Source of the DNA: an uncultured Pseudodesulfovibrio sp.
GTDB lineage: Bacteria; Desulfobacterota; Desulfovibrionia; Desulfovibrionales; Desulfovibrionaceae
Direction of reading: 5' to 3'
NCBI RefSeq assembly: GCF_963675635.1
Contig: NZ_OY776488.1
Span: 3,455,028-3,519,027, forward strand
Length of the DNA stretch: 64,000 nt
Of the stretch, positions 1 through 64,000 are shown one piece after another. The notes under the pieces were generated by a model. It worked only from the letters and a program-made list of their open reading frames with translations, searched no databases and was not told the DNA's origin. Every line of letters starts with the position of its first letter. Position 1 is the first letter of the stretch. A program made the translations under genes and the position numbers.

Positions 1-309
1 TTGTTTTACCCTGTTCACCCCGTCGTCGAGGATCGCCTTGAGTTGGGGGCCGTTCTGCCTGCGAAATTCTTGCATTCTGTCCAGGGTCTTTCCCACTTCG
101 ATGATGATGGGCGCCATTTGACTATCGGGAAGGTTGAGTTCGTCCTGCAGGCGTTCAATGATTTTCCCTTGCAGTCTTTCCCGAAATTCGGGGCCTCGAC
201 TAAAAGAGTCGAAGTGGTGCTTGATGACCATGCCTGTTCCCAGAATGCCGGTTACTGCTCCGGCCGCAAAGATGGCAAGGCATGCGATCCAGATTTTCCA
301 GTTTTTCAT
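1..309 (-). CDS. Membrane-anchored Spy/CpxP-like periplasmic protein (partial)
   Basis: This reading frame enters from the left edge; 103 codons are visible and the C-terminus lies outside the window. It starts at an ATG preceded by AGGAG. Residues 5 to 27 form one hydrophobic segment, so the protein is probably anchored in the inner membrane with the rest in the periplasm. The following helix-rich part has the pattern of Spy/CpxP-type LTxxQ proteins and heavy-metal sensors (a FRERLQ stretch, then LNLPDSQMAPI). It is the third gene of a unit that begins with the ECF sigma factor at 608-1207, which suggests a periplasmic sensing or anti-sigma role. The function is inferred from fold resemblance and position only. 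Confidence 0.65.
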   Translation of the reverse strand, partial: MKNWKIWIACLAIFAAGAVTGILGTGMVIKHHFDSFSRGPEFRERLQGKIIERLQDELNLPDSQMAPIIIEVGKTLDRMQEFRRQNGPQLKAILDDGVNRVKQ

Positions 310-318
310 GAGCTTCTC

Positions 319-618
319 CTAAATCAACGATTCCATGAGTGTCGGCAGGACAGCCTGGTTGCTGAGAGCTGTGTAAAGCTCTCCGGAAACATCAGCCATT
401 GTCCATGTTGCAAAGACGCCAATGACGATTGTCGCGGCAATAGCTGCCATGGTGATTCGTGGGGCCAGTCGATCGAATTCGAATGTGATTTCGACTCGAT
501 CTGTTTTACCAATCTCCTCCATGACGGCGTTTCGCCATGCCGGAGTGGGGTTCCAAGTCTGGCGGTTGGCATGGATCTCTTTGAACAGCCTGTGTATGTG
601 GTCGTTCTTATGCGTCAT
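319..618 (-). CDS. Small single-pass membrane protein, putative anti-sigma factor
   Basis: A 99-residue protein with a soluble N-terminal half of about 50 residues, one hydrophobic segment at roughly residues 52 to 72, and a short tail outside. The start overlaps the end of the sigma factor gene by 11 bases and has a GGAGG site inside that gene, so the two are translationally coupled. Small single-pass proteins encoded directly after an ECF sigma factor are usually anti-sigma factors that hold the sigma factor at the membrane. No zinc-binding HxxxCxxC motif is present, so this would be a non-ZAS type. The role is inferred from context. Confidence 0.7.
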   Translation of the reverse strand: MTHKNDHIHRLFKEIHANRQTWNPTPAWRNAVMEEIGKTDRVEITFEFDRLAPRITMAAIAATIVIGVFATWTMADVSGELYTALSNQAVLPTLMESLI

Positions 619-1207
619 GTGTTCCTCCTTGGATACCGCAACGCTTCAGAAAAGCCTTGAGTGTTCGTTTGGCTCGGTATGCGCGAATTTTAACGTTGGG
701 AACGCTTATGTCGAGCATCTGTGCCGCCTCCTTGATCGTCCTTTCTTCGAGATATGTCAGCGTGAGCACCATTCGATCCATGGGTGATATGTGTTCCAAA
801 GCCATTGCGAGAATCTCGCGGGCTTCGCGCTGCCTGATCTGCGATTCAAATATTTCGTTCGAGTCGGGGGCCATGGCATTTTCGAGCCACTGTTGTCCGT
901 CGTCGCTCATGTCACAAGCTGGTGCTTCCCTGTTCCGGTACCGCTTGCGCCAGAAGTCGTGACAACTGCGCAGGGCAATGGTGGTCAGCCAACTGCTGAA
1001 GGGTTTTAACGGCTTATATCCAGCCAGGCTTTTATAAGCCCGAATAAAGGCATCATGAGCGACTTCCGCCACATGTTGCCCCGGAACATGGGCAGCGACG
1101 AGACGTGAGACATGCCCCTCATACCGCTCAAGCAGAAGCGCAAAGGCGTTTCGGTCACCATCCAGCACCTGGCTGATGATGAATGTGTCGTCCTGTTTTC
1201 CGGGCAT
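608..1207 (-). CDS. ECF-family RNA polymerase sigma factor
   Basis: A 199-residue group IV sigma factor. Region 2 lies at about residues 20 to 85, with the -10 recognition helices around AFIRAYKSLAGY and SSWLTTIALRSCHDFWRKR. Region 4 lies at about 130 to 185, with a helix-turn-helix around TIKEAAQMLDISVPNVK. Length and spacing are normal for the family, and no region 1 or 3 is present. The start ATG has an AAGGG site. The gene leads a unit with two small membrane proteins (319-618 and 1-309), which probably keep it inactive until an envelope signal arrives. The target promoters are not known. Confidence 0.92.
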   Translation of the reverse strand: MPGKQDDTFIISQVLDGDRNAFALLLERYEGHVSRLVAAHVPGQHVAEVAHDAFIRAYKSLAGYKPLKPFSSWLTTIALRSCHDFWRKRYRNREAPACDMSDDGQQWLENAMAPDSNEIFESQIRQREAREILAMALEHISPMDRMVLTLTYLEERTIKEAAQMLDISVPNVKIRAYRAKRTLKAFLKRCGIQGGTHDA

Positions 1208-1535
1208 CTGACCCTTTTTACGAAAAAAATGATCTACATATTACAGAACGTAGTTTGGTGAGACAAGCTCTTGTCCTGATACGTTCTTGAGTGCGTGTTT
1301 CGAAACAAGCCCGGTTTGCCGCCGCTGTCTGGGCACTTCTGACAACACTCTTATCTCCTGAAATCAGACAACGGCAGCAAAACCTGCTTTCATGAGTATG
1401 ATCGTTTATTCAAAGGAAGAGGTTACATCCAAGCTCTTTTTTTTAATTGATCAGATAGATATGTGCTCGTGTTGACGAAGAGAGATTGAAAACTTACGTG
1501 AAACGTAAGGCAGTAATAAACGATAGGAGTATCTC
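1208..1535. other. Intergenic region with an imperfect inverted repeat
   Basis: This 328-base stretch separates the leftward sigma factor operon from the rightward ABM gene and must hold both promoters. Positions 1315-1331 and 1365-1381 form an inverted repeat that matches at 15 of 17 positions, and it can be extended outward for several more bases with one gap. The 33-base spacer makes a factor-binding dyad or a hairpin in a transcript equally possible. A T-rich run at 1435-1445 follows. I see no coding potential. Confidence 0.5.
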
Positions 1536-1835
1536 ATGGCATTGACATATGTATCCGCCACGATAATGGCGAAAGACGGTTGTGAAGCGGCTCTTGAAGC
1601 TGAGTTGAAAAGAATCGTTCCAGCAGTTCGCGCTGAAGACGGGTGTATCCGTTACGATCTGCACAGGTCCGAATACGCCAACGTGTTTCTGTTTTATGAG
1701 GTCTGGGAAAGCCCGGCTCATCTCGTGGCTCACGGCAAGACTCCGCATATGGTCGCCATGGGAAAAGCCACAGTCGATTTCCTGGCTGGGCCTTCCGAGG
1801 TAAACATGTGGGAAGCGGTTGACGTCATAAAATAA
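1536..1835 (+). CDS. Antibiotic biosynthesis monooxygenase (ABM) domain protein
   Basis: A 99-residue single-domain protein of the dimeric alpha/beta barrel ABM superfamily (YgiN-like quinol monooxygenase group). Visible family features are the N-terminal strand ending in ATIMAKDGCEAALEAEL, the EDGCIRYDLHRS segment and the FYEVWESPAHLVAHGKTPHM helix. Such proteins act on quinols or other small aromatics without a cofactor. The start follows TAGGAG. It is transcribed alone and ends at a terminator hairpin at 1857-1887. The substrate cannot be deduced. Confidence 0.88.
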   Translation: MALTYVSATIMAKDGCEAALEAELKRIVPAVRAEDGCIRYDLHRSEYANVFLFYEVWESPAHLVAHGKTPHMVAMGKATVDFLAGPSEVNMWEAVDVIK

Positions 1836-1856
1836 CTAATGACAAATATTGACAGA

Positions 1857-1887
1857 AAAGCCCTGATAACGCAGTTTTCAGGGCTTT
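1857..1887 (+). terminator. Rho-independent terminator after the ABM gene
   Basis: A perfect 10-base-pair stem (AAAGCCCTGA with TCAGGGCTTT) around an 11-base loop follows the ABM stop codon and runs into a T-rich tail. It may also stop transcription of the convergent nitrilase gene. Confidence 0.8.
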
Positions 1888-1992
1888 CTTGGTACGATTT
1901 TGCTCAAAAGGACATGGGTGTTTCACGGTTTTCGGCCTGGAACCACCGGTGACGAAGCTCCTGTCAAATCGGCTAAAGGCGGGCCCAATACA

Positions 1993-2931
1993 TCACGCAG
2001 CCGAAGTGTCATCTGTTGTACTCGAAACCGCCGGTCTTGGCCGCTCGTCAACAGTGAGCTTGAACACGTCCGGGCGGGCATAGTGTCCTGCGATGTCCAT
2101 GTCGTAGCGCGCCCTGACGATATCATCGAGATCGATTTCGGCGGAGATCAGTCCTTCCTCGCCACGCAGCGGTCCGGCCAGGATGTCGCCCATGGGTGAG
2201 ATGATGATGGAATTGCCCCGAATGAGCGGTTCGTCGGCAGGCCATGATGGATCGCGGAGGGTCTTGCCGCTCGGTGGCCCTTGATACTGACATGCGCTGA
2301 CTAGGAAATTACGGCCCTCGTATGCAATGAACTGCATGCTCGCTACCCAGATGTCACGTGCATCGACCGTCGGGGCGCACCAGATGTCCATGCCTTTTCC
2401 ATACATGGTCGCACGGAGCAGTGGCATATAGTTCTCCCAGCAAATAGCTCCTGCGATGCGTCCGGCAGAGGTCTCCACGACAGGGAGGGTGGAACCGTCA
2501 CCCTGGCCCCAGACCAGTCGTTCCGTGGCCGTAGGCATGAGCTTGCGGTGTTTGCCTGCAAGGGTGCCGTTTTCGGAGATGAACAAGGCTGTGCAGTATA
2601 ATGTCGAACCGCCACGCTCAATAATGCCGACAACCATGGCTGTTTGGCATCGTTTTGCCAATCCGCAGAGTTCGGCAACTTCCGGGCCGTCAATATCCAC
2701 AGCCTCATTCCAGTACTCGAGGAAATCTTCGCGGCCCTCGGGGGTACGATAACCGAGTTTAGTGCCGAAGTCCGCACCCTTGGGATAGCCGCCAAGGATG
2801 GCCTCAGGCAGCACAAGTAGACTGCATCCGGATTGGCGGATGGTCTTTTCATACTTCAATATCTTTTTAACGGTGGCCGCAGTGCCTTGGTCAGAACCGA
2901 TTTGCAGTGCGGCGACAATTGATTTCTGCAT
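1993..2931 (-). CDS. Nitrilase-family carbon-nitrogen hydrolase
   Basis: A 312-residue cytoplasmic enzyme of the nitrilase superfamily. The full catalytic set is visible: Glu43 ([13 protein letters not shown]), Lys130 (GKHRKLMPT) and Cys164 ([12 protein letters not shown]). The [10 protein letters not shown] signature and the total length fit branch 1 (true nitrilases, nitrile to carboxylic acid plus ammonia) better than amidase branches. The start at 2931 is supported by alignment of the first beta strand (SIVAALQIG). The gene stands alone on the minus strand, convergent with the ABM gene. The natural substrate is unknown. Confidence 0.9.
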
Positions 2932-3119
2932 AGTAACTCTCCAGTGGTTTGGGCGAAAAAGTACGGCACGGTGACTGGTTATGCAAGAGTAGAGAGAAGG
3001 GTGCAGGGCAATATAAAGAAGTATTAGTACACGGTGTTTTTTCTCATTGGGGAAGAAAATCTGATTGATTCAGATGTCTCATGAAAAGGGGAAGAGTGCG
3101 CCTGTATCACACGCGCACC

Positions 3120-4124
3120 CTATCTGCTGAGTGATGCGAAGCTGACAAGGCTTCGTTGGTCTTCGTCCCACAGGTTTAGTTTGAGCGAACCTAAACTTTT
3201 CAAGAGCGTTAACGGTACTATCGTCTGCATTTCCGGGGTGGCATCATAGCTCTCTTGAAGTCTGTAGTTCGGGATTCTCGGCAAAACGTGATGGACGTGA
3301 TGCAGGCCGATATTTCCCGTGAACCATTGCAGAATTTTAGGAAGCTTATAGTAGGAGCTGCCATCCATTGCGGCCTTCACAGGGTCCCAGTCATCCTGGC
3401 GCGCCCAGTACACCCCTTTGAACTGGTGCTGGACATAAAACAGCCACACTCCGATTGCACCGGCGATAAGCATGATTGGAAGCTGGATCATCAGATAAAT
3501 TTTGAAGCCGATCGTCAGACTGGCCAGAGTGACGACTGTGACGATAGCTATGTTGGTGATAATGGCACTGAAATGTTCGTTTCGTCCTTCCCATGTGTGT
3601 AAAAAACGTTGGGTGACCAGAAATGAATACCCTGGACCGATTCCCAAAAAGACAAGCGGGTTGCGGTAGAGACGATAGGCCAGACGCTTTGTCGGCGAGA
3701 GAGCCTTGTATTCGTTTATGGTCAATGTCCACAGATCGCCCACCCCCCTTCGATCCAGATTCGCATACGTGCCGTGATGAACGAGATGGTTGCTTTGCCA
3801 ATAAGTGAACGGGGTGAAAGTCAAAAAACCTGAAATATAGCCCAGTATCACATTGGCGCGGCGTGAGGCAAAAAACGATCCGTGTGCGCAATCATGGAAG
3901 ATGATGAAGATGCGAACCAGCAGCAGGGCTGCAAGTATGAGAAGCGGAAAGAGTAAAAAAAAGGACGTTCCGTTTTGCAATAGATATATAAACAGTGCCC
4001 ACAGTCCGAAATACGGTAGATAGGTATTCACGATCTGCCATACTGCTCGAACTGGTTCCGGCTTTGCGAACGGCTTCAGTGAGTTGCGTAAAGTCTGAAT
4101 TGAGAGCCTGTTGGTTTCACTCAT
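3120..4124 (-). CDS. Membrane fatty acid desaturase
   Basis: A 334-residue integral membrane di-iron desaturase. Three histidine boxes are visible: HDCAH at residues 77-81, HLVHH at 113-117, and HHVHH in the C-terminal third. Hydrophobic spans lie at about 38-75, 93-107 and 190-240. These are the hallmarks of FADS/Delta-12-type acyl-lipid desaturases, which need oxygen and an electron donor. That is notable in a presumed anaerobe and may point to membrane tuning in cold or deep sea and brief oxygen contact. A longer frame reaches 4286, but the ATG at 4124 fits the family and has an AAGGG element upstream. Confidence 0.88.
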   Translation of the reverse strand: MSETNRLSIQTLRNSLKPFAKPEPVRAVWQIVNTYLPYFGLWALFIYLLQNGTSFFLLFPLLILAALLLVRIFIIFHDCAHGSFFASRRANVILGYISGFLTFTPFTYWQSNHLVHHGTYANLDRRGVGDLWTLTINEYKALSPTKRLAYRLYRNPLVFLGIGPGYSFLVTQRFLHTWEGRNEHFSAIITNIAIVTVVTLASLTIGFKIYLMIQLPIMLIAGAIGVWLFYVQHQFKGVYWARQDDWDPVKAAMDGSSYYKLPKILQWFTGNIGLHHVHHVLPRIPNYRLQESYDATPEMQTIVPLTLLKSLGSLKLNLWDEDQRSLVSFASLSR

Positions 4125-4284
4125 TCGTATGCCCTTGTCTCTCCCTCTGGAGTTGCGTAGGAGGGGCTGTTTTGCTTGGATCATACCCTGATCTGCGCAT
4201 CGTTTCAAGAAGGGGCGCTGAAAATGTTGTCCTCTTATTGGGTGAGAGCTGCCATGTTCATCCCCACTCCCGACTTCATTGGGC

Positions 4285-4320
4285 ATAAAAAAAGAAGCAA
4301 CTGCTTTCGCAATTACTTCT
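4285..4320 (-). terminator. Terminator of the tRNA-Glu gene
   Basis: A 12-base-pair stem (4293-4304 with 4309-4320, one or two wobble or mismatched pairs) with a TTTC-type loop lies just after the tRNA 3' end. On the minus strand it is followed by seven to eight T residues. Confidence 0.8.
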
Positions 4321-4329
4321 GTTTTTTCG

Positions 4330-4407
4330 TGGCGTCCCCAAGGGGATTTGAACCCCTGTTAACGGCGTGAAAGGCCGCCGTCCTGGACCAGACTAGACGA
4401 TGGGGAC
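4330..4407 (-). tRNA. tRNA-Glu (UUC), copy 1
   Basis: A 78-nucleotide cloverleaf with encoded CCA. The acceptor stem GTCCCCA pairs with TGGGGAC, the anticodon loop reads CCTTTCACG with anticodon TTC, and the T arm is AGGGGTTCAAATCCCCT. It differs from the second copy at 5553-5630 by a single base in the D-arm region. Confidence 0.96.
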
Positions 4408-5507
4408 GCATTGAGCGACTTGGCTTTCCGGCTGGTTGTCTGGAACCTTCTCTTGCCGGTTTGCCCCGTCTGGAGAAGCGTGTTTTACACATTATTTTAC
4501 ACGACGCAAGTCTTTTCGGAACTCATCGGGCTTTTTTTTGTAAGAGTTCGAGTTGGTAACATGTCGTCTACCTAAGACGGGAGTGCCTGAGAGAATGATT
4601 TTTGGTAATTTTTATGGTTATTACAGTACCTTGCTTGTTCTGTGATGGATCGTTAGCGAATGGTTCAAATAATCGCGTCATAATTGTTTATGTAGGCCTG
4701 TTTTTAACACACCGATTGCTGACATGAAGAAAGTCGACTGCAAAGGCAGTCACCGTTCTTCATGTCGGGAGTGTAAAAGTCAGGGTACACATTTCAAATC
4801 CGGTGTCTTTGCCGGAGAGCTCATGCGGTTGGTTTTGTGGACTCTGACTGGAGGTTGATTCGGAAAATGACTTGTAGGGAGATTCACGATTCGTAACAGG
4901 GGGGAGGAAACGTCTCTTCCTGTCATTACTGACAGCTTGAAGACGTTCATTGCATGCATGAGCCGTCTTGGTCTTCGGGAGAGTGCTCCTGCAGTTGAGG
5001 CGGCCTCCTCGGAAGCTGTATTGCGTTGTTCCGTGTGAAGTTTGCGTCCGTGCGTCTATATGCACACTGGAAGAAAATAGCCGTGGCCGTGATCGCATCC
5101 GGTCGGCAACTAGAAACAAACAGTTCATTGTGTTCTTCACCCCATAAAACATGTTCTTCCGAGGCTGAACGCCTTTTGCCTTTTCTTTTTGTTGCAGGAA
5201 GATGACGAGGGTGCGTGCAAAGTGTGATTTTGAACGGAATCAAAAAAAGGATTCCGTTCTCCGAAATAGTACTCAATGCCGCCGATATTCTTTTGAGAAA
5301 CATACGGAACGCAGAATGTCATCGAAAGGGCCATGCGTGACGAGAAGTGTTTTCGGGTGGGGCGTGAGACTCCTCTCTTTTTGAGGGGCACACTCTATCT
5401 GATGTCGGTTTTTTCGTAATGGGACAGAAGATTGCTGTTGTGGTGTCAGGTGGTCATTTGATGATGGGTGTTACCTGCGAATCTTTGGCTCGCGTCTCTG
5501 CAACGCA
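4408..5507. other. 1.1 kb gene-free gap between two tRNA-Glu genes, with hairpins
   Basis: No reading frame here has a convincing start site, codon pattern or recognisable product. Two strong hairpins stand out. At 4721-4766 an 11-base-pair perfect stem (GACATGAAGAA with TTCTTCATGTC) encloses a second 6-base-pair stem with an AAAG loop (4736-4751). At 5232-5259 a 10-base-pair perfect stem (GAACGGAATC with GATTCCGTTC) closes an A-rich loop. Neither has a clear T-tract, so they are not ordinary terminators. The stretch could hold a small RNA or be the decayed remains of a larger tRNA cluster. Confidence 0.5.
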
Positions 5508-5542
5508 TAAAAAAAGAAGCAACCACTGATGTGATTGCTTCT
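5508..5542 (-). terminator. Terminator of the tRNA-Gln/tRNA-Glu unit
   Basis: A 12-base-pair stem (5515-5526 with 5531-5542) with a TGAT loop is followed on the minus strand by a run of T. It closely resembles the terminator after the other tRNA-Glu copy, so the tRNA and its terminator were probably duplicated together. Confidence 0.8.
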
Positions 5543-5552
5543 ATTCTGGTCT

Positions 5553-5630
5553 TGGCGTCCCCAAGGGGATTTGAACCCCTGTTAACGGCGTGAAAGGCCG
5601 CCGTCCTGGACCAGGCTAGACGATGGGGAC
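5553..5630 (-). tRNA. tRNA-Glu (UUC), copy 2
   Basis: A 78-nucleotide tRNA with encoded CCA and anticodon TTC, almost identical to the copy at 4330-4407. It lies ten bases downstream of tRNA-Gln and is probably processed from the same transcript. Confidence 0.96.
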
Positions 5631-5640
5631 GCATATAAAT

Positions 5641-5715
5641 TGGCTGGGCTGCAAGGACTCGAACCTTGATTAACGGAGCCAGAACCCGTCGTCCTGCCAA
5701 TTGAACGACAGCCCA
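5641..5715 (-). tRNA. tRNA-Gln (CUG)
   Basis: A 75-nucleotide cloverleaf with encoded CCA. It begins TGGGCTG, as tRNA-Gln genes typically begin with T-G-G, and the anticodon loop TTCTGGC gives anticodon CTG. The T arm is AAGGTTCGAGTCCTT. It is co-oriented with tRNA-Glu copy 2. Confidence 0.94.
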
Positions 5716-5776
5716 GCAGCGAGAAGATGATTTAAGGGCTAGGCCCCGGAATGTCAACTTCTTTTTTGCTAAATGT

Positions 5777-6127
5777 TTAGATTGCGCGTGCGAGCTTGCG
5801 GGTACGTTTCTTCAGCTTGTTGATTTTGCGGCGAATGTAGTCACGCTTGTTGCGATCTTCCATGGCCTCTTTCTCAACACGCAGTGCTCTGATCTGCTTT
5901 TTGATCTCGCCAATCTGCTTCTTGTAGGGGGAAACCTGCTCTTCTTCGACGATGCCGAAGACATCCTTGATCTCTTGAACAAGGGCGTCCTTGTCTTTAC
6001 CGGAAGCGCCGGTGATCATGGGGAGCTTGGACACGCACAGGGCGCGCAGCTCTTTTGCAGTCATTTTTTCCAGGGGCTTGGTCAGGCCAAGCTCGTCAAA
6101 GGAAATTTCTTTTACTTCTTCACTCAT
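5777..6127 (-). CDS. Rho N-terminal/SAP-like small basic protein
   Basis: A 116-residue protein. Residues about 17 to 58 (MTAKELRALCVSKLP through LVQEIKDVFGI) resemble the Rho N-terminal or SAP-type helical nucleic-acid-binding fold. The C-terminal half is a highly charged, Lys/Arg-rich helix likely to form a coiled coil (KKQIRALRVEKEAMEDRNKR). The start with an AAGGAG site at 6127 is preferred over an upstream in-frame ATG at 6178. It lies 34 bases downstream of the DciA-like gene. A nucleic-acid-binding role is plausible, but I do not recognise a named family. Confidence 0.75.
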   Translation of the reverse strand: MSEEVKEISFDELGLTKPLEKMTAKELRALCVSKLPMITGASGKDKDALVQEIKDVFGIVEEEQVSPYKKQIGEIKKQIRALRVEKEAMEDRNKRDYIRRKINKLKKRTRKLARAI

Positions 6128-6161
6128 GGTGTACTCCTTAAAAAAGTTCTGAGGCGAAATG

Positions 6162-6653
6162 TCAGTCGGTTTCGTCAAACATTCGCCGGTAGGCCCGATA
6201 GCACCTCCCCACAGGGGAGTCTGGGTCTAGCTCTTCATCTAATCGACCTAAATTTTTAGGTCTTTTAAGTTTCCTCGGAGGCTCTGGAGCCTCCGGCCGA
6301 ATCTCTCCGTCCAAAGGAACTCTGCCGTTTAGCAGTTCGAATACCATTTTGTCAAAGACTTCTTCGCCCAGAAATTCGTTTATTTTCTGAAGCAGCATGG
6401 GCGCCAGATACTGAGCTTCCTGCATGATGATAGGATCTTCGGCGGCCAGAATGAGCTTTGTACCGCGATGACCGAGAGGCCGGGCCATGGGTGCCATTTC
6501 TCCCATGATCTTGTCCCAGGAACGCCACAACCTGACGAGAGCAGCCCCGCCTGTCGTGTCAAGTTTGTCCAGAAAACGGGGCATAAGGTCGCTCGTTTTC
6601 TTGGGGCCGGGCCTTTGGGTGTACTCGTTGTATCTTCTCCGATTGCGTCGCAT
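6162..6653 (-). CDS. DUF721/DciA-like protein
   Basis: A 163-residue protein with the DUF721 pattern: an aliphatic helix LVRLWRSWDKIMGEMAPMARP, then TKLILAAEDPIIMQEAQYLAPMLLQKIN. In DciA family members this KH-like domain helps load the replicative helicase. The protein also has a Pro/Lys-rich linker and a C-terminal YRAYRRMF helix. It sits between a PEGA lipoprotein and the Rho-N-like gene, in the same direction. Assignment to DUF721 is fairly secure. The helicase-loading function is transferred from the family. Confidence 0.8.
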   Translation of the reverse strand: MRRNRRRYNEYTQRPGPKKTSDLMPRFLDKLDTTGGAALVRLWRSWDKIMGEMAPMARPLGHRGTKLILAAEDPIIMQEAQYLAPMLLQKINEFLGEEVFDKMVFELLNGRVPLDGEIRPEAPEPPRKLKRPKNLGRLDEELDPDSPVGRCYRAYRRMFDETD

Positions 6654-6656
6654 TGG

Positions 6657-7085
6657 CTACAGTTCACTCCTGGTGGGCGTCAGTTTGATGGTGATAATGG
6701 ATGGCTTCAATTCATATGCCTCTCCGGTCCGCTCCTGTTCATCTACTTCCTTGGCGGTCTCTTTGGCTACATCCTTGGGGTCGCCGCCCTTGATGATGCC
6801 GGAGATGACGCCATCACGGATGGCGCGATCCGGTTTGAATTGCCGATGTATGATGATTTCTTCCTGTTCATACCCGTCTTTGACGAGAGTAATGAGATGG
6901 TCTCCTTGTTTATCTAGGCTGACTGAACAGGGACTGGTGCATGTCTTTTTGCCGTCTGCATAGACGTCAGCACCGATAGGATCGGTGCTGACAGGTATTC
7001 TCTGTTTCGGTGGCCCGCAGGCTGCCAACATGAAAAGGCAGGCCAGGGCTGATATTATTCCGAATGTTTTCACAGTTGTCTCCAA
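6657..7085 (-). CDS. PEGA-domain lipoprotein
   Basis: A 142-residue lipoprotein precursor. The signal sequence ends in a lipobox with LAAC at residues 20 to 23. A PEGA-type beta domain follows (IPVSTDPIGADVYADGKK, then CSVSLDKQGDHLITLVKDGY). PEGA domains commonly sit at the cell surface or bind glycans and peptidoglycan. The gene starts directly after the universal stress protein gene (ATG at 7085, previous stop at 7086). A longer relative with the same domain lies at 8172-8945, so the two are probably duplicates flanking the stress gene. Confidence 0.82.
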   Translation of the reverse strand: METTVKTFGIISALACLFMLAACGPPKQRIPVSTDPIGADVYADGKKTCTSPCSVSLDKQGDHLITLVKDGYEQEEIIIHRQFKPDRAIRDGVISGIIKGGDPKDVAKETAKEVDEQERTGEAYELKPSIITIKLTPTRSEL

Positions 7086-7976
7086 TTACAGGCATGCCCT
7101 AGGACGATAGTTGACTATGATTGCGGGACACCCTGGTGATAGCGCCACCTGAATGGTTGTTGAGCCAATGGATGGCTGGGTCGGCTCCTCACTGGAAGAG
7201 TATTGCGCCATGACGATAACGTCGGCATCGACCCATCGGGCCTGCTTGAGGATTTCCGAGTATGGAATGCCTTCCCAACAATGATAGGAATGGCTGATTC
7301 CGTCCAGAGCCTTGGCGTACCTGTTCTTCATACGTTCCATGGCCTTGTCAATGAAGATATCCATTTTCTGCATGTAGTACTTTGGATTGGGGCGTGTCTG
7401 GCCGATGTCGAGCACATGAAATATATCGAGATGTGCGTCATTGGTCCGGGCGAGTTGCGTGGCGTAGCAGAGTGCTGAATCCGATGGAGTAGAGAAATCA
7501 GTCGCCATGAGAATTCTTTTGATGTCAGCGCCTTTTGGCATTTCATTGGTCACGACCATGACCGGGCAAAACACGTTGGAACAGACTTTGCGAATGGAGG
7601 TATTCACCACGCCCCACATACTGTCCGGGCGGTGGATGGCAGAGGTGTGGTGCCCCATGACAATCAGGTCAATCCCTTCAGAGTGGATGATTGTGAGCAG
7701 CCGTTCGTCTACGGAGCCGGTGACGACCCTGATGGAGTGTTTGGGAATACTTTTAAGGTCGTCGGCATAGTATTCAGCGATTTTTTTCCGAGTGGATTCG
7801 ATAAGTTCTTTTTCCGGGATAGTTTCCTCAAAGGAACACCATGCATCTTTGCCAATGGGCATGGCATGAAACAGGATCAGCTCGGCTCCGCGCTTTCGGG
7901 CGAGGTCAAAAGCCGCTTTCGGAGCGGTTTCCGTATTGATCTGAGGGGTCACTGCCAGGAGTATTTTTTTGAACAT
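7086..7976 (-). CDS. Tandem universal stress protein (two UspA domains)
   Basis: A 296-residue protein with two UspA alpha/beta domains, about residues 1 to 142 and 150 to 290. Each opens with the typical strand (FKKILLAVTP; IKRILMATDFSTPSDSAL). The nucleotide-binding GxxGx9GS loop is not intact in either half (VMGHHTSAIHRPDSMWG; VMAQYSSSEEPTQPSIGS), so ATP binding is uncertain. The start has a GGAG site. Expression is likely coupled to the downstream PEGA lipoprotein, because stop and start codons adjoin. Confidence 0.9.
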   Translation of the reverse strand: MFKKILLAVTPQINTETAPKAAFDLARKRGAELILFHAMPIGKDAWCSFEETIPEKELIESTRKKIAEYYADDLKSIPKHSIRVVTGSVDERLLTIIHSEGIDLIVMGHHTSAIHRPDSMWGVVNTSIRKVCSNVFCPVMVVTNEMPKGADIKRILMATDFSTPSDSALCYATQLARTNDAHLDIFHVLDIGQTRPNPKYYMQKMDIFIDKAMERMKNRYAKALDGISHSYHCWEGIPYSEILKQARWVDADVIVMAQYSSSEEPTQPSIGSTTIQVALSPGCPAIIVNYRPRACL

Positions 7977-8116
7977 GTCGTCTCCTTCGCGTTGTCAATG
8001 TGTGGTGTCTGCGCTCCATCAATCGACTTTGACGGTTATCCATTTTTACTATCGCAATTTCACAGGAGTAGGGCAAGTAATATCAGATGACTGCGCCCAG
8101 TGCCACCTTTGACGCT

Positions 8117-8150
8117 GAAAAAAGAAAAGCCCTGCAGAAGCAGGGCTTTT
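8117..8150 (-). terminator. Terminator of the second PEGA lipoprotein gene
   Basis: A perfect 11-base-pair stem (AAAAGCCCTGC with GCAGGGCTTTT) with a four-base loop lies 20 bases after the stop codon at 8172 and is followed by T-rich sequence on the minus strand. Confidence 0.85.
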
Positions 8151-8171
8151 CCATGACTCTTTTCATACGTA

Positions 8172-8945
8172 TTATTGTGCGCTGTCGGTGTTCTCACCTG
8201 CTTCGTGCTTCTTCTCGGCATTTTCCAGAAATTCCAATGCACCCAACCCTGCTTCCACCGGGTTGACGTGGACACCTACGCTGACAGAACTGGATGATGA
8301 ATGCTGGGACATGGAGCCATCATCATTGTAGTGGGTGGAGGTGTGGGAGTGGTGACTCACTTCTTTTTCCGTGCCTATGGTGGGAGCGGCAACAGCGGCT
8401 TCCTTCAGGACTTCTTCTCCCACACCTGCGGGGTCTTCTTCGATTGCAGAGCCGATTGTGGCCGGTTCAGTGGTTTTGATCGTGGCCTGCTGAGACGGTG
8501 CGGTTGTCGCGGCAGAGGTGGAACCGCCAACGGGGACCAGTGATACCACCACAGAACTCGGAGTGAGAACATAGGCATTGCCGCTCGCCTCGTTCTGTTC
8601 GGCAGAGATGAGTGCGCCCGCAATTGACCCTTCGATGGAGCTGCCCATGGATGAGCTGGACATGCCAGACTGGACGGCATCCCGGGTTACGCCTCCGGTG
8701 TCGTACTTCTGGGATATCTGAACATCGGCTTGCTGAAAGCCGTCTTTCTTCAGTGTGAGTATGTGCGCCTGGGTTTTTTCAAGTTTTACGGTACAGGGTG
8801 TGGTGCACGTCTGCGTGCCATCTGCATAAACCACTGCACCGCTCGGGTTGCTGGAAACCGGAATGTTCTGTGTGGCTACACCGCATCCCATGAGGGGAAG
8901 TGCCATCAGAGTGAGAGACAGGAAAATTCGAGAAAATCTAATCAT
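8172..8945 (-). CDS. PEGA-domain lipoprotein with long Ser/Thr/His-rich tail
   Basis: A 257-residue lipoprotein precursor with lipobox LMGC at residues 18 to 21. A PEGA domain follows (IPVSSNPSGAVVYADGTQ, CTVKLEKTQAHILTLKKDGF). The middle is Ser/Gly-rich (SGMSSSSMGSS), and the C-terminal third is low complexity with a His/Ser cluster (SHHSHTSTHYNDDGSMSQHS). It is a longer paralogue of the protein at 6657-7085. It is probably envelope-attached. No enzymatic motif is visible. Confidence 0.82.
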   Translation of the reverse strand: MIRFSRIFLSLTLMALPLMGCGVATQNIPVSSNPSGAVVYADGTQTCTTPCTVKLEKTQAHILTLKKDGFQQADVQISQKYDTGGVTRDAVQSGMSSSSMGSSIEGSIAGALISAEQNEASGNAYVLTPSSVVVSLVPVGGSTSAATTAPSQQATIKTTEPATIGSAIEEDPAGVGEEVLKEAAVAAPTIGTEKEVSHHSHTSTHYNDDGSMSQHSSSSSVSVGVHVNPVEAGLGALEFLENAEKKHEAGENTDSAQ

Positions 8946-9064
8946 TATTCCTCCATTGATGATAATGTAGCCTTATAGGTCATGACTTTGAACAGGGCAA
9001 TAAAAAGTCGTGTCATCAAGGCTTGACCGGCTGCCGCTTCTTGAGTTAGGTAGGGTTTATTCCG

Positions 9065-9086
9065 TATATCAAGATATCCTGATATA
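9065..9086. promoter_or_regulatory. Dyad operator ahead of sahR-ahcY
   Basis: A 22-base near-perfect palindrome (20 of 22 positions symmetric) with half-sites TATATCAAGA and its complement ends ten bases before the sahR start codon. It overlaps the expected ribosome-binding region. The size and symmetry fit a winged-helix ArsR dimer, so it is the likely autoregulatory SahR site controlling both sahR and ahcY. That reading is an inference. Confidence 0.7.
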
Positions 9087-9096
9087 GAGAAAAAAG

Positions 9097-10008
9097 ATGG
9101 AAATAATTAAATATTGCAAAGCATTGTCTGATGATACTCGGGCGCGACTGGTCAACGTTCTTCTGGAATATGAACTGAATGTTGGCGAGATAGTACAGGT
9201 TATGGAGATGGGGCAGTCTCGTATTTCCCGTCATCTCAAGATCTTGTCCGAGTCTGGTCTGGTGGACGTTCGACGAGATGGATTGTGGGCCTTTTACAAG
9301 GCCAGTGGAGAGGGGCAGGGACGTCTGTTCCTTGATGGTGTCAGAACACTGATGGCCGGAGAGTCGGACTTGCAGCGTGATCGCAATCGAGCTGACAGAG
9401 TAATCCGTGAGCGGACAGCCGCTACCCGGCAGTTTTTTGATGACATTGCGTCGGATTGGGATCGCATGACTGCCGAAGTCCTCGGCGACCTCAATCTGGG
9501 CGAGGAAATCCAGGCCCGGTTGCCCCGGTGTTCGTGTGCAGCCGATATCGGTTGCGGTCCGGGTGATATGCTCGAAATTCTCTCCAGAACATCGGACATG
9601 GTTATCGGTGTCGATAACTCGCCCAAGATGCTAGAACTGGCCGAGGAACGTTTTTCTGAACATGCGGGAATGTCACTGCGTATCGGCGAGATGACGCATC
9701 TTCCCCTGCGGGATTGGGAGGCGGACTGCACGGTTGTGTCTTTGGTGCTGCATCACTTGGCACGTCCCATCGATGCGCTCAAGGAGGCGGGCCGTGTTCT
9801 CAAGATCGGCGGGCGCCTGATTATTGCGGAGTTCGACCAGCACGAGAACGAGCTGATGCGGAGCGAATACGGTGATCGTCGACTCGGTATCCCGAGGGAG
9901 AAGATGATCGACTGGTTGGGCAAGGCACGGTTCGAAGTGAAGGCGGTTACGGAATTTACAGTTAATATGGGACTCGTGGTTGTACTCTACGAGGCCGAAA
10001 AAAAATAA
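9097..10008 (+). CDS. sahR: ArsR-family regulator fused to SAM-dependent methyltransferase (SahR-like)
   Basis: A 303-residue fusion. Residues 1 to 75 form an ArsR winged helix (ALSDDTRARLVNVLLEYELN, then GQSRISRHLKILSESGLVDVRRDG). Residues about 110 to 300 form a class I methyltransferase with motif I at 148-157 (AADIGCGPGD). No metal-binding Cys motif is seen. ArsR regulators of this kind, called SahR, are known from Desulfovibrio to control the S-adenosylhomocysteine cycle, with the methyltransferase domain as a probable SAH/SAM sensor. The gene lies 24 bases before ahcY and is preceded by a strong dyad. The ribosome site is weak (TAGAGAAAAAAG), fitting tight control. Confidence 0.85.
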   Translation: MEIIKYCKALSDDTRARLVNVLLEYELNVGEIVQVMEMGQSRISRHLKILSESGLVDVRRDGLWAFYKASGEGQGRLFLDGVRTLMAGESDLQRDRNRADRVIRERTAATRQFFDDIASDWDRMTAEVLGDLNLGEEIQARLPRCSCAADIGCGPGDMLEILSRTSDMVIGVDNSPKMLELAEERFSEHAGMSLRIGEMTHLPLRDWEADCTVVSLVLHHLARPIDALKEAGRVLKIGGRLIIAEFDQHENELMRSEYGDRRLGIPREKMIDWLGKARFEVKAVTEFTVNMGLVVVLYEAEKK

Positions 10009-10032
10009 TCAACACTCTATTTGGAGGAAGTC

Positions 10033-11463
10033 ATGTCTAAAAACGTTATCCCTGTCGATCCGAAATGCGAAAACAAGGTCGCTGACATGTCCTTGGCCGA
10101 GTGGGGCCACATGGAAATGCAGTTGTCCGAGCGCGAAATGCCCGGTCTCATGTCTCTCATTGAGAAATATGGTGAAGAAAAGCCCCTTAAAGGCCTCAAG
10201 ATCATGGGCTCCCTGCACATGACCATTCAGACCGCCATGCTCATCAAGTGCCTGTATGAACTCGGTGCAGACCTGCGCTGGGCTTCCTGCAACATTTTTT
10301 CCACGCAGGACAATGCTGCCGCAGCCATTGCCGACTCCGGGATGTCCAAGGTGTTCGCATGGAAGGGCGAATCGTTGGAAGAGTTCTGGTGGTGCACTGA
10401 GCAGGCTTTGACATGGCCTGACGGCTCCGGTCCTGACCTTATCGTTGATGATGGCGGTGACGCTACCCTGCTCGTTCATCAGGGCGTGAAGTGCGAAAAA
10501 GATCCCAGCCTGCTCGGACAGAAACATGAGGTGAAGGAATTTCAGATCGTCATGGATCGTCTGGAAGCCTCCTATGCGGCTGATCCGCAGAAGTGGACCA
10601 AGATTGCCAAGGTTATTCGTGGCGTGTCCGAAGAGACCACGACTGGCGTCCATCGTCTTTACGAGATGCAGCGCAACGGCGAACTGCTTTTCCCGGCCAT
10701 CAACGTCAACGACTCCGTGACCAAATCCAAGTTCGACAACCTTTACGGCTGCCGTGAGTCCCTGGCTGACGGTATCAAGCGCGCTACTGATGTCATGATC
10801 GCAGGCAAGGTCGTGGTTGTTATCGGTTACGGTGACGTGGGCAAGGGTTGTGCTCAGTCCATGCGCGGCTTCGGTGCTCGTGTGCTTGTCACTGAAATTG
10901 ATCCCATCTGCGCACTCCAGGCTGCCATGGAAGGTTTTGAAGTCACCACCATGGAAGATGCTGCCCCCCGTGGCGATATCTTTGTTACCTGCACCGGCAA
11001 CTACCATGTCGTCACCGGTGAACACATGGATGCCATGAAGGATGAAGCCATTCTCTGCAACATCGGTCATTTCGATTCCGAAATCGAGATGCTGCACCTT
11101 GAAGGCAATCCCAAGTGCGTGAAGAAAGAAGTCAAACCGCAGGTCGACAAGTGGACCCTGCCTTCCGGCAAGTCTCTCATCGTTCTGGCAGAAGGGCGTC
11201 TGGTCAACCTTGGTTGCGCCACCGGTCATCCGAGCTTCGTTATGTCCAACTCCTTCACAAACCAGGTGCTGGCACAGTTGGATCTGGCAAAGAATGAATA
11301 CGAACCCAAGGTTATGATTCTGCCCAAGAAGCTGGACGAAGAGGTCGCTCGTCTGCATCTCGAACGTCTCGGCGTCAAACTCGAAAAACTGTCCAAACAG
11401 CAGGCTGATTATATCGGCGTGGAAGTGGAAGGCCCGTTTAAGCCGGATCACTATCGCTACTAG
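10033..11463 (+). CDS. ahcY: S-adenosylhomocysteine hydrolase
   Basis: A 476-residue cytoplasmic enzyme that splits S-adenosylhomocysteine to adenosine and homocysteine and so drains the product inhibitor of methylations. The NAD-binding loop GYGDVGKG is at residues 265 to 272. The substrate-binding segment ([11 protein letters not shown]) and the family C-terminus (KPDHYRY) are present. The start at 10033 follows TTGGAGGAAG. An in-frame TTG at 10021 would overlap that site and is rejected. It is cotranscribed with sahR, and a strong terminator follows at 11486-11513. Confidence 0.97.
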
Positions 11464-11485
11464 TCTCATTCTTGATATTAAAACG

Positions 11486-11513
11486 AAGGGGAGCCAATTG
11501 GCTCCCCTTTTTT
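11486..11513 (+). terminator. Terminator after ahcY
   Basis: A perfect 10-base-pair GC-rich stem (AAGGGGAGCC with GGCTCCCCTT), an AATT loop and a T run lie 22 bases after the ahcY stop codon. Confidence 0.9.
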
Positions 11514-11546
11514 GTGCGGTTGTGCTGGCGCGGAATACGCAGCAGG

Positions 11547-12329
11547 TCATCTGTATTTATTTAGAATGGCTTCAAGGCGGCCATCCTGCTTCATGGCATT
11601 GAGCACCGTGTTGAATTTCTGGATAAAAGGTTCCCAGTTTCCTTTTTTTGTGAAGGCAAATCGATAGTCCGCACTGTCGCAGGGCGTTTCGTCAAGAACG
11701 AAACGCTCGGGACTGAGTTCCGGCTTTGTGCGCATGAGCCACTGGGTTTCGGCTCGATTGACCACTGCTGCATCGACTCGGCCAATGGCAAGGAGTCCCA
11801 GCATGGAGTAAGGGGAAACCGATCTCACCCGCCGGATTTTGTTTGGTCCGAAGTGTGGCTCGAGTACCGGGTAGGCGAAGTCTTTGATCGTGGCCACTGA
11901 TTTACCGTACAGATCTTTCGGCGAGGTATATTTCAGTGGAGTCTCGGCAGCATAGATCAATACATCTTCGCTCTGCATGAACGGGTCTGTCCACAAGAAA
12001 TCTGTTGCGTTGGGAACCCATTTCATGGCTTTGGGGTGAACGTCGATTTTGCCGTGCTCGAGCATCATCCACCCTCGTCTGTTGGGAAGTCGCATGACCT
12101 TTATTTTGTAATCAAGTGGTTCGGCGACGGCACGCAATACCTCAACGAACACACCGCCGTCCGGAAGGTACGGATCGTCCATGATGTACGGCGGCCAATT
12201 GGTGTCCGGGATAAACATTGTGATTGTCTTGTCTGCCGCCTCAGCCTGAATGCACCCTGTCCAAAAACCTGTCCCAATCCAAGTGACTGTTGTGAACAGA
12301 ACGGTTAGTATAAAAAGTTTGCAATTCAT
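11547..12329 (-). CDS. Periplasmic solute-binding protein family 3 (amino-acid-type)
   Basis: A 260-residue exported protein. A signal peptide covers about residues 1 to 30 (hydrophobic LFILTVLFTTVTWIGTGFW, cleavage near QAEA). The mature part matches the SBP_bac_3 fold: WPPYIMDDPYLPDGGVFVEV near the front, a KSVATIKDFAYPVLE hinge segment and a C-terminal WEPFIQKFNTVLNAMKQDG helix. It has no neighbouring permease or ATPase. It is therefore either an orphan binding protein or a sensing protein, as is common in this group of bacteria. The ligand is unknown. Confidence 0.85.
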   Translation of the reverse strand: MNCKLFILTVLFTTVTWIGTGFWTGCIQAEAADKTITMFIPDTNWPPYIMDDPYLPDGGVFVEVLRAVAEPLDYKIKVMRLPNRRGWMMLEHGKIDVHPKAMKWVPNATDFLWTDPFMQSEDVLIYAAETPLKYTSPKDLYGKSVATIKDFAYPVLEPHFGPNKIRRVRSVSPYSMLGLLAIGRVDAAVVNRAETQWLMRTKPELSPERFVLDETPCDSADYRFAFTKKGNWEPFIQKFNTVLNAMKQDGRLEAILNKYR

Positions 12330-12477
12330 GGAATGACCCTAGCCTAACTGCGTTTGTTTTACAAAGAGAATAGATGGATATGGGGAGAGGGGGATGCAGG
12401 AAATCTTATAAAATCACCATATGTGGCGGTTTTTTTGTGGGGGACTGACTGTACCGAGTTGTGTTAAGAATTCTTTC

Positions 12478-13428
12478 ATGCACCATTTTCGCCTGTTCTT
12501 AATACTTATTTTTATGCTGACTTTCGCCAATCCTGCCTTTGCATTGGAGGTCGAAGTGTCGGTCTCCAGTTTCAAGGTGGATCATGCCTTTTCCTACGCA
12601 CCGGGCAATCTTCTTGATGGAGACCCCACAACAGCATGGGTCGGAGGGAGTCTCAGCTCCGGGACCGGGCAATGGATGGAGTTTGCCTTTCCCGTGCCGG
12701 TCAGGGTGACTCGACTTGGTATTTTCAACGGTCATCAGGAAGCAGGGCGGTTCAAGGAATTTCGACGGATTCGTTCCGGGCGCATTGTGTATCCCGATGG
12801 TTCGGAAAGTCCGTTCTGGCTTCGCGACGAGGCCGGTGAACAGATTGTCGAATGCCCTGCCAAGCCTTTTAAGTCATTCAGGATTATCGTTGATGAAGTC
12901 TTCCCCAAAGGCGGGGCGATGGGCAAGCAGAAGCTGGCGGTGTCCGAGGTGAAATTCTATTTGACGCTCATGGCGATCCCGCCAGAAGGAATTGCGGGGG
13001 AGAGTGCGAAGAACGACCGTATTCCAGTATTGCCCCCGGCAGATCTGACCAACGAAGTGCCTGACGAGATAAAGGAACTGCTTCGGACTTTTTATGTGAT
13101 GCAAAGCTCTCTTGCCGATGACTATCATACCCTGTTTGCCAAGCATGTGCGCGATCGGTTCGATTTCCAGTTTGAGGTGTTCAAGGAAATTCAACGGCAG
13201 CGCGGTACCTATACGATTTTGCGCACGGCACTGGTAGATCCGGCTGGATTACGGTTTGATCTGGTGTATTTGCAGGAAGACGTGGCCGAGGTCCGCGTGT
13301 TCGGAACGTACCGAGTGCAGGTAGCTGATCTGGACCAGAATCTGGAAGAGGATTCCGTGTTTGCCCTGATGAAAGGAAGTGACGGTTGGAAGATCCTCGA
13401 GTTGGATGGTCAAGAGGACGGCATTTAA
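12478..13428 (+). CDS. Exported F5/8-type (discoidin-like) domain protein
   Basis: A 316-residue protein starting with a signal peptide (FRLFLILIFMLTFANPAFA). Residues about 25 to 160 form a galactose-binding-like jelly roll with the discoidin pattern: LLDGDPTTAWVGG, then WMEFAFPVPVRVTRLGIFNG and KSFRIIVDEVF. This resembles the domain annotated as the NADase-type F5/8 translocation domain. A second part (about 200 to 316) is alpha/beta and unassigned. An in-frame ATG at 12421 would place 19 non-signal residues ahead, so 12478 is preferred although its ribosome site is poor. The ligand is unknown. Confidence 0.75.
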   Translation: MHHFRLFLILIFMLTFANPAFALEVEVSVSSFKVDHAFSYAPGNLLDGDPTTAWVGGSLSSGTGQWMEFAFPVPVRVTRLGIFNGHQEAGRFKEFRRIRSGRIVYPDGSESPFWLRDEAGEQIVECPAKPFKSFRIIVDEVFPKGGAMGKQKLAVSEVKFYLTLMAIPPEGIAGESAKNDRIPVLPPADLTNEVPDEIKELLRTFYVMQSSLADDYHTLFAKHVRDRFDFQFEVFKEIQRQRGTYTILRTALVDPAGLRFDLVYLQEDVAEVRVFGTYRVQVADLDQNLEEDSVFALMKGSDGWKILELDGQEDGI

Positions 13429-13452
13429 TCAGATACTATTTATATCAGCACC

Positions 13453-14706
13453 TTATATAATCCATACATCAATCAATTCACCTTGGTATAACCCCTCGGA
13501 GTCTGTTGGTATGGCGGCCAGTCCCTGGGCTTGGACAATTGTTCTGAGTAGACCGGATTTACCAAGTACAGGATGTGCCAGGGGCGGTTGTCCGTCCCGT
13601 TCTTCCAGCCGGATACGGATATAATCTTCTCGGCCTGGCTTGGAAGCCACGTTTCGGGCCAGCTCGGCCTTGCGTTTGTTTCGGTTTATCGTCGTGAAGC
13701 CGCTGTCATCTCCCTGAAGATGCCGGATGAGGGGCAATATCAGTACGTGCATGACCACCAGGGCGGATGTCACCTGTCCCGGCAGTCCCAGAACCGGTTT
13801 ATTTGCCACACGGCCCAGAATGGTCGGCTTGCCCGGACTGAGTGCCACCCCATGTGCTAATATTTCCGCGTCCTTCATGGATTCGATAGCCTCGACAGTC
13901 AGGTCGCGAACACCAATGGAACTGCCGCCAGACAATAAGACCATGTCGTTGTCTTCAATGGCTTTTTTCAAGGCACGGCTCAGGCTTTCCAAGTTGTCCT
14001 TGATGATGCCGTATCGGGTGGGCTTGCCATTAGCCTGTTTGACCAACGCGGCAATGGTCAGGGAGTTGACGTCACGAACCTGTCCCGGTCTCGGGGTTTC
14101 GTTTACTTCGATCAGTTCGTCGCCGGTGGATAATATACCCACGCGGGGACGGCGGCGCAGAGAAATTTCTTCAAAACCCAAAGCCGCGGCAAGTCCGACT
14201 TCCTGTGGCCTGATGATGGTCCCGGCAGCGAGAGCTACCGCGCCTTTTTTGGCGTCTTCACCCCGTTGCATCACATTCTCACCGGGGGCTGCGCTTTTGC
14301 GGATTTCAATGGTGCCCATATCCGAACCGGCTTCCATGGCCTGGGTGTGTTCGACCATGACCACACTGTCTGCACCGTTTGGCAGAACGCCGCCAGTGGC
14401 TATGCGGGCACACTCACCGGGCTGTATTTCAATGTCCGGTAGTTGGTCGATGGGCAGGGCTGCCACACATTCAAGATAGCCGGGATTGGATTCAGTGGCT
14501 CCGAATATGTCTCGCGCATTGACGGCAAATCCATCCATGCATGATCTGTCCAGCAAAGGCCAGTCGTGTTCAGCGATGATGCCATCCGCCAACACGCGAC
14601 CTACAGCTCGGGTCAGGCTCTTTGTTTCTTGAGTGAGCGGAGAGAATCCTTTGAGCAAACCGATAAATTCTTCGCGGCTGATGATAGTGAAAAAACCGTG
14701 GTTCAT
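13453..14706 (-). CDS. moeA: Molybdopterin molybdotransferase MoeA
   Basis: A 417-residue enzyme that inserts molybdate into adenylated molybdopterin. Visible features are the N-terminal SREEFIGLLKGF helix, RSCMDGFAVNARDI, the GGVLPNGADSVVMVEHT segment, the MPT-binding MoCF domain with GDELIEV and SGGSSIGVRDL, and the C-terminal beta barrel. An ATG at 14706 with TAGGAT upstream is preferred over the longer frame to 14781. It lies 7 bases downstream of argB in the same direction. A sulfate reducer needs it for formate dehydrogenases and related enzymes. Confidence 0.95.
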   Translation of the reverse strand: MNHGFFTIISREEFIGLLKGFSPLTQETKSLTRAVGRVLADGIIAEHDWPLLDRSCMDGFAVNARDIFGATESNPGYLECVAALPIDQLPDIEIQPGECARIATGGVLPNGADSVVMVEHTQAMEAGSDMGTIEIRKSAAPGENVMQRGEDAKKGAVALAAGTIIRPQEVGLAAALGFEEISLRRRPRVGILSTGDELIEVNETPRPGQVRDVNSLTIAALVKQANGKPTRYGIIKDNLESLSRALKKAIEDNDMVLLSGGSSIGVRDLTVEAIESMKDAEILAHGVALSPGKPTILGRVANKPVLGLPGQVTSALVVMHVLILPLIRHLQGDDSGFTTINRNKRKAELARNVASKPGREDYIRIRLEERDGQPPLAHPVLGKSGLLRTIVQAQGLAAIPTDSEGLYQGELIDVWII

Positions 14707-14713
14707 GGATATC

Positions 14714-15619
14714 CTAGTATATGATTTCAGTGCCGATGCCGGATTTTGTGAAGAGTTCCAGCAGAATGCAGTTCTCGACACGACCGTCGATGATGGCTGA
14801 CTTCTCGACGTTTGCCACAGCTTCCAGGCAGCATTTGATTTTCGGGATCATGCCTCCGGTTACAACGCCGGTGCGGATGGCTTCAAAGGCTTCCTTGGCC
14901 GTGAGCGAGGTGATAAGTTCCTTGTTCTCATCAAGTAGGCCGGGAACATCGGTCAGCAGGTAGAGCCGTTTGGCTCCCATGGCGGTGGCAACGGCCCCGG
15001 CCACGGAGTCGGCATTGATGTTGTATGTTTCGCCTTCTTCATCCACGCCGACAGGGGCGATGACAGGAATGAATCCGTCGCTCAGCAGGGAATAAATGAG
15101 CTTGGTGTTGACCGAAGTCACTTCGCCCACTTTACCGAGATCTATGATTTCAGGTGGTGCGTCGGCTTTTTCGATGGCCAGTTCCTTTGGCTCCGCCTGA
15201 ATGAGTTTGCCGTCCTTGCCCGACAGTCCTACGGCCTGTCCGCCGTTCAGGTTGATCAGGTTGACAATTTCCTTGTTCACCTTGCCGACCAGTACCATCT
15301 CCACCACATCCATTGTGGCCTTGTCTGTGACCCTGTACCCCTGTCGAAAATGGGATTCGATATTCAGGGCGGTCAACATCTTGCCGATCTGCGGTCCGCC
15401 GCCATGTACGACCACGGGATTGATACCGATGTATTTGAGCAGAATGATGTTCAGGGCGAATGCGCGTTTCAATTTTTCGTCGATCATGGCGTTGCCGCCG
15501 TATTTGATGACGATGGTTTTACCGTAGAATTCAGCAATATACGGCAGGGTTTCGATAATGGATTTCGCCTGAAGCTGATAGCGCTTCATGTCCCGTTTGT
15601 TGATGGGCTCTTTCTTCAT
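14714..15619 (-). CDS. argB: Acetylglutamate kinase
   Basis: A 301-residue amino-acid-kinase-fold enzyme that phosphorylates N-acetylglutamate in arginine synthesis. Motifs include KYGGNAM at the phosphate-binding lysine, [18 protein letters not shown], the [12 protein letters not shown] segment and [11 protein letters not shown]. The GYRVT element and extra N-terminal helix ([17 protein letters not shown]) are typical of the arginine-sensitive hexameric form. An AGGAG site precedes the ATG. moeA follows directly, although the two have no biochemical link. Confidence 0.96.
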
Positions 15620-15761
15620 TGGTTCTCCTGAAACATGGGCTTTCCGAATTTATTTCGGGATTGTCAGATAAAGGCGGGATGAAGTCAATAAACGGTCTTG
15701 CATTCAGTGTGTCGAATCTGTAAATTCCTCATACCATATGTAAAATTAACAGGATACCGCC

Positions 15762-16955
15762 ATGAAGATTAGCTTCAATAGAATGGAATGGGCTGGTTCG
15801 GTCGGAGATCTGGGAACACTGCTCCCTCTGGCTTTTGGTATGATCATGATAAATGGTCTATCCGCTACAGGGCTCTTTCTGACTGTGGGCCTCATGTATG
15901 TGGTCGTTGGTACCTACTACCGGGTGCCTATCGCTGTCCAACCTATGAAAGTCGTGTCTGCCTATGGTATTGCGCTGGCCCTGACTCCCGGAGTGATTAC
16001 CGCTTCCGGCCTGTTATTGGCTGTGCTGTTGCTGATCCTCGGAGCCACCGGGTTGGTGAAAGTGGTCGCCAGGATTGTTCCCAAGGCGGTTATTCGCGGC
16101 GTTCAGCTGTCCACAGGTGTGCTGTTGCTGTCCAAGGGAGCCTCGTTGGTTGTCGGGTCCAACTCCTTTCAGGCCATGCGTGGCGCGGTGGAGCCGTTCC
16201 TGTCAATTCAAAGCATCGGTCCGTTACCCATGTCCATCGTTTCGGGTGTGCTTTTCGGCGTTGTCACATTGTTCCTGTTGAGAAGTCATCGGTATCCGGC
16301 GGGACTTGTGGTTGTTGTCTGCGGCGCGATTTTCGGAGCGGCCTTCGGCGCGTGGCGAGAATTGACGTCGATCCAGCCCGGTGTGCATCTGCCGGAGATT
16401 CTGCCTTTTGGTTTCCCCACAAGTGTGGATTTTTCATACGCCTTGTTTGCTCTTGTCCTGCCGCAGATTCCCATGACCATGGGGAATGCCGTCATTGCCA
16501 ACCGTGATTTGAGTTTTGAATATTTCGGCAAGGACAGTCGTCGAGTCACGGATCGCGCCCTGTGTATTTCTATGGGGCTGTCCAACGTGTTTTCCGCTCT
16601 GGTTGGCGGTATGCCGGTCTGTCATGGAGCGGGTGGTCTGGCCGCCCATTATGCTTTCGGCGCGCGGACTCCCGGTTCCAATCTCATTATCGGCGGGTTT
16701 TTCGTGACGCTTGCCGTGTTGCTTGGGACTGATTCGGTCAACGTGCTTCATCTGCTTCCCATGGGGGTACTTGGGGTGTTGCTGTTTTTTGCAGGGACGC
16801 AGCTTGCCCTGACCATACAGGATGTTGAAGCGCGGACGGATCTTTTCATTATCATTGTTATGTTGGGAATTACGTTGGCCTCGAATCTGGCCTGGGCATT
16901 TGGAGTTGCCATTGTGCTGGAGTATTTGCTTCGTAAGGGGAAGATTACCGTATAG
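15762..16955 (+). CDS. MOT1-type molybdate/sulfate transporter
   Basis: A 397-residue polytopic membrane protein with about 10 to 12 hydrophobic segments. Family marks are GDLGTLLPLAFGM near the N-terminus, RVPIAVQPMKVVSAYGIA and GGMPVCHGAGGLAAHYAFG. These are the signature motifs of the SulP-related MOT1 group (putative sulfate/molybdate transporters), which lack the STAS domain of SulP proteins, as here. Its position beside moeA favours molybdate. The start has an AGGAT site, and a terminator follows at 16981-17007. Confidence 0.87.
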   Translation: MKISFNRMEWAGSVGDLGTLLPLAFGMIMINGLSATGLFLTVGLMYVVVGTYYRVPIAVQPMKVVSAYGIALALTPGVITASGLLLAVLLLILGATGLVKVVARIVPKAVIRGVQLSTGVLLLSKGASLVVGSNSFQAMRGAVEPFLSIQSIGPLPMSIVSGVLFGVVTLFLLRSHRYPAGLVVVVCGAIFGAAFGAWRELTSIQPGVHLPEILPFGFPTSVDFSYALFALVLPQIPMTMGNAVIANRDLSFEYFGKDSRRVTDRALCISMGLSNVFSALVGGMPVCHGAGGLAAHYAFGARTPGSNLIIGGFFVTLAVLLGTDSVNVLHLLPMGVLGVLLFFAGTQLALTIQDVEARTDLFIIIVMLGITLASNLAWAFGVAIVLEYLLRKGKITV

Positions 16956-16980
16956 TTTTGTTGGAGATGAAGAGATAAGG

Positions 16981-17007
16981 AAGGGCCGCTTTTAGCGGCC
17001 TTTTTTT
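16981..17007 (+). terminator. Terminator after the MOT1-type gene
   Basis: A 7-base-pair core stem (GGCCGCT with AGCGGCC), extended by A/T pairs, is followed by seven T residues, 25 bases after the stop codon. Confidence 0.85.
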
Positions 17008-17085
17008 ATAGGAAGATGCCGCCTTCGGCGAGAGTCGTTGTTGGGGGCGAGACGCACCCAACGTTCTCCATGCCCTCCCGGCGGG

Positions 17086-17117
17086 GGCCGTTTTTTTGTT
17101 GGGGCAAAAAAAGGGCC
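17086..17117. repeat. Inverted repeat with T7/A7 arms
   Basis: Thirteen-base arms (17086-17098 and 17105-17117) pair with one mismatch around a six-base loop. The arms are GGCC next to a T7 or A7 tract. In either direction this makes a terminator-like hairpin with the T-tract inside the stem. Confidence 0.6.
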
Positions 17118-17162
17118 GAAAAAAAGCCCCTTACTATCTTGGCCGCCTTGTGATCGGCGGCA

Positions 17163-17261
17163 AGAAGCTGATCATCGCGCGCAGCTTTCGGAATCGCGTT
17201 CTTCCGCTTCGCTCCAGTGCAATTCCGAACAAGACGCTGCCACTGCGCGCTGTCAGCTTCT
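17163..17261. repeat. Triple nested perfect inverted repeat, candidate structured RNA
   Basis: Three perfect stems lie one inside the next in strict order: AGAAGCTGA with TCAGCTTCT (17163-17171/17253-17261), GCGCGCAG with CTGCGCGC (17177-17184/17243-17250), and TTCGGAAT with ATTCCGAA (17187-17194/17222-17229). Small asymmetric internal loops separate them. Twenty-five perfectly paired positions in 99 bases are hard to explain by chance. The function is unknown. Confidence 0.6.
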
Positions 17262-17438
17262 AAGCCTTCCGATCAAGGGCTGAGTCCGGTCTTCGTCTGG
17301 CAAAGGGAAGAGCTCGTCTTCGAAGGAAGAGCGGTGTTGGGGGGCTAAAGCTCCCCCAAGGCCCTCTCTGGTTATCGAAGAGCCAAGAATCAAAGTTTTT
17401 CACCTACACCGATCAACATCTCACAACGACAGACAATT

Positions 17439-17553
17439 GATACCGGACCTTAGAGCCTGTCCCACGCGGCGCAGCGTGGCCCGACCGCAGTCTGTTTCAA
17501 CAGACAAATCTGTCGGGCAGTGAAGCCGCGTACAGGCTCTTGGGTCCGGTATC
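17439..17553. repeat. Multi-branched cloverleaf-like inverted repeat, candidate structured RNA or mobile-element end
   Basis: An outer stem of 22 bases (17439-17460 with 17532-17553) matches at 20 positions. Inside it are two further hairpins: CCACGC with GCGTGG (17462-17479), and a stem CCCGAC with GTCGGG (17480-17517) that itself holds GTCTGT with ACAGAC. The arrangement gives a three-way junction of about 115 nucleotides. No open frame or T-tract accompanies it. Confidence 0.6.
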
Positions 17554-17818
17554 AGGCTCATAGCCCAAAAGGCGCTTTTTGCCTCCTTTTTGCCGCCTCG
17601 CAAAAAGCAGGTCGCCGTAAAGGCGAAACCTTTGCAATAATACCGTTTGCACCCTCACTGCAAATGCACGCAAATCCTTCTTTTCTTCCCCATCTTTGTC
17701 CTCTCTACCGCGAACGCACGCGACCCCTTCCAAAAACAGAAAACCATCTTCATTTTTGATGCCCGCTGCCCCAAGCGAACACTTTTCAAACCCCTGATGT
17801 TGCTGTACCGTGCGCCCC

Positions 17819-18979
17819 ATGACGAAGAATGATGTAAATAGACACTCCCTGCTGGGCAAAGTCCGGCGTGTGGTGGTTAAGGTCGGTTCTGCCGTGGTCA
17901 CCACTGGCAACGGATTGAACCCTGCTGCAATCGGGCGACTGGCTGCACAGCTTTCCGCTTTGAGCGACAGCGGTATGGACGTGGTGCTGGTTACTTCCGG
18001 TGCCGTGGCAGCCGGTCGGCAACGCATTGCGGAAAATCCACGCAACCACGGTAAGGACTATAAGGATATGGCGTCGCGTCAGGCGGCCTCGGCCATTGGT
18101 CAGGGGCGGCTCATGCACGACTATGACGAGGCCTTTGCCGTCCATGGCAAGGTCACGGCGCAGATGCTGCTGACACGAAGCGGCCTCAAATTCCGTCGTC
18201 GGTTTCTCAATGCGCGGAACACCATGGAACGCCTGCTTGAGTGGGGTGTGATTCCCATCATCAACGAGAATGATTCTGTATCCACCCGCGAGCTGGAATT
18301 CGGCGACAATGATACGTTGGGTGCCATGTGTCTTGGCTTGATCGGAGCGGATCTGTTCATCAATCTGACCTCGGCCGACGGTGTGTTTGACAAGAATCCG
18401 GAGAACAACCCGGACGCGCGGCCCATGAAAACCATTGAGAATATCTGCGCTCTTGATCTGGAATCCATGTGTGACGGCAAGACTTCGGTGGGCACCGGGG
18501 GCATGTATTCCAAGCTCCGCGCCGCCAGACGGGCCGCACAACTGGGGGTGCCGACCTTCATCGTTTCCGGCAAAGGCGAATTCGATATCAAAGAAGCCCT
18601 GGAAAGCGACAACAAGGGGACGCTTGTCCTGCCTCGTGAACACAGTGTTTCCAGCAAGAAATTCTGGCTCGCCTATCATGATGATCCGGCTGGCTCCATT
18701 CTGGTTGACAAGGGCGCGGCCAATGCGCTTTTGACCAAAGGCAAGTCATTGCTGCCCATCGGCATCAGCGATGTTGAAGGCTGTTTCGAGCGCGGTGCAC
18801 TGGTTTTCATCAAGACCCTTGAAGGCGATGAACTTGGAGTGGGGCAGACTAACTTCTCGGCTGACGAACTGTGCCGCATCAAAGGAAAACACACGGACGA
18901 ACTTGCTTCCATCCTCGGTCCTCTTGCCTTTGTTGAGGCAGTCCATCGGGACAACATGCTGCTCGACGCAGCCATTTAG
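17819..18979 (+). CDS. proB: Glutamate 5-kinase
   Basis: A 386-residue enzyme for the first step of proline synthesis. The amino-acid-kinase domain (about residues 15 to 265) shows VVVKVGSAVV, LVTSGAVAAGRQ, NENDSVSTRELEFGDND and GTGGMYSKLRAA. A C-terminal PUA domain (about 285 to 370) is complete. Neither the GTG at 17810 nor the ATG at 17819 has a clear Shine-Dalgarno, so the start is uncertain. In many relatives proB follows obgE. Here it is apart, at the end of the structured non-coding stretch, and is followed after 9 bases by an MFS gene. Confidence 0.94.
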   Translation: MTKNDVNRHSLLGKVRRVVVKVGSAVVTTGNGLNPAAIGRLAAQLSALSDSGMDVVLVTSGAVAAGRQRIAENPRNHGKDYKDMASRQAASAIGQGRLMHDYDEAFAVHGKVTAQMLLTRSGLKFRRRFLNARNTMERLLEWGVIPIINENDSVSTRELEFGDNDTLGAMCLGLIGADLFINLTSADGVFDKNPENNPDARPMKTIENICALDLESMCDGKTSVGTGGMYSKLRAARRAAQLGVPTFIVSGKGEFDIKEALESDNKGTLVLPREHSVSSKKFWLAYHDDPAGSILVDKGAANALLTKGKSLLPIGISDVEGCFERGALVFIKTLEGDELGVGQTNFSADELCRIKGKHTDELASILGPLAFVEAVHRDNMLLDAAI

Positions 18980-18988
18980 CCGGACTTT

Positions 18989-20155
18989 ATGCGAAAAATT
19001 TATCTCGATAAGAACTTGCAATTTGTCTTCGGCGTCACGCTGATGGCGATACTCGGAGTTTCAAGTATCATTCCGGCTCTGCCGGATATTATCACCGGGT
19101 TGCAGTTCACTCCGGCCAAGATCGGACTGGTTATTTCGGTTTTCACGCTGCCCGGCGTCCTGTTCGCGCCATTGGTTGGTATCCTGGCTGACCGCGTGGG
19201 CCGCAAGGTTATCCTGATTCCCTCGCTGTTTGTCTTCGGCGGCTTCGGCTGTGCCTGTTTTTTTGCCCAGAATATTGAGCAACTGCTCACCCTACGGTTT
19301 CTTCAGGGTATGGGGGCCGCGCCACTTGGCGTTATTTACGGCACCATCATCGGTGATTTGTATCAGGGGAAAGAACGTGCGCAGGCCATGGGGTATAACG
19401 CATCCGTCCTGGCCATGGGCACGGCCGGTTTTCCTGCTCTCGGCGGAGTGCTGGCCTTGCTTGGATGGAATTATCCTTTCCTGCTTCCTTTGTTGGCCAT
19501 ACCTCTTGGTATTGCCATTGCCCTGAGTATGGATGCCCCGGAACCTAAAAGCAGAGGCAGTCTCAAGGACTATATGGCTGATGCTCTGCGGCAAATGAAG
19601 ACACGGCAGGTTTTGTCTCTGTTCGCTACTACTTTGTTGACGTTTACCATTCTATACGGTCCCATTGTGACGTATCTGCCTCTGTTGCTCGATACGCGAT
19701 ATGGGGCTTCACCTGCTTCCATAGGTATGGTGTTCCTTATAGCCTCGGGTTTTAGCGGTATTGCTTCCTTCCAGCTCGGCAAGCTCGCGGAGCGTTTCGG
19801 ACAGCGCGCACTGCTTGGGGCAGCCTCGGTTTTTTATGGGTTGTCCATGGTGCTCATGCCTCATGCTCCTGGTATGTGGCATGTCATCCCGCCTGTGATC
19901 TGCTTCGGTCTGGCACAGGGGTTGAACATCCCCACCATCATGACCATGCTGACTACAATTGCCCCAATGGAACAGCGAGGTGCGTTCATGGCGGCTAACG
20001 GTCTGCTTTTGCGGCTGGCGCAGACCATAGCTCCGATTTTCATGGGCCTGATCTATGCCGTGTTCGGTATGGATGCAGTCTTTTACGGCGGGTTGGTGTG
20101 TGCGGGCGCAATCCTGATGCTGGCGATATTCGGTGTCAGGAATATCAAGGCCTGA
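18989..20155 (+). CDS. Major facilitator superfamily transporter
   Basis: A 388-residue membrane protein with 12 predicted hydrophobic segments. The first loop between helices 2 and 3 carries the MFS signature variant GILADRVGRKVILI. The sequence VFTLPGVLFAPLVG in helix 2 is typical of drug:H+ antiporter (DHA1) families. It starts 9 bases after proB, so the two may be cotranscribed, but no functional tie is evident. The substrate is unknown. Confidence 0.85.
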   Translation: MRKIYLDKNLQFVFGVTLMAILGVSSIIPALPDIITGLQFTPAKIGLVISVFTLPGVLFAPLVGILADRVGRKVILIPSLFVFGGFGCACFFAQNIEQLLTLRFLQGMGAAPLGVIYGTIIGDLYQGKERAQAMGYNASVLAMGTAGFPALGGVLALLGWNYPFLLPLLAIPLGIAIALSMDAPEPKSRGSLKDYMADALRQMKTRQVLSLFATTLLTFTILYGPIVTYLPLLLDTRYGASPASIGMVFLIASGFSGIASFQLGKLAERFGQRALLGAASVFYGLSMVLMPHAPGMWHVIPPVICFGLAQGLNIPTIMTMLTTIAPMEQRGAFMAANGLLLRLAQTIAPIFMGLIYAVFGMDAVFYGGLVCAGAILMLAIFGVRNIKA

Positions 20156-20201
20156 CGGCTTGGTCCCTAATTCTTTCTCTCCAGGCGTCGATAAGAAAAG
20201 T

Positions 20202-20348
20202 ATGAAAGGATTACGATCACGGCTGCAACATGCCCTCAACCCCCTGCATGTCTATTGCAGATTGCGCACACTGGGTGTGACACATGGTGCCGCATCACGG
20301 ATGACGCTTTGCTATGAGCGTGCATTGTATCGCCTGGTTCTCGCCTAG
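20202..20348 (+). CDS. Small basic conserved-looking protein (48 residues)
   Basis: A 48-residue frame begins at an ATG after AAGAAAAG and ends at 20348. It is Arg-rich and amphipathic (KGLRSRLQHALNPLHVYCR, later LCYERALYRLVLA). Its composition is more protein-like than that of the alternative frames, and a gene is otherwise lacking in this 290-base gap. I do not assign a function, and coding status is moderately likely only. Confidence 0.5.
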   Translation: MKGLRSRLQHALNPLHVYCRLRTLGVTHGAASRMTLCYERALYRLVLA

Positions 20349-20451
20349 GACGATATGTCTTTCAGTGCCATTCCCGATGCAGGAGAACACTGCTTGCCTC
20401 CCCTCATGAGTTGTGGAATTGTGCCGACAACGGCATGAATGGAGGCTTATT

Positions 20452-21222
20452 GTGCGGATATATCTTGGCTTTGATGATACGGATGATCTTGATGCGCCCA
20501 TGGGAACCGGGCGTTTGGTTCGGGAATTTGGCTATAAACTTCCCGATGGGTTTATTTTGCAGGGTATTGTCCGGCATCAACTCCCCCGTCTCGACACTAT
20601 CCCGTTCACATCGAATAACAGTTCTGCATGTGCCATTATCGACATGACTGATGATGGGGCTCTCGATACGTTGCGCCGTCTGGCAATAGAGCATCTTGAA
20701 ATTCATTGTGCACCCGGTAGTGATCCTGGCCTGTGTCTTGCCTGTGAATCGGATGTCACTCAGGACGTAGTTTCGTACGGCCAGTTGGTCACGAGTCGCA
20801 GGGTCACCCAGAAAGACGCCATGCGGACGGCAGGGGGTATAGATCTCTATGGACTGGGCGGAACCAATGACGGTATTATCGGTGCGCTGGCCGCTGTGGG
20901 GTTGACCAAGTACGGCTGGTGCGGTCGATTTATCGAATACGGGACACTTCGTGATCTTCCGGCGAATTTACACGTTCGAGAGCTGACAGATGCCGGTATA
21001 ACCGTTGTGTCCGTTGACCGAGATCCGCTGGTCCCGCAACCGGATGACATGGTGGTCGATGCCAACTGGATTCGCCCTTCACTGTGGGCAGGGCAGCCCA
21101 TGCTCCAATTGCGAAGAGTTCAACACGGCGTCTGGGAAACTGCTCATGGCAAGCGCAAGAAAAAACATGCGCCCGGCATGGGTAAAGGCAAAGCTGCTAC
21201 TTTTGCCGGTACCGCGCAATAA
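20452..21222 (+). CDS. TiaS-like DDTD-motif protein
   Basis: A 256-residue protein starting at GTG with GGAGG eight bases upstream (an upstream ATG at 20413 has no such site). The N-terminus reads RIYLGFDDTDDLDAPMGTG, matching the DDTD nucleotide-binding motif of archaeal tRNA(Ile2) agmatinylcytidine synthetase TiaS. A GGIDLYGLGGTNDGIIGALAAVG segment corresponds to its second conserved block. The zinc-ribbon and OB parts of TiaS are missing, and the C-terminus is Lys-rich. Bacteria use TilS for this tRNA, so the true role is open. The 3' end overlaps the convergent padR gene by 26 bases. Confidence 0.65.
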   Translation: MRIYLGFDDTDDLDAPMGTGRLVREFGYKLPDGFILQGIVRHQLPRLDTIPFTSNNSSACAIIDMTDDGALDTLRRLAIEHLEIHCAPGSDPGLCLACESDVTQDVVSYGQLVTSRRVTQKDAMRTAGGIDLYGLGGTNDGIIGALAAVGLTKYGWCGRFIEYGTLRDLPANLHVRELTDAGITVVSVDRDPLVPQPDDMVVDANWIRPSLWAGQPMLQLRRVQHGVWETAHGKRKKKHAPGMGKGKAATFAGTAQ

Positions 21223-21541
21223 AACTGTCGAGACGATCCCGTTGTTTTTCCATATGATGAATCCATGCGTCCAGAATTTCCAATCCTTCTGGCGTGATGG
21301 CATAGACACGCTTGGCCGGTCCGTCTCCTTCCGCATTCCATTTCGAGGTGACGAGACCCTCCTCATCCATTTGACGCAGATGGCGGTAGATCATGCCCGG
21401 AGGGGCATCGCCGCGTAGAAAACCATACTCGCCAATAGACTGGATTAATTGGTATCCGTAAGACTGGCCGCTGCTCAAAGCCATGAGCAGGGATGGCTGA
21501 ACATATCTTTGCGGTTTGGAACCGCCAACTTTTTTCGACAT
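21197..21541 (-). CDS. PadR-family transcriptional regulator
   Basis: A 114-residue protein with the PadR winged helix: SLLMALSSGQSYGYQLIQSI, then GMIYRHLRQMDEEGLVTSKW and the wing segment AKRVYAITPEGLEILDAWI. Length is that of the short PadR-s2 class with one C-terminal dimerisation helix. It is divergent from the small gene at 21634, with a 92-base shared control region, so it probably regulates that gene and itself. The inducer is unknown. Confidence 0.88.
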   Translation of the reverse strand: MSKKVGGSKPQRYVQPSLLMALSSGQSYGYQLIQSIGEYGFLRGDAPPGMIYRHLRQMDEEGLVTSKWNAEGDGPAKRVYAITPEGLEILDAWIHHMEKQRDRLDSFIARYRQK

Positions 21542-21557
21542 TTTTGCAAAGTCCTTC

Positions 21558-21586
21558 TTGACTCTATGTGCTTCAAGGATATATAT
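21558..21586 (+). promoter_or_regulatory. Possible sigma-70 promoter for the 69-residue gene
   Basis: TTGACT at 21558-21563 and an A/T-rich TATATA/ATATAT hexamer at 21580-21586 are spaced 16 to 17 bases apart, in the divergent region between padR and the small gene. It is based on eye matching only. Confidence 0.35.
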
Positions 21587-21633
21587 CTACTATAGACAAT
21601 AATCCACAAAGTCACAATGCAAAGGAGAATGCC

Positions 21634-21843
21634 ATGAAGATATTCGTCAGAGAGCGTCGTAAGTCAGACAAGGGTGACAAGAAACCGCGTTTCCGTGTTG
21701 TCGGAGTCCAAGGCGGTGACCTGAAAATTTATGCCAAGCGTATTCGCAAGGTGGAACTCGCGACCATAGCAGAGCAGACCGGCGCGGAAGTCGTGTACCT
21801 GCCCCGTGACGGAGAGGGAGAGGGCGGCGGCAAGTCCGAATAG
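21634..21843 (+). CDS. Small conserved-type protein (69 residues), unknown function
   Basis: A 69-residue protein with a basic first half (MKIFVRERRKSDKGDKKPRF), a beta-rich centre (FRVVGVQGGDLKIYAKRIRK, then LATIAEQTGAEVVYL) and a Gly/Glu-rich tail. The ATG has an AAAGGAG site, and a strong terminator follows, so it is very probably a real gene. It is divergent from padR. I do not recognise the family. Confidence 0.75.
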   Translation: MKIFVRERRKSDKGDKKPRFRVVGVQGGDLKIYAKRIRKVELATIAEQTGAEVVYLPRDGEGEGGGKSE

Positions 21844-21860
21844 CCTGTGAAACATGTATA

Positions 21861-21900
21861 AAAAGAGGCCGGAAGCTGTATGCTTCCGGCCTCTTTTTTT
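21861..21900. terminator. Bidirectional terminator between converging genes
   Basis: A perfect 16-base-pair stem (21861-21876 with 21882-21897) has a five-base loop and a T-tract on the plus strand, with A/T-rich sequence on the other side. It separates the small plus-strand gene from the convergent MoSto-like gene ending at 21917. Confidence 0.9.
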
Positions 21901-21916
21901 GGAATTTGGTTTACAG

Positions 21917-22765
21917 CTAATCCTTGTAGATGATCGTGCCGACATGCTCGCCGTCAAGCGCTGCATGGAGGTGTTCCGGGTGGCGCAGCACGTCGATGAT
22001 CTGGAAAGACTTCAACGTCTTGGCGTTTTTGAGGAAGGTCAGGACAGGGCGCTCCACGATAAGGTCTTCGAGATCCATTTCGATGAGTTCATCCACATGG
22101 ATTTTATCAAAGAACTTCAGGGTGTCCCGATTGCCCTTTTTCGGGTCGTTCTCGTACATACCCTTTTCGTCCTTCAAATAAATGAGGGATTTGGCGCCGA
22201 TGTTTTCGGCCAGCAGGCAGGCACCCGAGTCAGTGCGGTGAGGCGGGATCGACCCGATCTCTGCCGGGTGTTCAAAGAATCCATAGGGCGGAATGCCCGT
22301 GGTGATAGGGATATATCCTTGCTGGCAGTACATGTGGAGCTGTTCCAGGTGTGCGCCGTGACCAATCATGGCGCCGCCGTGTTTGGCCAGGAGGACCGAA
22401 AGCATTTCCGCATTCTGGGCCGAAACCTTGTCGCCGAGTTTGGACAGAACGCCGGTGGGCATGCCTAGATCTATGCCGATATTGTAGACATGGCGGGCGC
22501 GTGTTCCGCCGCCGCACATGAGCAGAATTTTGTGTTTTTCCTTGGCTTTGACCAATTCATCGAGGATGGGGAACAGGGCTTTAGCCCCACGGTCCATGAT
22601 GGACTGACCACCGATCTTGAGCACATTCACATCCGGTTGCATACGGAAATATTCATCGGCTTCAGTGCTTCTGAGCAATGCTTTGCCGACCAGTGATTCG
22701 CCCAGAAGGGGGGTATCTATGTGGAGTCTGCCCTTATCGCCTTTTTCTTTGATGAGTTTACCCAT
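21917..22765 (-). CDS. Molybdenum storage protein-like (MosA/MosB) amino acid kinase fold
   Basis: A 282-residue protein of the UMP-kinase-like amino acid kinase family. Compared from memory with the Azotobacter molybdenum storage subunits it shares KIGGQSIMDRGA, the RARHVYNIGIDLG block, SAQN, the IPPHRTDSGACLLAE block, ERPVL and GEHVGTIIYKD. In MoSto, two such subunits form a cage that packs polyoxomolybdate using ATP. Only one subunit gene is present here. A GGAGG site supports the start at 22765. moeA and a MOT1-type transporter lie within 10 kb, which favours a molybdenum or tungsten role over UMP phosphorylation. It ends against a bidirectional terminator. Confidence 0.75.
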   Translation of the reverse strand: MGKLIKEKGDKGRLHIDTPLLGESLVGKALLRSTEADEYFRMQPDVNVLKIGGQSIMDRGAKALFPILDELVKAKEKHKILLMCGGGTRARHVYNIGIDLGMPTGVLSKLGDKVSAQNAEMLSVLLAKHGGAMIGHGAHLEQLHMYCQQGYIPITTGIPPYGFFEHPAEIGSIPPHRTDSGACLLAENIGAKSLIYLKDEKGMYENDPKKGNRDTLKFFDKIHVDELIEMDLEDLIVERPVLTFLKNAKTLKSFQIIDVLRHPEHLHAALDGEHVGTIIYKD

Positions 22766-22991
22766 GCGGTTCCTCCAGAGTCGTTGTTTACAGTGTAGAG
22801 CAGATACTACCTGTACGGCTGAAAAACACAAGAAAAGGATATATGGTCATTGAGTTGTACAACCGTCTGACGGGAGCTCGCGGACGTCAAAAGATCACAT
22901 GGCAACTGACCCGCCTGCATGAACGACGAAATCCGCCAAAAGGCGGATTCGAAGACTCCTTACATGTGGGAGTGACAAAAGATGATGAAAT

Positions 22992-24017
22992 CTATTCGCT
23001 GAGCTCGGCGAGCTGTTTCCACATTCTGTCGAGCAGTTCGTCGATGCCATCCCCTCTCAGGGCGGAGATGAAGAATACTTCTTCGCCGGAGGCATCGATC
23101 TTGGCCTTGATATCGGCCAGCTCTTCATCGGTGAGCGTGTCGATCTTGTTGATAACCTTGATCTGCGGCTTGTTGCTCAGTTCGGCGTTGTATTCATTCA
23201 ATTCCTGATTCAACATGTCGTATCCGTCGATGGGGTTGTCCCGATTGATATCTTCGGCCGCAAGAATATGTACGAGAAAGCGGTTGCGTTCCACATGTTT
23301 GAGGAAGGTTATGCCGAGGCCGCGGCCTTCGGAAGCGCCTTCGATAAGACCGGGGATGTCGGCTATGACCATGCGGTTGAAGTCTTCGTCCTCAATGACC
23401 CCGAGGTTGGGGACCAATGTGGTGAACGGATACGCCGCAATTTTTGGACGAGCTGCGGAAATTTTGGAGATGAACGTTGATTTACCTGCACTGGGAAGGC
23501 CAAGCAGACCGACGTCAGCCAGGATTTTCAGTTCCAGACGAATCTTCTTTTCCTCACCGGGAAAGCCTGGTTCGGCATAGCGGGGAGTTCGGTTCGTGGA
23601 TGACTTGAAGTGCAGATTCCCTCTGCCGCCATTGCCTCCTTTGCAGATGATGATTTCTGTACCATCTTCTACCAGATCGGCTATAAGCTTTTCTTCAACG
23701 GTTCCATCTTCATTCTCGATGATCTCATAGATGAGTGTGCCAACGGGCAGATCGACGATCAGATCGTCGGCAGCCTTGCCATACCTGTCACGTCCCATGC
23801 CCTGTTCCCCGTTTTTGGCGGCATACATGCGCTTCAAACGGAAGTCGTACAGACTCATGAGTCGGGAAGATCCACGAAAAATAAGGTCTCCGCCCTTGCC
23901 GCCGTCTCCGCCATCAGGACCGCCTTTGGGTAGATTGGCTTCTCGTCGCAAACTGGCACAGCCGTTGCCGCCCTTGCCGGACATTACCTTGATGGTTGCT
24001 TCATCTACAAATCGCAT
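22992..24017 (-). CDS. obgE: Obg-family GTPase
   Basis: A 341-residue ribosome-associated GTPase (CgtA/Obg). The glycine-rich OBG domain occupies residues 1 to about 158 (GKGGNGCASLRRE, GGPDGGDGGKGGD, GGRGNLHFKSSTNRTPR). The G domain shows Walker A at 173-181 (GLPSAGKST), switch II DIPGLIEGA and the NKID specificity motif. It follows rplU and rpmA in the usual order. A very strong hairpin at 24063-24096 separates it from rpmA and may set its relative expression. Confidence 0.97.
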   Translation of the reverse strand: MRFVDEATIKVMSGKGGNGCASLRREANLPKGGPDGGDGGKGGDLIFRGSSRLMSLYDFRLKRMYAAKNGEQGMGRDRYGKAADDLIVDLPVGTLIYEIIENEDGTVEEKLIADLVEDGTEIIICKGGNGGRGNLHFKSSTNRTPRYAEPGFPGEEKKIRLELKILADVGLLGLPSAGKSTFISKISAARPKIAAYPFTTLVPNLGVIEDEDFNRMVIADIPGLIEGASEGRGLGITFLKHVERNRFLVHILAAEDINRDNPIDGYDMLNQELNEYNAELSNKPQIKVINKIDTLTDEELADIKAKIDASGEEVFFISALRGDGIDELLDRMWKQLAELSE

Positions 24018-24062
24018 GGAACATTACCTCTGCCGCATGTGGACGGCGGGAAAACAGCAAAA

Positions 24063-24096
24063 CGGGCAGGGAGCGTTCTGCAACGCTCCCTGCCCG
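24063..24096 (-). terminator. Strong hairpin between rpmA and obgE, partial terminator or processing site
   Basis: A perfect 15-base-pair GC-rich stem (24063-24077 with 24082-24096) with a four-base loop lies 22 bases after the rpmA stop. Only a short T stretch follows on the minus strand. It probably lowers read-through into obgE or shapes RNA processing. Confidence 0.6.
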
Positions 24097-24118
24097 AGAA
24101 ATGCATTTTAAACGAGAA

Positions 24119-24388
24119 CTAGGCCTCGGAGGGCAGTACATGCACGCGGGTCTTGACGACCTTCTTGCGTGTGTACTTCTCGAACTGGACGAAACCGTCG
24201 ACCAGAGCGAACAGGGTGTAATCCCTGCCCATGCCGACACCGTCGCCAGGGTGAAATTTCGTGCCGAGCTGACGAACGAGAATGTTGCCAGCCAGAACTT
24301 CCTGACCACCGAAACGCTTCACGCCACGTCTTTGTCCGGCGCTGTCGCGACCGTTTCTGGAACTACCACCAGCTTTTTTATGAGCCAT
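24119..24388 (-). CDS. rpmA: Ribosomal protein L27
   Basis: An 89-residue protein with the L27 start [16 protein letters not shown] and the conserved [21 protein letters not shown] core. The N-terminal tail reaches the peptidyl transferase centre of the 50S subunit. It lacks the cleavable N-terminal extension seen in Firmicutes. It lies between rplU and obgE. Confidence 0.98.
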
Positions 24389-24408
24389 TGTATCCTCCCC
24401 TCAACACT

Positions 24409-24720
24409 TTATGCGTTGATGGATTTGACTTTCAGTTGAGTGTAATCCTGACGATGTCCCTGAGTCTTGCGAGCGTCCTTTTTGGACAGCTTGTGAAAGA
24501 CTACGACTTTCTCGCCGCGGATGTGGCCCAAGACTTCGCACTCGACTGTAGCACCCTGAACATAGGGTTCGCCAATCTTAGTGTCGCCGTCCTTGTCAAA
24601 CAGGAGAACGGAATCGATGCTCAGGCTATTGCCCGCATCGGCCTTGAGTAAATCTACATTGAATTCAAGACCTTCTTCAACGCGGTATTGTTTTCCGCCG
24701 GTCTCGATGATAGCAAACAT
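24409..24720 (-). CDS. rplU: Ribosomal protein L21
   Basis: A 103-residue 50S protein with the diagnostic MFAIIETGGKQYRV start, the VLGHIRGEKVVVFHKLSKK core and the RQDYTQLKVKSI C-terminus. The ATG at 24720 has a TGGAGG site; an upstream in-frame start at 24735 would swallow that site. It is the first gene of the rplU-rpmA-obgE unit. Confidence 0.98.
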   Translation of the reverse strand: MFAIIETGGKQYRVEEGLEFNVDLLKADAGNSLSIDSVLLFDKDGDTKIGEPYVQGATVECEVLGHIRGEKVVVFHKLSKKDARKTQGHRQDYTQLKVKSINA

Positions 24721-24853
24721 AATAAAAACCTCCAATTCGTAAGAGGAGGCAACCTATCCGCAACCCCCTGTGGAAGTCAAGCCCTCATATGCTTTTTTTG
24801 CGCTTTTTTTTGGAATTTCGACCTGCGGAGCCAATTCATACTAGATAGGGACG

Positions 24854-25591
24854 TCAAGATGATTCCTGCTGAGTTCGCGCCAAAACCAGAATATCCACGC
24901 CTAAGGCTCCGGCTTGTTTAACTGTTCTGGCGCATTCTCTCAGCGTTGCACCTGTGGTGTAGACATCGTCGACGAGCAACACGGTTTTTTCTGCCATGCA
25001 CTTTGCCCTTGCAGCGAATGCATTTCTGATATTCTCCATCCGTTCCTTGTGGCCGAACCGCGTCTGGGGTGGCGTATTGCGGATGCGAGTCAGCCCGTCT
25101 TTCAAAACCGGAAGTTCAAATGTCTTGCCAATGATTTTCGAAATCTCCAGACTTTGGTTGAACCCTCGCCAAAGCAGTCTGCGAGTGTGCAGTGGGACCG
25201 GAACAATAATATCCGGCATGCGAGTGTGTTGCGCTTGAAAAGTGGTGCATGCAAGCGTTGAAAGGAAATGGCTCCGGCCAAAATTGTTGTTGAATTTGTA
25301 CGAAATGATGAGTTCTCGCAACACGTCGGCATGCTGTCCGTGGAAGTACAGGGCATCCCATGGCGGTGGGTTGAGGCGGCACTCGGGGCATTGGCTTGGT
25401 GGGGAATCCGTACGTCCTGACATGAGGCCGCAGGTGGGGCAATAACCCCCAGTACGGAGAGGTATTGCCGCTGTGCAGGACTCGCACATGTGTCCGCTGC
25501 TGCCCATGACCACGCCACAGACCGGACAGCGTTTCGCCGTTAATCCAATCTTGTGTGCCAGCGAATGGAGCAGGCCGGGTGTGTCTGTCAT
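24854..25591 (-). CDS. comF: ComF-family phosphoribosyltransferase-like protein
   Basis: A 245-residue protein. The N-terminal part has two cysteine pairs that can form zinc ribbons (CPVCG with CESC; CPTCG with CPEC). The C-terminal part is a type I phosphoribosyltransferase fold with the PRPP loop VLLVDDVYTTGATL and a VPVPLHTRRLLWRGFNQS segment. ComF homologues act in DNA uptake in competent bacteria, but most are of unsettled function. The start ATG overlaps the preceding stop codon (ATGA), so it is translationally coupled to the FMN reductase gene. Confidence 0.88.
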   Translation of the reverse strand: MTDTPGLLHSLAHKIGLTAKRCPVCGVVMGSSGHMCESCTAAIPLRTGGYCPTCGLMSGRTDSPPSQCPECRLNPPPWDALYFHGQHADVLRELIISYKFNNNFGRSHFLSTLACTTFQAQHTRMPDIIVPVPLHTRRLLWRGFNQSLEISKIIGKTFELPVLKDGLTRIRNTPPQTRFGHKERMENIRNAFAARAKCMAEKTVLLVDDVYTTGATLRECARTVKQAGALGVDILVLARTQQESS

Positions 25592-26193
25592 TGAGCTGCG
25601 ATCCATGCGGTGCGTCCGAGTTCTACAATCTGCTTTTCGAAATCCGCATGCTGTTCCAAGTCATTCCTTTCGTCCAGGCCCCGGAAAACCGTCGGGGTGT
25701 TCAGGGTGAAATTGAAGCTGTTCAGGAAATACTTGAGAGTGACTTTCGCTCCATCAAAGAGTGTGTCGCCGGTAGGCCGTCCCGCATGCAGCACAGCGTG
25801 TGCCGTCCGTTTCGGAAGGCCTGCCATCCATGGTTCACCCAGTTGTTTCGCCGCCCAGAATTGCTGACTCCGGTCAATCCACGTCTTGAACAGGGACGGA
25901 AGATGATAAAAATAAATGGGCGAGGCAAAGAATGCGGTCCTGGCCGTGAGCAGCGGCTCGAACATGTCGTACGCTTCATCCTGCTGGCCGAGTACGCATC
26001 GTGCTCTGCCTTCCTTGAATTCGGCTTCTTCGCAGTAACCGCAAGCCAGACAGGCCATGACTGAGTGATTGCGAATATAGATGATTTTGGCATTTCCACC
26101 GGCTTCGCTCACTCCCTGCGCCAGCAGGGTGGCAGTTCTGTCCGAGTTGCCGCCGCGTCGGTGGCTGCATGCATAGATCACGCTTTCGTTCAT
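25588..26193 (-). CDS. NADPH-dependent FMN reductase / flavodoxin-like protein with Cys motif
   Basis: A 201-residue flavodoxin-fold protein. The phosphate-binding loop is ACSHRRGGNSDRTATLL near residue 10, and FFASPIYFYHLPSLFKTWIDR is the typical flavin-side segment. It also holds CLACGYC around residue 50 and a further Cys in GRARCVL. This is the pattern of iron-sulfur flavoproteins and related oxidoreductases. It overlaps both neighbours by ATGA junctions: the selenoprotein candidate upstream and comF downstream. It may be the electron donor for the small selenoprotein. That link is inferred. Confidence 0.88.
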   Translation of the reverse strand: MNESVIYACSHRRGGNSDRTATLLAQGVSEAGGNAKIIYIRNHSVMACLACGYCEEAEFKEGRARCVLGQQDEAYDMFEPLLTARTAFFASPIYFYHLPSLFKTWIDRSQQFWAAKQLGEPWMAGLPKRTAHAVLHAGRPTGDTLFDGAKVTLKYFLNSFNFTLNTPTVFRGLDERNDLEQHADFEKQIVELGRTAWIAAQ

Positions 26194-26435
26194 GCGTCCT
26201 CTTTATCGAAAAGGGGTTTTTTGCGGGTCATCCGTGCCACTACATGATCTTCATGTTCTTCGAAGGTGAAGTTCCAGTCCGGGAAGATGTGTTCCTCATG
26301 GCGCACTTGAGCCGCTCCTTTGAGAGAAACCCAGGCTTCGATGGCATCAGCTTTGGCGAAACGGAGATACCAACCTATCTCCAGTCCCACACCTCAACAC
26401 TTGTCGCGGATATCCACGAGAATCGGTTGGCTCAT
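26190..26435 (-). CDS. Small selenoprotein candidate with in-frame UGA (Sec14)
   Basis: Starting at the ATG at 26435 (directly after the upstream TAA, with CGGAG before it), codon 14 is TGA at 26394-26396 and the same frame continues to 26190. This gives an 81-residue protein whose N-terminus reads MSQPILVDIRDKC, then Sec, then GVGLEIGWYLRFAK. Reading only from the in-frame GTG at 26390 would give a 66-residue piece without a ribosome site. A hairpin with the geometry of a bacterial SECIS follows the TGA. The 3' end overlaps the FMN reductase start (ATGA), which supports translation to the end. The family is unknown; the Cys-Sec pair suggests thiol/selenol redox work. Confidence 0.8.
26353..26396 (-). 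promoter_or_regulatory. Bacterial SECIS element with its UGA-Sec codon
   Basis: After the UGA codon there are 11 bases, then a perfect 7-base-pair stem (GGAGAUA with UAUCUCC) capped by GGUUGG. The loop starts exactly 18 bases after the UGA, the same distance as in the E. coli fdhF element, and opens with GGU, the bases SelB reads. All of it lies inside the coding sequence, as expected for bacteria. Confidence 0.78.
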
Positions 26436-27056
26436 TTAGAACTCCGAGAAGAACGGGTTGTGGTTTTTTTCATCCGAAACAGTGGTCTCCGGACCGTGAC
26501 CTGACAATAACCTTGTTGCGGGCGGCAGGGTGAATATGTGCTCGGTCACCGAACGTTTGAGTACCTCCAGGTCGCCGCCGGGAAAGTCTGTGCGCCCGAT
26601 GGACCTGTAGAAAATTAGATCGCCGACAAAGGCGGCTTCGGCTTCAGGAAAGTAGAAAGTCAAGCTGCCTCTGGAGTGCCCCGGCGTATGGAAAATGGTG
26701 CAGTCAAAACCGGCAAACCGTGTTTCTCCCGCCTCAACATCCTGCCATTCATAGGTGTCCAGAGGCGGCAGGCCCATGTCTCCTCCTTTGCCAAGCCAGG
26801 AGTCCAGCAGGTCGGCGTCTTTTTCACAGCACAAGATCGGTGCGCCGGTGACCTCTGACAATTCCCTGTTGCCTGCGGTGTGATCAAAGTGCAGGTGAGT
26901 GTTCAGGATGTGAGTTACCTTAAGGTTATTAGCCTTGAGATACTGTACGATTTCAGCTGGATTTCCGCCGGGATCAATCACCACGGCTTCCTTGTCACCT
27001 GCCAGGACGTAGCAGTTTGTTTGGAGCGGGCCGAGATTAAATACTTCAATAACCAT
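26436..27056 (-). CDS. Metallo-beta-lactamase-fold hydrolase (glyoxalase II-like)
   Basis: A 206-residue cytoplasmic hydrolase. The metal-binding motif THLHFDH is at residues 53 to 59, and further ligands appear in HTPGHSRGS, in FVGDLIFYRSIGRTD and near the C-terminus in LLSGHGPETT. Length and motifs match the short glyoxalase II-like or YcbL-type group acting on thioesters. It overlaps the nitroreductase stop (TAATG) and is followed at once by the selenoprotein candidate, so all are cotranslated. Confidence 0.92.
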   Translation of the reverse strand: MVIEVFNLGPLQTNCYVLAGDKEAVVIDPGGNPAEIVQYLKANNLKVTHILNTHLHFDHTAGNRELSEVTGAPILCCEKDADLLDSWLGKGGDMGLPPLDTYEWQDVEAGETRFAGFDCTIFHTPGHSRGSLTFYFPEAEAAFVGDLIFYRSIGRTDFPGGDLEVLKRSVTEHIFTLPPATRLLSGHGPETTVSDEKNHNPFFSEF

Positions 27057-27577
27057 TAGAATTCCTCCAGCATGAGTTCAGACAGGTCTTTGCGCGTGGA
27101 ACTTCCCTTCTGATCGGGATGTCCGAGGGCGATGACAGCCTGGAGTTCGTAGGTTTCAGGGGAGAGGTTCAGTGCCCCCAGAGATGTCGCCTGATCGTTG
27201 ACTATCTGACCGAGCCAGACTGTGCCTATGCCGAGCGCATGGGCGGCGAGCAGCATGTTCTGGATGCAGGCCCCGGCTCCTTGGTGATCTTTCATTTCAC
27301 TATACATGGCCTCTTTTTCAAGCATGACACAGATGCATGCAGCAGAAGCCCGGACAACGTGTGCGTATTTGGTGCATTCAGCCAGCGCGGCGTGACGCGG
27401 GTCGTCGCGGGTGATGACCATGAAGCGCCATGGTTGGTTGTTCAGACCGCTTGGAGCCCACTGGCCGGCTTCGAGGATGGTGGTGATGTCTTCTCGGGAA
27501 ACTGGTTCGTTCGTGTATTTACGAATGGACCGACGGGAAAAGATGGCCTCGAGAACCGGATTCTCAAATGTAATCAT
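27056..27577 (-). CDS. Nitroreductase family protein
   Basis: A 173-residue FMN-dependent oxidoreductase. Features include FSRRSIRKYTNEPVSREDI near the start, the WAPSGLNNQPWRF flavin-binding block, QNMLLAAHALGIGTVWLG and the final ALGHPDQK. The ATG at 27577 with GGAG is preferred to the upstream one at 27595, which lacks a site. It is the first gene of the redox operon running leftward to comF. The physiological substrate is unknown. Confidence 0.93.
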   Translation of the reverse strand: MITFENPVLEAIFSRRSIRKYTNEPVSREDITTILEAGQWAPSGLNNQPWRFMVITRDDPRHAALAECTKYAHVVRASAACICVMLEKEAMYSEMKDHQGAGACIQNMLLAAHALGIGTVWLGQIVNDQATSLGALNLSPETYELQAVIALGHPDQKGSSTRKDLSELMLEEF

Positions 27578-27713
27578 AATTGTGTTCTCCTTCATGATGA
27601 GTGTATGTATTTAACTTAGGAAGCGAAGACGGGCAAGTTATGTGACCAATTGGGGTCGTGCAGCGTATAGGTATGAGCAGATGAGTTGGAGCCGTATGGC
27701 TGTCAGGAAATAA

Positions 27714-28272
27714 ATGAAAGAAATACGCGAAGCGGAAATAGTACGCGAAGTGCTTTTGGGGGATACCCAGGCATTTGGCTTGTTGGTGCGCAAATACCAA
27801 GGGCCGGTGTACAATCTCATGCTGCGCATGTCAGGCGATGCGGATATGGCAGCTGACCTCGCTCAGGAAGCCTTTACCCGTGCGTATGAGAAACTCGAGA
27901 CGTTCAATCTGAGGAAACGGTTTTTTCCGTGGTTGTACTCGGTTTCTTTGAATCTGGCTCGAGACTGGCTTCGTAAGAGAGGCCGTGACATGCATGTGTT
28001 TGTCGCTGATGCGGCGGTCATGGTTCAGGCTGAGGATATAGGTTGATGTGCAGGCGGCGATACATGCCCGTCTGGATGGAGCCAAGGCGTTCAAGTTGGT
28101 GGAAAAGCTTGATTATAAATATAGGGAAGCATTGATTCTCAGGTATAAATATGACTTTTCCGTACGGGAAATAGCAGAAACTCTGGGAATTTCTGTAAGC
28201 AACGCAAAAATGCGTTTGAGCAGAGGGCTGGACATGGTTCGGCACCAATTCAACGAGGGTTCACATGACTGA
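27714..28272 (+). pseudogene. ECF sigma factor gene interrupted by a one-base frameshift
   Basis: Two adjoining frames together make one ECF sigma factor. The first (27714-28046) holds region 2 (AFGLLVRKYQGPVYNLMLR; WLYSVSLNLARDWLRKR). The second (28048-28272) holds region 4 (YREALILRYKYDFSVREI; GISVSNAKMRLSRG). The break is at GGTTGATG near 28041-28048. Removing one T there restores a smooth frame across the linker (EDIG then DVQAAIHARL). This could be a genuine mutation, a base-call error or a programmed +1 shift at a UGA. The following gene overlaps the second half by 8 bases, so the pieces still look like one working operon. Confidence 0.75.
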
Positions 28273-28837
28273 TGAACAAGTTAAAATATTGATGGAAGAT
28301 GCCATTGTGGAAAGCATCCGGCGAGCTCCGGAAGCCGACGTACCCGAAGGTTTTTCAACTCGGGTCATGGGAGGACTGTCTCCGAAAACACCTTCTGTCT
28401 GGACTCGAATCTACCTGTGGCTGAACCGGCCGCAGGTCATGACTGTCCGACCATTCCATGCGATTCCTGTCCTGACGCTGGCAGTGGCCTTGCTGGCCTT
28501 TGCCTTTATTCAGACACGCCCGGTTCAAAACGAGGAAGACCTCAGGTTGGCGACTGTTCGATTTGTCATGTATGATGGTGAAATGTTGGCGCAAAATGTT
28601 TCAGTTGTCGGTTCCTTCAATGGATGGAAGGCAGATCGTTCTGTCATGTGGTATAGTGTTGAAGCGGGAGCTTGGATGCTGGAGGCTCAATTGCCGCCCG
28701 GCGATCATGAATATCTCTTTTTGGTCAACGGTGATAAGCTTATGCCTGATCCGTTGGCACCGCTGACGCGAGACGATGGCTTTGGAAACGTGAATTCCAT
28801 CATGTTCGTGGTGGGGGACAATGAACAAGCTTTGTAG
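28265..28837 (+). CDS. Membrane-anchored CBM48/AMPK glycogen-binding domain protein, putative anti-sigma
   Basis: A 190-residue protein with a cytoplasmic N-terminus of about 60 residues, one membrane segment at about 62 to 82 (FHAIPVLTLAVALLAFAFI), and an outside domain with the CBM48 (AMPK-beta or isoamylase N-terminal) pattern: VSVVGSFNGWKADRSVMW, then LPPGDHEYLFLVNGDKLMPDP. Its place right after an ECF sigma gene, with overlapping ends, and the short cytoplasmic part suggest an anti-sigma factor that senses a carbohydrate through the CBM48 domain. That role is inferred. Confidence 0.8.
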   Translation: MTDEQVKILMEDAIVESIRRAPEADVPEGFSTRVMGGLSPKTPSVWTRIYLWLNRPQVMTVRPFHAIPVLTLAVALLAFAFIQTRPVQNEEDLRLATVRFVMYDGEMLAQNVSVVGSFNGWKADRSVMWYSVEAGAWMLEAQLPPGDHEYLFLVNGDKLMPDPLAPLTRDDGFGNVNSIMFVVGDNEQAL

Positions 28838-29588
28838 ACTGGTCATCCTGAGTGTATGTTTATCGTGGGTCGTTTTCGGCGTACAGTCGGGATGGGCTGC
28901 TGGTGACACTTTTGCCCAAATAAGAGCACGAGCCTTGGAATGTGGGGTTCCATCAGAAAGTCTCGATGAGGTCGGCGCGCTGGTCCAGGCTAAAGCGATT
29001 CCTGACAAAGAGGGGGCCATGCTTGTTTCTCCGCTTTGCATCGCATGCGAGAAAGAATTGCCGGTTGGACCGTTGCAGGAAAAACTTGCTGAAGGCCTTG
29101 CAAAACAGGTCGCTCCTTTGCGTATTGTCCAAGCGCTGAATGACAAGCTCAAAGCATATGTCAATGCCCGGTTTCTGTTGAAGCGGCACATGCAATCGGT
29201 GTCCCCGGAAATTTTGGGAATCGTTGGCGAAGGGCTTGCCAGGAGCGTCCCCCAGCAGGATTTTGAAGCCTATGCAGCCGAATATCACTCTCAGCCGTCA
29301 GGACTTTTCCTGACTGGAGCGGAGATGGTTTCTCTACTCGGTCAGATCGGGTTTGATGCTGACCAGACACGTGCCATGCTTGAAGCCGGTTTTGCCTCGG
29401 GCGGGTTGACTCCGCAATGGAGGTATCTCGTACGAGTAGTTCTGGTAGCCAGACAGCGCGGTGTTTCGGATGATGCCATAGGCGAGGCTGCAGCTGCCGT
29501 CTTGTCTGAGAATGGGACTGTAAACGATGTTTCGGCCCGTCTCGGCTTTACCAGTCGCAGCCTGACTGGAAGATCGAAATCTCAATAG
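28821..29588 (+). CDS. Exported protein of unknown function
   Basis: A 255-residue protein with a clear signal peptide (LCRLVILSVCLSWVVFGVQSGWA). The mature part is predicted all-helical with two Cys residues (SPLCIACEKELPVG), which could bind a metal or form a disulfide. The start overlaps the CBM48 gene by 17 bases and is preceded by GGGGG. I do not recognise the family. It belongs to the ECF/CBM48 envelope unit. Confidence 0.75.
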   Translation: MNKLCRLVILSVCLSWVVFGVQSGWAAGDTFAQIRARALECGVPSESLDEVGALVQAKAIPDKEGAMLVSPLCIACEKELPVGPLQEKLAEGLAKQVAPLRIVQALNDKLKAYVNARFLLKRHMQSVSPEILGIVGEGLARSVPQQDFEAYAAEYHSQPSGLFLTGAEMVSLLGQIGFDADQTRAMLEAGFASGGLTPQWRYLVRVVLVARQRGVSDDAIGEAAAAVLSENGTVNDVSARLGFTSRSLTGRSKSQ

Positions 29589-29678
29589 TATTATTAATTT
29601 GTGACCATGACCTTCGGGTCAAAGTATATCCTTGTTGAAGGACTATTTTAATCGCGACAATCCCATGGGAGTCCTTGA

Positions 29679-30635
29679 GTGAAAAGCTGCATATCGTTGT
29701 TGTTGGCGTTGACTGTGCTGTGCACGGCCGGTTGTGCCAAAGTTATTGGACCATACTACCTTGAACAGGAAAAGTATGCGGAGGGAATTGAGGTTCTTGG
29801 CGAGCGTTTTCGAGAGAATCCGGATGACGCTTCTTCAGCTTTTTATGTCGGACGATATTATTTGGCATTGAATAAGCCCGAGGAAGGGCTCCCCTATCTG
29901 GAAAAGGCCGTCTCATTGGCCCCGGATAACGCTGACTACGTATTTTGGACGGGTGTCGGATACTGGGCGATACTTGATTTTGAGCGGGAAGAAGCCGCTT
30001 ACAAACAGGCTTTGCTCCTTGATCCAAAACATATTTCGGCCAACCTGTACCTTGGCCACGGATACGTGGACCGAGGAAAGTGGGCCAAAGCCCTTTCCCA
30101 GTATGACACGGTTCTTGCTCTGGATAAATATAACCCCGAAGCCCTGTATAACCGGGCTGTTGCACTGGAAGGACTGGGGAAGAAGACTGAGGAGATTGCG
30201 GCCTGGAAGAAGTTTCTTGAGTATTACCCTGATGGGAGTCTGGCCATGGAGGCCACGGCGCGACTCAATCTGCAAGGAGACTTCCTCTATCGCAATTTTA
30301 TCATCGGAAAACGTAACGTTACGCTCAGGAGCATGACGTTCAAACCGGGAACAACATCTCTGGATGCCGACAGTCAGGCATCGCTGGATGTGTTGAGTGC
30401 CATGATGCTGGCCAATGAACAATTGACAGTACACATCGTGGCTTTTCAACAAGGTGATGCGGAGCGGGCAAAGGTGAACGCTAAAGCCGTGCGAGATTCT
30501 TTGCTGAACGGACATTCGGATATTGATCCAGCCAGGCTGCCTCTTAGCTGGTTTGGAACTGCCGAGTTGATCGATCTGGGTGAGAATACTTTTACCCTTG
30601 ATCGTTCGGTGAAATTCATTACCGAAATAAAATAG
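29679..30635 (+). CDS. TPR-repeat lipoprotein with OmpA-like C-terminal region
   Basis: A 318-residue lipoprotein starting at GTG (GGGAG upstream) with lipobox TAGC near residue 19. Residues about 35 to 195 hold four to five tetratricopeptide repeats (ASSAFYVGRYYLALNKPEEG; ADYVFWTGVGYWAILDFERE; ISANLYLGHGYVDRGKWAKA; PEALYNRAVALEGLGKKTEE). The last 100 residues (TSLDADSQASLDVLSAMM, then VNAKAVRDSLLNG) resemble an OmpA-like peptidoglycan-binding fold without all key residues. It likely forms a scaffold in the envelope. Confidence 0.8.
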   Translation: MKSCISLLLALTVLCTAGCAKVIGPYYLEQEKYAEGIEVLGERFRENPDDASSAFYVGRYYLALNKPEEGLPYLEKAVSLAPDNADYVFWTGVGYWAILDFEREEAAYKQALLLDPKHISANLYLGHGYVDRGKWAKALSQYDTVLALDKYNPEALYNRAVALEGLGKKTEEIAAWKKFLEYYPDGSLAMEATARLNLQGDFLYRNFIIGKRNVTLRSMTFKPGTTSLDADSQASLDVLSAMMLANEQLTVHIVAFQQGDAERAKVNAKAVRDSLLNGHSDIDPARLPLSWFGTAELIDLGENTFTLDRSVKFITEIK

Positions 30636-30652
30636 TTATCGGAGAATATATC

Positions 30653-31501
30653 GTGTTTGAATCTATTAAGAAAATATATGTAGTATGCGCCGCATTGGTG
30701 CTTGTTATGTTGCTTGCCGCTCCTGGAGCGTTTGCACAGACTGATGAAGTTGACGCCGGCGATACGGATGTGGCTGTTGACGCCGCAGAAGCTGATGCTG
30801 ATGATGAAACGCCTGCCTTTGCCAATCCGGCTCAGGCTGCCAAGGCCGATGCTCTGGCTGCTGCCGTAGCAGAAGTCAGCGCGCAGGCTGTTGCGGACGC
30901 CGAACAGGCTGTCAGTGATGCTGAAGCTGCCGTGGCCGAAGCTCAGGCCGCCGTCGATGCCGCTGAAGAAGATACTCAGGAAGAGACTGACGCTCTTGCA
31001 GCATTAGAGGTTGCCAATACCGCTTTGACTGCGGCTCAGACCTCAGCGGATGAAGCCATCGCCAGTGCAGCGTCAATTGATGTGGGCGCAATTGCTTCCA
31101 TGCGCGCCGAGGATATGGGATGGGGTGAGATTGCCAAGGAATTGGGAGTGCATCCCAGTACATTGGGCCTGGGACACAAGCATCGGCAAAAGACGAAGAA
31201 TGCAGGTGTTGAATCAAATCTTCAGGTTGCCGCAGTGAACGGTAAGGCCGTAAGCAAGACCAACCGCAATGTTAAATCCGGTGTGGCCGAGACTCCCGGC
31301 GTTTCCGGTGGTAAAGGGTCCAAGGCTGTCGGCTTGAGCCGTGCTTCCGCCAAGGCAAAGTCCGGAGCCAAGGGTTCCAAGTCCTCCAAGGGGGCTTCGT
31401 CTTCGGATGGCCGAGGTAATTCCGGAAACAAGGGCAACGGTAATTCCGGAAATAAAGGCAAAGGCAACTCCGGAAATAATGGTAAGGGCAACAATAAATA
31501 G
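30653..31501 (+). CDS. Exported Ala-rich protein with HTH-like motif and Gly/Asn/Lys tail
   Basis: A 282-residue protein starting at GTG with CGGAG. A signal peptide (AALVLVMLLAAPGAFA) is followed by an Ala/Asp/Glu-rich region that should form long helices (about 35 to 145). Next is a compact motif MRAEDMGWGEIAKELGVHPS, reminiscent of a helix-turn-helix, and then a low-complexity basic tail of Gly, Ser, Asn and Lys with NSGNKGKG-type repeats. It is 17 bases after the TPR gene and ends with a terminator. An HTH-like motif in an exported protein is unusual. The function is unknown. Confidence 0.75.
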   Translation: MFESIKKIYVVCAALVLVMLLAAPGAFAQTDEVDAGDTDVAVDAAEADADDETPAFANPAQAAKADALAAAVAEVSAQAVADAEQAVSDAEAAVAEAQAAVDAAEEDTQEETDALAALEVANTALTAAQTSADEAIASAASIDVGAIASMRAEDMGWGEIAKELGVHPSTLGLGHKHRQKTKNAGVESNLQVAAVNGKAVSKTNRNVKSGVAETPGVSGGKGSKAVGLSRASAKAKSGAKGSKSSKGASSSDGRGNSGNKGNGNSGNKGKGNSGNNGKGNNK

Positions 31502-31535
31502 TTTTTTTGGAACTGGTCAGTCCGATTGTTTAGCG

Positions 31536-31566
31536 GGGCTCGTCATAATGACGAGCCCTTTTTTTT
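31536..31566 (+). terminator. Terminator of the ECF/CBM48 operon
   Basis: A perfect 10-base-pair stem (GGGCTCGTCA with TGACGAGCCC), three-base loop and eight T residues lie 34 bases after the last stop codon. Confidence 0.92.
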
Positions 31567-31650
31567 GTTTGATTTCGTCTGGTCTTGTAAAATGTCATGA
31601 AAACAGGCTATTCTGCGGGCATCAATGGATCAATCAAGGTGTTTGTTTTT

Positions 31651-32667
31651 ATGACGGAATTTTCGGCAAGCGATTTATTTGACGAGACATATCTGCAAAT
31701 CAGCCACAATATTTTGGATAGTTTTCCAAAATTTCGCCCACCGGTTGATCTGTATGTCTATGACCCTGCTCTCGCGCAGGTGAAAAAATACCACAAGGCA
31801 GGGGCTCGTCTTGGGGTAAACAGGCAGACTGCGGTCGCCGGATTTGCTGTCGAAAACAGGCTGTTTCTGCTCAGGGATGATTATCGGGAGTATGCCAAGC
31901 ACTTGAGCAAACGACTCGGGCTTTTGCTGGTTGAAGAAGGGTTCAGTCCCGTGGAGGTGGCGGAAATCTTTTTCATCGCTTTCCGGGACAGAATGGAACA
32001 ATTCCTTGAACAGCCGCAGCAAAAAGTGCTTGAGTCGTTGGTCAAGGACATTGCCGTGTTGGCCGAATACCTCTGGATAGACCCTGGTCGGGTGGAGTTC
32101 CTGACCCGGACTCTGGACAAGGAATACAGTCTTGCTGTGCACTCCACCAATTCCATGTTCATTGGGTTGACTCTGCATGTGCATGCCGCAGGCAGGGCTG
32201 TGGAGAAAGAAGGGCTGGCCCGTGTGGCTCTGGGGTTGCTTCTGCACGATCTGGGTATGGTTCAGGTCCCTCGTTTTATCAGGGATAAAAAACAGTTTCT
32301 GGTGCGGCGTGACCGGGAATCAATCGAGAATCATATTGATGCAGGATTGAAGATGCTGCACCGCCTCAAGGTGACTGATCCTGTCGTGTTGGATTGTATG
32401 CGCCAGCATCATGAGCGTACTGATGGGAGTGGCTATCCGGACAGACGGTCCGGCAAGGATATCTCCATGACCGGGAAGTTGTGTGCAGTGGCAGATTCTT
32501 TTTCTGCCATGATAGGTGTCCGTCCGTATCGTTCCTCGAAGGATGTGACCGAGGCAGCCCTTGGCCTGATAGGGGACAGGGGGAAGTATGAACCGACGCT
32601 GATCAAACTGTTGAGCGAGGCTTTGGTTGAAGGCGGTTGGATGGTCGAGGCTGGAAAGCCGGTATAG
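31651..32667 (+). CDS. HD-GYP domain cyclic-di-GMP phosphodiesterase-type protein
   Basis: A 338-residue protein with a C-terminal HD-GYP domain. The HD pair lies at residues 199-200 (LLLHDLGM), and the HHERTDGSGYPD block at 253-264 is the GYP signature variant. The typical downstream KLCAVADSFSAMIGVRPYR is present. The N-terminal 130 residues have no recognised sensor domain. Such enzymes hydrolyse cyclic di-GMP and so favour motility over biofilm. The start at 31651 (AAGG upstream) is chosen over ATG 31597. The gene is convergent with the binding-protein gene at 32680. Confidence 0.9.
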   Translation: MTEFSASDLFDETYLQISHNILDSFPKFRPPVDLYVYDPALAQVKKYHKAGARLGVNRQTAVAGFAVENRLFLLRDDYREYAKHLSKRLGLLLVEEGFSPVEVAEIFFIAFRDRMEQFLEQPQQKVLESLVKDIAVLAEYLWIDPGRVEFLTRTLDKEYSLAVHSTNSMFIGLTLHVHAAGRAVEKEGLARVALGLLLHDLGMVQVPRFIRDKKQFLVRRDRESIENHIDAGLKMLHRLKVTDPVVLDCMRQHHERTDGSGYPDRRSGKDISMTGKLCAVADSFSAMIGVRPYRSSKDVTEAALGLIGDRGKYEPTLIKLLSEALVEGGWMVEAGKPV

Positions 32668-32679
32668 ACAGGGAGTGGT

Positions 32680-33543
32680 TTACTCTTGTGGTGGAGGATA
32701 CTTTTGTCCAAGGATTCTAAATAGCAGGCCGATGAAGATGATCAGTGCAGTGACGAGTACGCCGGTCAGAATCCATTTGTTGTCATGTCCTACATCCAGA
32801 AACCATTTGCCGCGAATATAGTTGAGCTTTTTCACATCCATTCGTGCCCAGCCCTGGTGTAACAATGCGTTCAGATCGTTCCGGCCCTTGGCTGTGGCTA
32901 CTCTTAATTGGCTGCTGTATGTTTCTTCGTACTTCAGCAACAGATCCTGGCCCTTGAATTCTCGCAGATAGAACACCGCAATAGGCTGGTCAGCGATAAA
33001 GGCCTTGATTTTGCCCGCCACGGCGGCTTGGATCATGTCCCGGGCCTGCGGAAAACTTTTTACCTGACGGCTTGACCACACTGTTTGCATGAAGAATTCG
33101 GCATACCCGCCTTTTACTACACCAATGGGACGACTGAGAAAGTCATTCCATGTCAGCCCCTTGGTTATGTATATGGCTGCCGACAGTCCCGTAATGGGTT
33201 CGCCGAAATCGAGAAAGGTCGCCCGTTCCATTGTGAAGAACAATCCTCCGTGGACATCTGCCTGACCGTTACGCACCCAGTCCATGGATTCTTTCCAACT
33301 GCCCAGTTTGAAGCTGATATCGATATTGTTGGCTTCACCGAAGTGCTTCCAGAAATCGATCAGATATCCTTGTGGAAGTCCTTGTTCATCTTTGTAGACA
33401 AGTGGTTCGTAGTTGGCATCGTGCGTTATGATCAATTTCTGTCTTTGCCCGGCCATGGATGGGGCAGACAGGATCATCAGCAGAACCATGATCGTTATAC
33501 AATGGGACACAATGGCCATATGGGAGTATGGGCGGTAAAGCAT
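32680..33543 (-). CDS. Solute-binding protein family 3 with C-terminal membrane helix
   Basis: A 287-residue protein. An N-terminal hydrophobic stretch (IVSHCITIMVLLMILSAPSMA) is a signal peptide or anchor. An SBP_bac_3 domain follows (ITHDANYEPLVYKDEQGLPQ, then GQADVHGGLFFTMERATFLDF). A second membrane helix ends the protein (KWILTGVLVTALIIFIGLLF). This is the architecture of an SBP sensor module that has lost its kinase or cyclase output. The start at 33543 has AGGGAG. It follows the GNAT gene by 10 bases in the same unit. Confidence 0.85.
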   Translation of the reverse strand: MLYRPYSHMAIVSHCITIMVLLMILSAPSMAGQRQKLIITHDANYEPLVYKDEQGLPQGYLIDFWKHFGEANNIDISFKLGSWKESMDWVRNGQADVHGGLFFTMERATFLDFGEPITGLSAAIYITKGLTWNDFLSRPIGVVKGGYAEFFMQTVWSSRQVKSFPQARDMIQAAVAGKIKAFIADQPIAVFYLREFKGQDLLLKYEETYSSQLRVATAKGRNDLNALLHQGWARMDVKKLNYIRGKWFLDVGHDNKWILTGVLVTALIIFIGLLFRILGQKYPPPQE

Positions 33544-33553
33544 ACGTCGCTCC

Positions 33554-33985
33554 CTAGAGGAGGATGTACCCTTGTCCTGCGGTTCGCTCCGGGTTTTCAA
33601 CCAGAGCCATGGCGGTCAGCATGGGTTTGAATCCGAACCGGGCATAAAACCCTTCCTTGCCCGGAACGGCCCACAAGACCACGTTGGGTGTCGCCAGCCG
33701 TTTGATCATGGCCTGTATCATCCTGGTTCCCAGATGTTTCCCCTGATAGTCGGGCAGCATGCAGAGATCATAAATCACGGATTGGTATACGCCGTCTGAC
33801 AGGGCGCGGGCCATGCCGACGAGGTCGTCACCGTGCCATGCGAAACATACCAGATCACTGTTGCCGAAAGCTTTTTCGAGTTTGTGCGGTTCCCGGGAAC
33901 TGAGCGGCGCGCGCTGCATGATATCGGCGGCAAGAGTCCAGTCTACGCCGGTCGTATCAAAGCGCAGTGCTATCTCATTATTCAT
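33554..33985 (-). CDS. GNAT-family N-acetyltransferase
   Basis: A 143-residue enzyme with the GNAT core: VIYDLCMLPDYQGKHLGTRM contains the acetyl-CoA pyrophosphate-binding loop (QGKHLG), followed by a helix and the final FYARFGFKPM strand. The start ATG overlaps the thioesterase stop (ATGA) and has GGAG, so the two are coupled. The acceptor substrate is unknown. Confidence 0.9.
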   Translation of the reverse strand: MNNEIALRFDTTGVDWTLAADIMQRAPLSSREPHKLEKAFGNSDLVCFAWHGDDLVGMARALSDGVYQSVIYDLCMLPDYQGKHLGTRMIQAMIKRLATPNVVLWAVPGKEGFYARFGFKPMLTAMALVENPERTAGQGYILL

Positions 33986-34743
33986 GCCTGACTCCACCAT
34001 GTTTTCATGCGGACTATTTCCCGATTGTCAGAAACCCGTGTGAGGGCATGCTGGAATGTCTCCATGCCGTTATCCGGCTCCCCCTGTGAACAGATAGCCT
34101 GATAGGTCTCACCGGCAAAGGATTCAGTGCGGAACTGAATGTCCAGCCCCATACATCTGTGTGATTCGATTAATTCCAATGGAACGGACTCCATGCAGAA
34201 TTCAATGTATTTTACGTTGTTGACGTGCCCGTTGATGTCGATATCGGCGCGTCGTGCCTCTATGCCCGCAGCATGTTCACCGTGTTTGAGGCGGGTGACG
34301 GCCTTGGATGGAAAGACGATGGAGTGGTCATGGTTCGGGATGAATTTTGCATCCAGCACAGTCTCAGGGTTGTCCGGTCGATGGGTTTCAATATTGATGG
34401 TAGCCCATGAAGAAGTAGCGCGCCCTATGAGTCCGTTTTGGTCGTGGATGAGAAAGTCGCGCAGTGCGACAAGTCGTTCATTCTCCGAAGGCCATGTCAG
34501 AATACGGACTTGTTCCCCGAATCCCGGCATCCGGTCCATCATGACATGAAGCCGTGCCAATACCCAAAAATGTCCACTTTGTCGTAGGTCATGCAGTCCG
34601 AATCCGAGCGAGTCGGCATGTCGCGAGGCTGCATCCTGAAGATAATTGCAGACGGAGGTTATTGACACTCGACCATCTGGGCGAGGTTCATAGGACTGTA
34701 CGTCGTAGTTGTGTTCGAGAGTGAGCGTGTTCGGTGCTGTCAT
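33982..34743 (-). CDS. Acyl-ACP thioesterase (FatA/B-like, double hot-dog)
   Basis: A 253-residue protein with two hot-dog folds. The first contains VCNYLQDAASRHADSLGFG and WVLARLHVMMDRMPGFGEQV. The second contains the catalytic-type segment RRADIDINGHVNNVKYIEF with the expected Asp, Asn and His residues. Such enzymes release free fatty acids from acyl carrier protein and occur in Desulfovibrio and plants. It heads a three-gene unit with GNAT and the binding protein. Start site AAGG precedes the ATG. Confidence 0.88.
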   Translation of the reverse strand: MTAPNTLTLEHNYDVQSYEPRPDGRVSITSVCNYLQDAASRHADSLGFGLHDLRQSGHFWVLARLHVMMDRMPGFGEQVRILTWPSENERLVALRDFLIHDQNGLIGRATSSWATINIETHRPDNPETVLDAKFIPNHDHSIVFPSKAVTRLKHGEHAAGIEARRADIDINGHVNNVKYIEFCMESVPLELIESHRCMGLDIQFRTESFAGETYQAICSQGEPDNGMETFQHALTRVSDNREIVRMKTWWSQA

Positions 34744-35090
34744 GGCCTTTTTCCTTGTGTAATGAGGATGGCGTTTTGGAATATTTCCGTTTTTCCGCTT
34801 TCATTTATACAGGTGAAGGTGTCCGCACTGGCTAGATCTTATACTGTTTTATGAAGATCATGAGGGTGCTTATGTCCTGTTAATACTGCCATATGGGTGG
34901 CGACAATTGCTTTAAGGAACTCAGTGGCACCGAGTCTGAACAAATTGCTGTGGTTTGTCGAGAGGAAGAGCCGGTCGTTTCTTCCTGATGTATTCCGCGG
35001 TTGAATTTCCCCTCGATAGGAAGAGACGGAACCGTCTTAACCCGCAAGTATGTTATCATGCAGGTATGAGGGAGGGGTGGCCGTGAGCGG
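34744..35090. other. Intergenic gap between the thioesterase and MarC genes
   Basis: A 347-base gap upstream of the thioesterase gene and downstream of marC, both on the minus strand. It should hold the thioesterase promoter. I see only a small perfect hairpin (AGACGG with CCGTCT, 35024-35037) and no coding sequence. Confidence 0.5.
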
Positions 35091-35684
35091 TTACGACATG
35101 AAATTCGCAACGCCTGTGAAAACGATCTGCGCCGCCATGGCCGAAAGGATCAACCCTGTGATCTTGGTGAGCACTGCAAGGCCCATGGAGCCGATGATGC
35201 GTTTCAGGGCCGGGGCGATAAAGAGCATCAGTCCTACGGTCAAACAGGCGGCTACCAGTGAAGCTGCACCCACCAACCTGTTGGTCGGGTCGCCAAGCTC
35301 TGCACCGAGAATGAGCAGCGTACCGATAGTGGCCGGTCCCACGGTAATGGGGATGGCCAGCGGCACTACGGCTATATCCGTGTCGTCTTCCGGCTCCGGA
35401 CGGGCTCGCTTGCCGGATACCAGAGAAACGGCAGACAGGAACAGCAGGCTTCCCGCTCCAATGCGGAATCCATCCAGTGTAATGCCCAATGTCGAAAAGA
35501 TGGGGTTTCCGGCAAAATACAGTATCAGTACAATAATCAACACGGAGATGGTTACGCGTACCGCCAGTTTCCGTTGTTCAGGCACGGACATGTCTTCGAT
35601 GAACGACAGGAATACTGACAGCACGAAAAAAGGCGTCAGCAGAAAAAAGAGCTTGATATATAGAGATATAAAGAGATTTGTCAC
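35091..35684 (-). CDS. MarC-family integral membrane protein
   Basis: A 197-residue protein with six predicted membrane helices. It shows the MarC family pattern: FISLYIKLFFLLTPFFVLSV at the start, then VVPLAIPITVGPATIGTLLI and the final helix ITGLILSAMAAQIVFTGV. The GTG at 35684 has AGGAG eight bases away and gives the usual family length; a longer frame to 35747 adds an unlikely soluble leader. MarC proteins are of unsettled function despite the old multiple-antibiotic-resistance name. Confidence 0.88.
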   Translation of the reverse strand: MTNLFISLYIKLFFLLTPFFVLSVFLSFIEDMSVPEQRKLAVRVTISVLIIVLILYFAGNPIFSTLGITLDGFRIGAGSLLFLSAVSLVSGKRARPEPEDDTDIAVVPLAIPITVGPATIGTLLILGAELGDPTNRLVGAASLVAACLTVGLMLFIAPALKRIIGSMGLAVLTKITGLILSAMAAQIVFTGVANFMS

Positions 35685-35798
35685 GACAGAAACTCCTGCG
35701 CTGAGCGCACACAAAATGTTTGGGAGATTTTCAGAAACACTTTTCAACAGGTTTCCGAGTTCTCGGAGAGACCGCCGGTAGCCATGCCGGAGGCACCT

Positions 35799-37412
35799 CT
35801 ATTTTACTATTTTTTCAGCCAGTGCCCGACCTTGTTCTCCGCCGCCGGCCATGCGGGACAACTCATCCATGATGGCGTCAGTACCCAGCCTGTCACAACG
35901 GGTGTAGGTCTCACCGCCCAGCACTTCCTTCTTGATGAAGAAGTGGCGGTCGGCCTTGCTTGCCAGTTGCGGCCAGTGCGTGATGAGTAACATTTGCTGG
36001 CGGTCTGCAAGGGCGCGGAGTTTGCCGCCAACCGAGTTGAGTGTCAAGCCTCCAATCCCGGCATCGACTTCATCAAATATGAGAGAGGGGAGCGCTTCGT
36101 GATCCTTGGTGTTGTTGCCACGCATGGTGACCAATGCGAGCAGGAACCGGGAGAGTTCACCGCCGGAAGCTATCTTGTCGAGAGGCTGGGCCGGTTGGCC
36201 GGGGTTGGGTACCCACATGAGGCGTCCACGCATGTCATCGCAACCGGGATATAGTTCGCGTGCGTCGAACTCGAAATGCACCTTGATATGCTCGGAAAAT
36301 CCGAGATCATATAATTCGTCTACGATGCGAATGGAAAGCTCTTTTGCCGCTTTTTTTCGGGCCTTGTTGACCTCGGCAAGTATCCCCTGAAGGCTGGTTG
36401 CTGCTGCGGCCTCTTCGCGGGACAGGTTTTTCATGTCCAGAGCACAGGCGTCGAGGAAGGAAAGGCTTTCATCTATCTCCGTCTTCATGGTGACGATGTC
36501 GTCCAGTCCTCGTTTCAGTTTGCGTTTGAGCTTGGCCAGTTCGAAAAGGCGTGCCTCAATGTCATCGAGACTCATGGGTTCGTCTTCATCCATGTCGCCA
36601 GGCCCTCGTCTGAGCCGCGAATCCAGATCGTGCAGTCGGATGCGCAGCTCCTCAATGGCCTCACGGTCTTCGTCGAACCCGGGGAAAAGCCGGGCGATGA
36701 TTTCCATTTCGCGGGTGAGCAGCGTCATGTTGTCGAGCATGCCGATTTCGCCGTGCAGGATGTCCAGTGCATTTTGCAGACATTCGCCAGCACGTTCCCG
36801 GTCCTTGAGAATTTTTTTGCGCTCCTCAAGGTCGTTCTCTTCATCAGGCTGCGGGTCTACGGCGTCAATTTCCTTTTTCTGGTATTCGAGAAAATCACGC
36901 TGTTTTTCTATGTCGTCATATTTTTCGTTGAGATGATGCTTGCGTTCCAGCACGTCTTTAAGCACGGCGAGCCGCTCATTGCGTTGAGTCAGAAGGGACT
37001 GGTCAGGGATGAACGAATCAAGAATCTCCGACTGAAAAGCCGGGGAGAGAAGTTTCTGCTGTCCATGCTGACTGGTGTGTATGATGAGCTTTGAGCGCAT
37101 GTCACGGATGGTCGGTTGGGAAGACAGTGCATCGTTGACGTAGACACGGCTGCGGCCCGTTTCGGCGGACAGTTCTCGACGAATGACGGTTTCGCCTTCG
37201 GGCAGCACGAACAGCGCTTCTACGGATGCCTTCTCGTTGCCGGGCCGGACCAGGTTTTTGTCCATGCGTTCGCCCATGAGAAAATCCACGGCTCGCATGA
37301 TGAAAGATTTACCTGCACCAGTTTCACCCGTGAGTGTGTTTAACCCCGGAGAAAATTCCAGTTCGACATCTTCTATGAGGGCAAGATTCTTGATCCGCAG
37401 AAGTTCAAGCAT
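35799..37412 (-). CDS. recN: DNA repair protein RecN
   Basis: A 537-residue SMC-like ATPase that acts in double-strand break repair. The N-terminus has MLELLRIKNLALIEDVELEF and Walker A GETGAGKS. The centre is a long charged coiled coil (about residues 155 to 370). The C-terminus has the ABC signature ASGGELSRFLLAL and Walker B LIFDEVDAGIGG, then the LLITHWPQLAS switch. All catalytic motifs are intact. It is 11 bases downstream of the alginate-lyase-like gene and in the same direction. Confidence 0.97.
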   Translation of the reverse strand: MLELLRIKNLALIEDVELEFSPGLNTLTGETGAGKSFIMRAVDFLMGERMDKNLVRPGNEKASVEALFVLPEGETVIRRELSAETGRSRVYVNDALSSQPTIRDMRSKLIIHTSQHGQQKLLSPAFQSEILDSFIPDQSLLTQRNERLAVLKDVLERKHHLNEKYDDIEKQRDFLEYQKKEIDAVDPQPDEENDLEERKKILKDRERAGECLQNALDILHGEIGMLDNMTLLTREMEIIARLFPGFDEDREAIEELRIRLHDLDSRLRRGPGDMDEDEPMSLDDIEARLFELAKLKRKLKRGLDDIVTMKTEIDESLSFLDACALDMKNLSREEAAAATSLQGILAEVNKARKKAAKELSIRIVDELYDLGFSEHIKVHFEFDARELYPGCDDMRGRLMWVPNPGQPAQPLDKIASGGELSRFLLALVTMRGNNTKDHEALPSLIFDEVDAGIGGLTLNSVGGKLRALADRQQMLLITHWPQLASKADRHFFIKKEVLGGETYTRCDRLGTDAIMDELSRMAGGGEQGRALAEKIVK

Positions 37413-37423
37413 GAGGCTCCAGC

Positions 37424-38638
37424 CTAGTAAAAAAGTATCGAGCGGTCCCGCGTAAGGTCTGTCACGGGCAACTCGTGTAAATAATCAAGGTAGCGACTGT
37501 CCTTATACACCAGTGCGGCCCTGCGGAAAAGAGGAACGTAGCGGTATGGGTCGAATGAACTTGTGCCTCCGTGCGGCCATTTCTTTTGCGGGTCGATATA
37601 GGGTGCGGCAAAGTTCAGAGCCTGCCGGATGGATGGGCCGACAGGGTCTGCCCAGTTCCAGAGATCAATATTCAGTCGTTCTCCCACACAGGCAAGAACT
37701 GCGTAAGCTTCAAGTGTTGAAAAGGTGGCGTTGCGTGATCGTGGCTGTTCCAGTTCATAGGGCATGGAGCCATCCGGCATGATCTGGCGCACGATACGCC
37801 GGCGTTCAGCCGTGCCGATGATGGAACGGGCTAGAGTCGTGTCACCTGTGTACATGGCGTACACCGCGACCTGTGCGTCAAACCATGTGCCGTGGTGGTC
37901 TCGGGAGAGAGCTTCGCGGCGTCCGAATTCGCTGTGCATGAGCCAGTGAGCGTATTTTGAAAACCATTTTTTTACCGTGCGGCTGGTTGCTTTGGACCAG
38001 GCCTGGGATGGTTCCAGGATTTGAGCCGCATCCACAACCCGGATCAGATCACGGGTCTCGATGATGCCGCTGTGATGCCCTTCTGCCACGCCCGGGCGAG
38101 AGTGTGCATAGAGCATGTTCGGTCTGGCGCGGGTTGAAGCGTCGCCGCACCACGCCCAGATGAGTGCCGTGCCGTGGCTTGCATATTTCTCGTTGCCGGT
38201 GAGATACCATGCCAGAGCGAGTGTCATGGAGTTTTTGGCCATGCGTGAAAGCCGGGAACGGTCATACGTATCTGTCGCTGCTTCAGGGTTGGCGTCCCCG
38301 TTTCGTTGGACGTACGGTAACTTGTTCCTGGTTTTTGGATTCGGCCACCAGTCCGGTGAGAGCGACCAGTAGTCTCGACGGTCATTGCTCGGGCCGGCTT
38401 TTTTCTTGAAAGTGACGGATTCGATCGATGCGTCCGCGGCGAGCTCAGCCTCGGCGATGAGTTGGTTGTAGGCGGGCAAGACCATGGGGTCGCGATGCAT
38501 GACACGTTTTTTCGTCTGATACAGAACGGTTGGTGAGAGTACGATGGTTTCGGGCAGGTTGGGACCGGCGAAAGCCGGGGCAGCCAACAGGATGGCCATG
38601 AAAAGATGAGGTAGGTGTCGGGCAATGCCCCTGATCAT
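37424..38638 (-). CDS. Exported alginate lyase-like (alpha/alpha toroid) protein
   Basis: A 404-residue protein with a signal peptide (HLFMAILLAAPAFA). The mature part matches the alginate lyase family (PL5-like toroid): KKAGPSNDRRDYWSLSPDWW, YVQRNGDANPEA, then GVAEGHHSGIIETRDLIRVVDA and RDHHGTWFDAQVAVYAMYTGD, where His and Tyr catalytic candidates sit. It overlaps the upstream permease gene by ATGA. Coupling to peptide-type ABC permeases suggests use or uptake of uronic-acid oligosaccharides. The exact substrate is unknown. Confidence 0.83.
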   Translation of the reverse strand: MIRGIARHLPHLFMAILLAAPAFAGPNLPETIVLSPTVLYQTKKRVMHRDPMVLPAYNQLIAEAELAADASIESVTFKKKAGPSNDRRDYWSLSPDWWPNPKTRNKLPYVQRNGDANPEAATDTYDRSRLSRMAKNSMTLALAWYLTGNEKYASHGTALIWAWCGDASTRARPNMLYAHSRPGVAEGHHSGIIETRDLIRVVDAAQILEPSQAWSKATSRTVKKWFSKYAHWLMHSEFGRREALSRDHHGTWFDAQVAVYAMYTGDTTLARSIIGTAERRRIVRQIMPDGSMPYELEQPRSRNATFSTLEAYAVLACVGERLNIDLWNWADPVGPSIRQALNFAAPYIDPQKKWPHGGTSSFDPYRYVPLFRRAALVYKDSRYLDYLHELPVTDLTRDRSILFY

Positions 38639-39477
38639 TGTTTCAGCCTCGGGTCAAGCAGGTCACGCAGGGATTCACCGAGCAGATTGTAGCCGAGTAC
38701 CGTGAACAGGATGGCGAGGCCGGGGAAGACTGACAGCCACCATGCGATGCCCAACACTTCCTTGCCTTCCATGAGTATGTTTCCCCAGGAGGCGTTGGGC
38801 GGCTGTACACCGAGGCCCAGAAACGACAGGGATGATTCGGTCAGGATGGCACCGGCGATGCCAAGGGTGGCGGATACAAGCACCGGGGCGATAGCATTGG
38901 GCATGATATGCAGGAAGATGATGCGGATTGGTCCGGCGCCAGTGGCTCGCGCAGCGAGCACGTAGTCACGTTCGCGAATGCTCAAGGTCTCGGCGCGTAC
39001 CAATCGGGCTACGCCCATCCAACCGGTCAGGCCGATGACTATCATGATGTTGGTCAGACTCGGTTCAAGAAAGGCAATGACCGCCAGGATCAGGAAAAAG
39101 GATGGGAAGCAGAGCATGACATCGACGCCGCGCATGATGATTTCATCCACAAAACGACCGAAGTATCCAGCGGTCAGGCCGAGGACCAGGCCGATGGACG
39201 TGGCAATACCTACGGCGACAAAGCCTACCCAGAGTGAGACCCGTCCGCCGAACAGGATGCGTGAGAATACATCCCGGCCCAGTGCGTCCGTGCCCATGAG
39301 ATGCGTCGGCGATGGCGGAAGGAGCAGGGCGTCTACATTGATAAGATTGGGGTCGAACGGTGCGAGCAAGGGAGCGAACACGGCGGCCAGAGACATGAGC
39401 CCCACGATGAGACAACCAACGATGAGCAGGGCATGCCGTGCCCATGGGGAAACGGGTTTCAGCGGCTTGCGTTTCAT
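38635..39477 (-). CDS. ABC transporter permease (OppC/DppC type)
   Basis: A 280-residue inner membrane permease with an N-terminal helix, the N-domain typical of DppC (LLPPSPTHLMGTDALGRDVF) and five further membrane segments. The EAA loop is present (YVLAARATGAGPIRIIFLHIMPN), where the ATPase docks. It overlaps dppB-like upstream and the alginate-lyase-like gene downstream by ATGA junctions. No ATPase or binding-protein gene lies in the window. Confidence 0.93.
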   Translation of the reverse strand: MKRKPLKPVSPWARHALLIVGCLIVGLMSLAAVFAPLLAPFDPNLINVDALLLPPSPTHLMGTDALGRDVFSRILFGGRVSLWVGFVAVGIATSIGLVLGLTAGYFGRFVDEIIMRGVDVMLCFPSFFLILAVIAFLEPSLTNIMIVIGLTGWMGVARLVRAETLSIRERDYVLAARATGAGPIRIIFLHIMPNAIAPVLVSATLGIAGAILTESSLSFLGLGVQPPNASWGNILMEGKEVLGIAWWLSVFPGLAILFTVLGYNLLGESLRDLLDPRLKQ

Positions 39478-40472
39478 CGCTTGCCTCCCTGCCCTACGCG
39501 GATACGTGGATCAGCCAGGCCGTAGCCTATGTCGGCCAGAAGGTTGCCGATAAGTGTCAATACTGCGCCCAGAACAAGTGACCCCATGATGAGCGGATAG
39601 TCTCGGGACATGACCGCCTGATAGAAAAGTTGTCCGAGACCGGGCAGGGCAAAGATTGATTCGATGATGACAGAGCCGCCGATCAGTGCCGGAACCGACA
39701 GCCCGAGAATTGTGATGACCGGCATGAGTGCGTTACGCAGAGCATGCTTGAACAAGACCACGCGACTGGACAGCCCCTTTGCCCGTGCGGTCATGATGTA
39801 GTCCTGACGCAGGACTTCAAGCATGGATGATCGCATGAATCGGGACATGCCTGCCCATGAGCCGGAGGTGTAAATAAAAATAGGAAGGATGAGATGTTTG
39901 GTCACATCCCATAATTTCCCCATGGGTGACATGGTGTCGTATCCCATGGATGTCAGGCCGGAAATTGGCAGGATGGGCCAGGAAATACCGAGCCAGAGCA
40001 TGAGCAGAAGGGCAAGCCAGAATCCGGGCATGGCAAAGCCGATGAATACGACCACGGTTGAGAGCTTGTCAAAGACACCTCCACGCCACCAGGCCGCAGT
40101 CACGCCTATGGGCACCGCTATGAGCAGGGTCAGGATCATGGAGGCCACGTTCATGCCGAATGTCAGTGGCAGTCGTTCCTTGATCTTGTCCCAGACCGGA
40201 CGATGATCGCCGGACATGGACTGGCCGAAGTCGAGCTGAACCAGTCTTTTCAACCAGTTGGCATACTGAATGTGCAGTGGCTTATCCAGACCGTAGAGCT
40301 TTTCGAGCTGGGCGCGCGCTTCAATCCCGGCGTCAGGATTCAACGTGGTCTGAAGGTCCGTGGGCGACCCCGGGGCCAGATGAATGACCCAGAAGCTGAT
40401 AACCGTGATGCCGAGAAACACCACGCCCACCCACAGCAGTTTGATAAGTATCCGTTTCAGAACTTGTGCCAT
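39474..40472 (-). CDS. ABC transporter permease (OppB/DppB type)
   Basis: A 332-residue permease. The start at 40472 has TGGAG and begins with MAQVLKRILIKLLWVGVVF; the longer frame to 40655 would run toward the tRNA-Ala promoter and is rejected. Family features are GSPTDLQTTL near residue 40, LYGLDKPLHIQYANWLKRLV, six membrane segments and the EAA loop YIMTARAKGLSSRVVLFKHA. It is the first gene of the unit dppB-dppC-lyase-recN. Confidence 0.93.
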   Translation of the reverse strand: MAQVLKRILIKLLWVGVVFLGITVISFWVIHLAPGSPTDLQTTLNPDAGIEARAQLEKLYGLDKPLHIQYANWLKRLVQLDFGQSMSGDHRPVWDKIKERLPLTFGMNVASMILTLLIAVPIGVTAAWWRGGVFDKLSTVVVFIGFAMPGFWLALLLMLWLGISWPILPISGLTSMGYDTMSPMGKLWDVTKHLILPIFIYTSGSWAGMSRFMRSSMLEVLRQDYIMTARAKGLSSRVVLFKHALRNALMPVITILGLSVPALIGGSVIIESIFALPGLGQLFYQAVMSRDYPLIMGSLVLGAVLTLIGNLLADIGYGLADPRIRVGQGGKR

Positions 40473-40613
40473 CGATTCTCCATATAATTCCAACCGTCCG
40501 TTATTCTTACTGCAAGACGGGCCATGAATCAATGAACAACTCTCACACATCAATGAGATTTTCAGTTGACATTGCCCTCGCCCTTGGCTATTTACCCCTC
40601 CACCCAACAACGT

Positions 40614-40689
<76 letters not shown>

Positions 40690-40705
40690 TCATATTTCTT
40701 AAGTA

Positions 40706-40745
40706 AAAGGACCGTTTAGCTTGATAGGCTATGCGGTCCTTTTTC
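40706..40745 (+). terminator. Terminator after tRNA-Ala
   Basis: A 9-base-pair stem (AAAGGACCG with CGGTCCTTT) with a long loop is followed by T residues. It belongs to the first integrated element, not to the original chromosome. Confidence 0.75.
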
Positions 40746-40762
40746 TGTTTGTGGTGAACCAA

Positions 40763-40785
40763 TTGGTCAACCGGTTGTTGACCAA
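40763..40785. repeat. Arm-type-like repeats at the left end of mini-element I
   Basis: TTGGTCAACC at 40763-40772 is followed by the inverted GTTGACCAA at 40777-40785. Two more direct copies lie at the other end of the element (41757-41778). Short repeats near both attachment copies are what integrase arm-binding sites look like. Confidence 0.55.
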
Positions 40786-40898
40786 GGTGTTTGAGATTAC
40801 TGATTAAAGAGGTGTATGGGCTGTGTTTTAGGATGTGTGAGGCGGGGGTAGGGGAGCCTCAATGGTGAAACCACTGTACGTAAAGAGAGTGCATGCTC

Positions 40899-41681
40899 TC
40901 AGCTTTTCTTTTTGACTTTTTTGGGCCTTATGTACCACTTGCTGAATGGCCTATGTTCTCCAATGGAATGCCAGAAGTCAAAATCCCAAAAGGCTAATGC
41001 AGCTTCCTTGAATTTAGTAAAATGCTCTTTTCGTGGATACAATTCTACGCGTATGAGTGAGTGTGAGCCACTGTTTAGCGGCAAATCACTTTCTGTGCCG
41101 TAGGGCTTCAAGATGCCATGGCCCCTTTGGCACAAAGTCCTATAGCTGTCGCCATTGCCATGTTTGATAGAATTTGCGATCAATCGAAGCTCGTCTAAGC
41201 CCTCGTAAAATGGCATCTTTGTAAGGTCTGTAGAGTATGATTTGAACAGGTTGAGGATGTCAGTCCAGTTTCGTAGATAGTATTTGTCTGGCATGAGTTT
41301 GTACTCTTCATGGAGAAGCCAGTCTTTATTGATTTCATTTCGCAGATGATCCATCACCTGCTTTTCCCAGAGGTGATACAATCCAGAGATCGAAACTCCA
41401 ATCATGTAGCCGTTTACCTCAGCAGCCTGAAGACATTGGCATATTATTTCATCATATTCGTCTGAAGGATCATAATACTCTGAGACGTATCGACCTTGAT
41501 TGCGATGATCCATTTCTTGCTCTGCTCTTTCTTGCTCAGAGTCCCATGAGGCTATGCAAGTGAATAGACGATCTTCGATCCACTTACAGTATGCTTGAAT
41601 TTCCTCTTTTTGATTTCGACAAACAAAGGCGTCCATATAGATGATTGGTTTGTTTGGCATAGGGCACAAGTACCACAACAT
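40899..41681 (-). CDS. Island cargo protein of unknown function, HEPN-like motif
   Basis: A 260-residue soluble protein, the only gene of the first mini-element. The frame starts at 41681, with an alternative ATG at 41660; neither has a good ribosome site. A segment ELRLIANSIKHGNG (about residue 170) resembles the Arg...His helix of HEPN-type RNases and defence proteins. The front part is charged and helical, and the C-terminus is Lys-rich. No family is recognised with certainty. Its island location and HEPN-like motif make phage defence a reasonable but unproven idea. Confidence 0.65.
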   Translation of the reverse strand: MLWYLCPMPNKPIIYMDAFVCRNQKEEIQAYCKWIEDRLFTCIASWDSEQERAEQEMDHRNQGRYVSEYYDPSDEYDEIICQCLQAAEVNGYMIGVSISGLYHLWEKQVMDHLRNEINKDWLLHEEYKLMPDKYYLRNWTDILNLFKSYSTDLTKMPFYEGLDELRLIANSIKHGNGDSYRTLCQRGHGILKPYGTESDLPLNSGSHSLIRVELYPRKEHFTKFKEAALAFWDFDFWHSIGEHRPFSKWYIRPKKVKKKS

Positions 41682-41756
41682 AGAATGCTAAGCCAGTCGG
41701 GGCGATAATATGAAAAAGGGGTCAGGTCTCGACTTCTGAATTTCACCTTGCCGAAA

Positions 41757-41778
41757 TTGGTCAACCATTTGGTCAACC
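41757..41778. repeat. Arm-type-like repeats at the right end of mini-element I
   Basis: Two direct copies of TTGGTCAACC (41757-41766 and 41769-41778) lie about 90 bases before the next tRNA-Ala fragment. The same decamer occurs at the left end of the element. Confidence 0.55.
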
Positions 41779-41870
41779 AAATGCCTTTAACACACCTCCA
41801 ACATCACTGATTTTCTGTTGACTTCAAAATAAAAAGTCTAAGTAATTCAACGCTTATGCAGCCGTCCTCG

Positions 41871-41918
41871 TGAATGGCATTCAAGAGGTCGTGGGTTCGA
41901 TTCCCTCCAGCTCCACCA
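41871..41918 (+). repeat. att copy 2: tRNA-Ala 3' end
   Basis: A 48-base copy of the tRNA-Ala 3' end with one base change. It closes mini-element I and opens the 11 kb element II. An intrinsic-terminator-like hairpin (AAGGATT with AATCCTT, then T6) follows at 41930-41960, so a tRNA rebuilt here would still be terminated. Confidence 0.9.
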
Positions 41919-41995
41919 CAAGAAAAATAAGGATTTCAAGTGAATACTTGGAATCCTTTTTTCGTGTCTTGGGGGCTGTTTTGAGAATATGTCCG

Positions 41996-43144
41996 CTATG
42001 TGTTCCTTTTTTTCGAAGCACTGGTTTGCCGCTCTTCATAATGAGCGGCCAGATTGTCCTGAATGACGTTTTCTCTCGCCGCTTCGAGATGGGAATAACG
42101 ATCCGCCATGCGGAGCGTCTTGTGGCCAATCATTTCTTTGGCATGCTTGAGAGTCCCGCCAGCCATGATGATGTTTGAACAGTATGTGTGTCTGTTGTCA
42201 TGGAAGTGGAAGTCGTTGAGGCCAAGTGAGTTACAAACACTTTTCCAGGCTGATTTGAACTCGCTCATTCTACTGCCGTCCAGATGCCCTACAACGAAAT
42301 CTCCTTTGTTAGAGATTCCTCTGAGCTTTCGCATTTTGTTGATATGGGCTTTGCGTGCCAGCAGAGCCTTTCTGGTCCTGGGCATGATCCGGTGGACTCG
42401 CTCTACTTTGGTCTTGGTTCTATAGAATCGGATGATCCCAGTTTCGCCATAATTCAAAGTAATGTCAGACCATTGCAAATCCAACACTTCCTGCTTGCTT
42501 AAACCATGTTCGACGGCCAACAGGATTGCCAAAGGTAGGTAGTGCTTTGCGCGACCTTTGGAAGCACCTTTGAGTAGCTTTTCAACCATTTTCGGTTGCA
42601 TGAATTGCTTTCGTTCATGGTTTTTTTCACTCAGGTACTTGATGCCGCTTGTTGGATCGTCTTTGATGGCCTTGGAGTCTATAGCCTTGGCAAAGACTTG
42701 CTTAAGAATGAACATTTGGCGATTTGCTAATGCCATGGAACGAGCGGCTGCAACATCTGCACGGTGTTCCAGCAGATCCTCTTTCGAGATCGTTCCTACA
42801 ACCTTCTTGCCCCATTTCTTGAGCAATGGTTTGAGGAAACTGATGTAGCCTTTCAAGGTGGCACTACTTAGATCGCCTTCCTTGTGCCTACGCTGCCATT
42901 CGTGAACGCATTTGGATGCAATGCTGCCGAATGTCTGCGCCAGCTCATTCTTCTTATTCCGTCTTGGTTTGGGGAGCTTCCCTTCATCCAATAACGAGCG
43001 AAGCTTGTCGGCCTCCTGCATTGCAAGTGACTTGCGTCTGAATGTCGCATGATGATGCTTTTTCCCGGATTCAGGTTCCAGGTATTGAATTACGTAGCTT
43101 TTGCCTTTCTTACGTGGGCGTGTGGTGATGGTGACAGTTGCCAT
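41996..43144 (-). CDS. Tyrosine recombinase / phage-type integrase of element II
   Basis: A 382-residue integrase with an N-terminal arm-binding part (residues 1-60), a SAM-like core-binding domain (about 70-170) and the catalytic domain. Catalytic residues visible are Lys in TKTKV (about 244-246), His315 and Arg318 (FHDNRHT), His341 (IGHKT) and Tyr350. The position of the first catalytic Arg holds Ser216 (GLSKQEVLDLQW), which is unusual and may weaken activity. It lies 77 bases from att copy 2, the usual place, and 3 bases after the excisionase gene. Confidence 0.93.
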   Translation of the reverse strand: MATVTITTRPRKKGKSYVIQYLEPESGKKHHHATFRRKSLAMQEADKLRSLLDEGKLPKPRRNKKNELAQTFGSIASKCVHEWQRRHKEGDLSSATLKGYISFLKPLLKKWGKKVVGTISKEDLLEHRADVAAARSMALANRQMFILKQVFAKAIDSKAIKDDPTSGIKYLSEKNHERKQFMQPKMVEKLLKGASKGRAKHYLPLAILLAVEHGLSKQEVLDLQWSDITLNYGETGIIRFYRTKTKVERVHRIMPRTRKALLARKAHINKMRKLRGISNKGDFVVGHLDGSRMSEFKSAWKSVCNSLGLNDFHFHDNRHTYCSNIIMAGGTLKHAKEMIGHKTLRMADRYSHLEAARENVIQDNLAAHYEERQTSASKKRNT

Positions 43145-43147
43145 AGC

Positions 43148-43354
43148 TTAGTCCTTCCACGAGTATCCGCCCTTGCTTCTCCCTATTTGGTTTTCAATGA
43201 ACTCAAGTACATCAGCGTATCGGATGAGCTTGCGCGAACGTACCAAAATTGAAGGGAGTTCGCCACTGTCCAGCATACGCGAAACAGTTGATCTGTGTAC
43301 ACGCAGTATGTCGGCTGTTTCTTGAATGTTGAGCAGTAATTTTTGAGTGTCCAT
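43148..43354 (-). CDS. Excisionase-type helix-turn-helix protein
   Basis: A 68-residue MerR-like winged helix protein (LLNIQETADILRVHRSTVSR, then LVRSRKLIRYADVLEFIE). This is the excisionase/DNA-binding family found next to integrases. The ATG at 43354 has GGAG. It is directly upstream of int in the same direction and probably directs excision of the element. Confidence 0.9.
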   Translation of the reverse strand: MDTQKLLLNIQETADILRVHRSTVSRMLDSGELPSILVRSRKLIRYADVLEFIENQIGRSKGGYSWKD

Positions 43355-43446
43355 AATCTTCTCCAAGCAGTTTCATTCACCCTGATATGCAGGGCGTGCA
43401 TAGAAACTAGCGAGGAGAGACATATGAGTCTCGGACAGTTCAAATC

Positions 43447-44271
43447 TTATTTTTGTCCGGTCCGATGAAGCCCCCAGAAAAGCAGGTTGCGGCGAACAGC
43501 CTTTTCAAATGAGTGGGGAGACATATCTAAATCAGGATCAGTGAGTCCTAACCCTCTATCCTTGGCCGATTGGTCGAAGAGGTCCTGAACTTGTGGATAG
43601 GTGAGAGGTGAGCCGAGGTGTCTGGATAATCCATATAGAAGTGCTGCCAGGAAAGTTTTCACTTTAGTGACACTGAGTTTTCGGGGTGCGCCTTCAAGGG
43701 TTTTGATGAGTTGTTTGAATTCGGGGCTAGCTGGATCGGTCCCATGCTGGGCAAAATGGCGGGCAATTTTGGTGTCTCCAATAACCCGTTTATCTATTCG
43801 GAGTATCTTGTCCATTGCATCCAAATTTCCAAGCCTCGCTTTTCTGTAAAGCCCGGTTGGAGTTTCGAAATAATACAGCCAGCAGGGAAGAAATATTCGA
43901 AAAGTGAAAAAACCTTCATCCGAAAGTGGGAATTTCTCAGTTTCCGGATAATTATCCGAAAACAATAATTCCGAAATTAAAATTCCAACCGGATGTTCGA
44001 AAATCGAAATATCGTCGTTATTTAAGATGGTTACAATTTCACCGTTTTCAATTTCAAGTTTGTTGGATAATTCGGGAAAAACCAGAAAAATATTATCCAG
44101 CGAAATATCCAAAACTTTTCGATGCGATCGATAAAATTTCAGCCATTTGGATAAATCAATTTCGATTTGGAACTCATCCTGTGCCTGTTGAGCCGCCATC
44201 AGTGCTTGATGGAGGTTCTCCGCCACAGGTGCGATGTCAGGAGAGGCGAGGGCTTCGAGAAGGGGGATCAT
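43447..44271 (-). CDS. Island protein of unknown function
   Basis: A 274-residue soluble protein. The middle (codons 35 to 120) is clearly richer in A and T than neighbouring genes, a sign of foreign origin. The C-terminus is helical and basic (SPHSFEKAVRRNLLFWGL). No signal peptide, membrane segment or known motif is visible. It lies between the excisionase and the secretion operon. The ribosome site is weak. The function is unknown. Confidence 0.7.
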   Translation of the reverse strand: MIPLLEALASPDIAPVAENLHQALMAAQQAQDEFQIEIDLSKWLKFYRSHRKVLDISLDNIFLVFPELSNKLEIENGEIVTILNNDDISIFEHPVGILISELLFSDNYPETEKFPLSDEGFFTFRIFLPCWLYYFETPTGLYRKARLGNLDAMDKILRIDKRVIGDTKIARHFAQHGTDPASPEFKQLIKTLEGAPRKLSVTKVKTFLAALLYGLSRHLGSPLTYPQVQDLFDQSAKDRGLGLTDPDLDMSPHSFEKAVRRNLLFWGLHRTGQK

Positions 44272-44324
44272 TGAGACTTAGTTCTTCTGGTGTGAGTTTA
44301 GTATGAGAGTGCTAACACCAAGCT

Positions 44325-45662
44325 TTATCTCTCCCTGAACGATTGTGCCATGGAAAGATAGATCGGCTTCATAAAGTAGCCGAGCAGAGTCTTGTTCCCT
44401 GTCTTGATGTCAGCCTGGACAGTCATGCCGGGAAGGACGAGGAGCTTTTTGTTGCCCTTGGTCAGGTGGTTGGCGTTCAGCGTCACGATACCCTTGTAAT
44501 ACACGCTGCCATCTTCCTCCACGATGGTGGTAGGTGAGATGGCGGTGAGAACGCCCTTGATGCCTCCGTAACGGGAATAATCATAGGCTGTAAATTTGAC
44601 GGTTACAGTCTGTCCTTCTTCGATGTGGCCGACATCGCGAGAAGATATTTTGACTTCTGCTACCAGTTTGCGGCCTATGGGTACGAGTTCCATGACCGTT
44701 TCGCCGGGCTGGATGATCTCTCCTGCCGAGTTGATCTGGAGGTTGTGGATGACGCCATCTTCCGGCGCCTTGACCGACAACTGGTACACATCCATTTCGA
44801 ATCGTTTGACGATTTCATCAATCTCTCTAGCTTCAGCCTCTACTGTGGCCAGTTCAGCCATCCAGCTTTCGAGTGCATCTTCCCGGAGTTTGACCAGACG
44901 GTTCCGACTTTCAGTGAGTTTCTCCCTCACCTGGATTCGCCGCACGGGGATTTGGTTGAGGTATTCTTGTACTTGTAGGAATTGGCGCTTGATGCCGAAG
45001 AATTCCGTCTTGCCGACCAGTTCTCGTTTGAAAAGTCCCTCGTAGGTATCGTACTCTTCTCGCATCAGCTGGTGTTGCTGGCGTAGTGTATTTTCCCTGT
45101 TGCCCAATTCCTTGAGCTCGGCTTCGTATTGGTTGATTTGATTTTTGAGAATCGCTTTAGAAACGTCCATGGCTTCGATTTTTTGTTTGTGCAAACGGGT
45201 CTGCTGGGCGGCTAGTTCAGCATATTTTTCCTCAATATCGGAGTAGGTTGGGTTGCGTCCGTCAATGAGTGCCTGGAGACGTTCCTTGCGAAGAGCAAGG
45301 GTGGTCTGACGGACAAGTTGCTGATCAAGGTTGGATACGGAAACCGTGGGGTCGAGGGTGATGAGGTCTTGTCCCTTCTTTACCGCTTCGCCTTCAGTAA
45401 CCAGAATGGCTGACACCATGCCGCCGTCTTCGCTTTGCACGCGCTTAATCTGCCCGGATGGGGTGATTTTGCCTGATGAAACCGCGACTTCGTCGATGCG
45501 GGTGATGGATGCCCAGGTGACAAAGGCCGCGATGACCAGAGTCAGCGTGAGGATAACGTAGCGCACGAGACGTGGTACGCCGGTTTCTTCCAACAGCAGA
45601 GCTTGGGAGAGATGCATGGATTGTCGTTTGTTGACGCGAATTTTTCCTTTTGTAGGGCTCAT
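44325..45662 (-). CDS. Type I secretion periplasmic adaptor (HlyD family)
   Basis: A 445-residue membrane fusion protein with a short cytoplasmic tail, one membrane helix (YVILTLTLVIAAFVTWASI, near residue 40), a lipoyl half-motif (SSGKITPSGQIKRVQSEDGG), long coiled coils (about 110 to 290), the second lipoyl half (VKAPEDGVIHNLQINSAGEI) and a beta-barrel end. It links the inner-membrane ABC exporter to a TolC-like outer channel, which is not encoded here. The ATG at 45662 has AAGGAT. It is the last gene of the secretion operon. Confidence 0.93.
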   Translation of the reverse strand: MSPTKGKIRVNKRQSMHLSQALLLEETGVPRLVRYVILTLTLVIAAFVTWASITRIDEVAVSSGKITPSGQIKRVQSEDGGMVSAILVTEGEAVKKGQDLITLDPTVSVSNLDQQLVRQTTLALRKERLQALIDGRNPTYSDIEEKYAELAAQQTRLHKQKIEAMDVSKAILKNQINQYEAELKELGNRENTLRQQHQLMREEYDTYEGLFKRELVGKTEFFGIKRQFLQVQEYLNQIPVRRIQVREKLTESRNRLVKLREDALESWMAELATVEAEAREIDEIVKRFEMDVYQLSVKAPEDGVIHNLQINSAGEIIQPGETVMELVPIGRKLVAEVKISSRDVGHIEEGQTVTVKFTAYDYSRYGGIKGVLTAISPTTIVEEDGSVYYKGIVTLNANHLTKGNKKLLVLPGMTVQADIKTGNKTLLGYFMKPIYLSMAQSFRER

Positions 45663-45675
45663 GGCAGCATCCTTG

Positions 45676-47787
45676 TCAGCATTTATATTCTTCCGGGAGG
45701 AGAGGCAGCACTTCGTCCGGCGGGCCGAACATACGTACACGGCCTCGTTCCATCCACATGATTTTATCCGCTTTTTTCAGGTAGGCGGCATGGTTGGTCA
45801 CCGTGATGATCGTTGAATGACCTCTAGCTTCCTCCAGTATATTCAGAAATACATCTCGCTCTTCAAAGCTGGGCCGTTCCATTGCTTCGTCCAGCAGGAG
45901 CAGAGGGGCGGGGCTGACCAGAGTTCTGGCCAGGTTCAGTTTCTTGAGGAATGATATGGGCATCAGTTTCATCTGGTAGTCGCCAATGCGGGTATGGATG
46001 CCGTTTTCCAAAGCCTCCACTTCATCAAGCACTCCTGCCTTGAGGCAGGCGTCTTGCAATTCGCCGTCCGGGGCTACCGGGTTGATCAGGCGCAGGTTCT
46101 GGGCAATGGTGCCATAGAAGAATTGGGGGGTCTGCGGAGCATACCCTACGGACCGGCGAAGCGAGAGCGGGTCCATTTGCCGGATGCTGGTGTGGTCCAG
46201 CGTAATGCGGCCTGCCTGAGGGCGGTATAAGCCCATTATCAGTTTTAGTATGGTGGATTTCCCGGCCCCGTCATGCCCTGCGATGGCGAGCGTTTCGCCA
46301 TGCTTGACCTCGAAGCTGACGCCGAGCAGGGCGGGTTGAGCATCGCGCATGTAGCGGATGGAGACCTGAGAGAACCTGACGTCGCCACGCATTTTCCGAT
46401 TCAGGGTGAGTAGTGATTCCGTGTGCTGTTCGATGTCGAGATTCATGAGTCTGTCCACCTGGCGCACACTTTTGTTGATGCGTTCAACCTGAAGCATGAC
46501 CACGAAGCCGGAACGCAGGGGAGCGAGGACTCGCCAGACCAGAATCATGCAGGCCACCAACGCGCCCATGGTCATCTCCCTGGCCAGGACGTTGTTGACA
46601 GACAAGGCCATGGTGGCAACACCGGCACCCATAATCAGGGTGTTGGTCAGCACATTGATCTGGGATGCGAGCTGGGAGGACCGGAAAGAGTTGGCCGCAC
46701 ACTCAGCCGAAAGCTGGCGATACCGATTTTCCCATATGATCGGGGCGGAGGTCTGCTTGATGGCCCGCATCTTGGTCAGCATCTCCATGACCAGTTCCTG
46801 TTTTGCTGCTCCCGCCTTGGCCACCTGCTCGTTGGCCCGTTTGACCAAAGGGAGATATATGGCGGCCAGGACACCGAAGAGGATGATGGCTATTATCGGG
46901 ACAGCAACCACGGAACCACCGAGGACCCACATGGCGCCGACCAGCAGGGTGATGAATGGGATTTCCATTACCGCGACAAAAGCCTGGCCCGAGAAAAAGT
47001 CCCTGACCGTGTCGAAATCCTTGATTCGGGAAGCCTGTGCGCCGATGGAAGCTGATTCGGTGTAAGCGGGGGGCATGTAGAGAATGCGGCGGAATACTTC
47101 GTTGCCGACAATGTTCCCCAGGCGGGCAGCGATGAATCCGAGAATGCCGGAGCGGATCAGACGCAGGCCGAAATCGCTCAAAATGAAAACAAGTACGCCG
47201 ATGACGATGTACGCCAGAGTGACGTTGTTTTCGAAAAAGGGCATCTGGTCATAAATGGTCATTATGAACAGAGGGAGGGTCAGTGCCAGAACGCTGAGCA
47301 TGAAAGAGACAAGCAGGCCTTGTTTCAGCGGCTTTTTGAACCGGGCAAGAACCTTTCTGAACCATTCCTTCTGCTGGCGGTGCAGGGAGTGGCCTCGTGT
47401 ATCCACTTGTGCGAAAAAAAATGCAGTGCCGTTTTGTGAATCAGGAGTTATTTCAATATAGGCTTCTTTTTCAGGGTCAAAGGCAAGCACGGTGGCTCCA
47501 TCACCTTTGGATAAAATTTGGGTTTTTCCATCGTCTGTCACGAACAGGCAGGGGAGCATGCGGTCATCAAGGTGGTCCAGCCGGGTTTCCATGGACCGGC
47601 TGCCGAACTTGAGGTTGGCCATGACGTTCAGCAGGTCCGATAGATCCAGGCTGTCGCTCAGATGCGGCATGGCTTCGGCTAGGTGAACAACACTGCCTCT
47701 CCACCCCAGCGAATCGAGCAGAGGGGGGATGCAGGGGCCAAGGCCGCCGGGCAGGTTGAATTCTGATGACGTGACAGGATTTGCCAT
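45676..47787 (-). CDS. Type I secretion ABC exporter, LapB-like half-transporter
   Basis: A 703-residue protein: a C39-like N-terminal domain without the catalytic Cys (1 to about 130), six membrane helices (about 155 to 430), and a nucleotide-binding domain. Walker A is intact (GHDGAGKST, about residue 503), as is Walker B (LLLLDEAMERP), but the ABC signature is changed to PISFLKKLNLAR instead of LSGGQ. The stop of the hemerythrin gene adjoins its ATG. Together with the second ABC protein at 48291-49985 it probably forms a heterodimer that exports an adhesin-like substrate. Confidence 0.92.
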   Translation of the reverse strand: MANPVTSSEFNLPGGLGPCIPPLLDSLGWRGSVVHLAEAMPHLSDSLDLSDLLNVMANLKFGSRSMETRLDHLDDRMLPCLFVTDDGKTQILSKGDGATVLAFDPEKEAYIEITPDSQNGTAFFFAQVDTRGHSLHRQQKEWFRKVLARFKKPLKQGLLVSFMLSVLALTLPLFIMTIYDQMPFFENNVTLAYIVIGVLVFILSDFGLRLIRSGILGFIAARLGNIVGNEVFRRILYMPPAYTESASIGAQASRIKDFDTVRDFFSGQAFVAVMEIPFITLLVGAMWVLGGSVVAVPIIAIILFGVLAAIYLPLVKRANEQVAKAGAAKQELVMEMLTKMRAIKQTSAPIIWENRYRQLSAECAANSFRSSQLASQINVLTNTLIMGAGVATMALSVNNVLAREMTMGALVACMILVWRVLAPLRSGFVVMLQVERINKSVRQVDRLMNLDIEQHTESLLTLNRKMRGDVRFSQVSIRYMRDAQPALLGVSFEVKHGETLAIAGHDGAGKSTILKLIMGLYRPQAGRITLDHTSIRQMDPLSLRRSVGYAPQTPQFFYGTIAQNLRLINPVAPDGELQDACLKAGVLDEVEALENGIHTRIGDYQMKLMPISFLKKLNLARTLVSPAPLLLLDEAMERPSFEERDVFLNILEEARGHSTIITVTNHAAYLKKADKIMWMERGRVRMFGPPDEVLPLLPEEYKC

Positions 47788-48300
47788 CTATTCCCCCACA
47801 CGCATGCGATCCGTCTTGCCCAGGACGAATGTCTCGTAGTCGATGCCGTTAATGTGGTTGACCCACCAATCCAAAATGGAGAGCTTGAGACCGGAGACCA
47901 TTTGCAGTCGACCACGCTTGAAATCGTTGTAATGCTCTTCGACCATGCCCAGGAAAATGGAGTGTTGTTCAAGATGGTGAACCATCAAGGGGCTTTCCAT
48001 CTTCTGCATGATCCGCGTTTCCCGCTGGAAGTGAATGTCCGCATAGTCGAGCAGCTTTTCGAATATTTCTTCACCCCTGTGCAGGTTTTCGAATGACACG
48101 TCGCGGTTGCTGAGGGCCTGAATGATGAGATTGAGGTCAAGGGCATACTGGGTGAACTTGCGATGATCTTCATCTACCGCATGGATGCCGATTGTTTGCA
48201 CGATGCCGGAAACATCATCCCATATGCGGGCTGATTGCAAAACCCAGCGCGTCCAGGCCTGCTCATTGCGGGATATGTCCTTGCCCTGTGTCAGAAGCAT
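47788..48300 (-). CDS. Bacteriohemerythrin
   Basis: A 170-residue oxygen-binding-type di-iron protein. The ligand set is visible: His40/His46 (IHAVDEDH), His90 and Glu94 (HFQRET), His109 and His113 (HLEQH), His149 and Asp154 (HINGID). The ATG at 48300 lies inside the end of the upstream ABC gene and has GGAG, so the two are translationally coupled. A hemerythrin inside a type I secretion operon is unexpected. It may sense or deliver oxygen or iron. That is inference. Confidence 0.88.
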   Translation of the reverse strand: MLLTQGKDISRNEQAWTRWVLQSARIWDDVSGIVQTIGIHAVDEDHRKFTQYALDLNLIIQALSNRDVSFENLHRGEEIFEKLLDYADIHFQRETRIMQKMESPLMVHHLEQHSIFLGMVEEHYNDFKRGRLQMVSGLKLSILDWWVNHINGIDYETFVLGKTDRMRVGE

Positions 48301-49985
48301 TGATCCGGCTCCATCTGTACGAGTTTTTCGTCCACAATCTGATATATGACGTCCGCCATGTTCAGCATGGGAGGGCTGGATGTCGCCATGACCATGGTGC
48401 AATTGCCCTTGAGTTTTTTCATGAGCCAGAGAAAGAGTTGCTCGCTGTCCGAGTCCATGGCGTCGTTGACCTTGTCCATAAGGATGATTCGCGGCCGGAT
48501 AGTCAGAGAGCGGGCGAGACATATTCGCTGGACAATCCCTGTGGGCAGGAATTCATAGAGTCTGTTGCCGACGACGGTTTCATAGCCCAGCGGGAGATCT
48601 GACAGAACCTCATCCAACCTGAGCAGGGCCGCCGCATCCATGGCCGCGTCCCGGTGTGCCGGATTAAACAGGGTGAGGTTGTCGAAAATCGTGCCGTTGA
48701 AAAGCGTGCCTTGTTGCGGGATGTATTCGATGCGTCCCTTGAAATCATTATGGCATATCTCCGCCATGTCATTGTTGTCGATGAGCACCTTGCCGGAAGT
48801 GGGTGCGATCATGCCGTACATGAGGTTGAGCAGGGTCGACGTTCCCTTTGAGCCCTGGGAATGCAGGCAGACGAATTGTCCCGGCTCGATAGTCAGTTTG
48901 ACGTTGTCGAGTATCTTGGCGGTGCTTTGATCATAGCGGAAAGTGACGTCCGCAAGCTCAATGCGGCCTTCGATCTCACTAGGCAGGCATGGGGCCGTGG
49001 CGTCATATTCCTGCTTGAGTTCAGCGACTCCCTTGATTTGTTCTTTGGCGATTTCAATGTCTGCGTGACGAACCCAGAAAGAAGCGAGACTCTTGAATGG
49101 CTGGAAGAATCGTCCGCTGAGCAGGGTGCATGCAGCGAGACTACCCAGCGTCATGTTGCCGCCGATGGCAAGGCTTCCGCCCACGAAAAGAACGCCGAAG
49201 AGGATGATCTGGGAAAACATGGTGCCCAGGCTCACTGGCAAATTACCCACAAAGATGACGTCATAGTCGCTTTTGGCCGTTTCAGTGCCGAGCCGCTCAT
49301 GACGCCTGAGCATGGACTCCTCAAGAGTTATGGACTTGATGGTGTGAATGCCGCCCAAAGACTCCACCAGGAAATTGTATCGGCGATCCCCCAGAGTCTT
49401 TTGTTGCATGCGATTCGTGCTGTAGCGCCGCTTGATGATGGTGATGAGGAGAAGGAAAACCATGGTGACAGCACCTATGTAGGCCGCCACGGTCCAACCG
49501 CTGAGAAAAGCGATGACAGCCATGAACAGGAAGGCAAATGGCAGGTCGAGGAGGAGCTGAAATGCTTGTCCCGCGTAATAGGTGCGCAGGGCATTTACCG
49601 AACGCAATCGGTCCAGGTGAACGCCCGCTCCATCTCTTTCGAAATCTTCGAGGTGGCAGTTGAGCCACCGGGCCACGCAACCATGGGCGATTTCATGCTC
49701 GAAACGGGCGGATATCCAGTTGGTGACTGTGGTGCGGCATAAGCGCAAAATGGACTCCAGCACCAGTGCGCAGCCGAAACCTATGACCAGCCACAAGAGT
49801 GTGTTGGTGGCCCTGGTCGGAACGATGCGGTCATAGACCTGCATCAAAATGATGGGCAAGGCGAGGGAGAGGACGTTGATCCCCACGGAAGCGAGAAAGA
49901 GATCGAAGGAGCTGCGCAGGAAAAGTGGCAATCCTGCAATATCCCTGATCAGCCCCCGTGGGCGTTTAAAATAAGATAAATCCAT
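48291..49985 (-). CDS. Type I secretion ABC half-transporter with degenerate ATPase sites
   Basis: A 564-residue protein with six membrane helices (about 20 to 310) and a nucleotide-binding domain. Walker A is degenerate (SQGSKGTST, about residue 374, with Thr for the key Lys). Walker B ends in DK instead of DE (ILMDKV, about residue 500), and the signature is LPTGIVQRICLAR. It has no C39-like domain. It cannot be an ordinary homodimeric exporter and most likely pairs with the LapB-like protein at 45676-47787. It is the first gene of the secretion operon. Confidence 0.9.
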   Translation of the reverse strand: MDLSYFKRPRGLIRDIAGLPLFLRSSFDLFLASVGINVLSLALPIILMQVYDRIVPTRATNTLLWLVIGFGCALVLESILRLCRTTVTNWISARFEHEIAHGCVARWLNCHLEDFERDGAGVHLDRLRSVNALRTYYAGQAFQLLLDLPFAFLFMAVIAFLSGWTVAAYIGAVTMVFLLLITIIKRRYSTNRMQQKTLGDRRYNFLVESLGGIHTIKSITLEESMLRRHERLGTETAKSDYDVIFVGNLPVSLGTMFSQIILFGVLFVGGSLAIGGNMTLGSLAACTLLSGRFFQPFKSLASFWVRHADIEIAKEQIKGVAELKQEYDATAPCLPSEIEGRIELADVTFRYDQSTAKILDNVKLTIEPGQFVCLHSQGSKGTSTLLNLMYGMIAPTSGKVLIDNNDMAEICHNDFKGRIEYIPQQGTLFNGTIFDNLTLFNPAHRDAAMDAAALLRLDEVLSDLPLGYETVVGNRLYEFLPTGIVQRICLARSLTIRPRIILMDKVNDAMDSDSEQLFLWLMKKLKGNCTMVMATSSPPMLNMADVIYQIVDEKLVQMEPDQCF

Positions 49986-50052
49986 CGCGTTTCCGGGTTG
50001 TCGAGTTCGTTTTTTCTTTAACTATAGGGAAAATGGAATAATTTTGCGATGA

Positions 50053-50094
50053 TAAAAAAATGCGCACTCGTCTTTTTTATGACGGGTGCGCATT
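50053..50094 (-). terminator. Terminator after the Pro-rich repeat gene
   Basis: A 14-base-pair stem (50059-50072 with 50081-50094, one mismatch) is followed by seven T residues on the minus strand. It separates the repeat-protein gene from the secretion operon, so they are separate transcription units. Confidence 0.88.
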
Positions 50095-50106
50095 GTTGCA
50101 TTGTCA

Positions 50107-51877
50107 CTACCAATCTGACTGGTCAGGGAAATCCTCGGCATCCTGATCAAAGGCATCAAGAGTGTCGCCGTTGTCGGCCCCTTCCTGGTCGTCGAGTTCG
50201 TCCTTGCCACGGCCACGGCCTTTGCCGCCCTTGTCGTCGTTTTCGACTTCGTCGGCCCAGCCGTTTTCGCTTATGGAGTCTGGACCGTTGTCCATGGAAT
50301 CATCGGATTCCGTCATGTCGGTCCAACTGCCGCCCTGACCCGATCCTTCGTCTTCATCGAACAGGAAGAAATTGTTTTCCAGAGTATCGTCCCCGCCACC
50401 GTCATCCACGCGTTCGTCGTAGAAACGATGGTCCTCGGTGACACCGGGAGGTGCGTCGTCCAGGCCGTTGCCCAGTCCCATATTTCCCTTGGGACCACCT
50501 TGCTCCGAGCCACCATTGTCAGCTGCATCCTCTGACTCCTGCTCGCCAGCCTTGCCTTGGTCCGGGCCGTCTTCGACCTGGCCCCAGCGATTGCCCGGCT
50601 TTTCGTCGTTGTCGGTCTCGCTGTCTTTGTCCCGATTTTCATCGGGGCCCGGAGCCGTCCCCGGCTCCGGTTCGGGAGTCGGTGAAGGCTCAGGTTCCGG
50701 CTCCGGTTCGGGAGTCGGTGAAGGCTCAGGTTCCGGCTCCGGTTCGGGAGTCGGTGAAGGCTCAGGTTCCGGCTCCGGTTCGGGAGTCGGTGAAGGCTCA
50801 GGTTCCGGCTCCGGTTCGGGAGTCGGTGAAGGCTCAGGTTCCGGCTCCGGTTCGGGAGTCGGTGAAGGCTCAGGTTCCGGCTCCGGTTCGGGAGTCGGTG
50901 AAGGCTCAGGTTCCGGCTCCGGTTCGGGAGTCGGTGAAGGCTCAGGTTCCGGCTCCGGTTCGGGAGTCGGTGAAGGCTCAGGTTCCGGCTCCGGTTCGGG
51001 AGTCGGTGAAGGCTCAGGTTCCGGCTCCGGTTCGGGAGTCGGTGAAGGCTCAGGTTCCGGCTCCGGTTCGGGAGTCGGTGAAGGCTCAGGTTCCGGCTCC
51101 GGTTCGGGAGTCGGTGAAGGCTCAGGTTCCGGCTCCGGTTCGGGAGTCGGTGAAGGCTCAGGTTCCGGCTCCGGTTCGGGAGTCGGTGAAGGCTCAGGTT
51201 CCGGCTCCGGTTCGGGAGTCGGTGAAGGCTCAGGTTCCGGCTCCGGTTCGGGAGTCGGTGAAGGCTCAGGTTCCGGCTCCGGTTCGGGAGTCGGTGAAGG
51301 CTCAGGTTCCGGCTCCGGTTCGGGAGTCGGTGAAGGCTCAGGTTCCGGCTCCGGTTCGGGAGTCGGTGAAGGCTCAGGTTCCGGCTCCGGTTCGGGAGTC
51401 GGTGAAGGCTCAGGTTCCGGCTCCGGTTCGGGAGTCGGTGAAGGCTCAGGTTCCGGCTCCGGTTCGGGAGTCGGTGAAGGCTCAGGTTCCGGCTCCGGTT
51501 CGGGAGTCGGTGAAGGCTCAGGTTCCGGCTCCGGTTCGGGAGTCGGTGAAGGCTCAGGTTCCGGCTCCGGTTCGGGAGTCGGTGAAGGCTCAGGTTCCGG
51601 CTCCGGTTCGGGAGTCGGTGAAGGCTCAGGTTCCGGCTCCGGTTCGGGAGTCGGTGAAGGCTCAGGTTCCGGCTCCGGTTCGGGAGTCGGTGAAGGCTCA
51701 GGTTCCGGCTCCGGTTCGGGAGTCGGTGAAGGCTCAGGTTCCGGCTCCGGTTCGGGAGTCGGTGAAGGCTCAGGTTCCGGCTCCGGTTCGGGAGTCGGTG
51801 AAGGCTCAGGTTCCGGCTCCGGTTCGGGAGTCGGTGAAGGCTCAGGTTCCGGCTCCGGTTCGGGAGTCGGTGAAGGC
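50107..51877 (-). CDS. Pro-rich repeat protein, C-terminal part (downstream of a 2-base frameshift)
   Basis: This frame carries about 34 units of the 12-residue motif [12 protein letters not shown], then about 150 acidic residues rich in Asp, Gly and Glu ([18 protein letters not shown] near the end) and the C-terminus DFPDQSDW. It joins the N-terminal part at 51878-52564 if two bases are restored at about 51877. An open frame continues upstream to 52062 but is out of frame with the real N-terminus. A Pro/Glu stalk plus an acidic tail beside a type I exporter suggests the secreted substrate. Whether it is now expressed depends on the frameshift. Confidence 0.6.
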
Positions 51878-51904
51878 TCAGTCCGGCTCCGGTTCGGGAG
51901 TCGG
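50661..51904. repeat. Perfect 36-bp tandem array, about 34 copies
   Basis: A 36-base unit repeats from about 50661 to 51877 with no base change that I can find; the same decamer recurs at 50671 and then every 36 bases up to 51859. The next copy, at 51893 instead of 51895, has lost two bases. The unit is a multiple of three, so copy-number changes keep the frame. All six frames are free of stops for long distances, which creates spurious plus-strand frames. Confidence 0.97.
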
Positions 51905-52564
51905 TGCAGGCTCAGGTTTGGAAAGAACGCTGCCTTCGCTTTCCTCTTCTTCGTTGTTTTTTGAAGTAGCTGTCTCGGAATCTCTATCGGACAGTGTGTC
52001 ATCGTCAGTGACTGATGTAGGTTCAGATGTTGATTCGGACTCGAAATTCGTATCTGTTGCAACTGTTTCCTCTTCGCCAGCTAGAGAGATTCCACTAGAG
52101 GTGGTTGAAGCAACATTTTCTCCGGTTTGCTCCGTAGGTGCTTCTACATCTGGAGATATTCGACGGCTTCCGGCAGATCTGGGAATGTTGGGGGAGGGCG
52201 TTTCCGGCTGGATAATGTCGCCTGTAGAAAAATCTATTCCCTGGGGAAACTCCGCATTTGTTTCTGAGGAAGAGTCTGGTTCATGCCTTCCGTCCGATAA
52301 TTCTGTATCGCCTTCATAGGCAAACGGTATATCCTCGGATATGGATCGTTCCCCGGTTTGTTCTTCCTTTGTTGAAGTTGCATCGTCTCTGGTAGTACCA
52401 GTCAAAATTGTTCCAGCAAGATCAGATGCATCGAGTCCTTGACTATCAACGTCTTTGACCCCAGCCTGCTCATCGGCTGAAAGGTCTTTTTCTTCAGCGT
52501 CTTGCAGAACAGTCAGTTCATCAAGTTCTTGTTGCTTTTCATTCCGATCTTGATCATCAGCCAT
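51878..52564 (-). CDS. Pro-rich repeat protein, N-terminal part (ends at the frameshift)
   Basis: A 228-residue acidic piece beginning [17 protein letters not shown] at 52564. It is rich in Asp, Glu, Ser and Thr and has no signal peptide, as expected for a type I secretion substrate. It ends PTPEPEPD and a TGA that arises directly from the loss of two bases in the first repeat unit. With these bases restored it would read on through the repeats to 50107, giving about 815 residues in total. It is the most likely cargo of the exporter at 43-50 kb. Confidence 0.65.
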
Positions 52565-52866
52565 GATATTTCCTTGGCCAAAAATGTGGTATATTGCTTA
52601 AAGACTAACACCGCTCAACATGCGCGGACAATGAGATTCTATGTCTTTGATTCAATGTAGTAATTGTTCTCGACTTTAGCAAGTGTGGACCTTGAGATGT
52701 CTACTTGTGTCCGTTATTTGTTCCTTTTCATTTTCACGTTCTGTATAACTAGTTGGAATTATTCACCGCATGCACGTGAAGCACAGTATGGTGAAGTGGG
52801 AAACAAAAGGCGGATACTCGTTTTTATTATAGATGGTTATTATATTCTTTGTGACAAATCAGCCAT
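52565..52866. other. A/T-rich gap upstream of the repeat gene
   Basis: About 300 bases of A/T-rich sequence between the repeat-protein start and att copy 3. It should hold the repeat-gene promoter and the right end of element II. No gene or strong repeat is evident. Confidence 0.45.
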
Positions 52867-52914
52867 TGAATGGCATTCAAGAGGTCGTGGGTTCGATTCC
52901 CTCCAGCTCCACCA
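52867..52914 (+). repeat. att copy 3: tRNA-Ala 3' end
   Basis: A 48-base copy identical to copy 2. It is followed by a terminator-like hairpin at about 52925-52963 (GGCTTAGAAGG with CCTTCTAAGCC, then T6). That flank resembles the one after copy 5, not the ones after copies 2 and 4. Confidence 0.9.
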
Positions 52915-53356
52915 ATGATTATAAAGGCTTAGAAGGTTTTCCTTCTAAGCCTTTTTTCGTGGAATATACAAAAAAATATACAAATTGTCGGAGGTGGCTG
53001 ATCTGTCAATCTCAAAAATGCTGCCATGGTCCAACAAAGTGGACCCACTTCTCAAACCTCCTTGGACTTTAAACTTAATGTGTTGCCTTGCTGTAAACCC
53101 TCTCGCCCTTTGATTCGTCTCTCGGTAATTAATCACCACTGCAATACGCTTGTCCGGGTTTTCCCGGACAGACAAAAATTCTCCGAGTGTTTAGGAATAC
53201 TTCTGTCGGCCGATACTCAGCCGAAGTCGCAGCAGCGCTGATATTCTGCTCGGCTCTTTAGTGGAGGTTTCTTCGACGCGAAAATGAAATCATGCGTGCC
53301 GACAATTTGGATGATTTATGCATTGCAACCCAATTGGTCAGCCTTGGAGAGAATCG
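52915..53356. other. Left part of element III, no gene
   Basis: Apart from the tRNA-type terminator just after att copy 3, this holds one perfect 8-base-pair hairpin (TGTCCGGG with CCCGGACA, 53151-53170) and the likely promoter region of the autotransporter-type gene. No integrase gene or remnant is recognisable. Confidence 0.45.
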
Positions 53357-55027
53357 ATGTCTATGTCCCTATTGCGTTCCGTGTTGTCTGTTGGTCTGTC
53401 TTTAGCCCTCTGGGGTGCGCCTGGCATTGCCATGGCTTTGTCTGCGGGAGCGACAAGTATTAACGGTCATAGTTCTGTTGGAAATTTCTATCATACTGTT
53501 AACCTCTTCGATGCAGGGGAAATAATTACTGTTACCGTCGACAATCCTGTTGGGGCAACGAGCGCTGCCGCTTCTTTGATGAGCGGTGCTGGCAATGTTT
53601 CTCAAATTTCGAACTCGTTTCCTGCCGTGCTCACGCTGACTGTTCCATCGACTGGTGTATTTACGTTTATTGTTTCAACAGCTGGCGGGAACGCGCGCAT
53701 ATCAATAGCCGTGGCTGAGCCAAATCCTGCCAGTGCTGCTGATAATGCCGATGCTTTTTCCAACACCGTTGCCTCTGCCTCCAGAGGACAAACTTCCGTC
53801 ATAACGGGCAACATCATGTCCCGGACCGCAACGGCCTCTTTTGGTGCTCCGCCGCAGGAAGGGCGAGGTAGGAATTTGGCGTCATCATTCAATAAAGGTT
53901 CTCTTTATCAAAGGGGCGAGCAGCATGAAGCCAGAGAAATGTCCATCAAGGAACTGGCGCAGTTCGCCACCTTCAATACGTCACAAAGTGTGGCTGCGGC
54001 GGCTGATGGCGGCGTCTCCGGCATAGAACAGCGACGTGGTATCCTTACAAGTGACCCTTTCACCATTTGGGGGCATGCGTCTTTTACGTCTGCCGATAAC
54101 GATTTCAACAAGGGCGGGGATGACAGACGGTACAATGGTAATGTATGGGGCTACAGCCTCGGTGCAGACTACCGTTTTCATGAAAAAGTCATTGCCGGTC
54201 TTTCTGTCGGCTACACTGATACAGATATTACGACCAGCTACAACTCCGGCAAGTATGAAGAACAGAGTTGGAACTTCTCACCCTATGTCATGTACGAACC
54301 TGTCGATGGCGCACTGATTTCGTTTATTGCAGGGTATAGTTTTGGTGACGTTGACCGCAAGCGGAACTCCACTGTCACTGGAAACACCGACAGTGACATG
54401 TGGTATACGGCACTGGAAGGCGAGTACAGGATGCAGCCGTCCGACTCCATTCCTCTGGAGTTGACTGCGAGACTTGGTTACCTGTTGTCGGAAAAAACGC
54501 TTGATTCCTTTACCGAAAGCGATGGAGCCCGTGTCGGCGAGTCCACTGCTGACACCAGCCAGATCAAACCCGGAGTTGAAGTCGCCTACAGCTTCAATGC
54601 ACAGGGGATGACCTTGCAACCTTTCGTCAAGGCCGACTACATTCATGACTTTGTCGATGAAATCAACGATGACAGCAATGCGCTCAATCTCGGTGGTGGT
54701 TTGCGGGTCCTATCCGGCGAAACCGGATTGTCCGGCGTGATCGAAGGTGAACGCCAGTTTTGCAGAGATGACTACTCCGAATACACCATCAAAGGACTTC
54801 TCGCCTACAACTTCGCCTTGAATGGCGATGACGGCAACCAGATGGGCACTCTGGCTCCTTTCGTGAACTCCAACCTGGATGCCGACGGTGGGCAGGTCTT
54901 CGGAGCCGGGCTGAAGTTCACAAGCGCAGACAGCGTCATAAGCTGCGAGCTTGATGCAACGCACACCATGTCGTCTGATAATGCTGGTGATACCGGCGCC
55001 AAGCTGATGTTTGAACTGGCCTATTAA
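53357..55027 (+). CDS. Autotransporter beta-barrel domain protein
   Basis: A 556-residue exported protein. The ATG at 53357 has GGAGAG and starts a signal peptide (LLRSVLSVGLSLALWGAPGIAMA). Residues about 25 to 220 are a Ser/Ala/Thr-rich, beta-type region. Residues about 250 to 556 form a typical 12-strand autotransporter barrel (WGHASFTSADNDF, YSLGADYRFHEKVIAGLSVG, FGAGLKFTSADS) ending in the aromatic residue required for insertion (LMFELAY). The passenger is short and has no enzyme motif. It is the sole cargo of a 2.2 kb tRNA-bounded element. Confidence 0.9.
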   Translation: MSMSLLRSVLSVGLSLALWGAPGIAMALSAGATSINGHSSVGNFYHTVNLFDAGEIITVTVDNPVGATSAAASLMSGAGNVSQISNSFPAVLTLTVPSTGVFTFIVSTAGGNARISIAVAEPNPASAADNADAFSNTVASASRGQTSVITGNIMSRTATASFGAPPQEGRGRNLASSFNKGSLYQRGEQHEAREMSIKELAQFATFNTSQSVAAAADGGVSGIEQRRGILTSDPFTIWGHASFTSADNDFNKGGDDRRYNGNVWGYSLGADYRFHEKVIAGLSVGYTDTDITTSYNSGKYEEQSWNFSPYVMYEPVDGALISFIAGYSFGDVDRKRNSTVTGNTDSDMWYTALEGEYRMQPSDSIPLELTARLGYLLSEKTLDSFTESDGARVGESTADTSQIKPGVEVAYSFNAQGMTLQPFVKADYIHDFVDEINDDSNALNLGGGLRVLSGETGLSGVIEGERQFCRDDYSEYTIKGLLAYNFALNGDDGNQMGTLAPFVNSNLDADGGQVFGAGLKFTSADSVISCELDATHTMSSDNAGDTGAKLMFELAY

Positions 55028-55130
55028 GGCCATCAAATGAGGCTGTCCTATTTCGATTTCAGCGTTTGAGGGACACCTTACTAAATTATACAATACTTAC
55101 GTCTACTGATCGTGTTCGTAGACCGCGTCA

Positions 55131-55178
55131 TGAATGGCATTCAAGAGGTCGTGGGTTCGATTCCCTCCAGCTCCACCA
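55131..55178 (+). repeat. att copy 4: tRNA-Ala 3' end
   Basis: A 48-base copy identical to copies 2 and 3. The flank (TAAGGATTTCA...) matches the one after copy 2, so copies 2 and 4 share one element type. Confidence 0.9.
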
Positions 55179-55526
55179 CAATAAAGTTAAGGATTTCAGA
55201 TAATTATCCGAGGCCCTTTTTCTTTGGTTCGGGGCTGGAAAAGGGTTTTGTGTCCTAAATATGTCCTAAATATGTCCTAAATGGAATTTTTAGGTGTTTT
55301 GGTAGTGGGCTGTCAGTGTAAGCTGACACCTAAGTTGAGAAAACGGGCCACTTAAGTTGAGAAACTTAGGTGGCCCATTTTTTTTGTTTGGCACGGTGGG
55401 TGCTGTTTAAGAGTCCCTTGGTTTACATGATGGAGCCTTGCCAAGATCAGCTCGTCGACTGACCTACCTCCTTCAATGGTCAATACACCTAACATTCAGG
55501 CTGGACCAGTTTTCGGGAGACAGGTC
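55179..55526. other. Element IV remnant with arm-like repeats and a terminator
   Basis: Between att copies 4 and 5 no gene remains. It holds three tandem copies of the 11-base TGTCCTAAATA (55251-55282), typical of integrase arm sites, and a strong terminator at 55345-55385. It is probably what is left of an element that lost its body. Confidence 0.6.
55345..55385 (+). terminator. Strong terminator in element IV
   Basis: A 14-base-pair stem including one wobble pair (GGGCCAC... with ...GTGGCCC) and a three-base loop is followed by eight T residues. No adjacent gene is left for it to serve. Confidence 0.75.
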
Positions 55527-55561
55527 AGAGGTCGTGGGTTCGATTCCCTCCAGCTCCACCA
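55527..55561 (+). repeat. att copy 5: partial tRNA-Ala 3' end
   Basis: The last 35 bases of the tRNA-Ala 3' end, identical to copies 2 to 4. It marks the right boundary of the island zone and the return to core sequence. A terminator-like hairpin follows (GGCTTAGAAGG..., then T6). Confidence 0.88.
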
Positions 55562-55788
55562 ATGGGTTTAACGGCTTAGAAGGTTTTTCCTTCTGAGTCT
55601 TTTTTGTGAAAAACACAAAAATAGACCCATGAAATCGGGAGGATGATGCATGAGGTTTTTTTGGTGGCGAAGAGTACTCGGCTCAGTGGCCCGAACAAGG
55701 TGGAACCTCCTCCGGTTGCCAGTGTAGAAAAAAAGAACTGGCATAATCTTTCCGAGTTGTCTTAGTGTTGAAAGTGAGGAGGATTGCC

Positions 55789-56754
55789 ATGAGTTCTGAC
55801 ATCAGGGATATAGTTCGCTACTACCTCCCGAAGTTTCCGATCAATCGTGTCAGGAGATGTCTGACCGATACCACTGATTTTACCTCCATTGACTATGGTG
55901 ATGTCATTCATGTGGGTGATCTTCATTATATGGTACTCCGAGATGAGGCTGAACGACGGTTCGGCCTCGAGGATTTCAAGTTTTGGGTTAAGCGGTGTAA
56001 ATGTCTTGAAACCGGTGAGTCCGCCATACTCAAACTTGTGTTCCACGAAGAGTTCGTTCAGCGGTTGGGTCCTGTATCCATTCGCAGTTTCCGCAGTGAA
56101 ACCAAGGAAGCACGTATCCTGGAACTGGTAAAAAACGATCCCCGATTCATGCACGGTTTCTCGGTGCTCGACGAAGTGGGTAATTTGGTCCGGGTGCTCA
56201 AGGTTATCAGGGGCAGGCGGTTCGACATGGCTGTTCAGAGACTGTCCGGCGGCCATCGGGAATACTTCGATTCAGGCCTGCGAAACATGCTTGAACTCTT
56301 CATTTCCGGATGCGAGGGGATCGCTTTCCTCCACGATCATGATGAACTGCACGGCGATGTGCGGCGCGACCACCTCTGGTTTGAGCCCAGCGCAGGCACG
56401 GTCCGCTGGATCGATTTCGACTACGCCTATGAGTCCAGCGCCAATCCGTTTGCTCTGGATCTCTTCGGACTGGGGAATGTCCTGCTCTTTGTCGTGGGCA
56501 AGCAGATATATACCCCGGGGGTTTTCAACGGCATGGAGGGGGAAGATTCCATTGTGCCGAACGATTTTTCCCTCATTTACAAGAATAGGCTCGTTAACCT
56601 GCGACGTCTGTTTCCGTATATCCCCGAAAGTCTCAACAGGGTGCTCATGCATTTCGCAGCCGGAGCCAGGGTCTATTACGAATCCGTCAATGAATTCCTG
56701 GATGATCTGCGGCCCTGTCTTGATGAACTGCCAATCCAGAAGGAGGAATCATGA
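55789..56754 (+). CDS. Kinase-fold protein (paralogue 1)
   Basis: A 321-residue protein with remnants of the protein-kinase/APH fold: Lys82 in AILKLVFHE as the ATP lysine, HGD at 188-190 as the catalytic loop, then DHL with His195 where kinases have Asn, and DFD at 209-211 in place of DFG. A conserved NPFALDLFGLG block follows. A GAGGAGG site supports the start at 55789. It overlaps the next USP gene by ATGA. It is paralogous to the protein at 57255-58196. The family is not one I can name; it may phosphorylate the neighbouring USP or ATPase parts. Confidence 0.82.
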   Translation: MSSDIRDIVRYYLPKFPINRVRRCLTDTTDFTSIDYGDVIHVGDLHYMVLRDEAERRFGLEDFKFWVKRCKCLETGESAILKLVFHEEFVQRLGPVSIRSFRSETKEARILELVKNDPRFMHGFSVLDEVGNLVRVLKVIRGRRFDMAVQRLSGGHREYFDSGLRNMLELFISGCEGIAFLHDHDELHGDVRRDHLWFEPSAGTVRWIDFDYAYESSANPFALDLFGLGNVLLFVVGKQIYTPGVFNGMEGEDSIVPNDFSLIYKNRLVNLRRLFPYIPESLNRVLMHFAAGARVYYESVNEFLDDLRPCLDELPIQKEES

Positions 56755-57242
56755 ACTTCAAAAAGATACTGCTGGCGGTTGATGCAAGTGAAAACGCCAT
56801 GCGCGCTGTAGAGTACGTCGGCCACATTGCAGCCGGATGCGACGGTTTTGAGGTGCAGATTCACTGCATTGAGCGGCTGCCTCACCGGGATATATATCCG
56901 GACGAGACTGCCTGGAAGGATGGCTGCCAAGCGACACGCGCGGAACTCACGCAATTCATGGAAACAGCCCGGCAGAACCTCGTGCAGCGGGGCGTGCCTC
57001 AAGACAAGGTCACAGACCGTTACGTCATAAGCTGTCAATCTCCATTCAAGGATATGAAGCCAGCCTGTAGCAGGGGCACTGGTGTGGCTCAGGAAATCCT
57101 GGCGGAAGTCGAGTCGGGAGGCTTCGGCACCGTAGTGGTTGGACGTCGTGGCGTGTCCAAGGAAGAAGAATTCATTTTTGGTTCTGTATCCAACAAAATC
57201 GTCCATTCGGCCAAGAATTGTACGGTCTGGGTGGTCTCGTAA
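56751..57242 (+). CDS. Universal stress protein, ATP-binding type
   Basis: A 163-residue single UspA domain. The start NFKKILLAVDASENAMRAVEYV is typical, and the ATP motif GxxGx9GS is intact (GRRGVSKEEEFIFGS). It lies between the two kinase-fold paralogues, overlapping the first by ATGA and 12 bases before the second. This alternation suggests a stoichiometric partnership. Confidence 0.93.
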   Translation: MNFKKILLAVDASENAMRAVEYVGHIAAGCDGFEVQIHCIERLPHRDIYPDETAWKDGCQATRAELTQFMETARQNLVQRGVPQDKVTDRYVISCQSPFKDMKPACSRGTGVAQEILAEVESGGFGTVVVGRRGVSKEEEFIFGSVSNKIVHSAKNCTVWVVS

Positions 57243-57254
57243 GCAGGAAACACA

Positions 57255-58196
57255 ATGGCTTCGGTGCGCGAATTGGTGGAAAGGTTCCAACCCGAACTCG
57301 TCCTTCGTCGTTTTGGGCGTGTGGTCGATGATACTTCCGAATTCATGTCCATCGGCCCGGGTGACGTCATTGCCGTGAACGGCTGCAACTACCTTGTTCA
57401 CAGGGATGCGGTTGAAAGGGGAAGTGCATACAAGGACACCAAGTTCTGGGTTAAAAAATGCATGGAACTTGAGACAGGCGCTCCCAAATTGCTCAAGCTC
57501 GTGTTTCATGAGAGCTTTTACCTGCAATACGGAAATATGCGCATCAAATGCTACCGCAGTCCGCACAAGGAAGCACGCATGCTCGACAGGGTGCATGGCG
57601 ATATGCGGTATATGCAGGGCTGCTCCGTCCGCGACACGGCGGGTAATCTCGTCCGGATTATTGATATCATCTCCGGCAAGCGTATCGACCTTGTGCTGGC
57701 CTCCATCAAGGTCGATCATGCCGAGTATTTCAAGAACCATTTCCCGTATTTTTTCAGGCAGTTTATCGGGGCCTGTCAGGCCATTTCCGATCTGCACGCA
57801 CAGGATGAGGTCCACGGCGACATCAATCTCGATCATCTCATGCGTGAACACACGACCAACGACCTTCGATGGATCGATTTCGACTACGCATACGGGGTCT
57901 GCGCCAACCCGTTTGCTTTGGACCTTTTCGGTCTGGGCCGAATTCTAGCCTGTATCACCGGCAAACAACTGTATACCAACCACAACCTGCGGGAAGCGGG
58001 CTTCGTCGATTCTCCTTCCCTGTGTCCCGCCGACTTCTCCTGCGTGCGTAAGAATGAGGTCATGAATCTGCGCGCGCTTTTTCCCTATGTTCCCGAGTTC
58101 CTCAATCGAATCCTTCTCCATTTTTCCCAGGGAGCGGAAATCGGCTACGACTCCGTTGAAGAACTCATTGAGGATATGCAGGCCGTAAAGCTGTGA
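57255..58196 (+). CDS. Kinase-fold protein (paralogue 2)
   Basis: A 313-residue paralogue of the protein at 55789-56754. Shared landmarks are KFWVKKC, Lys81 in LLKLVFHE, HGD at 187-189 with DHL and His194 following, RWIDFDYAY with DFD at 208-210, and NPFALDLFGLG. The His in place of the metal-binding Asn is conserved in both copies and so is a family trait. It is part of the same unit leading into the N-ATPase operon. Confidence 0.82.
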   Translation: MASVRELVERFQPELVLRRFGRVVDDTSEFMSIGPGDVIAVNGCNYLVHRDAVERGSAYKDTKFWVKKCMELETGAPKLLKLVFHESFYLQYGNMRIKCYRSPHKEARMLDRVHGDMRYMQGCSVRDTAGNLVRIIDIISGKRIDLVLASIKVDHAEYFKNHFPYFFRQFIGACQAISDLHAQDEVHGDINLDHLMREHTTNDLRWIDFDYAYGVCANPFALDLFGLGRILACITGKQLYTNHNLREAGFVDSPSLCPADFSCVRKNEVMNLRALFPYVPEFLNRILLHFSQGAEIGYDSVEELIEDMQAVKL

Positions 58197-58330
58197 CGTC
58201 GACGTCGGTTTTTGGGGGTTGGTGAACGGATCGCTGTTGTCGGTATCGGAATTGCTCTGGCTGATGTAATAAAATCATGTTGAGCAATCCTCTCAATCTG
58301 CTACCTTTGTCGTAAGATTGGAGGTTTTTT

Positions 58331-59299
58331 ATGACAATATCCCCATTCGACACCGCTATACGGCATGTGCGGGCTGCGTCATCCGGCGAGCACTCGCAGT
58401 CTGGTCAGCCGTCCGCGACTCCCAATTTGCTCATCCCCCTGGCCAAACCTTCCAAGGCCGGGGCCGGGCTGGATTTCATCACCCATTTTTTTACCAACAA
58501 AGCCACGATTCAGTTGACTCTCATGCATATTCCACCTTCCCAGGCCGCGGTTTGGGTCGAGGAAACGAATTTTGAAAGTGTGGATTTGCTGGATATGCGA
58601 ATCAAGACAGCCGACAGGCAAGGAAAGGCCATTGTCGAGCACGCCGGTCGCAAGCTTCGGGCAGCCGGTTTCCCGGCTGAAAACATCAAGGAAAAAGTCG
58701 CTCCGCCCCAGATGAGTAAGGCCAAGGATATCATACGCGAGGCCAGCAAAGGGTTATACGACGCTGTGGTCCTGGGGCGTCGCGTTCATGAGGGGCTGGC
58801 CGAGATCATGGACCAGTCCGTGTGCCGCGAGCTGTTGGAAGGACTCTCACACGCCATCAGTTTTCCGCTCTGGCTGTGTCGGTTGCCCGAACCCGGACGC
58901 ACGAACGTCCTGCTTTGTGTTGACGGGTCCGATCCCTCCGACCGCATGGCCGACCATGTGGGGTTCATGCTTTCCCATGACCCCGGGCACACTGTGACCG
59001 TTTTGAACGTTCACGATCCCGCCAAATCCAATCCACTGGACGCCGAGTCTATCGTCAACCACGCCGTGGAGGTCATGGTCGAGGCGGGGATGCCCATGGA
59101 CCGCATCATCCAGCGAATAATCCGCGGAACCAATCCGGCACGGCTGATCCGGGAGGAATATCTCGGGGGCAAATATGCGGCCGTCGCTCTGGGCAGTGCC
59201 GGGGCCGACCGAGGCTTCTGGAACAAGCTCTTTGTCGGGTCCGTGGCCCGGACGCTTTTCAAAGATCTGCGGGGCGCAGCGCTATGGGTTTGTTTCTAG
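58331..59299 (+). CDS. Tandem universal stress protein (two UspA domains)
   Basis: A 322-residue protein with an N-terminal extension of about 30 Ser/Ala-rich residues and two UspA domains (about 35-180 and 190-322). The first has a degenerate ATP loop (VVLGRRVHEGLAEIMDQS). The second is closer to the family (VALGSAGADRGFWNKLFVGS). A TTGGAGG site precedes the start. It ends 22 bases before atpD. Confidence 0.9.
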   Translation: MTISPFDTAIRHVRAASSGEHSQSGQPSATPNLLIPLAKPSKAGAGLDFITHFFTNKATIQLTLMHIPPSQAAVWVEETNFESVDLLDMRIKTADRQGKAIVEHAGRKLRAAGFPAENIKEKVAPPQMSKAKDIIREASKGLYDAVVLGRRVHEGLAEIMDQSVCRELLEGLSHAISFPLWLCRLPEPGRTNVLLCVDGSDPSDRMADHVGFMLSHDPGHTVTVLNVHDPAKSNPLDAESIVNHAVEVMVEAGMPMDRIIQRIIRGTNPARLIREEYLGGKYAAVALGSAGADRGFWNKLFVGSVARTLFKDLRGAALWVCF

Positions 59300-59309
59300 G
59301 TGGCATTGA

Positions 59310-61086
<1,777 letters not shown>

Positions 61087-61090
<4 letters not shown>

Positions 61091-61410
61091 TCGATAGGAA
61101 GAGGGACTTTCCCGACGAGGTCGGGGCCAAGGAACGTCGGAAAATCAGGGCAGGACCTGAATCCCGGATCGGAACATGGTATGGACTGGGCTTGTTCGGT
61201 GTCGTGGGCTGGTCCGTGACCATTCCTACCTTGCTCGGAATCCTGCTCGGGGTCTGGATCGATCTGACGTGGCCCTCGCCTCGGTCGTGGACCATCATGC
61301 TGCTGGTGGGCGGACTCGGGGCCGGATGTCTCAACGCCTGGCTCTGGCTGAACAGGCAACGGAAAAAGATCATCAAGGAGCGTGAATGTGAATACGGTGA
61401 TGATCATTAG
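61087..61410 (+). CDS. atpQ: N-ATPase accessory membrane protein AtpQ
   Basis: A 107-residue protein with a charged N-terminus and two membrane helices (LFGVVGWSVTIPTLLGILLG and IMLLVGGLGAGCLNAWLWL). It is equivalent to AtpI of standard operons and is thought to help assemble the c ring. It ends inside the start of atpR. Confidence 0.9.
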
Positions 61411-61663
61411 CGCAGGCTTCGCGTGGGGCGGGCTGCTTTCCCTGCTGCATTTCGGCGGACTCTGGCTTTGCCTGACGCTCATGCCGAAGGTGCTCAGGCC
61501 GCATCTCTGGTTCTACGGCTGGCTGCTGGTACGGTACGCCGTGACACTGACTGGCATGTGGCTGGCAATTGGGCAGGGACCGCCTGTTGTCATGGCGGCC
61601 TGCTTCGGATTTTATGTCATGCGCATGCTGCTGGTCCCCCGTTTTGCCAATAGGGGGAGATGA
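61388..61663 (+). CDS. atpR: N-ATPase accessory membrane protein AtpR
   Basis: A 91-residue protein with three predicted membrane helices. Of two in-frame GTG codons, 61388 has AAGGAG at the correct distance, whereas 61382 is only one base from it. AtpR occurs only in N-ATPase operons, often carries a conserved Arg in the membrane (LLVRYAVTLTG here) and is linked to c-ring ion specificity. It overlaps atpQ by 23 bases. Confidence 0.88.
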   Translation: MNTVMIISAGFAWGGLLSLLHFGGLWLCLTLMPKVLRPHLWFYGWLLVRYAVTLTGMWLAIGQGPPVVMAACFGFYVMRMLLVPRFANRGR

Positions 61664-61664
61664 C

Positions 61665-62348
61665 ATGAACATCACGCCGGATAGCGTCATATATGTCCAG
61701 TGGAACATCTCCAATCTGAACGCGACCATCGTGTTCACCTGGGGAATCATGGTGGTCATCGCCGGATCTTCCTGGTCGGTGACGCGCAATCTGACAGACT
61801 CTCCGAACATGAGCCAACGGCAGAACCTGCTGGAAATCCTCGTGGACGGACTGCTCACGCAAATCCGCGAAACCACCCGGCAGAATCCGGAGCGGTTCAT
61901 GCCGCTGCTGGGCACGCTGTTCATCTTCATTCTCGTCTCAAACCTCCTTTCCGTGGTGCCGGGCTTCAAGCCGCCCACGGGCTCGCTGTCCACAACCACA
62001 GCCTTGGCGCTTATCGTGTTCCTGGCCGTGCCTTACTACGGCATCCGGCAGTATGGAATTTTCAACTACCTTTCCGGCTACCTACAACCCACGCCGTTCA
62101 TGCTGCCATTCAACGTGATAGGCGAGATCTCGCGCACCTTCGCTCTGGCCGTACGGTTGTTCGGCAACATCATGAGCGGTACCATGATGGGTGCCATTCT
62201 ACTCGTGCTGGCCCCGCTGTTCTTCCCTGTGATCATGCAACTCCTCGGTCTGCTTATCGGGGTGGTGCAGGCATATATTTTCGTGGTCCTGGCGGCGGTG
62301 TTCATCGCCTCGGGATTGCAAGCACATCCAAAACCAAAGGAGTCCTGA
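61665..62348 (+). CDS. atpB: N-ATPase a subunit
   Basis: A 227-residue inner membrane subunit. The essential Arg is in FALAVRLFGNIMSG, and the Q/H of the final helix fits the family (LLGLLIGVVQAYIFVVLAAVF). It forms the ion half-channels against the c ring. The ATG at 61665 has GGGGAG. Confidence 0.93.
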   Translation: MNITPDSVIYVQWNISNLNATIVFTWGIMVVIAGSSWSVTRNLTDSPNMSQRQNLLEILVDGLLTQIRETTRQNPERFMPLLGTLFIFILVSNLLSVVPGFKPPTGSLSTTTALALIVFLAVPYYGIRQYGIFNYLSGYLQPTPFMLPFNVIGEISRTFALAVRLFGNIMSGTMMGAILLVLAPLFFPVIMQLLGLLIGVVQAYIFVVLAAVFIASGLQAHPKPKES

Positions 62349-62349
62349 T

Positions 62350-62628
62350 ATGGACACACTCGCACTGGTCGCCATCGGTTCGGTCATCGGCGCCGGAATA
62401 TGTATGGGGTTGGGAGCCATCGGTCCGGCTATTGGAGAAGGCATGGCGTTGTCGCGCGGTCTTTCCTCCATCGCCCAGCAGCCGGATGAAACCAACACCA
62501 TCGTCAAATTCATGTTCGTGGGCATGGCCATGGTAGAATCCACTGCCATCTACAGTTTCGTATTGGCCATGATCCTCCTGTTCGCCAACCCGTTCTGGAA
62601 CTATTTCCTGGACAAGGCTGGAGGCTAG
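62350..62628 (+). CDS. atpE: N-ATPase c subunit (Na+-binding type)
   Basis: A 92-residue hairpin of two membrane helices. The first helix ends GPAIGEG with Glu30, and the second has VESTAIY with Glu63, Ser64, Thr65 and Tyr68, the Na+-ligand pattern known from Ilyobacter-type c subunits. Two carboxylates per hairpin are also an N-ATPase mark. This supports sodium as the coupling ion. It lies one base after atpB. Confidence 0.95.
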   Translation: MDTLALVAIGSVIGAGICMGLGAIGPAIGEGMALSRGLSSIAQQPDETNTIVKFMFVGMAMVESTAIYSFVLAMILLFANPFWNYFLDKAGG

Positions 62629-62631
62629 AAC

Positions 62632-63375
62632 GTGCTCATCGACTGGTTCACGGTAGCTGCACAGGCAGTCAACTTCCTTATCCTGGCCTGGTTGCTCAAG
62701 CGCGTTCTCTATTCCCCCATAGTGGAGGCCATGCAGGCGCGACGTGAGCGGCTGACCGGAGAGCTGGAGAGCGCGCGCGATATGCTTGCCAAAGCCGAGC
62801 GCCGAGCCAGGGAACTGTCCATGCAGCGTGAGACATTTGAGCAGGAGGTCGGAGCCATGCTCGACCAGGCCCGCAAGGATGCGGATGAGCGCCGTGAGCA
62901 ATGGCTGGCCGAGGCAAAGGCGGATGTCGAGGAGCACAACCGGATATGGCTGGAGGCAGTGGAGCGGGAACGGGCCGGACTGTCCGACAGGCTTCGGACA
63001 CGCATGGCTGAACAAGCCATCGTGCTGGCGGAGAAGGTGTTGCGCGATTTGGCTGGGGAGGATCTGGAAAAACGAGTGCTTGATGATTTCGTTGACCGGC
63101 TCTCCAGTACCTTTTCGGGAGCCGCTCTTTCCGGGCATGTCGTTATCCGGACAGGTTTTCCTCTTTCGTCGGAGGCTCTTGGCCGGTTCAGGAGTCGCAT
63201 CGTCGAGTATTTCCCTCAGCTTGCCGGTATCGAGGCGAGCAGGGACGAGGCGCTTGGTTTCGGTATCGTCATGGTGGCGGACAACGTCAAGTTCGAATGG
63301 AATATGGCTTCCTATCTCGGTGACGTGGAAGAGGCCGTATTCGCCGAATTGACTCAGATAAAGGCGGAGACATGA
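62632..63375 (+). CDS. atpF: N-ATPase b subunit (with delta-like C-terminal part)
   Basis: A 247-residue protein starting at GTG. One membrane helix ([20 protein letters not shown]) is followed by a long charged coiled coil (about 30 to 140), then a globular C-terminal part (about 150 to 247) that may replace the missing delta subunit, as N-ATPase operons lack atpH. It overlaps atpA by ATGA. Confidence 0.93.
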
Positions 63376-64000
63376 GCGCAGGATTTCTGGAAGACGCCCT
63401 GAATCAGGCTCTGGACTCGGTGGAACACGGCGTCGACAAGACGCAGGCAGCCATGGCGGCCGAGGAGGTGGGGCGCATCACGTCCGTCGTTCAGGGCGTG
63501 GCCCATGCTGAAGGTTTGCCGTCGGTTCGGGCCGAGGAGCTGCTCATGGCGGGGAACACTGTGCCGGGCATGGCGCTGGACATACTGCCAGACGGGGTGG
63601 GCATCGTGCTGTTCGGGCAAGGCGACACCCTGAGCGCTGGCGACGAGGTCGTGCGTACCGGCCGGGTGCTTGATGTGCCGGTCGGGGAGCCGCTCATCGG
63701 TCGCGTGATCAATCCGCTGGGTCAGCCGTTGGATGGCAGCGGCCCGATTGTCTGCGATCAACGGCTGACCGTGGAACGCGAAGCGCCGCCCATCCTGTAT
63801 CGCGCTCCCGTAAACACGCCCCTCCAAACGGGTATCAAGGTTGTCGATACCCTTATTCCCATCGGGCGGGGTCAGCGGGAACTTATCCTTGGCGACCGCC
63901 AGACCGGCAAGACAGCCATTGCTCTCGATACAATCGTCAATCAGAAGGGGGCTGACGTCATCTGTATCTACTGCGCCATCGGACAGCGATCCTCAAGTGT
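63372..64000 (+). CDS. atpA: N-ATPase alpha subunit (partial)
   Basis: The first 209 codons of the non-catalytic F1 alpha subunit. The N-terminal barrel ([17 protein letters not shown]) and Walker A (GDRQTGKT) are visible, followed by [13 protein letters not shown]. The gene is cut by the right edge, and atpG should follow. The N-terminal helix ([17 protein letters not shown]) differs from the standard alpha N-terminus, as expected for N-ATPases. Confidence 0.95.

What the first reader, a model, noticed from the sequence alone, without database searches (positions are those of the whole stretch)
26190..26435. Undescribed-looking small selenoprotein with a textbook SECIS
An ATG directly after the upstream stop codon opens a frame with TGA at codon 14 (after DKC) and then continues unbroken for 67 more codons to an ATGA overlap with the next gene. 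Eleven bases after the TGA is a perfect 7-base-pair stem with loop GGUUGG, and the loop starts 18 bases after the TGA, exactly as in E. coli fdhF. A Cys-Sec pair next to FMN reductase, nitroreductase and MBL hydrolase genes suggests redox chemistry. Automatic callers would start at the in-frame GTG at 26390, lose the first 15 residues and hide the Sec site. I do not recognise the family among known selenoproteins.
Basis: partly seen in the sequence, partly recalled or inferred. Interest (0 to 1): 0.92.

Follow-up and report, generated by a model that had tools for sequence, protein, structure and literature searches.

The report
New TusA-fold selenoprotein in sulfate reducers
A tiny, overlooked protein of sulfate-reducing bacteria appears to read a stop codon as the selenium amino acid selenocysteine, and its predicted shape matches proteins that hand sulfur around the cell, so it may be a selenium-tuned version of that machinery.

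Summary
Window 26190-26435 (-) encodes 81 residues with TGA at codon 14 and a bacterial-type SECIS hairpin. The genome, close to Pseudodesulfovibrio, carries selA, selB, selC and selD. Homologues occur in 46 of 60 genomes and 164 of 348 of the class, own genome included; all 150 rows printed there (my count) contain an in-frame TGA. In the 53 loci read, TGA sits at the Sec position before the hairpin. The stem shows compensatory change and fewer synonymous changes. A related Cys family has an invariant Cys at the Sec position. Neither family has a convincing Pfam or NCBIfam match; the 119-family inventory of May 2026 names no TusA/SirA-type family. Predicted structures of both match TusA/SirA/TsuB best. 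Sec sits where TusA has its catalytic Cys, behind a vicinal Cys. In 42 of 52 distinct loci the next gene encodes a flavoprotein with four invariant Cys. I propose a sulfane-sulfur/electron relay with a Cys-Sec centre reduced by that flavoprotein. Selenoprotein: near certain, no wet-lab proof; fold: likely; function: inference.

The parts
26190..26435 (-). selenoprotein gene, 81 residues with Sec at position 14 (MSQPILVDIRDKC-U-GVGLEIGWYLRF...)
   Evidence: homologues
26394..26396 (-). in-frame TGA read as selenocysteine (U14), directly after Cys13
   Evidence: TGA in 42 of 42 distinct aligned sequences, pattern in 53 of 53 loci
26363..26382 (-). bacterial-type SECIS hairpin inside the coding sequence: stem 26382-26376 / 26369-26363, loop GGTTGG 26375-26370
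26436..27056 (-). upstream gene: MBL-fold hydrolase, glyoxalase-II-like
   Evidence: PF00753 7.2e-35; nearest solved structures include hydroxyacylglutathione hydrolases; in 47 of 60 loci, 40 of 52 distinct
25588..26193 (-). downstream gene overlapping the selenoprotein stop: flavodoxin-fold FMN reductase with four invariant Cys (C48, C51, C54, C66; CX2CX2CX11C)
   Evidence: PF03358 2.3e-09; 49 of 60 loci, 42 of 52 distinct; Cys in 49 of 49
27056..27595 (-). nitroreductase-family gene upstream of the MBL gene
   Evidence: PF00881 3.6e-29
24854..25606 (-). ComF-like phosphoribosyltransferase gene at the downstream end of the run
   Evidence: TIGR00201 110.4 bits, below the model's cut-off of 233.55; PF00156 1.5e-06

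Best explanation
Shown by computation: a real selenoprotein of Desulfovibrionales, a family absent from the libraries checked, with Sec inserted through a hairpin right after the UGA. Likely: its fold is that of TusA/SirA sulfur carriers, with Sec where TusA has its persulfide-forming Cys and an extra Cys next to it (mostly Lys-Cys-Sec-Gly). Inferred: Sec14 attacks sulfane sulfur (a persulfide of a donor protein or polysulfide) and carries it as Se-S; Cys13 resolves this to a Cys-Sec selenenylsulfide, releasing sulfide or passing sulfur on; the flavoprotein encoded next to it, probably carrying an Fe-S cluster, re-reduces the Cys-Sec pair. Separate estimates: selenoprotein 0.97, TusA-like fold 0.8, sulfur relay reduced by the flavoprotein 0.3-0.35. 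The confidence below is for the whole statement, weighted towards identity and fold.
Confidence: 0.55

Rival explanations
1. Same selenoprotein, but a pure thiol/selenol redox protein: the vicinal Cys-Sec pair cycles between selenenylsulfide and selenolthiol to reduce peroxides, quinones or electrophiles with electrons from the flavoprotein, without carrying sulfur.
For: Cys13 is invariant beside Sec in A2, while the Cys sister family mostly has Thr or Ser there (Cys in 2 of 19 rows), so the pair is special to the Sec form; the neighbours are a nitroreductase, an FMN reductase and a glyoxalase-II-like hydrolase, which look like electrophile or redox stress genes.
Against: TusA-fold proteins known to me act in sulfur transfer rather than peroxide reduction (recalled); no thioredoxin-type fold among the matches shown.
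Confidence: 0.3
2. Metal or metalloid handling: the Cys-Sec pair binds mercury, arsenic or a soft metal and delivers it to a reductase or exporter.
For: Several catalogued families with a CU motif bind metals or belong to organometal systems: SaoL, SaoC, HgcA, MbdU. In one other clade the upstream gene is a GDT1 cation antiporter (L056).
Against: None of the five genes of the conserved run scanned is a metal-resistance gene; none of 21 members matches those NCBIfam models.
Confidence: 0.12
3. Selenium carrier: it holds Se(0) or selenide for SelD or selenium detoxification.
For: YedE and YedF, the latter with a SirA-like domain, are associated with selenium genes (PMC5322559, passages); a TusA gene behind a YedE-like transporter and a YedF-like gene occur in this genome (the YedE and YedF labels are by eye).
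Against: selA, selB and selD lie far away on the chromosome, and tRNA-Sec about 27 kb away. By my hand count 133 of the 184 class genomes without the gene have SelB over the cut-off, so the Sec pathway does not need it.
Confidence: 0.1
4. Not a selenoprotein: TGA is a real stop of a 13-codon leader, and the main protein restarts at GTG 26390.
For: The mechanical ORF starts there; codon 16 is GTG in 23 of 42 distinct sequences.
Against: Codon 16 is GTA, GTC, GTT, CTT, CTC or ATC in 10 of 42 and CTG or TTG in 9. Residues before the TGA are invariant at D8, R10, C13 while their codons vary. The hairpin is conserved with compensatory change. The Cys sister family reads through the position with Cys.
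Confidence: 0.02

Closest known systems
TusA/SirA sulfur carriers (PF01206; E. coli TusA, DSY4693, TsuB/YeeD)
   Same: Predicted beta-alpha-beta-alpha-beta-beta fold, best solved matches, Asp six residues before the reactive residue, size about 80 residues
   Different: No PF01206 match; CPxP replaced by UG[VIL][GST]; Sec for the catalytic Cys; an additional vicinal Cys; own gene run with flavoprotein and hydrolase
Cys-containing sister family, often beside mnmE (alignment A3; no convincing Pfam or NCBIfam match)
   Same: Profile homology E 5.4e-9, invariant Cys at the Sec position, same predicted fold
   Different: Cys, mostly preceded by Thr or Ser; CGLVP motif; directly downstream of mnmE in 21 of 30 loci fetched; both families coexist in the window's genome
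Catalogued selenoproteins with a CU motif (KCU-star/DUF466, SaoC, SaoL, HgcA, MbdU, Csac_0668 type)
   Same: Adjacent Cys-Sec (names and motifs read in Table 1 of PMC13188914)
   Different: None of 21 members matches any of the listed NCBIfam models; the two matches reported at all are single members at E 0.12 and 0.14 to unrelated models
Selenoprotein thioredoxin reductase tail (Gly-Cys-Sec-Gly), recalled, not tested
   Same: Vicinal Cys-Sec-Gly next to flavin chemistry
   Different: There the pair is on a C-terminal tail of the flavoenzyme; here it is in a separate small protein near the N terminus

Membership tests
bacterial selenoprotein | In-frame TGA conserved in homologues, frame open on both sides | tested here: met
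   42 of 42 distinct aligned sequences, 53 of 53 loci; all 150 rows printed (my count) contain a TGA, the rows of 14 weaker genomes were not printed
bacterial selenoprotein | SECIS hairpin just downstream with loop guanines | tested here: met
bacterial selenoprotein | selA, selB, selC (tRNA-Sec), selD in the same genome | tested here: met
bacterial selenoprotein | Homologues with Cys at the Sec position | tested here: met
   Cys sister family, invariant Cys in 19 of 19 rows, aligned to Sec; no Cys version of the Sec family itself was seen in the loci read
bacterial selenoprotein | Selenium incorporation shown by experiment | not testable with these tools
   needs 75Se or mass spectrometry
TusA/SirA (PF01206) | Match to the family HMM over the curated cut-off | tested here: not met
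   PF01206 not among the families listed at E up to 1 for any of 24 members, the locus is not among the 4 places in the own genome at E up to 10
TusA/SirA (PF01206) | CPxP motif | tested here: not met
   UG[VIL][GST] in the 21 A2 rows
TusA/SirA (PF01206) | TusA fold | tested here: met
TusA/SirA (PF01206) | Persulfide transfer by the reactive residue | not testable with these tools
   no experiment
families in the 119-family selenoprotein inventory | Convincing match to an NCBIfam or Pfam model | tested here: not met
   NCBIfam; best E 0.12; Pfam; best E 0.0061 in one member, DUF6578 in 6 of 24 members at best 0.023
iron-sulfur flavoprotein Isf (downstream gene) | Compact motif CX2CX2CX5-7C (given for amoebal ISFs in PMC3164229, passage) | tested here: not met
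   CX2CX2CX11C, four Cys in 49 of 49: Isf-like, not called Isf

The most novel reading that the evidence does not exclude
The first selenocysteine branch of the TusA superfamily: a dedicated sulfane-sulfur (or selenium) reductase of sulfate-reducing bacteria, in which a Cys-Sec-Gly TusA-like carrier strips chalcogen from persulfides and an iron-sulfur flavoprotein releases it as sulfide or selenide, while its Cys sister works in tRNA wobble-uridine thiolation next to MnmE.
Probability: 0.28. Interest if true: 0.82.

Novelty: new variant of a known kind. Interest (0 to 1): 0.7.

Why it matters
The ORF finder misses the Sec codon and gives a truncated 66-residue protein, and NCBIfam has no matching model, so a selenoprotein present in 164 of 348 genomes of its class has probably gone unnoticed. 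It adds a fold, the TusA-like sulfur carrier, that I did not find in the published 119-family inventory. Sec in a sulfur-transfer fold raises a testable question: what does selenium do for sulfane-sulfur chemistry in organisms that live on sulfur? The Cys sister family beside mnmE is a second unnamed family and gives a natural Sec/Cys comparison in the same cell.

Tried and rejected
Leader peptide plus restart at GTG: rejected. Antisense ORF 26169-26504 (+): set aside as a shadow of the conserved gene, no test of its own. A Pro-to-Sec reading (Cys13 equal to the TusA Cys, Sec at the Pro) was my first idea; the ungapped spacing and the profile alignment to the Cys family put Sec on the Cys instead. 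One TusA sequence against A1 gave nothing; with a 23-row TusA profile a weak match appeared. The solved-structure sequence search with A2 gave only chance-level hits (best E 1.4). Rfam gathering scan of the window: four tRNAs only. Viral contigs: 11 pattern matches, none a relative; plasmids: no match; PHROGs: none.

Co-occurrence with SelB over the class: SelB over the curated cut-off in 284 of 348. By my hand count, judging each genome from its best E, 151 of 164 gene-positive and 133 of 184 gene-negative genomes (Fisher p 1.6e-6 on those counts). All 13 gene-positive genomes without it are drafts with at least 180 contigs or under 86% complete. The association is partly phylogenetic: the large genus g30 has no match even where SelB is present, so I do not lean on it.

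Cys version of the Sec family itself: none seen in the loci read. 14 genomes with weaker matches (E above 1e-11) had no row printed, so Cys forms or hits to the sister family among them are not excluded. Phylum sample: 6 of 395 including the own genome, all six in the window's own family.

Published mention: searches (20 of 126 listed; 15 of 24 listed) showed no TusA/SirA-type selenoprotein in titles or abstract starts. Of the papers opened I saw named sections or passages only. Two papers of 2023 and 2025 on new selenoprotein families are cited in the review; one was asked for and is not held, the other was not asked for. Table 1 gives library model ids for the families cited to them, NCBIfam for all but one; NCBIfam and Pfam were scanned.

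Full report
Observation. The protein is MSQPILVDIRDKC-U-GVGLEIGWYLRFAKADAIEAWVSLKGAAQVRHEEHIFPDWNFTFEEHEDHVVARMTRKKPLFDKEDA. Of 2501 TGA triplets in the window, four have a comparable perfect stem and this one alone is open on both sides.

Genome. The window is G000:C1:3455028-3519027 of a single 3.5 Mb contig. The closest named homologue is a Pseudodesulfovibrio metagenome-assembled genome, 85% identical. selA at 521029-522396, selB at 527334-529223, tRNA-Sec at 3454609-3454698, 330 bases before the window, and selD at 2543451-2544380, itself with one in-frame TGA, are all over their cut-offs.

Distribution. 46 of 60 genomes and 164 of 348 genomes of the class in 33 of 59 genera have a match, the own genome counted in both; in a phylum sample 6 of 395, again with the own genome, all in the window's own family. 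Of the 150 rows printed (my count) all contain a TGA and 145 have exactly one stop, a TGA; five have further stops (G024, G125, G236, G068, G082). Rows of the 14 weakest genomes were not printed. I read 53 loci: the Cys-TGA-Gly and hairpin-start pattern is in 53 of 53, 42 of them distinct over 48 bases. The 5' half of the stem was part of the pattern used to collect them, the 3' half was not; for the 30 loci nothing was lost to the pattern (30 of 30).

RNA. In 42 distinct sequences five of seven stem pairs never vary. Pair 5 is GC in 22, AU in 15, GU in 5; the loop-closing pair is AU in 38, GC in 1, unpaired in 3. 99.0% of 294 cells pair, 16 cells are changed on both sides and the covariation score is 0.153; 0 of 500 shuffles reach any of these. 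Two pairs have a change on both sides, which 26 of 500 shuffles equal; further pair types do not differ from shuffles. No slid version has a double change. The tool warns that relatedness alone can exceed such shuffles. Shared residues use the same codon in 0.864 of comparisons in codons 19-25 but 0.573 in codons 26-79, 0.601 in 15-18 and 0.625 in 1-13. So the hairpin looks selected as RNA, and the stretch before the TGA as protein.

Sec/Cys pair. A search with A2 brought up a Cys-containing relative in G251 (E 4.2e-5). Searching with it found 65 of 199 genomes, including the window's own (four rows carry TGAs and are cross-hits to the Sec family, one of them, G123, being that genome's only match). 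Nineteen rows give an invariant D-x5-C-GLVP motif. Profile comparison with the Sec family: 95.9%, E 5.4e-9, Sec column on the invariant Cys. In 21 of 30 loci, and also in L114 and L115 but not L116, this gene follows mnmE. TusA passes sulfur towards MnmA for 2-thiouridine, and MnmE-MnmG modify the same wobble uridine (PMC5372745, passages), which fits a TusA-like role for the sister family.

Neighbourhood. Nitroreductase, MBL hydrolase, selenoprotein, flavoprotein, ComF in one direction: flavoprotein next in 49 of 60 loci, MBL in 47 of 60. The other 11 of 60, mostly Solidesulfovibrio, have none of these neighbours in the stretch held. The flavoprotein has Cys48, 51, 54, 66 in 49 of 49, an iron-sulfur-like motif with wider last spacing than that given for Isf. 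In G044, G133 and G129 the MBL and flavoprotein genes adjoin without the selenoprotein between; G129 has the selenoprotein elsewhere, and in one locus of that type (L056) it follows a GDT1 gene. G030, the one congener of 36 without the selenoprotein, has no clear flavoprotein orthologue (best E 0.0012) and its best MBL match is 41% identical. The link is real but loose.

Mechanism. Shown by computation: Sec insertion signals, conservation, Sec/Cys equivalence. Likely: TusA-like fold. Inferred: Sec14 as chalcogen acceptor, Cys13 as resolving residue, flavoprotein as reductant. A vicinal Cys-Sec-Gly recalls the tail of mammalian thioredoxin reductase (recalled).

Novelty. In Pfam 24 members gave only weak, unrelated matches (best E 0.0061 in one member; DUF6578 in six, best 0.023); in NCBIfam 21 members gave two single matches at E 0.12 and 0.14. 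The 119-family Table 1 of PMC13188914 has no TusA/SirA entry (section 7 read whole; word search), nor has the 2022 review by word search. deep-Sep reported nine new families (results read in part); none with a domain name is this, and its three hypothetical proteins have NCBIfam ids in Table 1, which one search scanned. Whether a database already holds the truncated protein could not be checked.

Noticed in passing
L114:5285-5551 (own genome C1, 1743284-1743550): Unnamed Cys family with D-x5-C-GLVP motif and TusA-like predicted fold, directly downstream of mnmE; no convincing Pfam or NCBIfam match. Candidate tRNA thiolation factor.
   Followed up: partly
window 25588-26193 (-): FMN_red-family flavoprotein with four invariant Cys in CX2CX2CX11C in 49 of 49 loci: probably an iron-sulfur flavoprotein with non-standard spacing.
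   Followed up: partly
own genome C1:3454609-3454698, 330 bases before window position 1: tRNA-Sec gene, 81.8 bits.
   Followed up: no
L073 (own genome C1:2543451-2544380): selD match contains one in-frame TGA, so selenophosphate synthetase is probably itself a selenoprotein here.
   Followed up: no
L067 and L066 (own genome): A TusA gene behind a transporter that looks like YedE and a YedF-like TusA-domain gene (labels by eye); published work links YedE and YedF to selenium.
   Followed up: no
L056 4706-4975; L058 5280-7436; L062 2674-4617: In Solidesulfovibrio-type genomes the selenoprotein sits in other contexts: after a GDT1 cation antiporter gene (L056), before a histidine kinase (L058), after a MoeA-PBP fusion (L062).
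   Followed up: partly
L116:5559-6545 (-): In G251 the Cys relative lies beside a gene for a 4Fe-4S protein on the other strand instead of mnmE.
   Followed up: no
G082:C49:18814-19041: This match carries a TAG and a TAA besides the TGA, so this copy may be decayed; not read.
   Followed up: no
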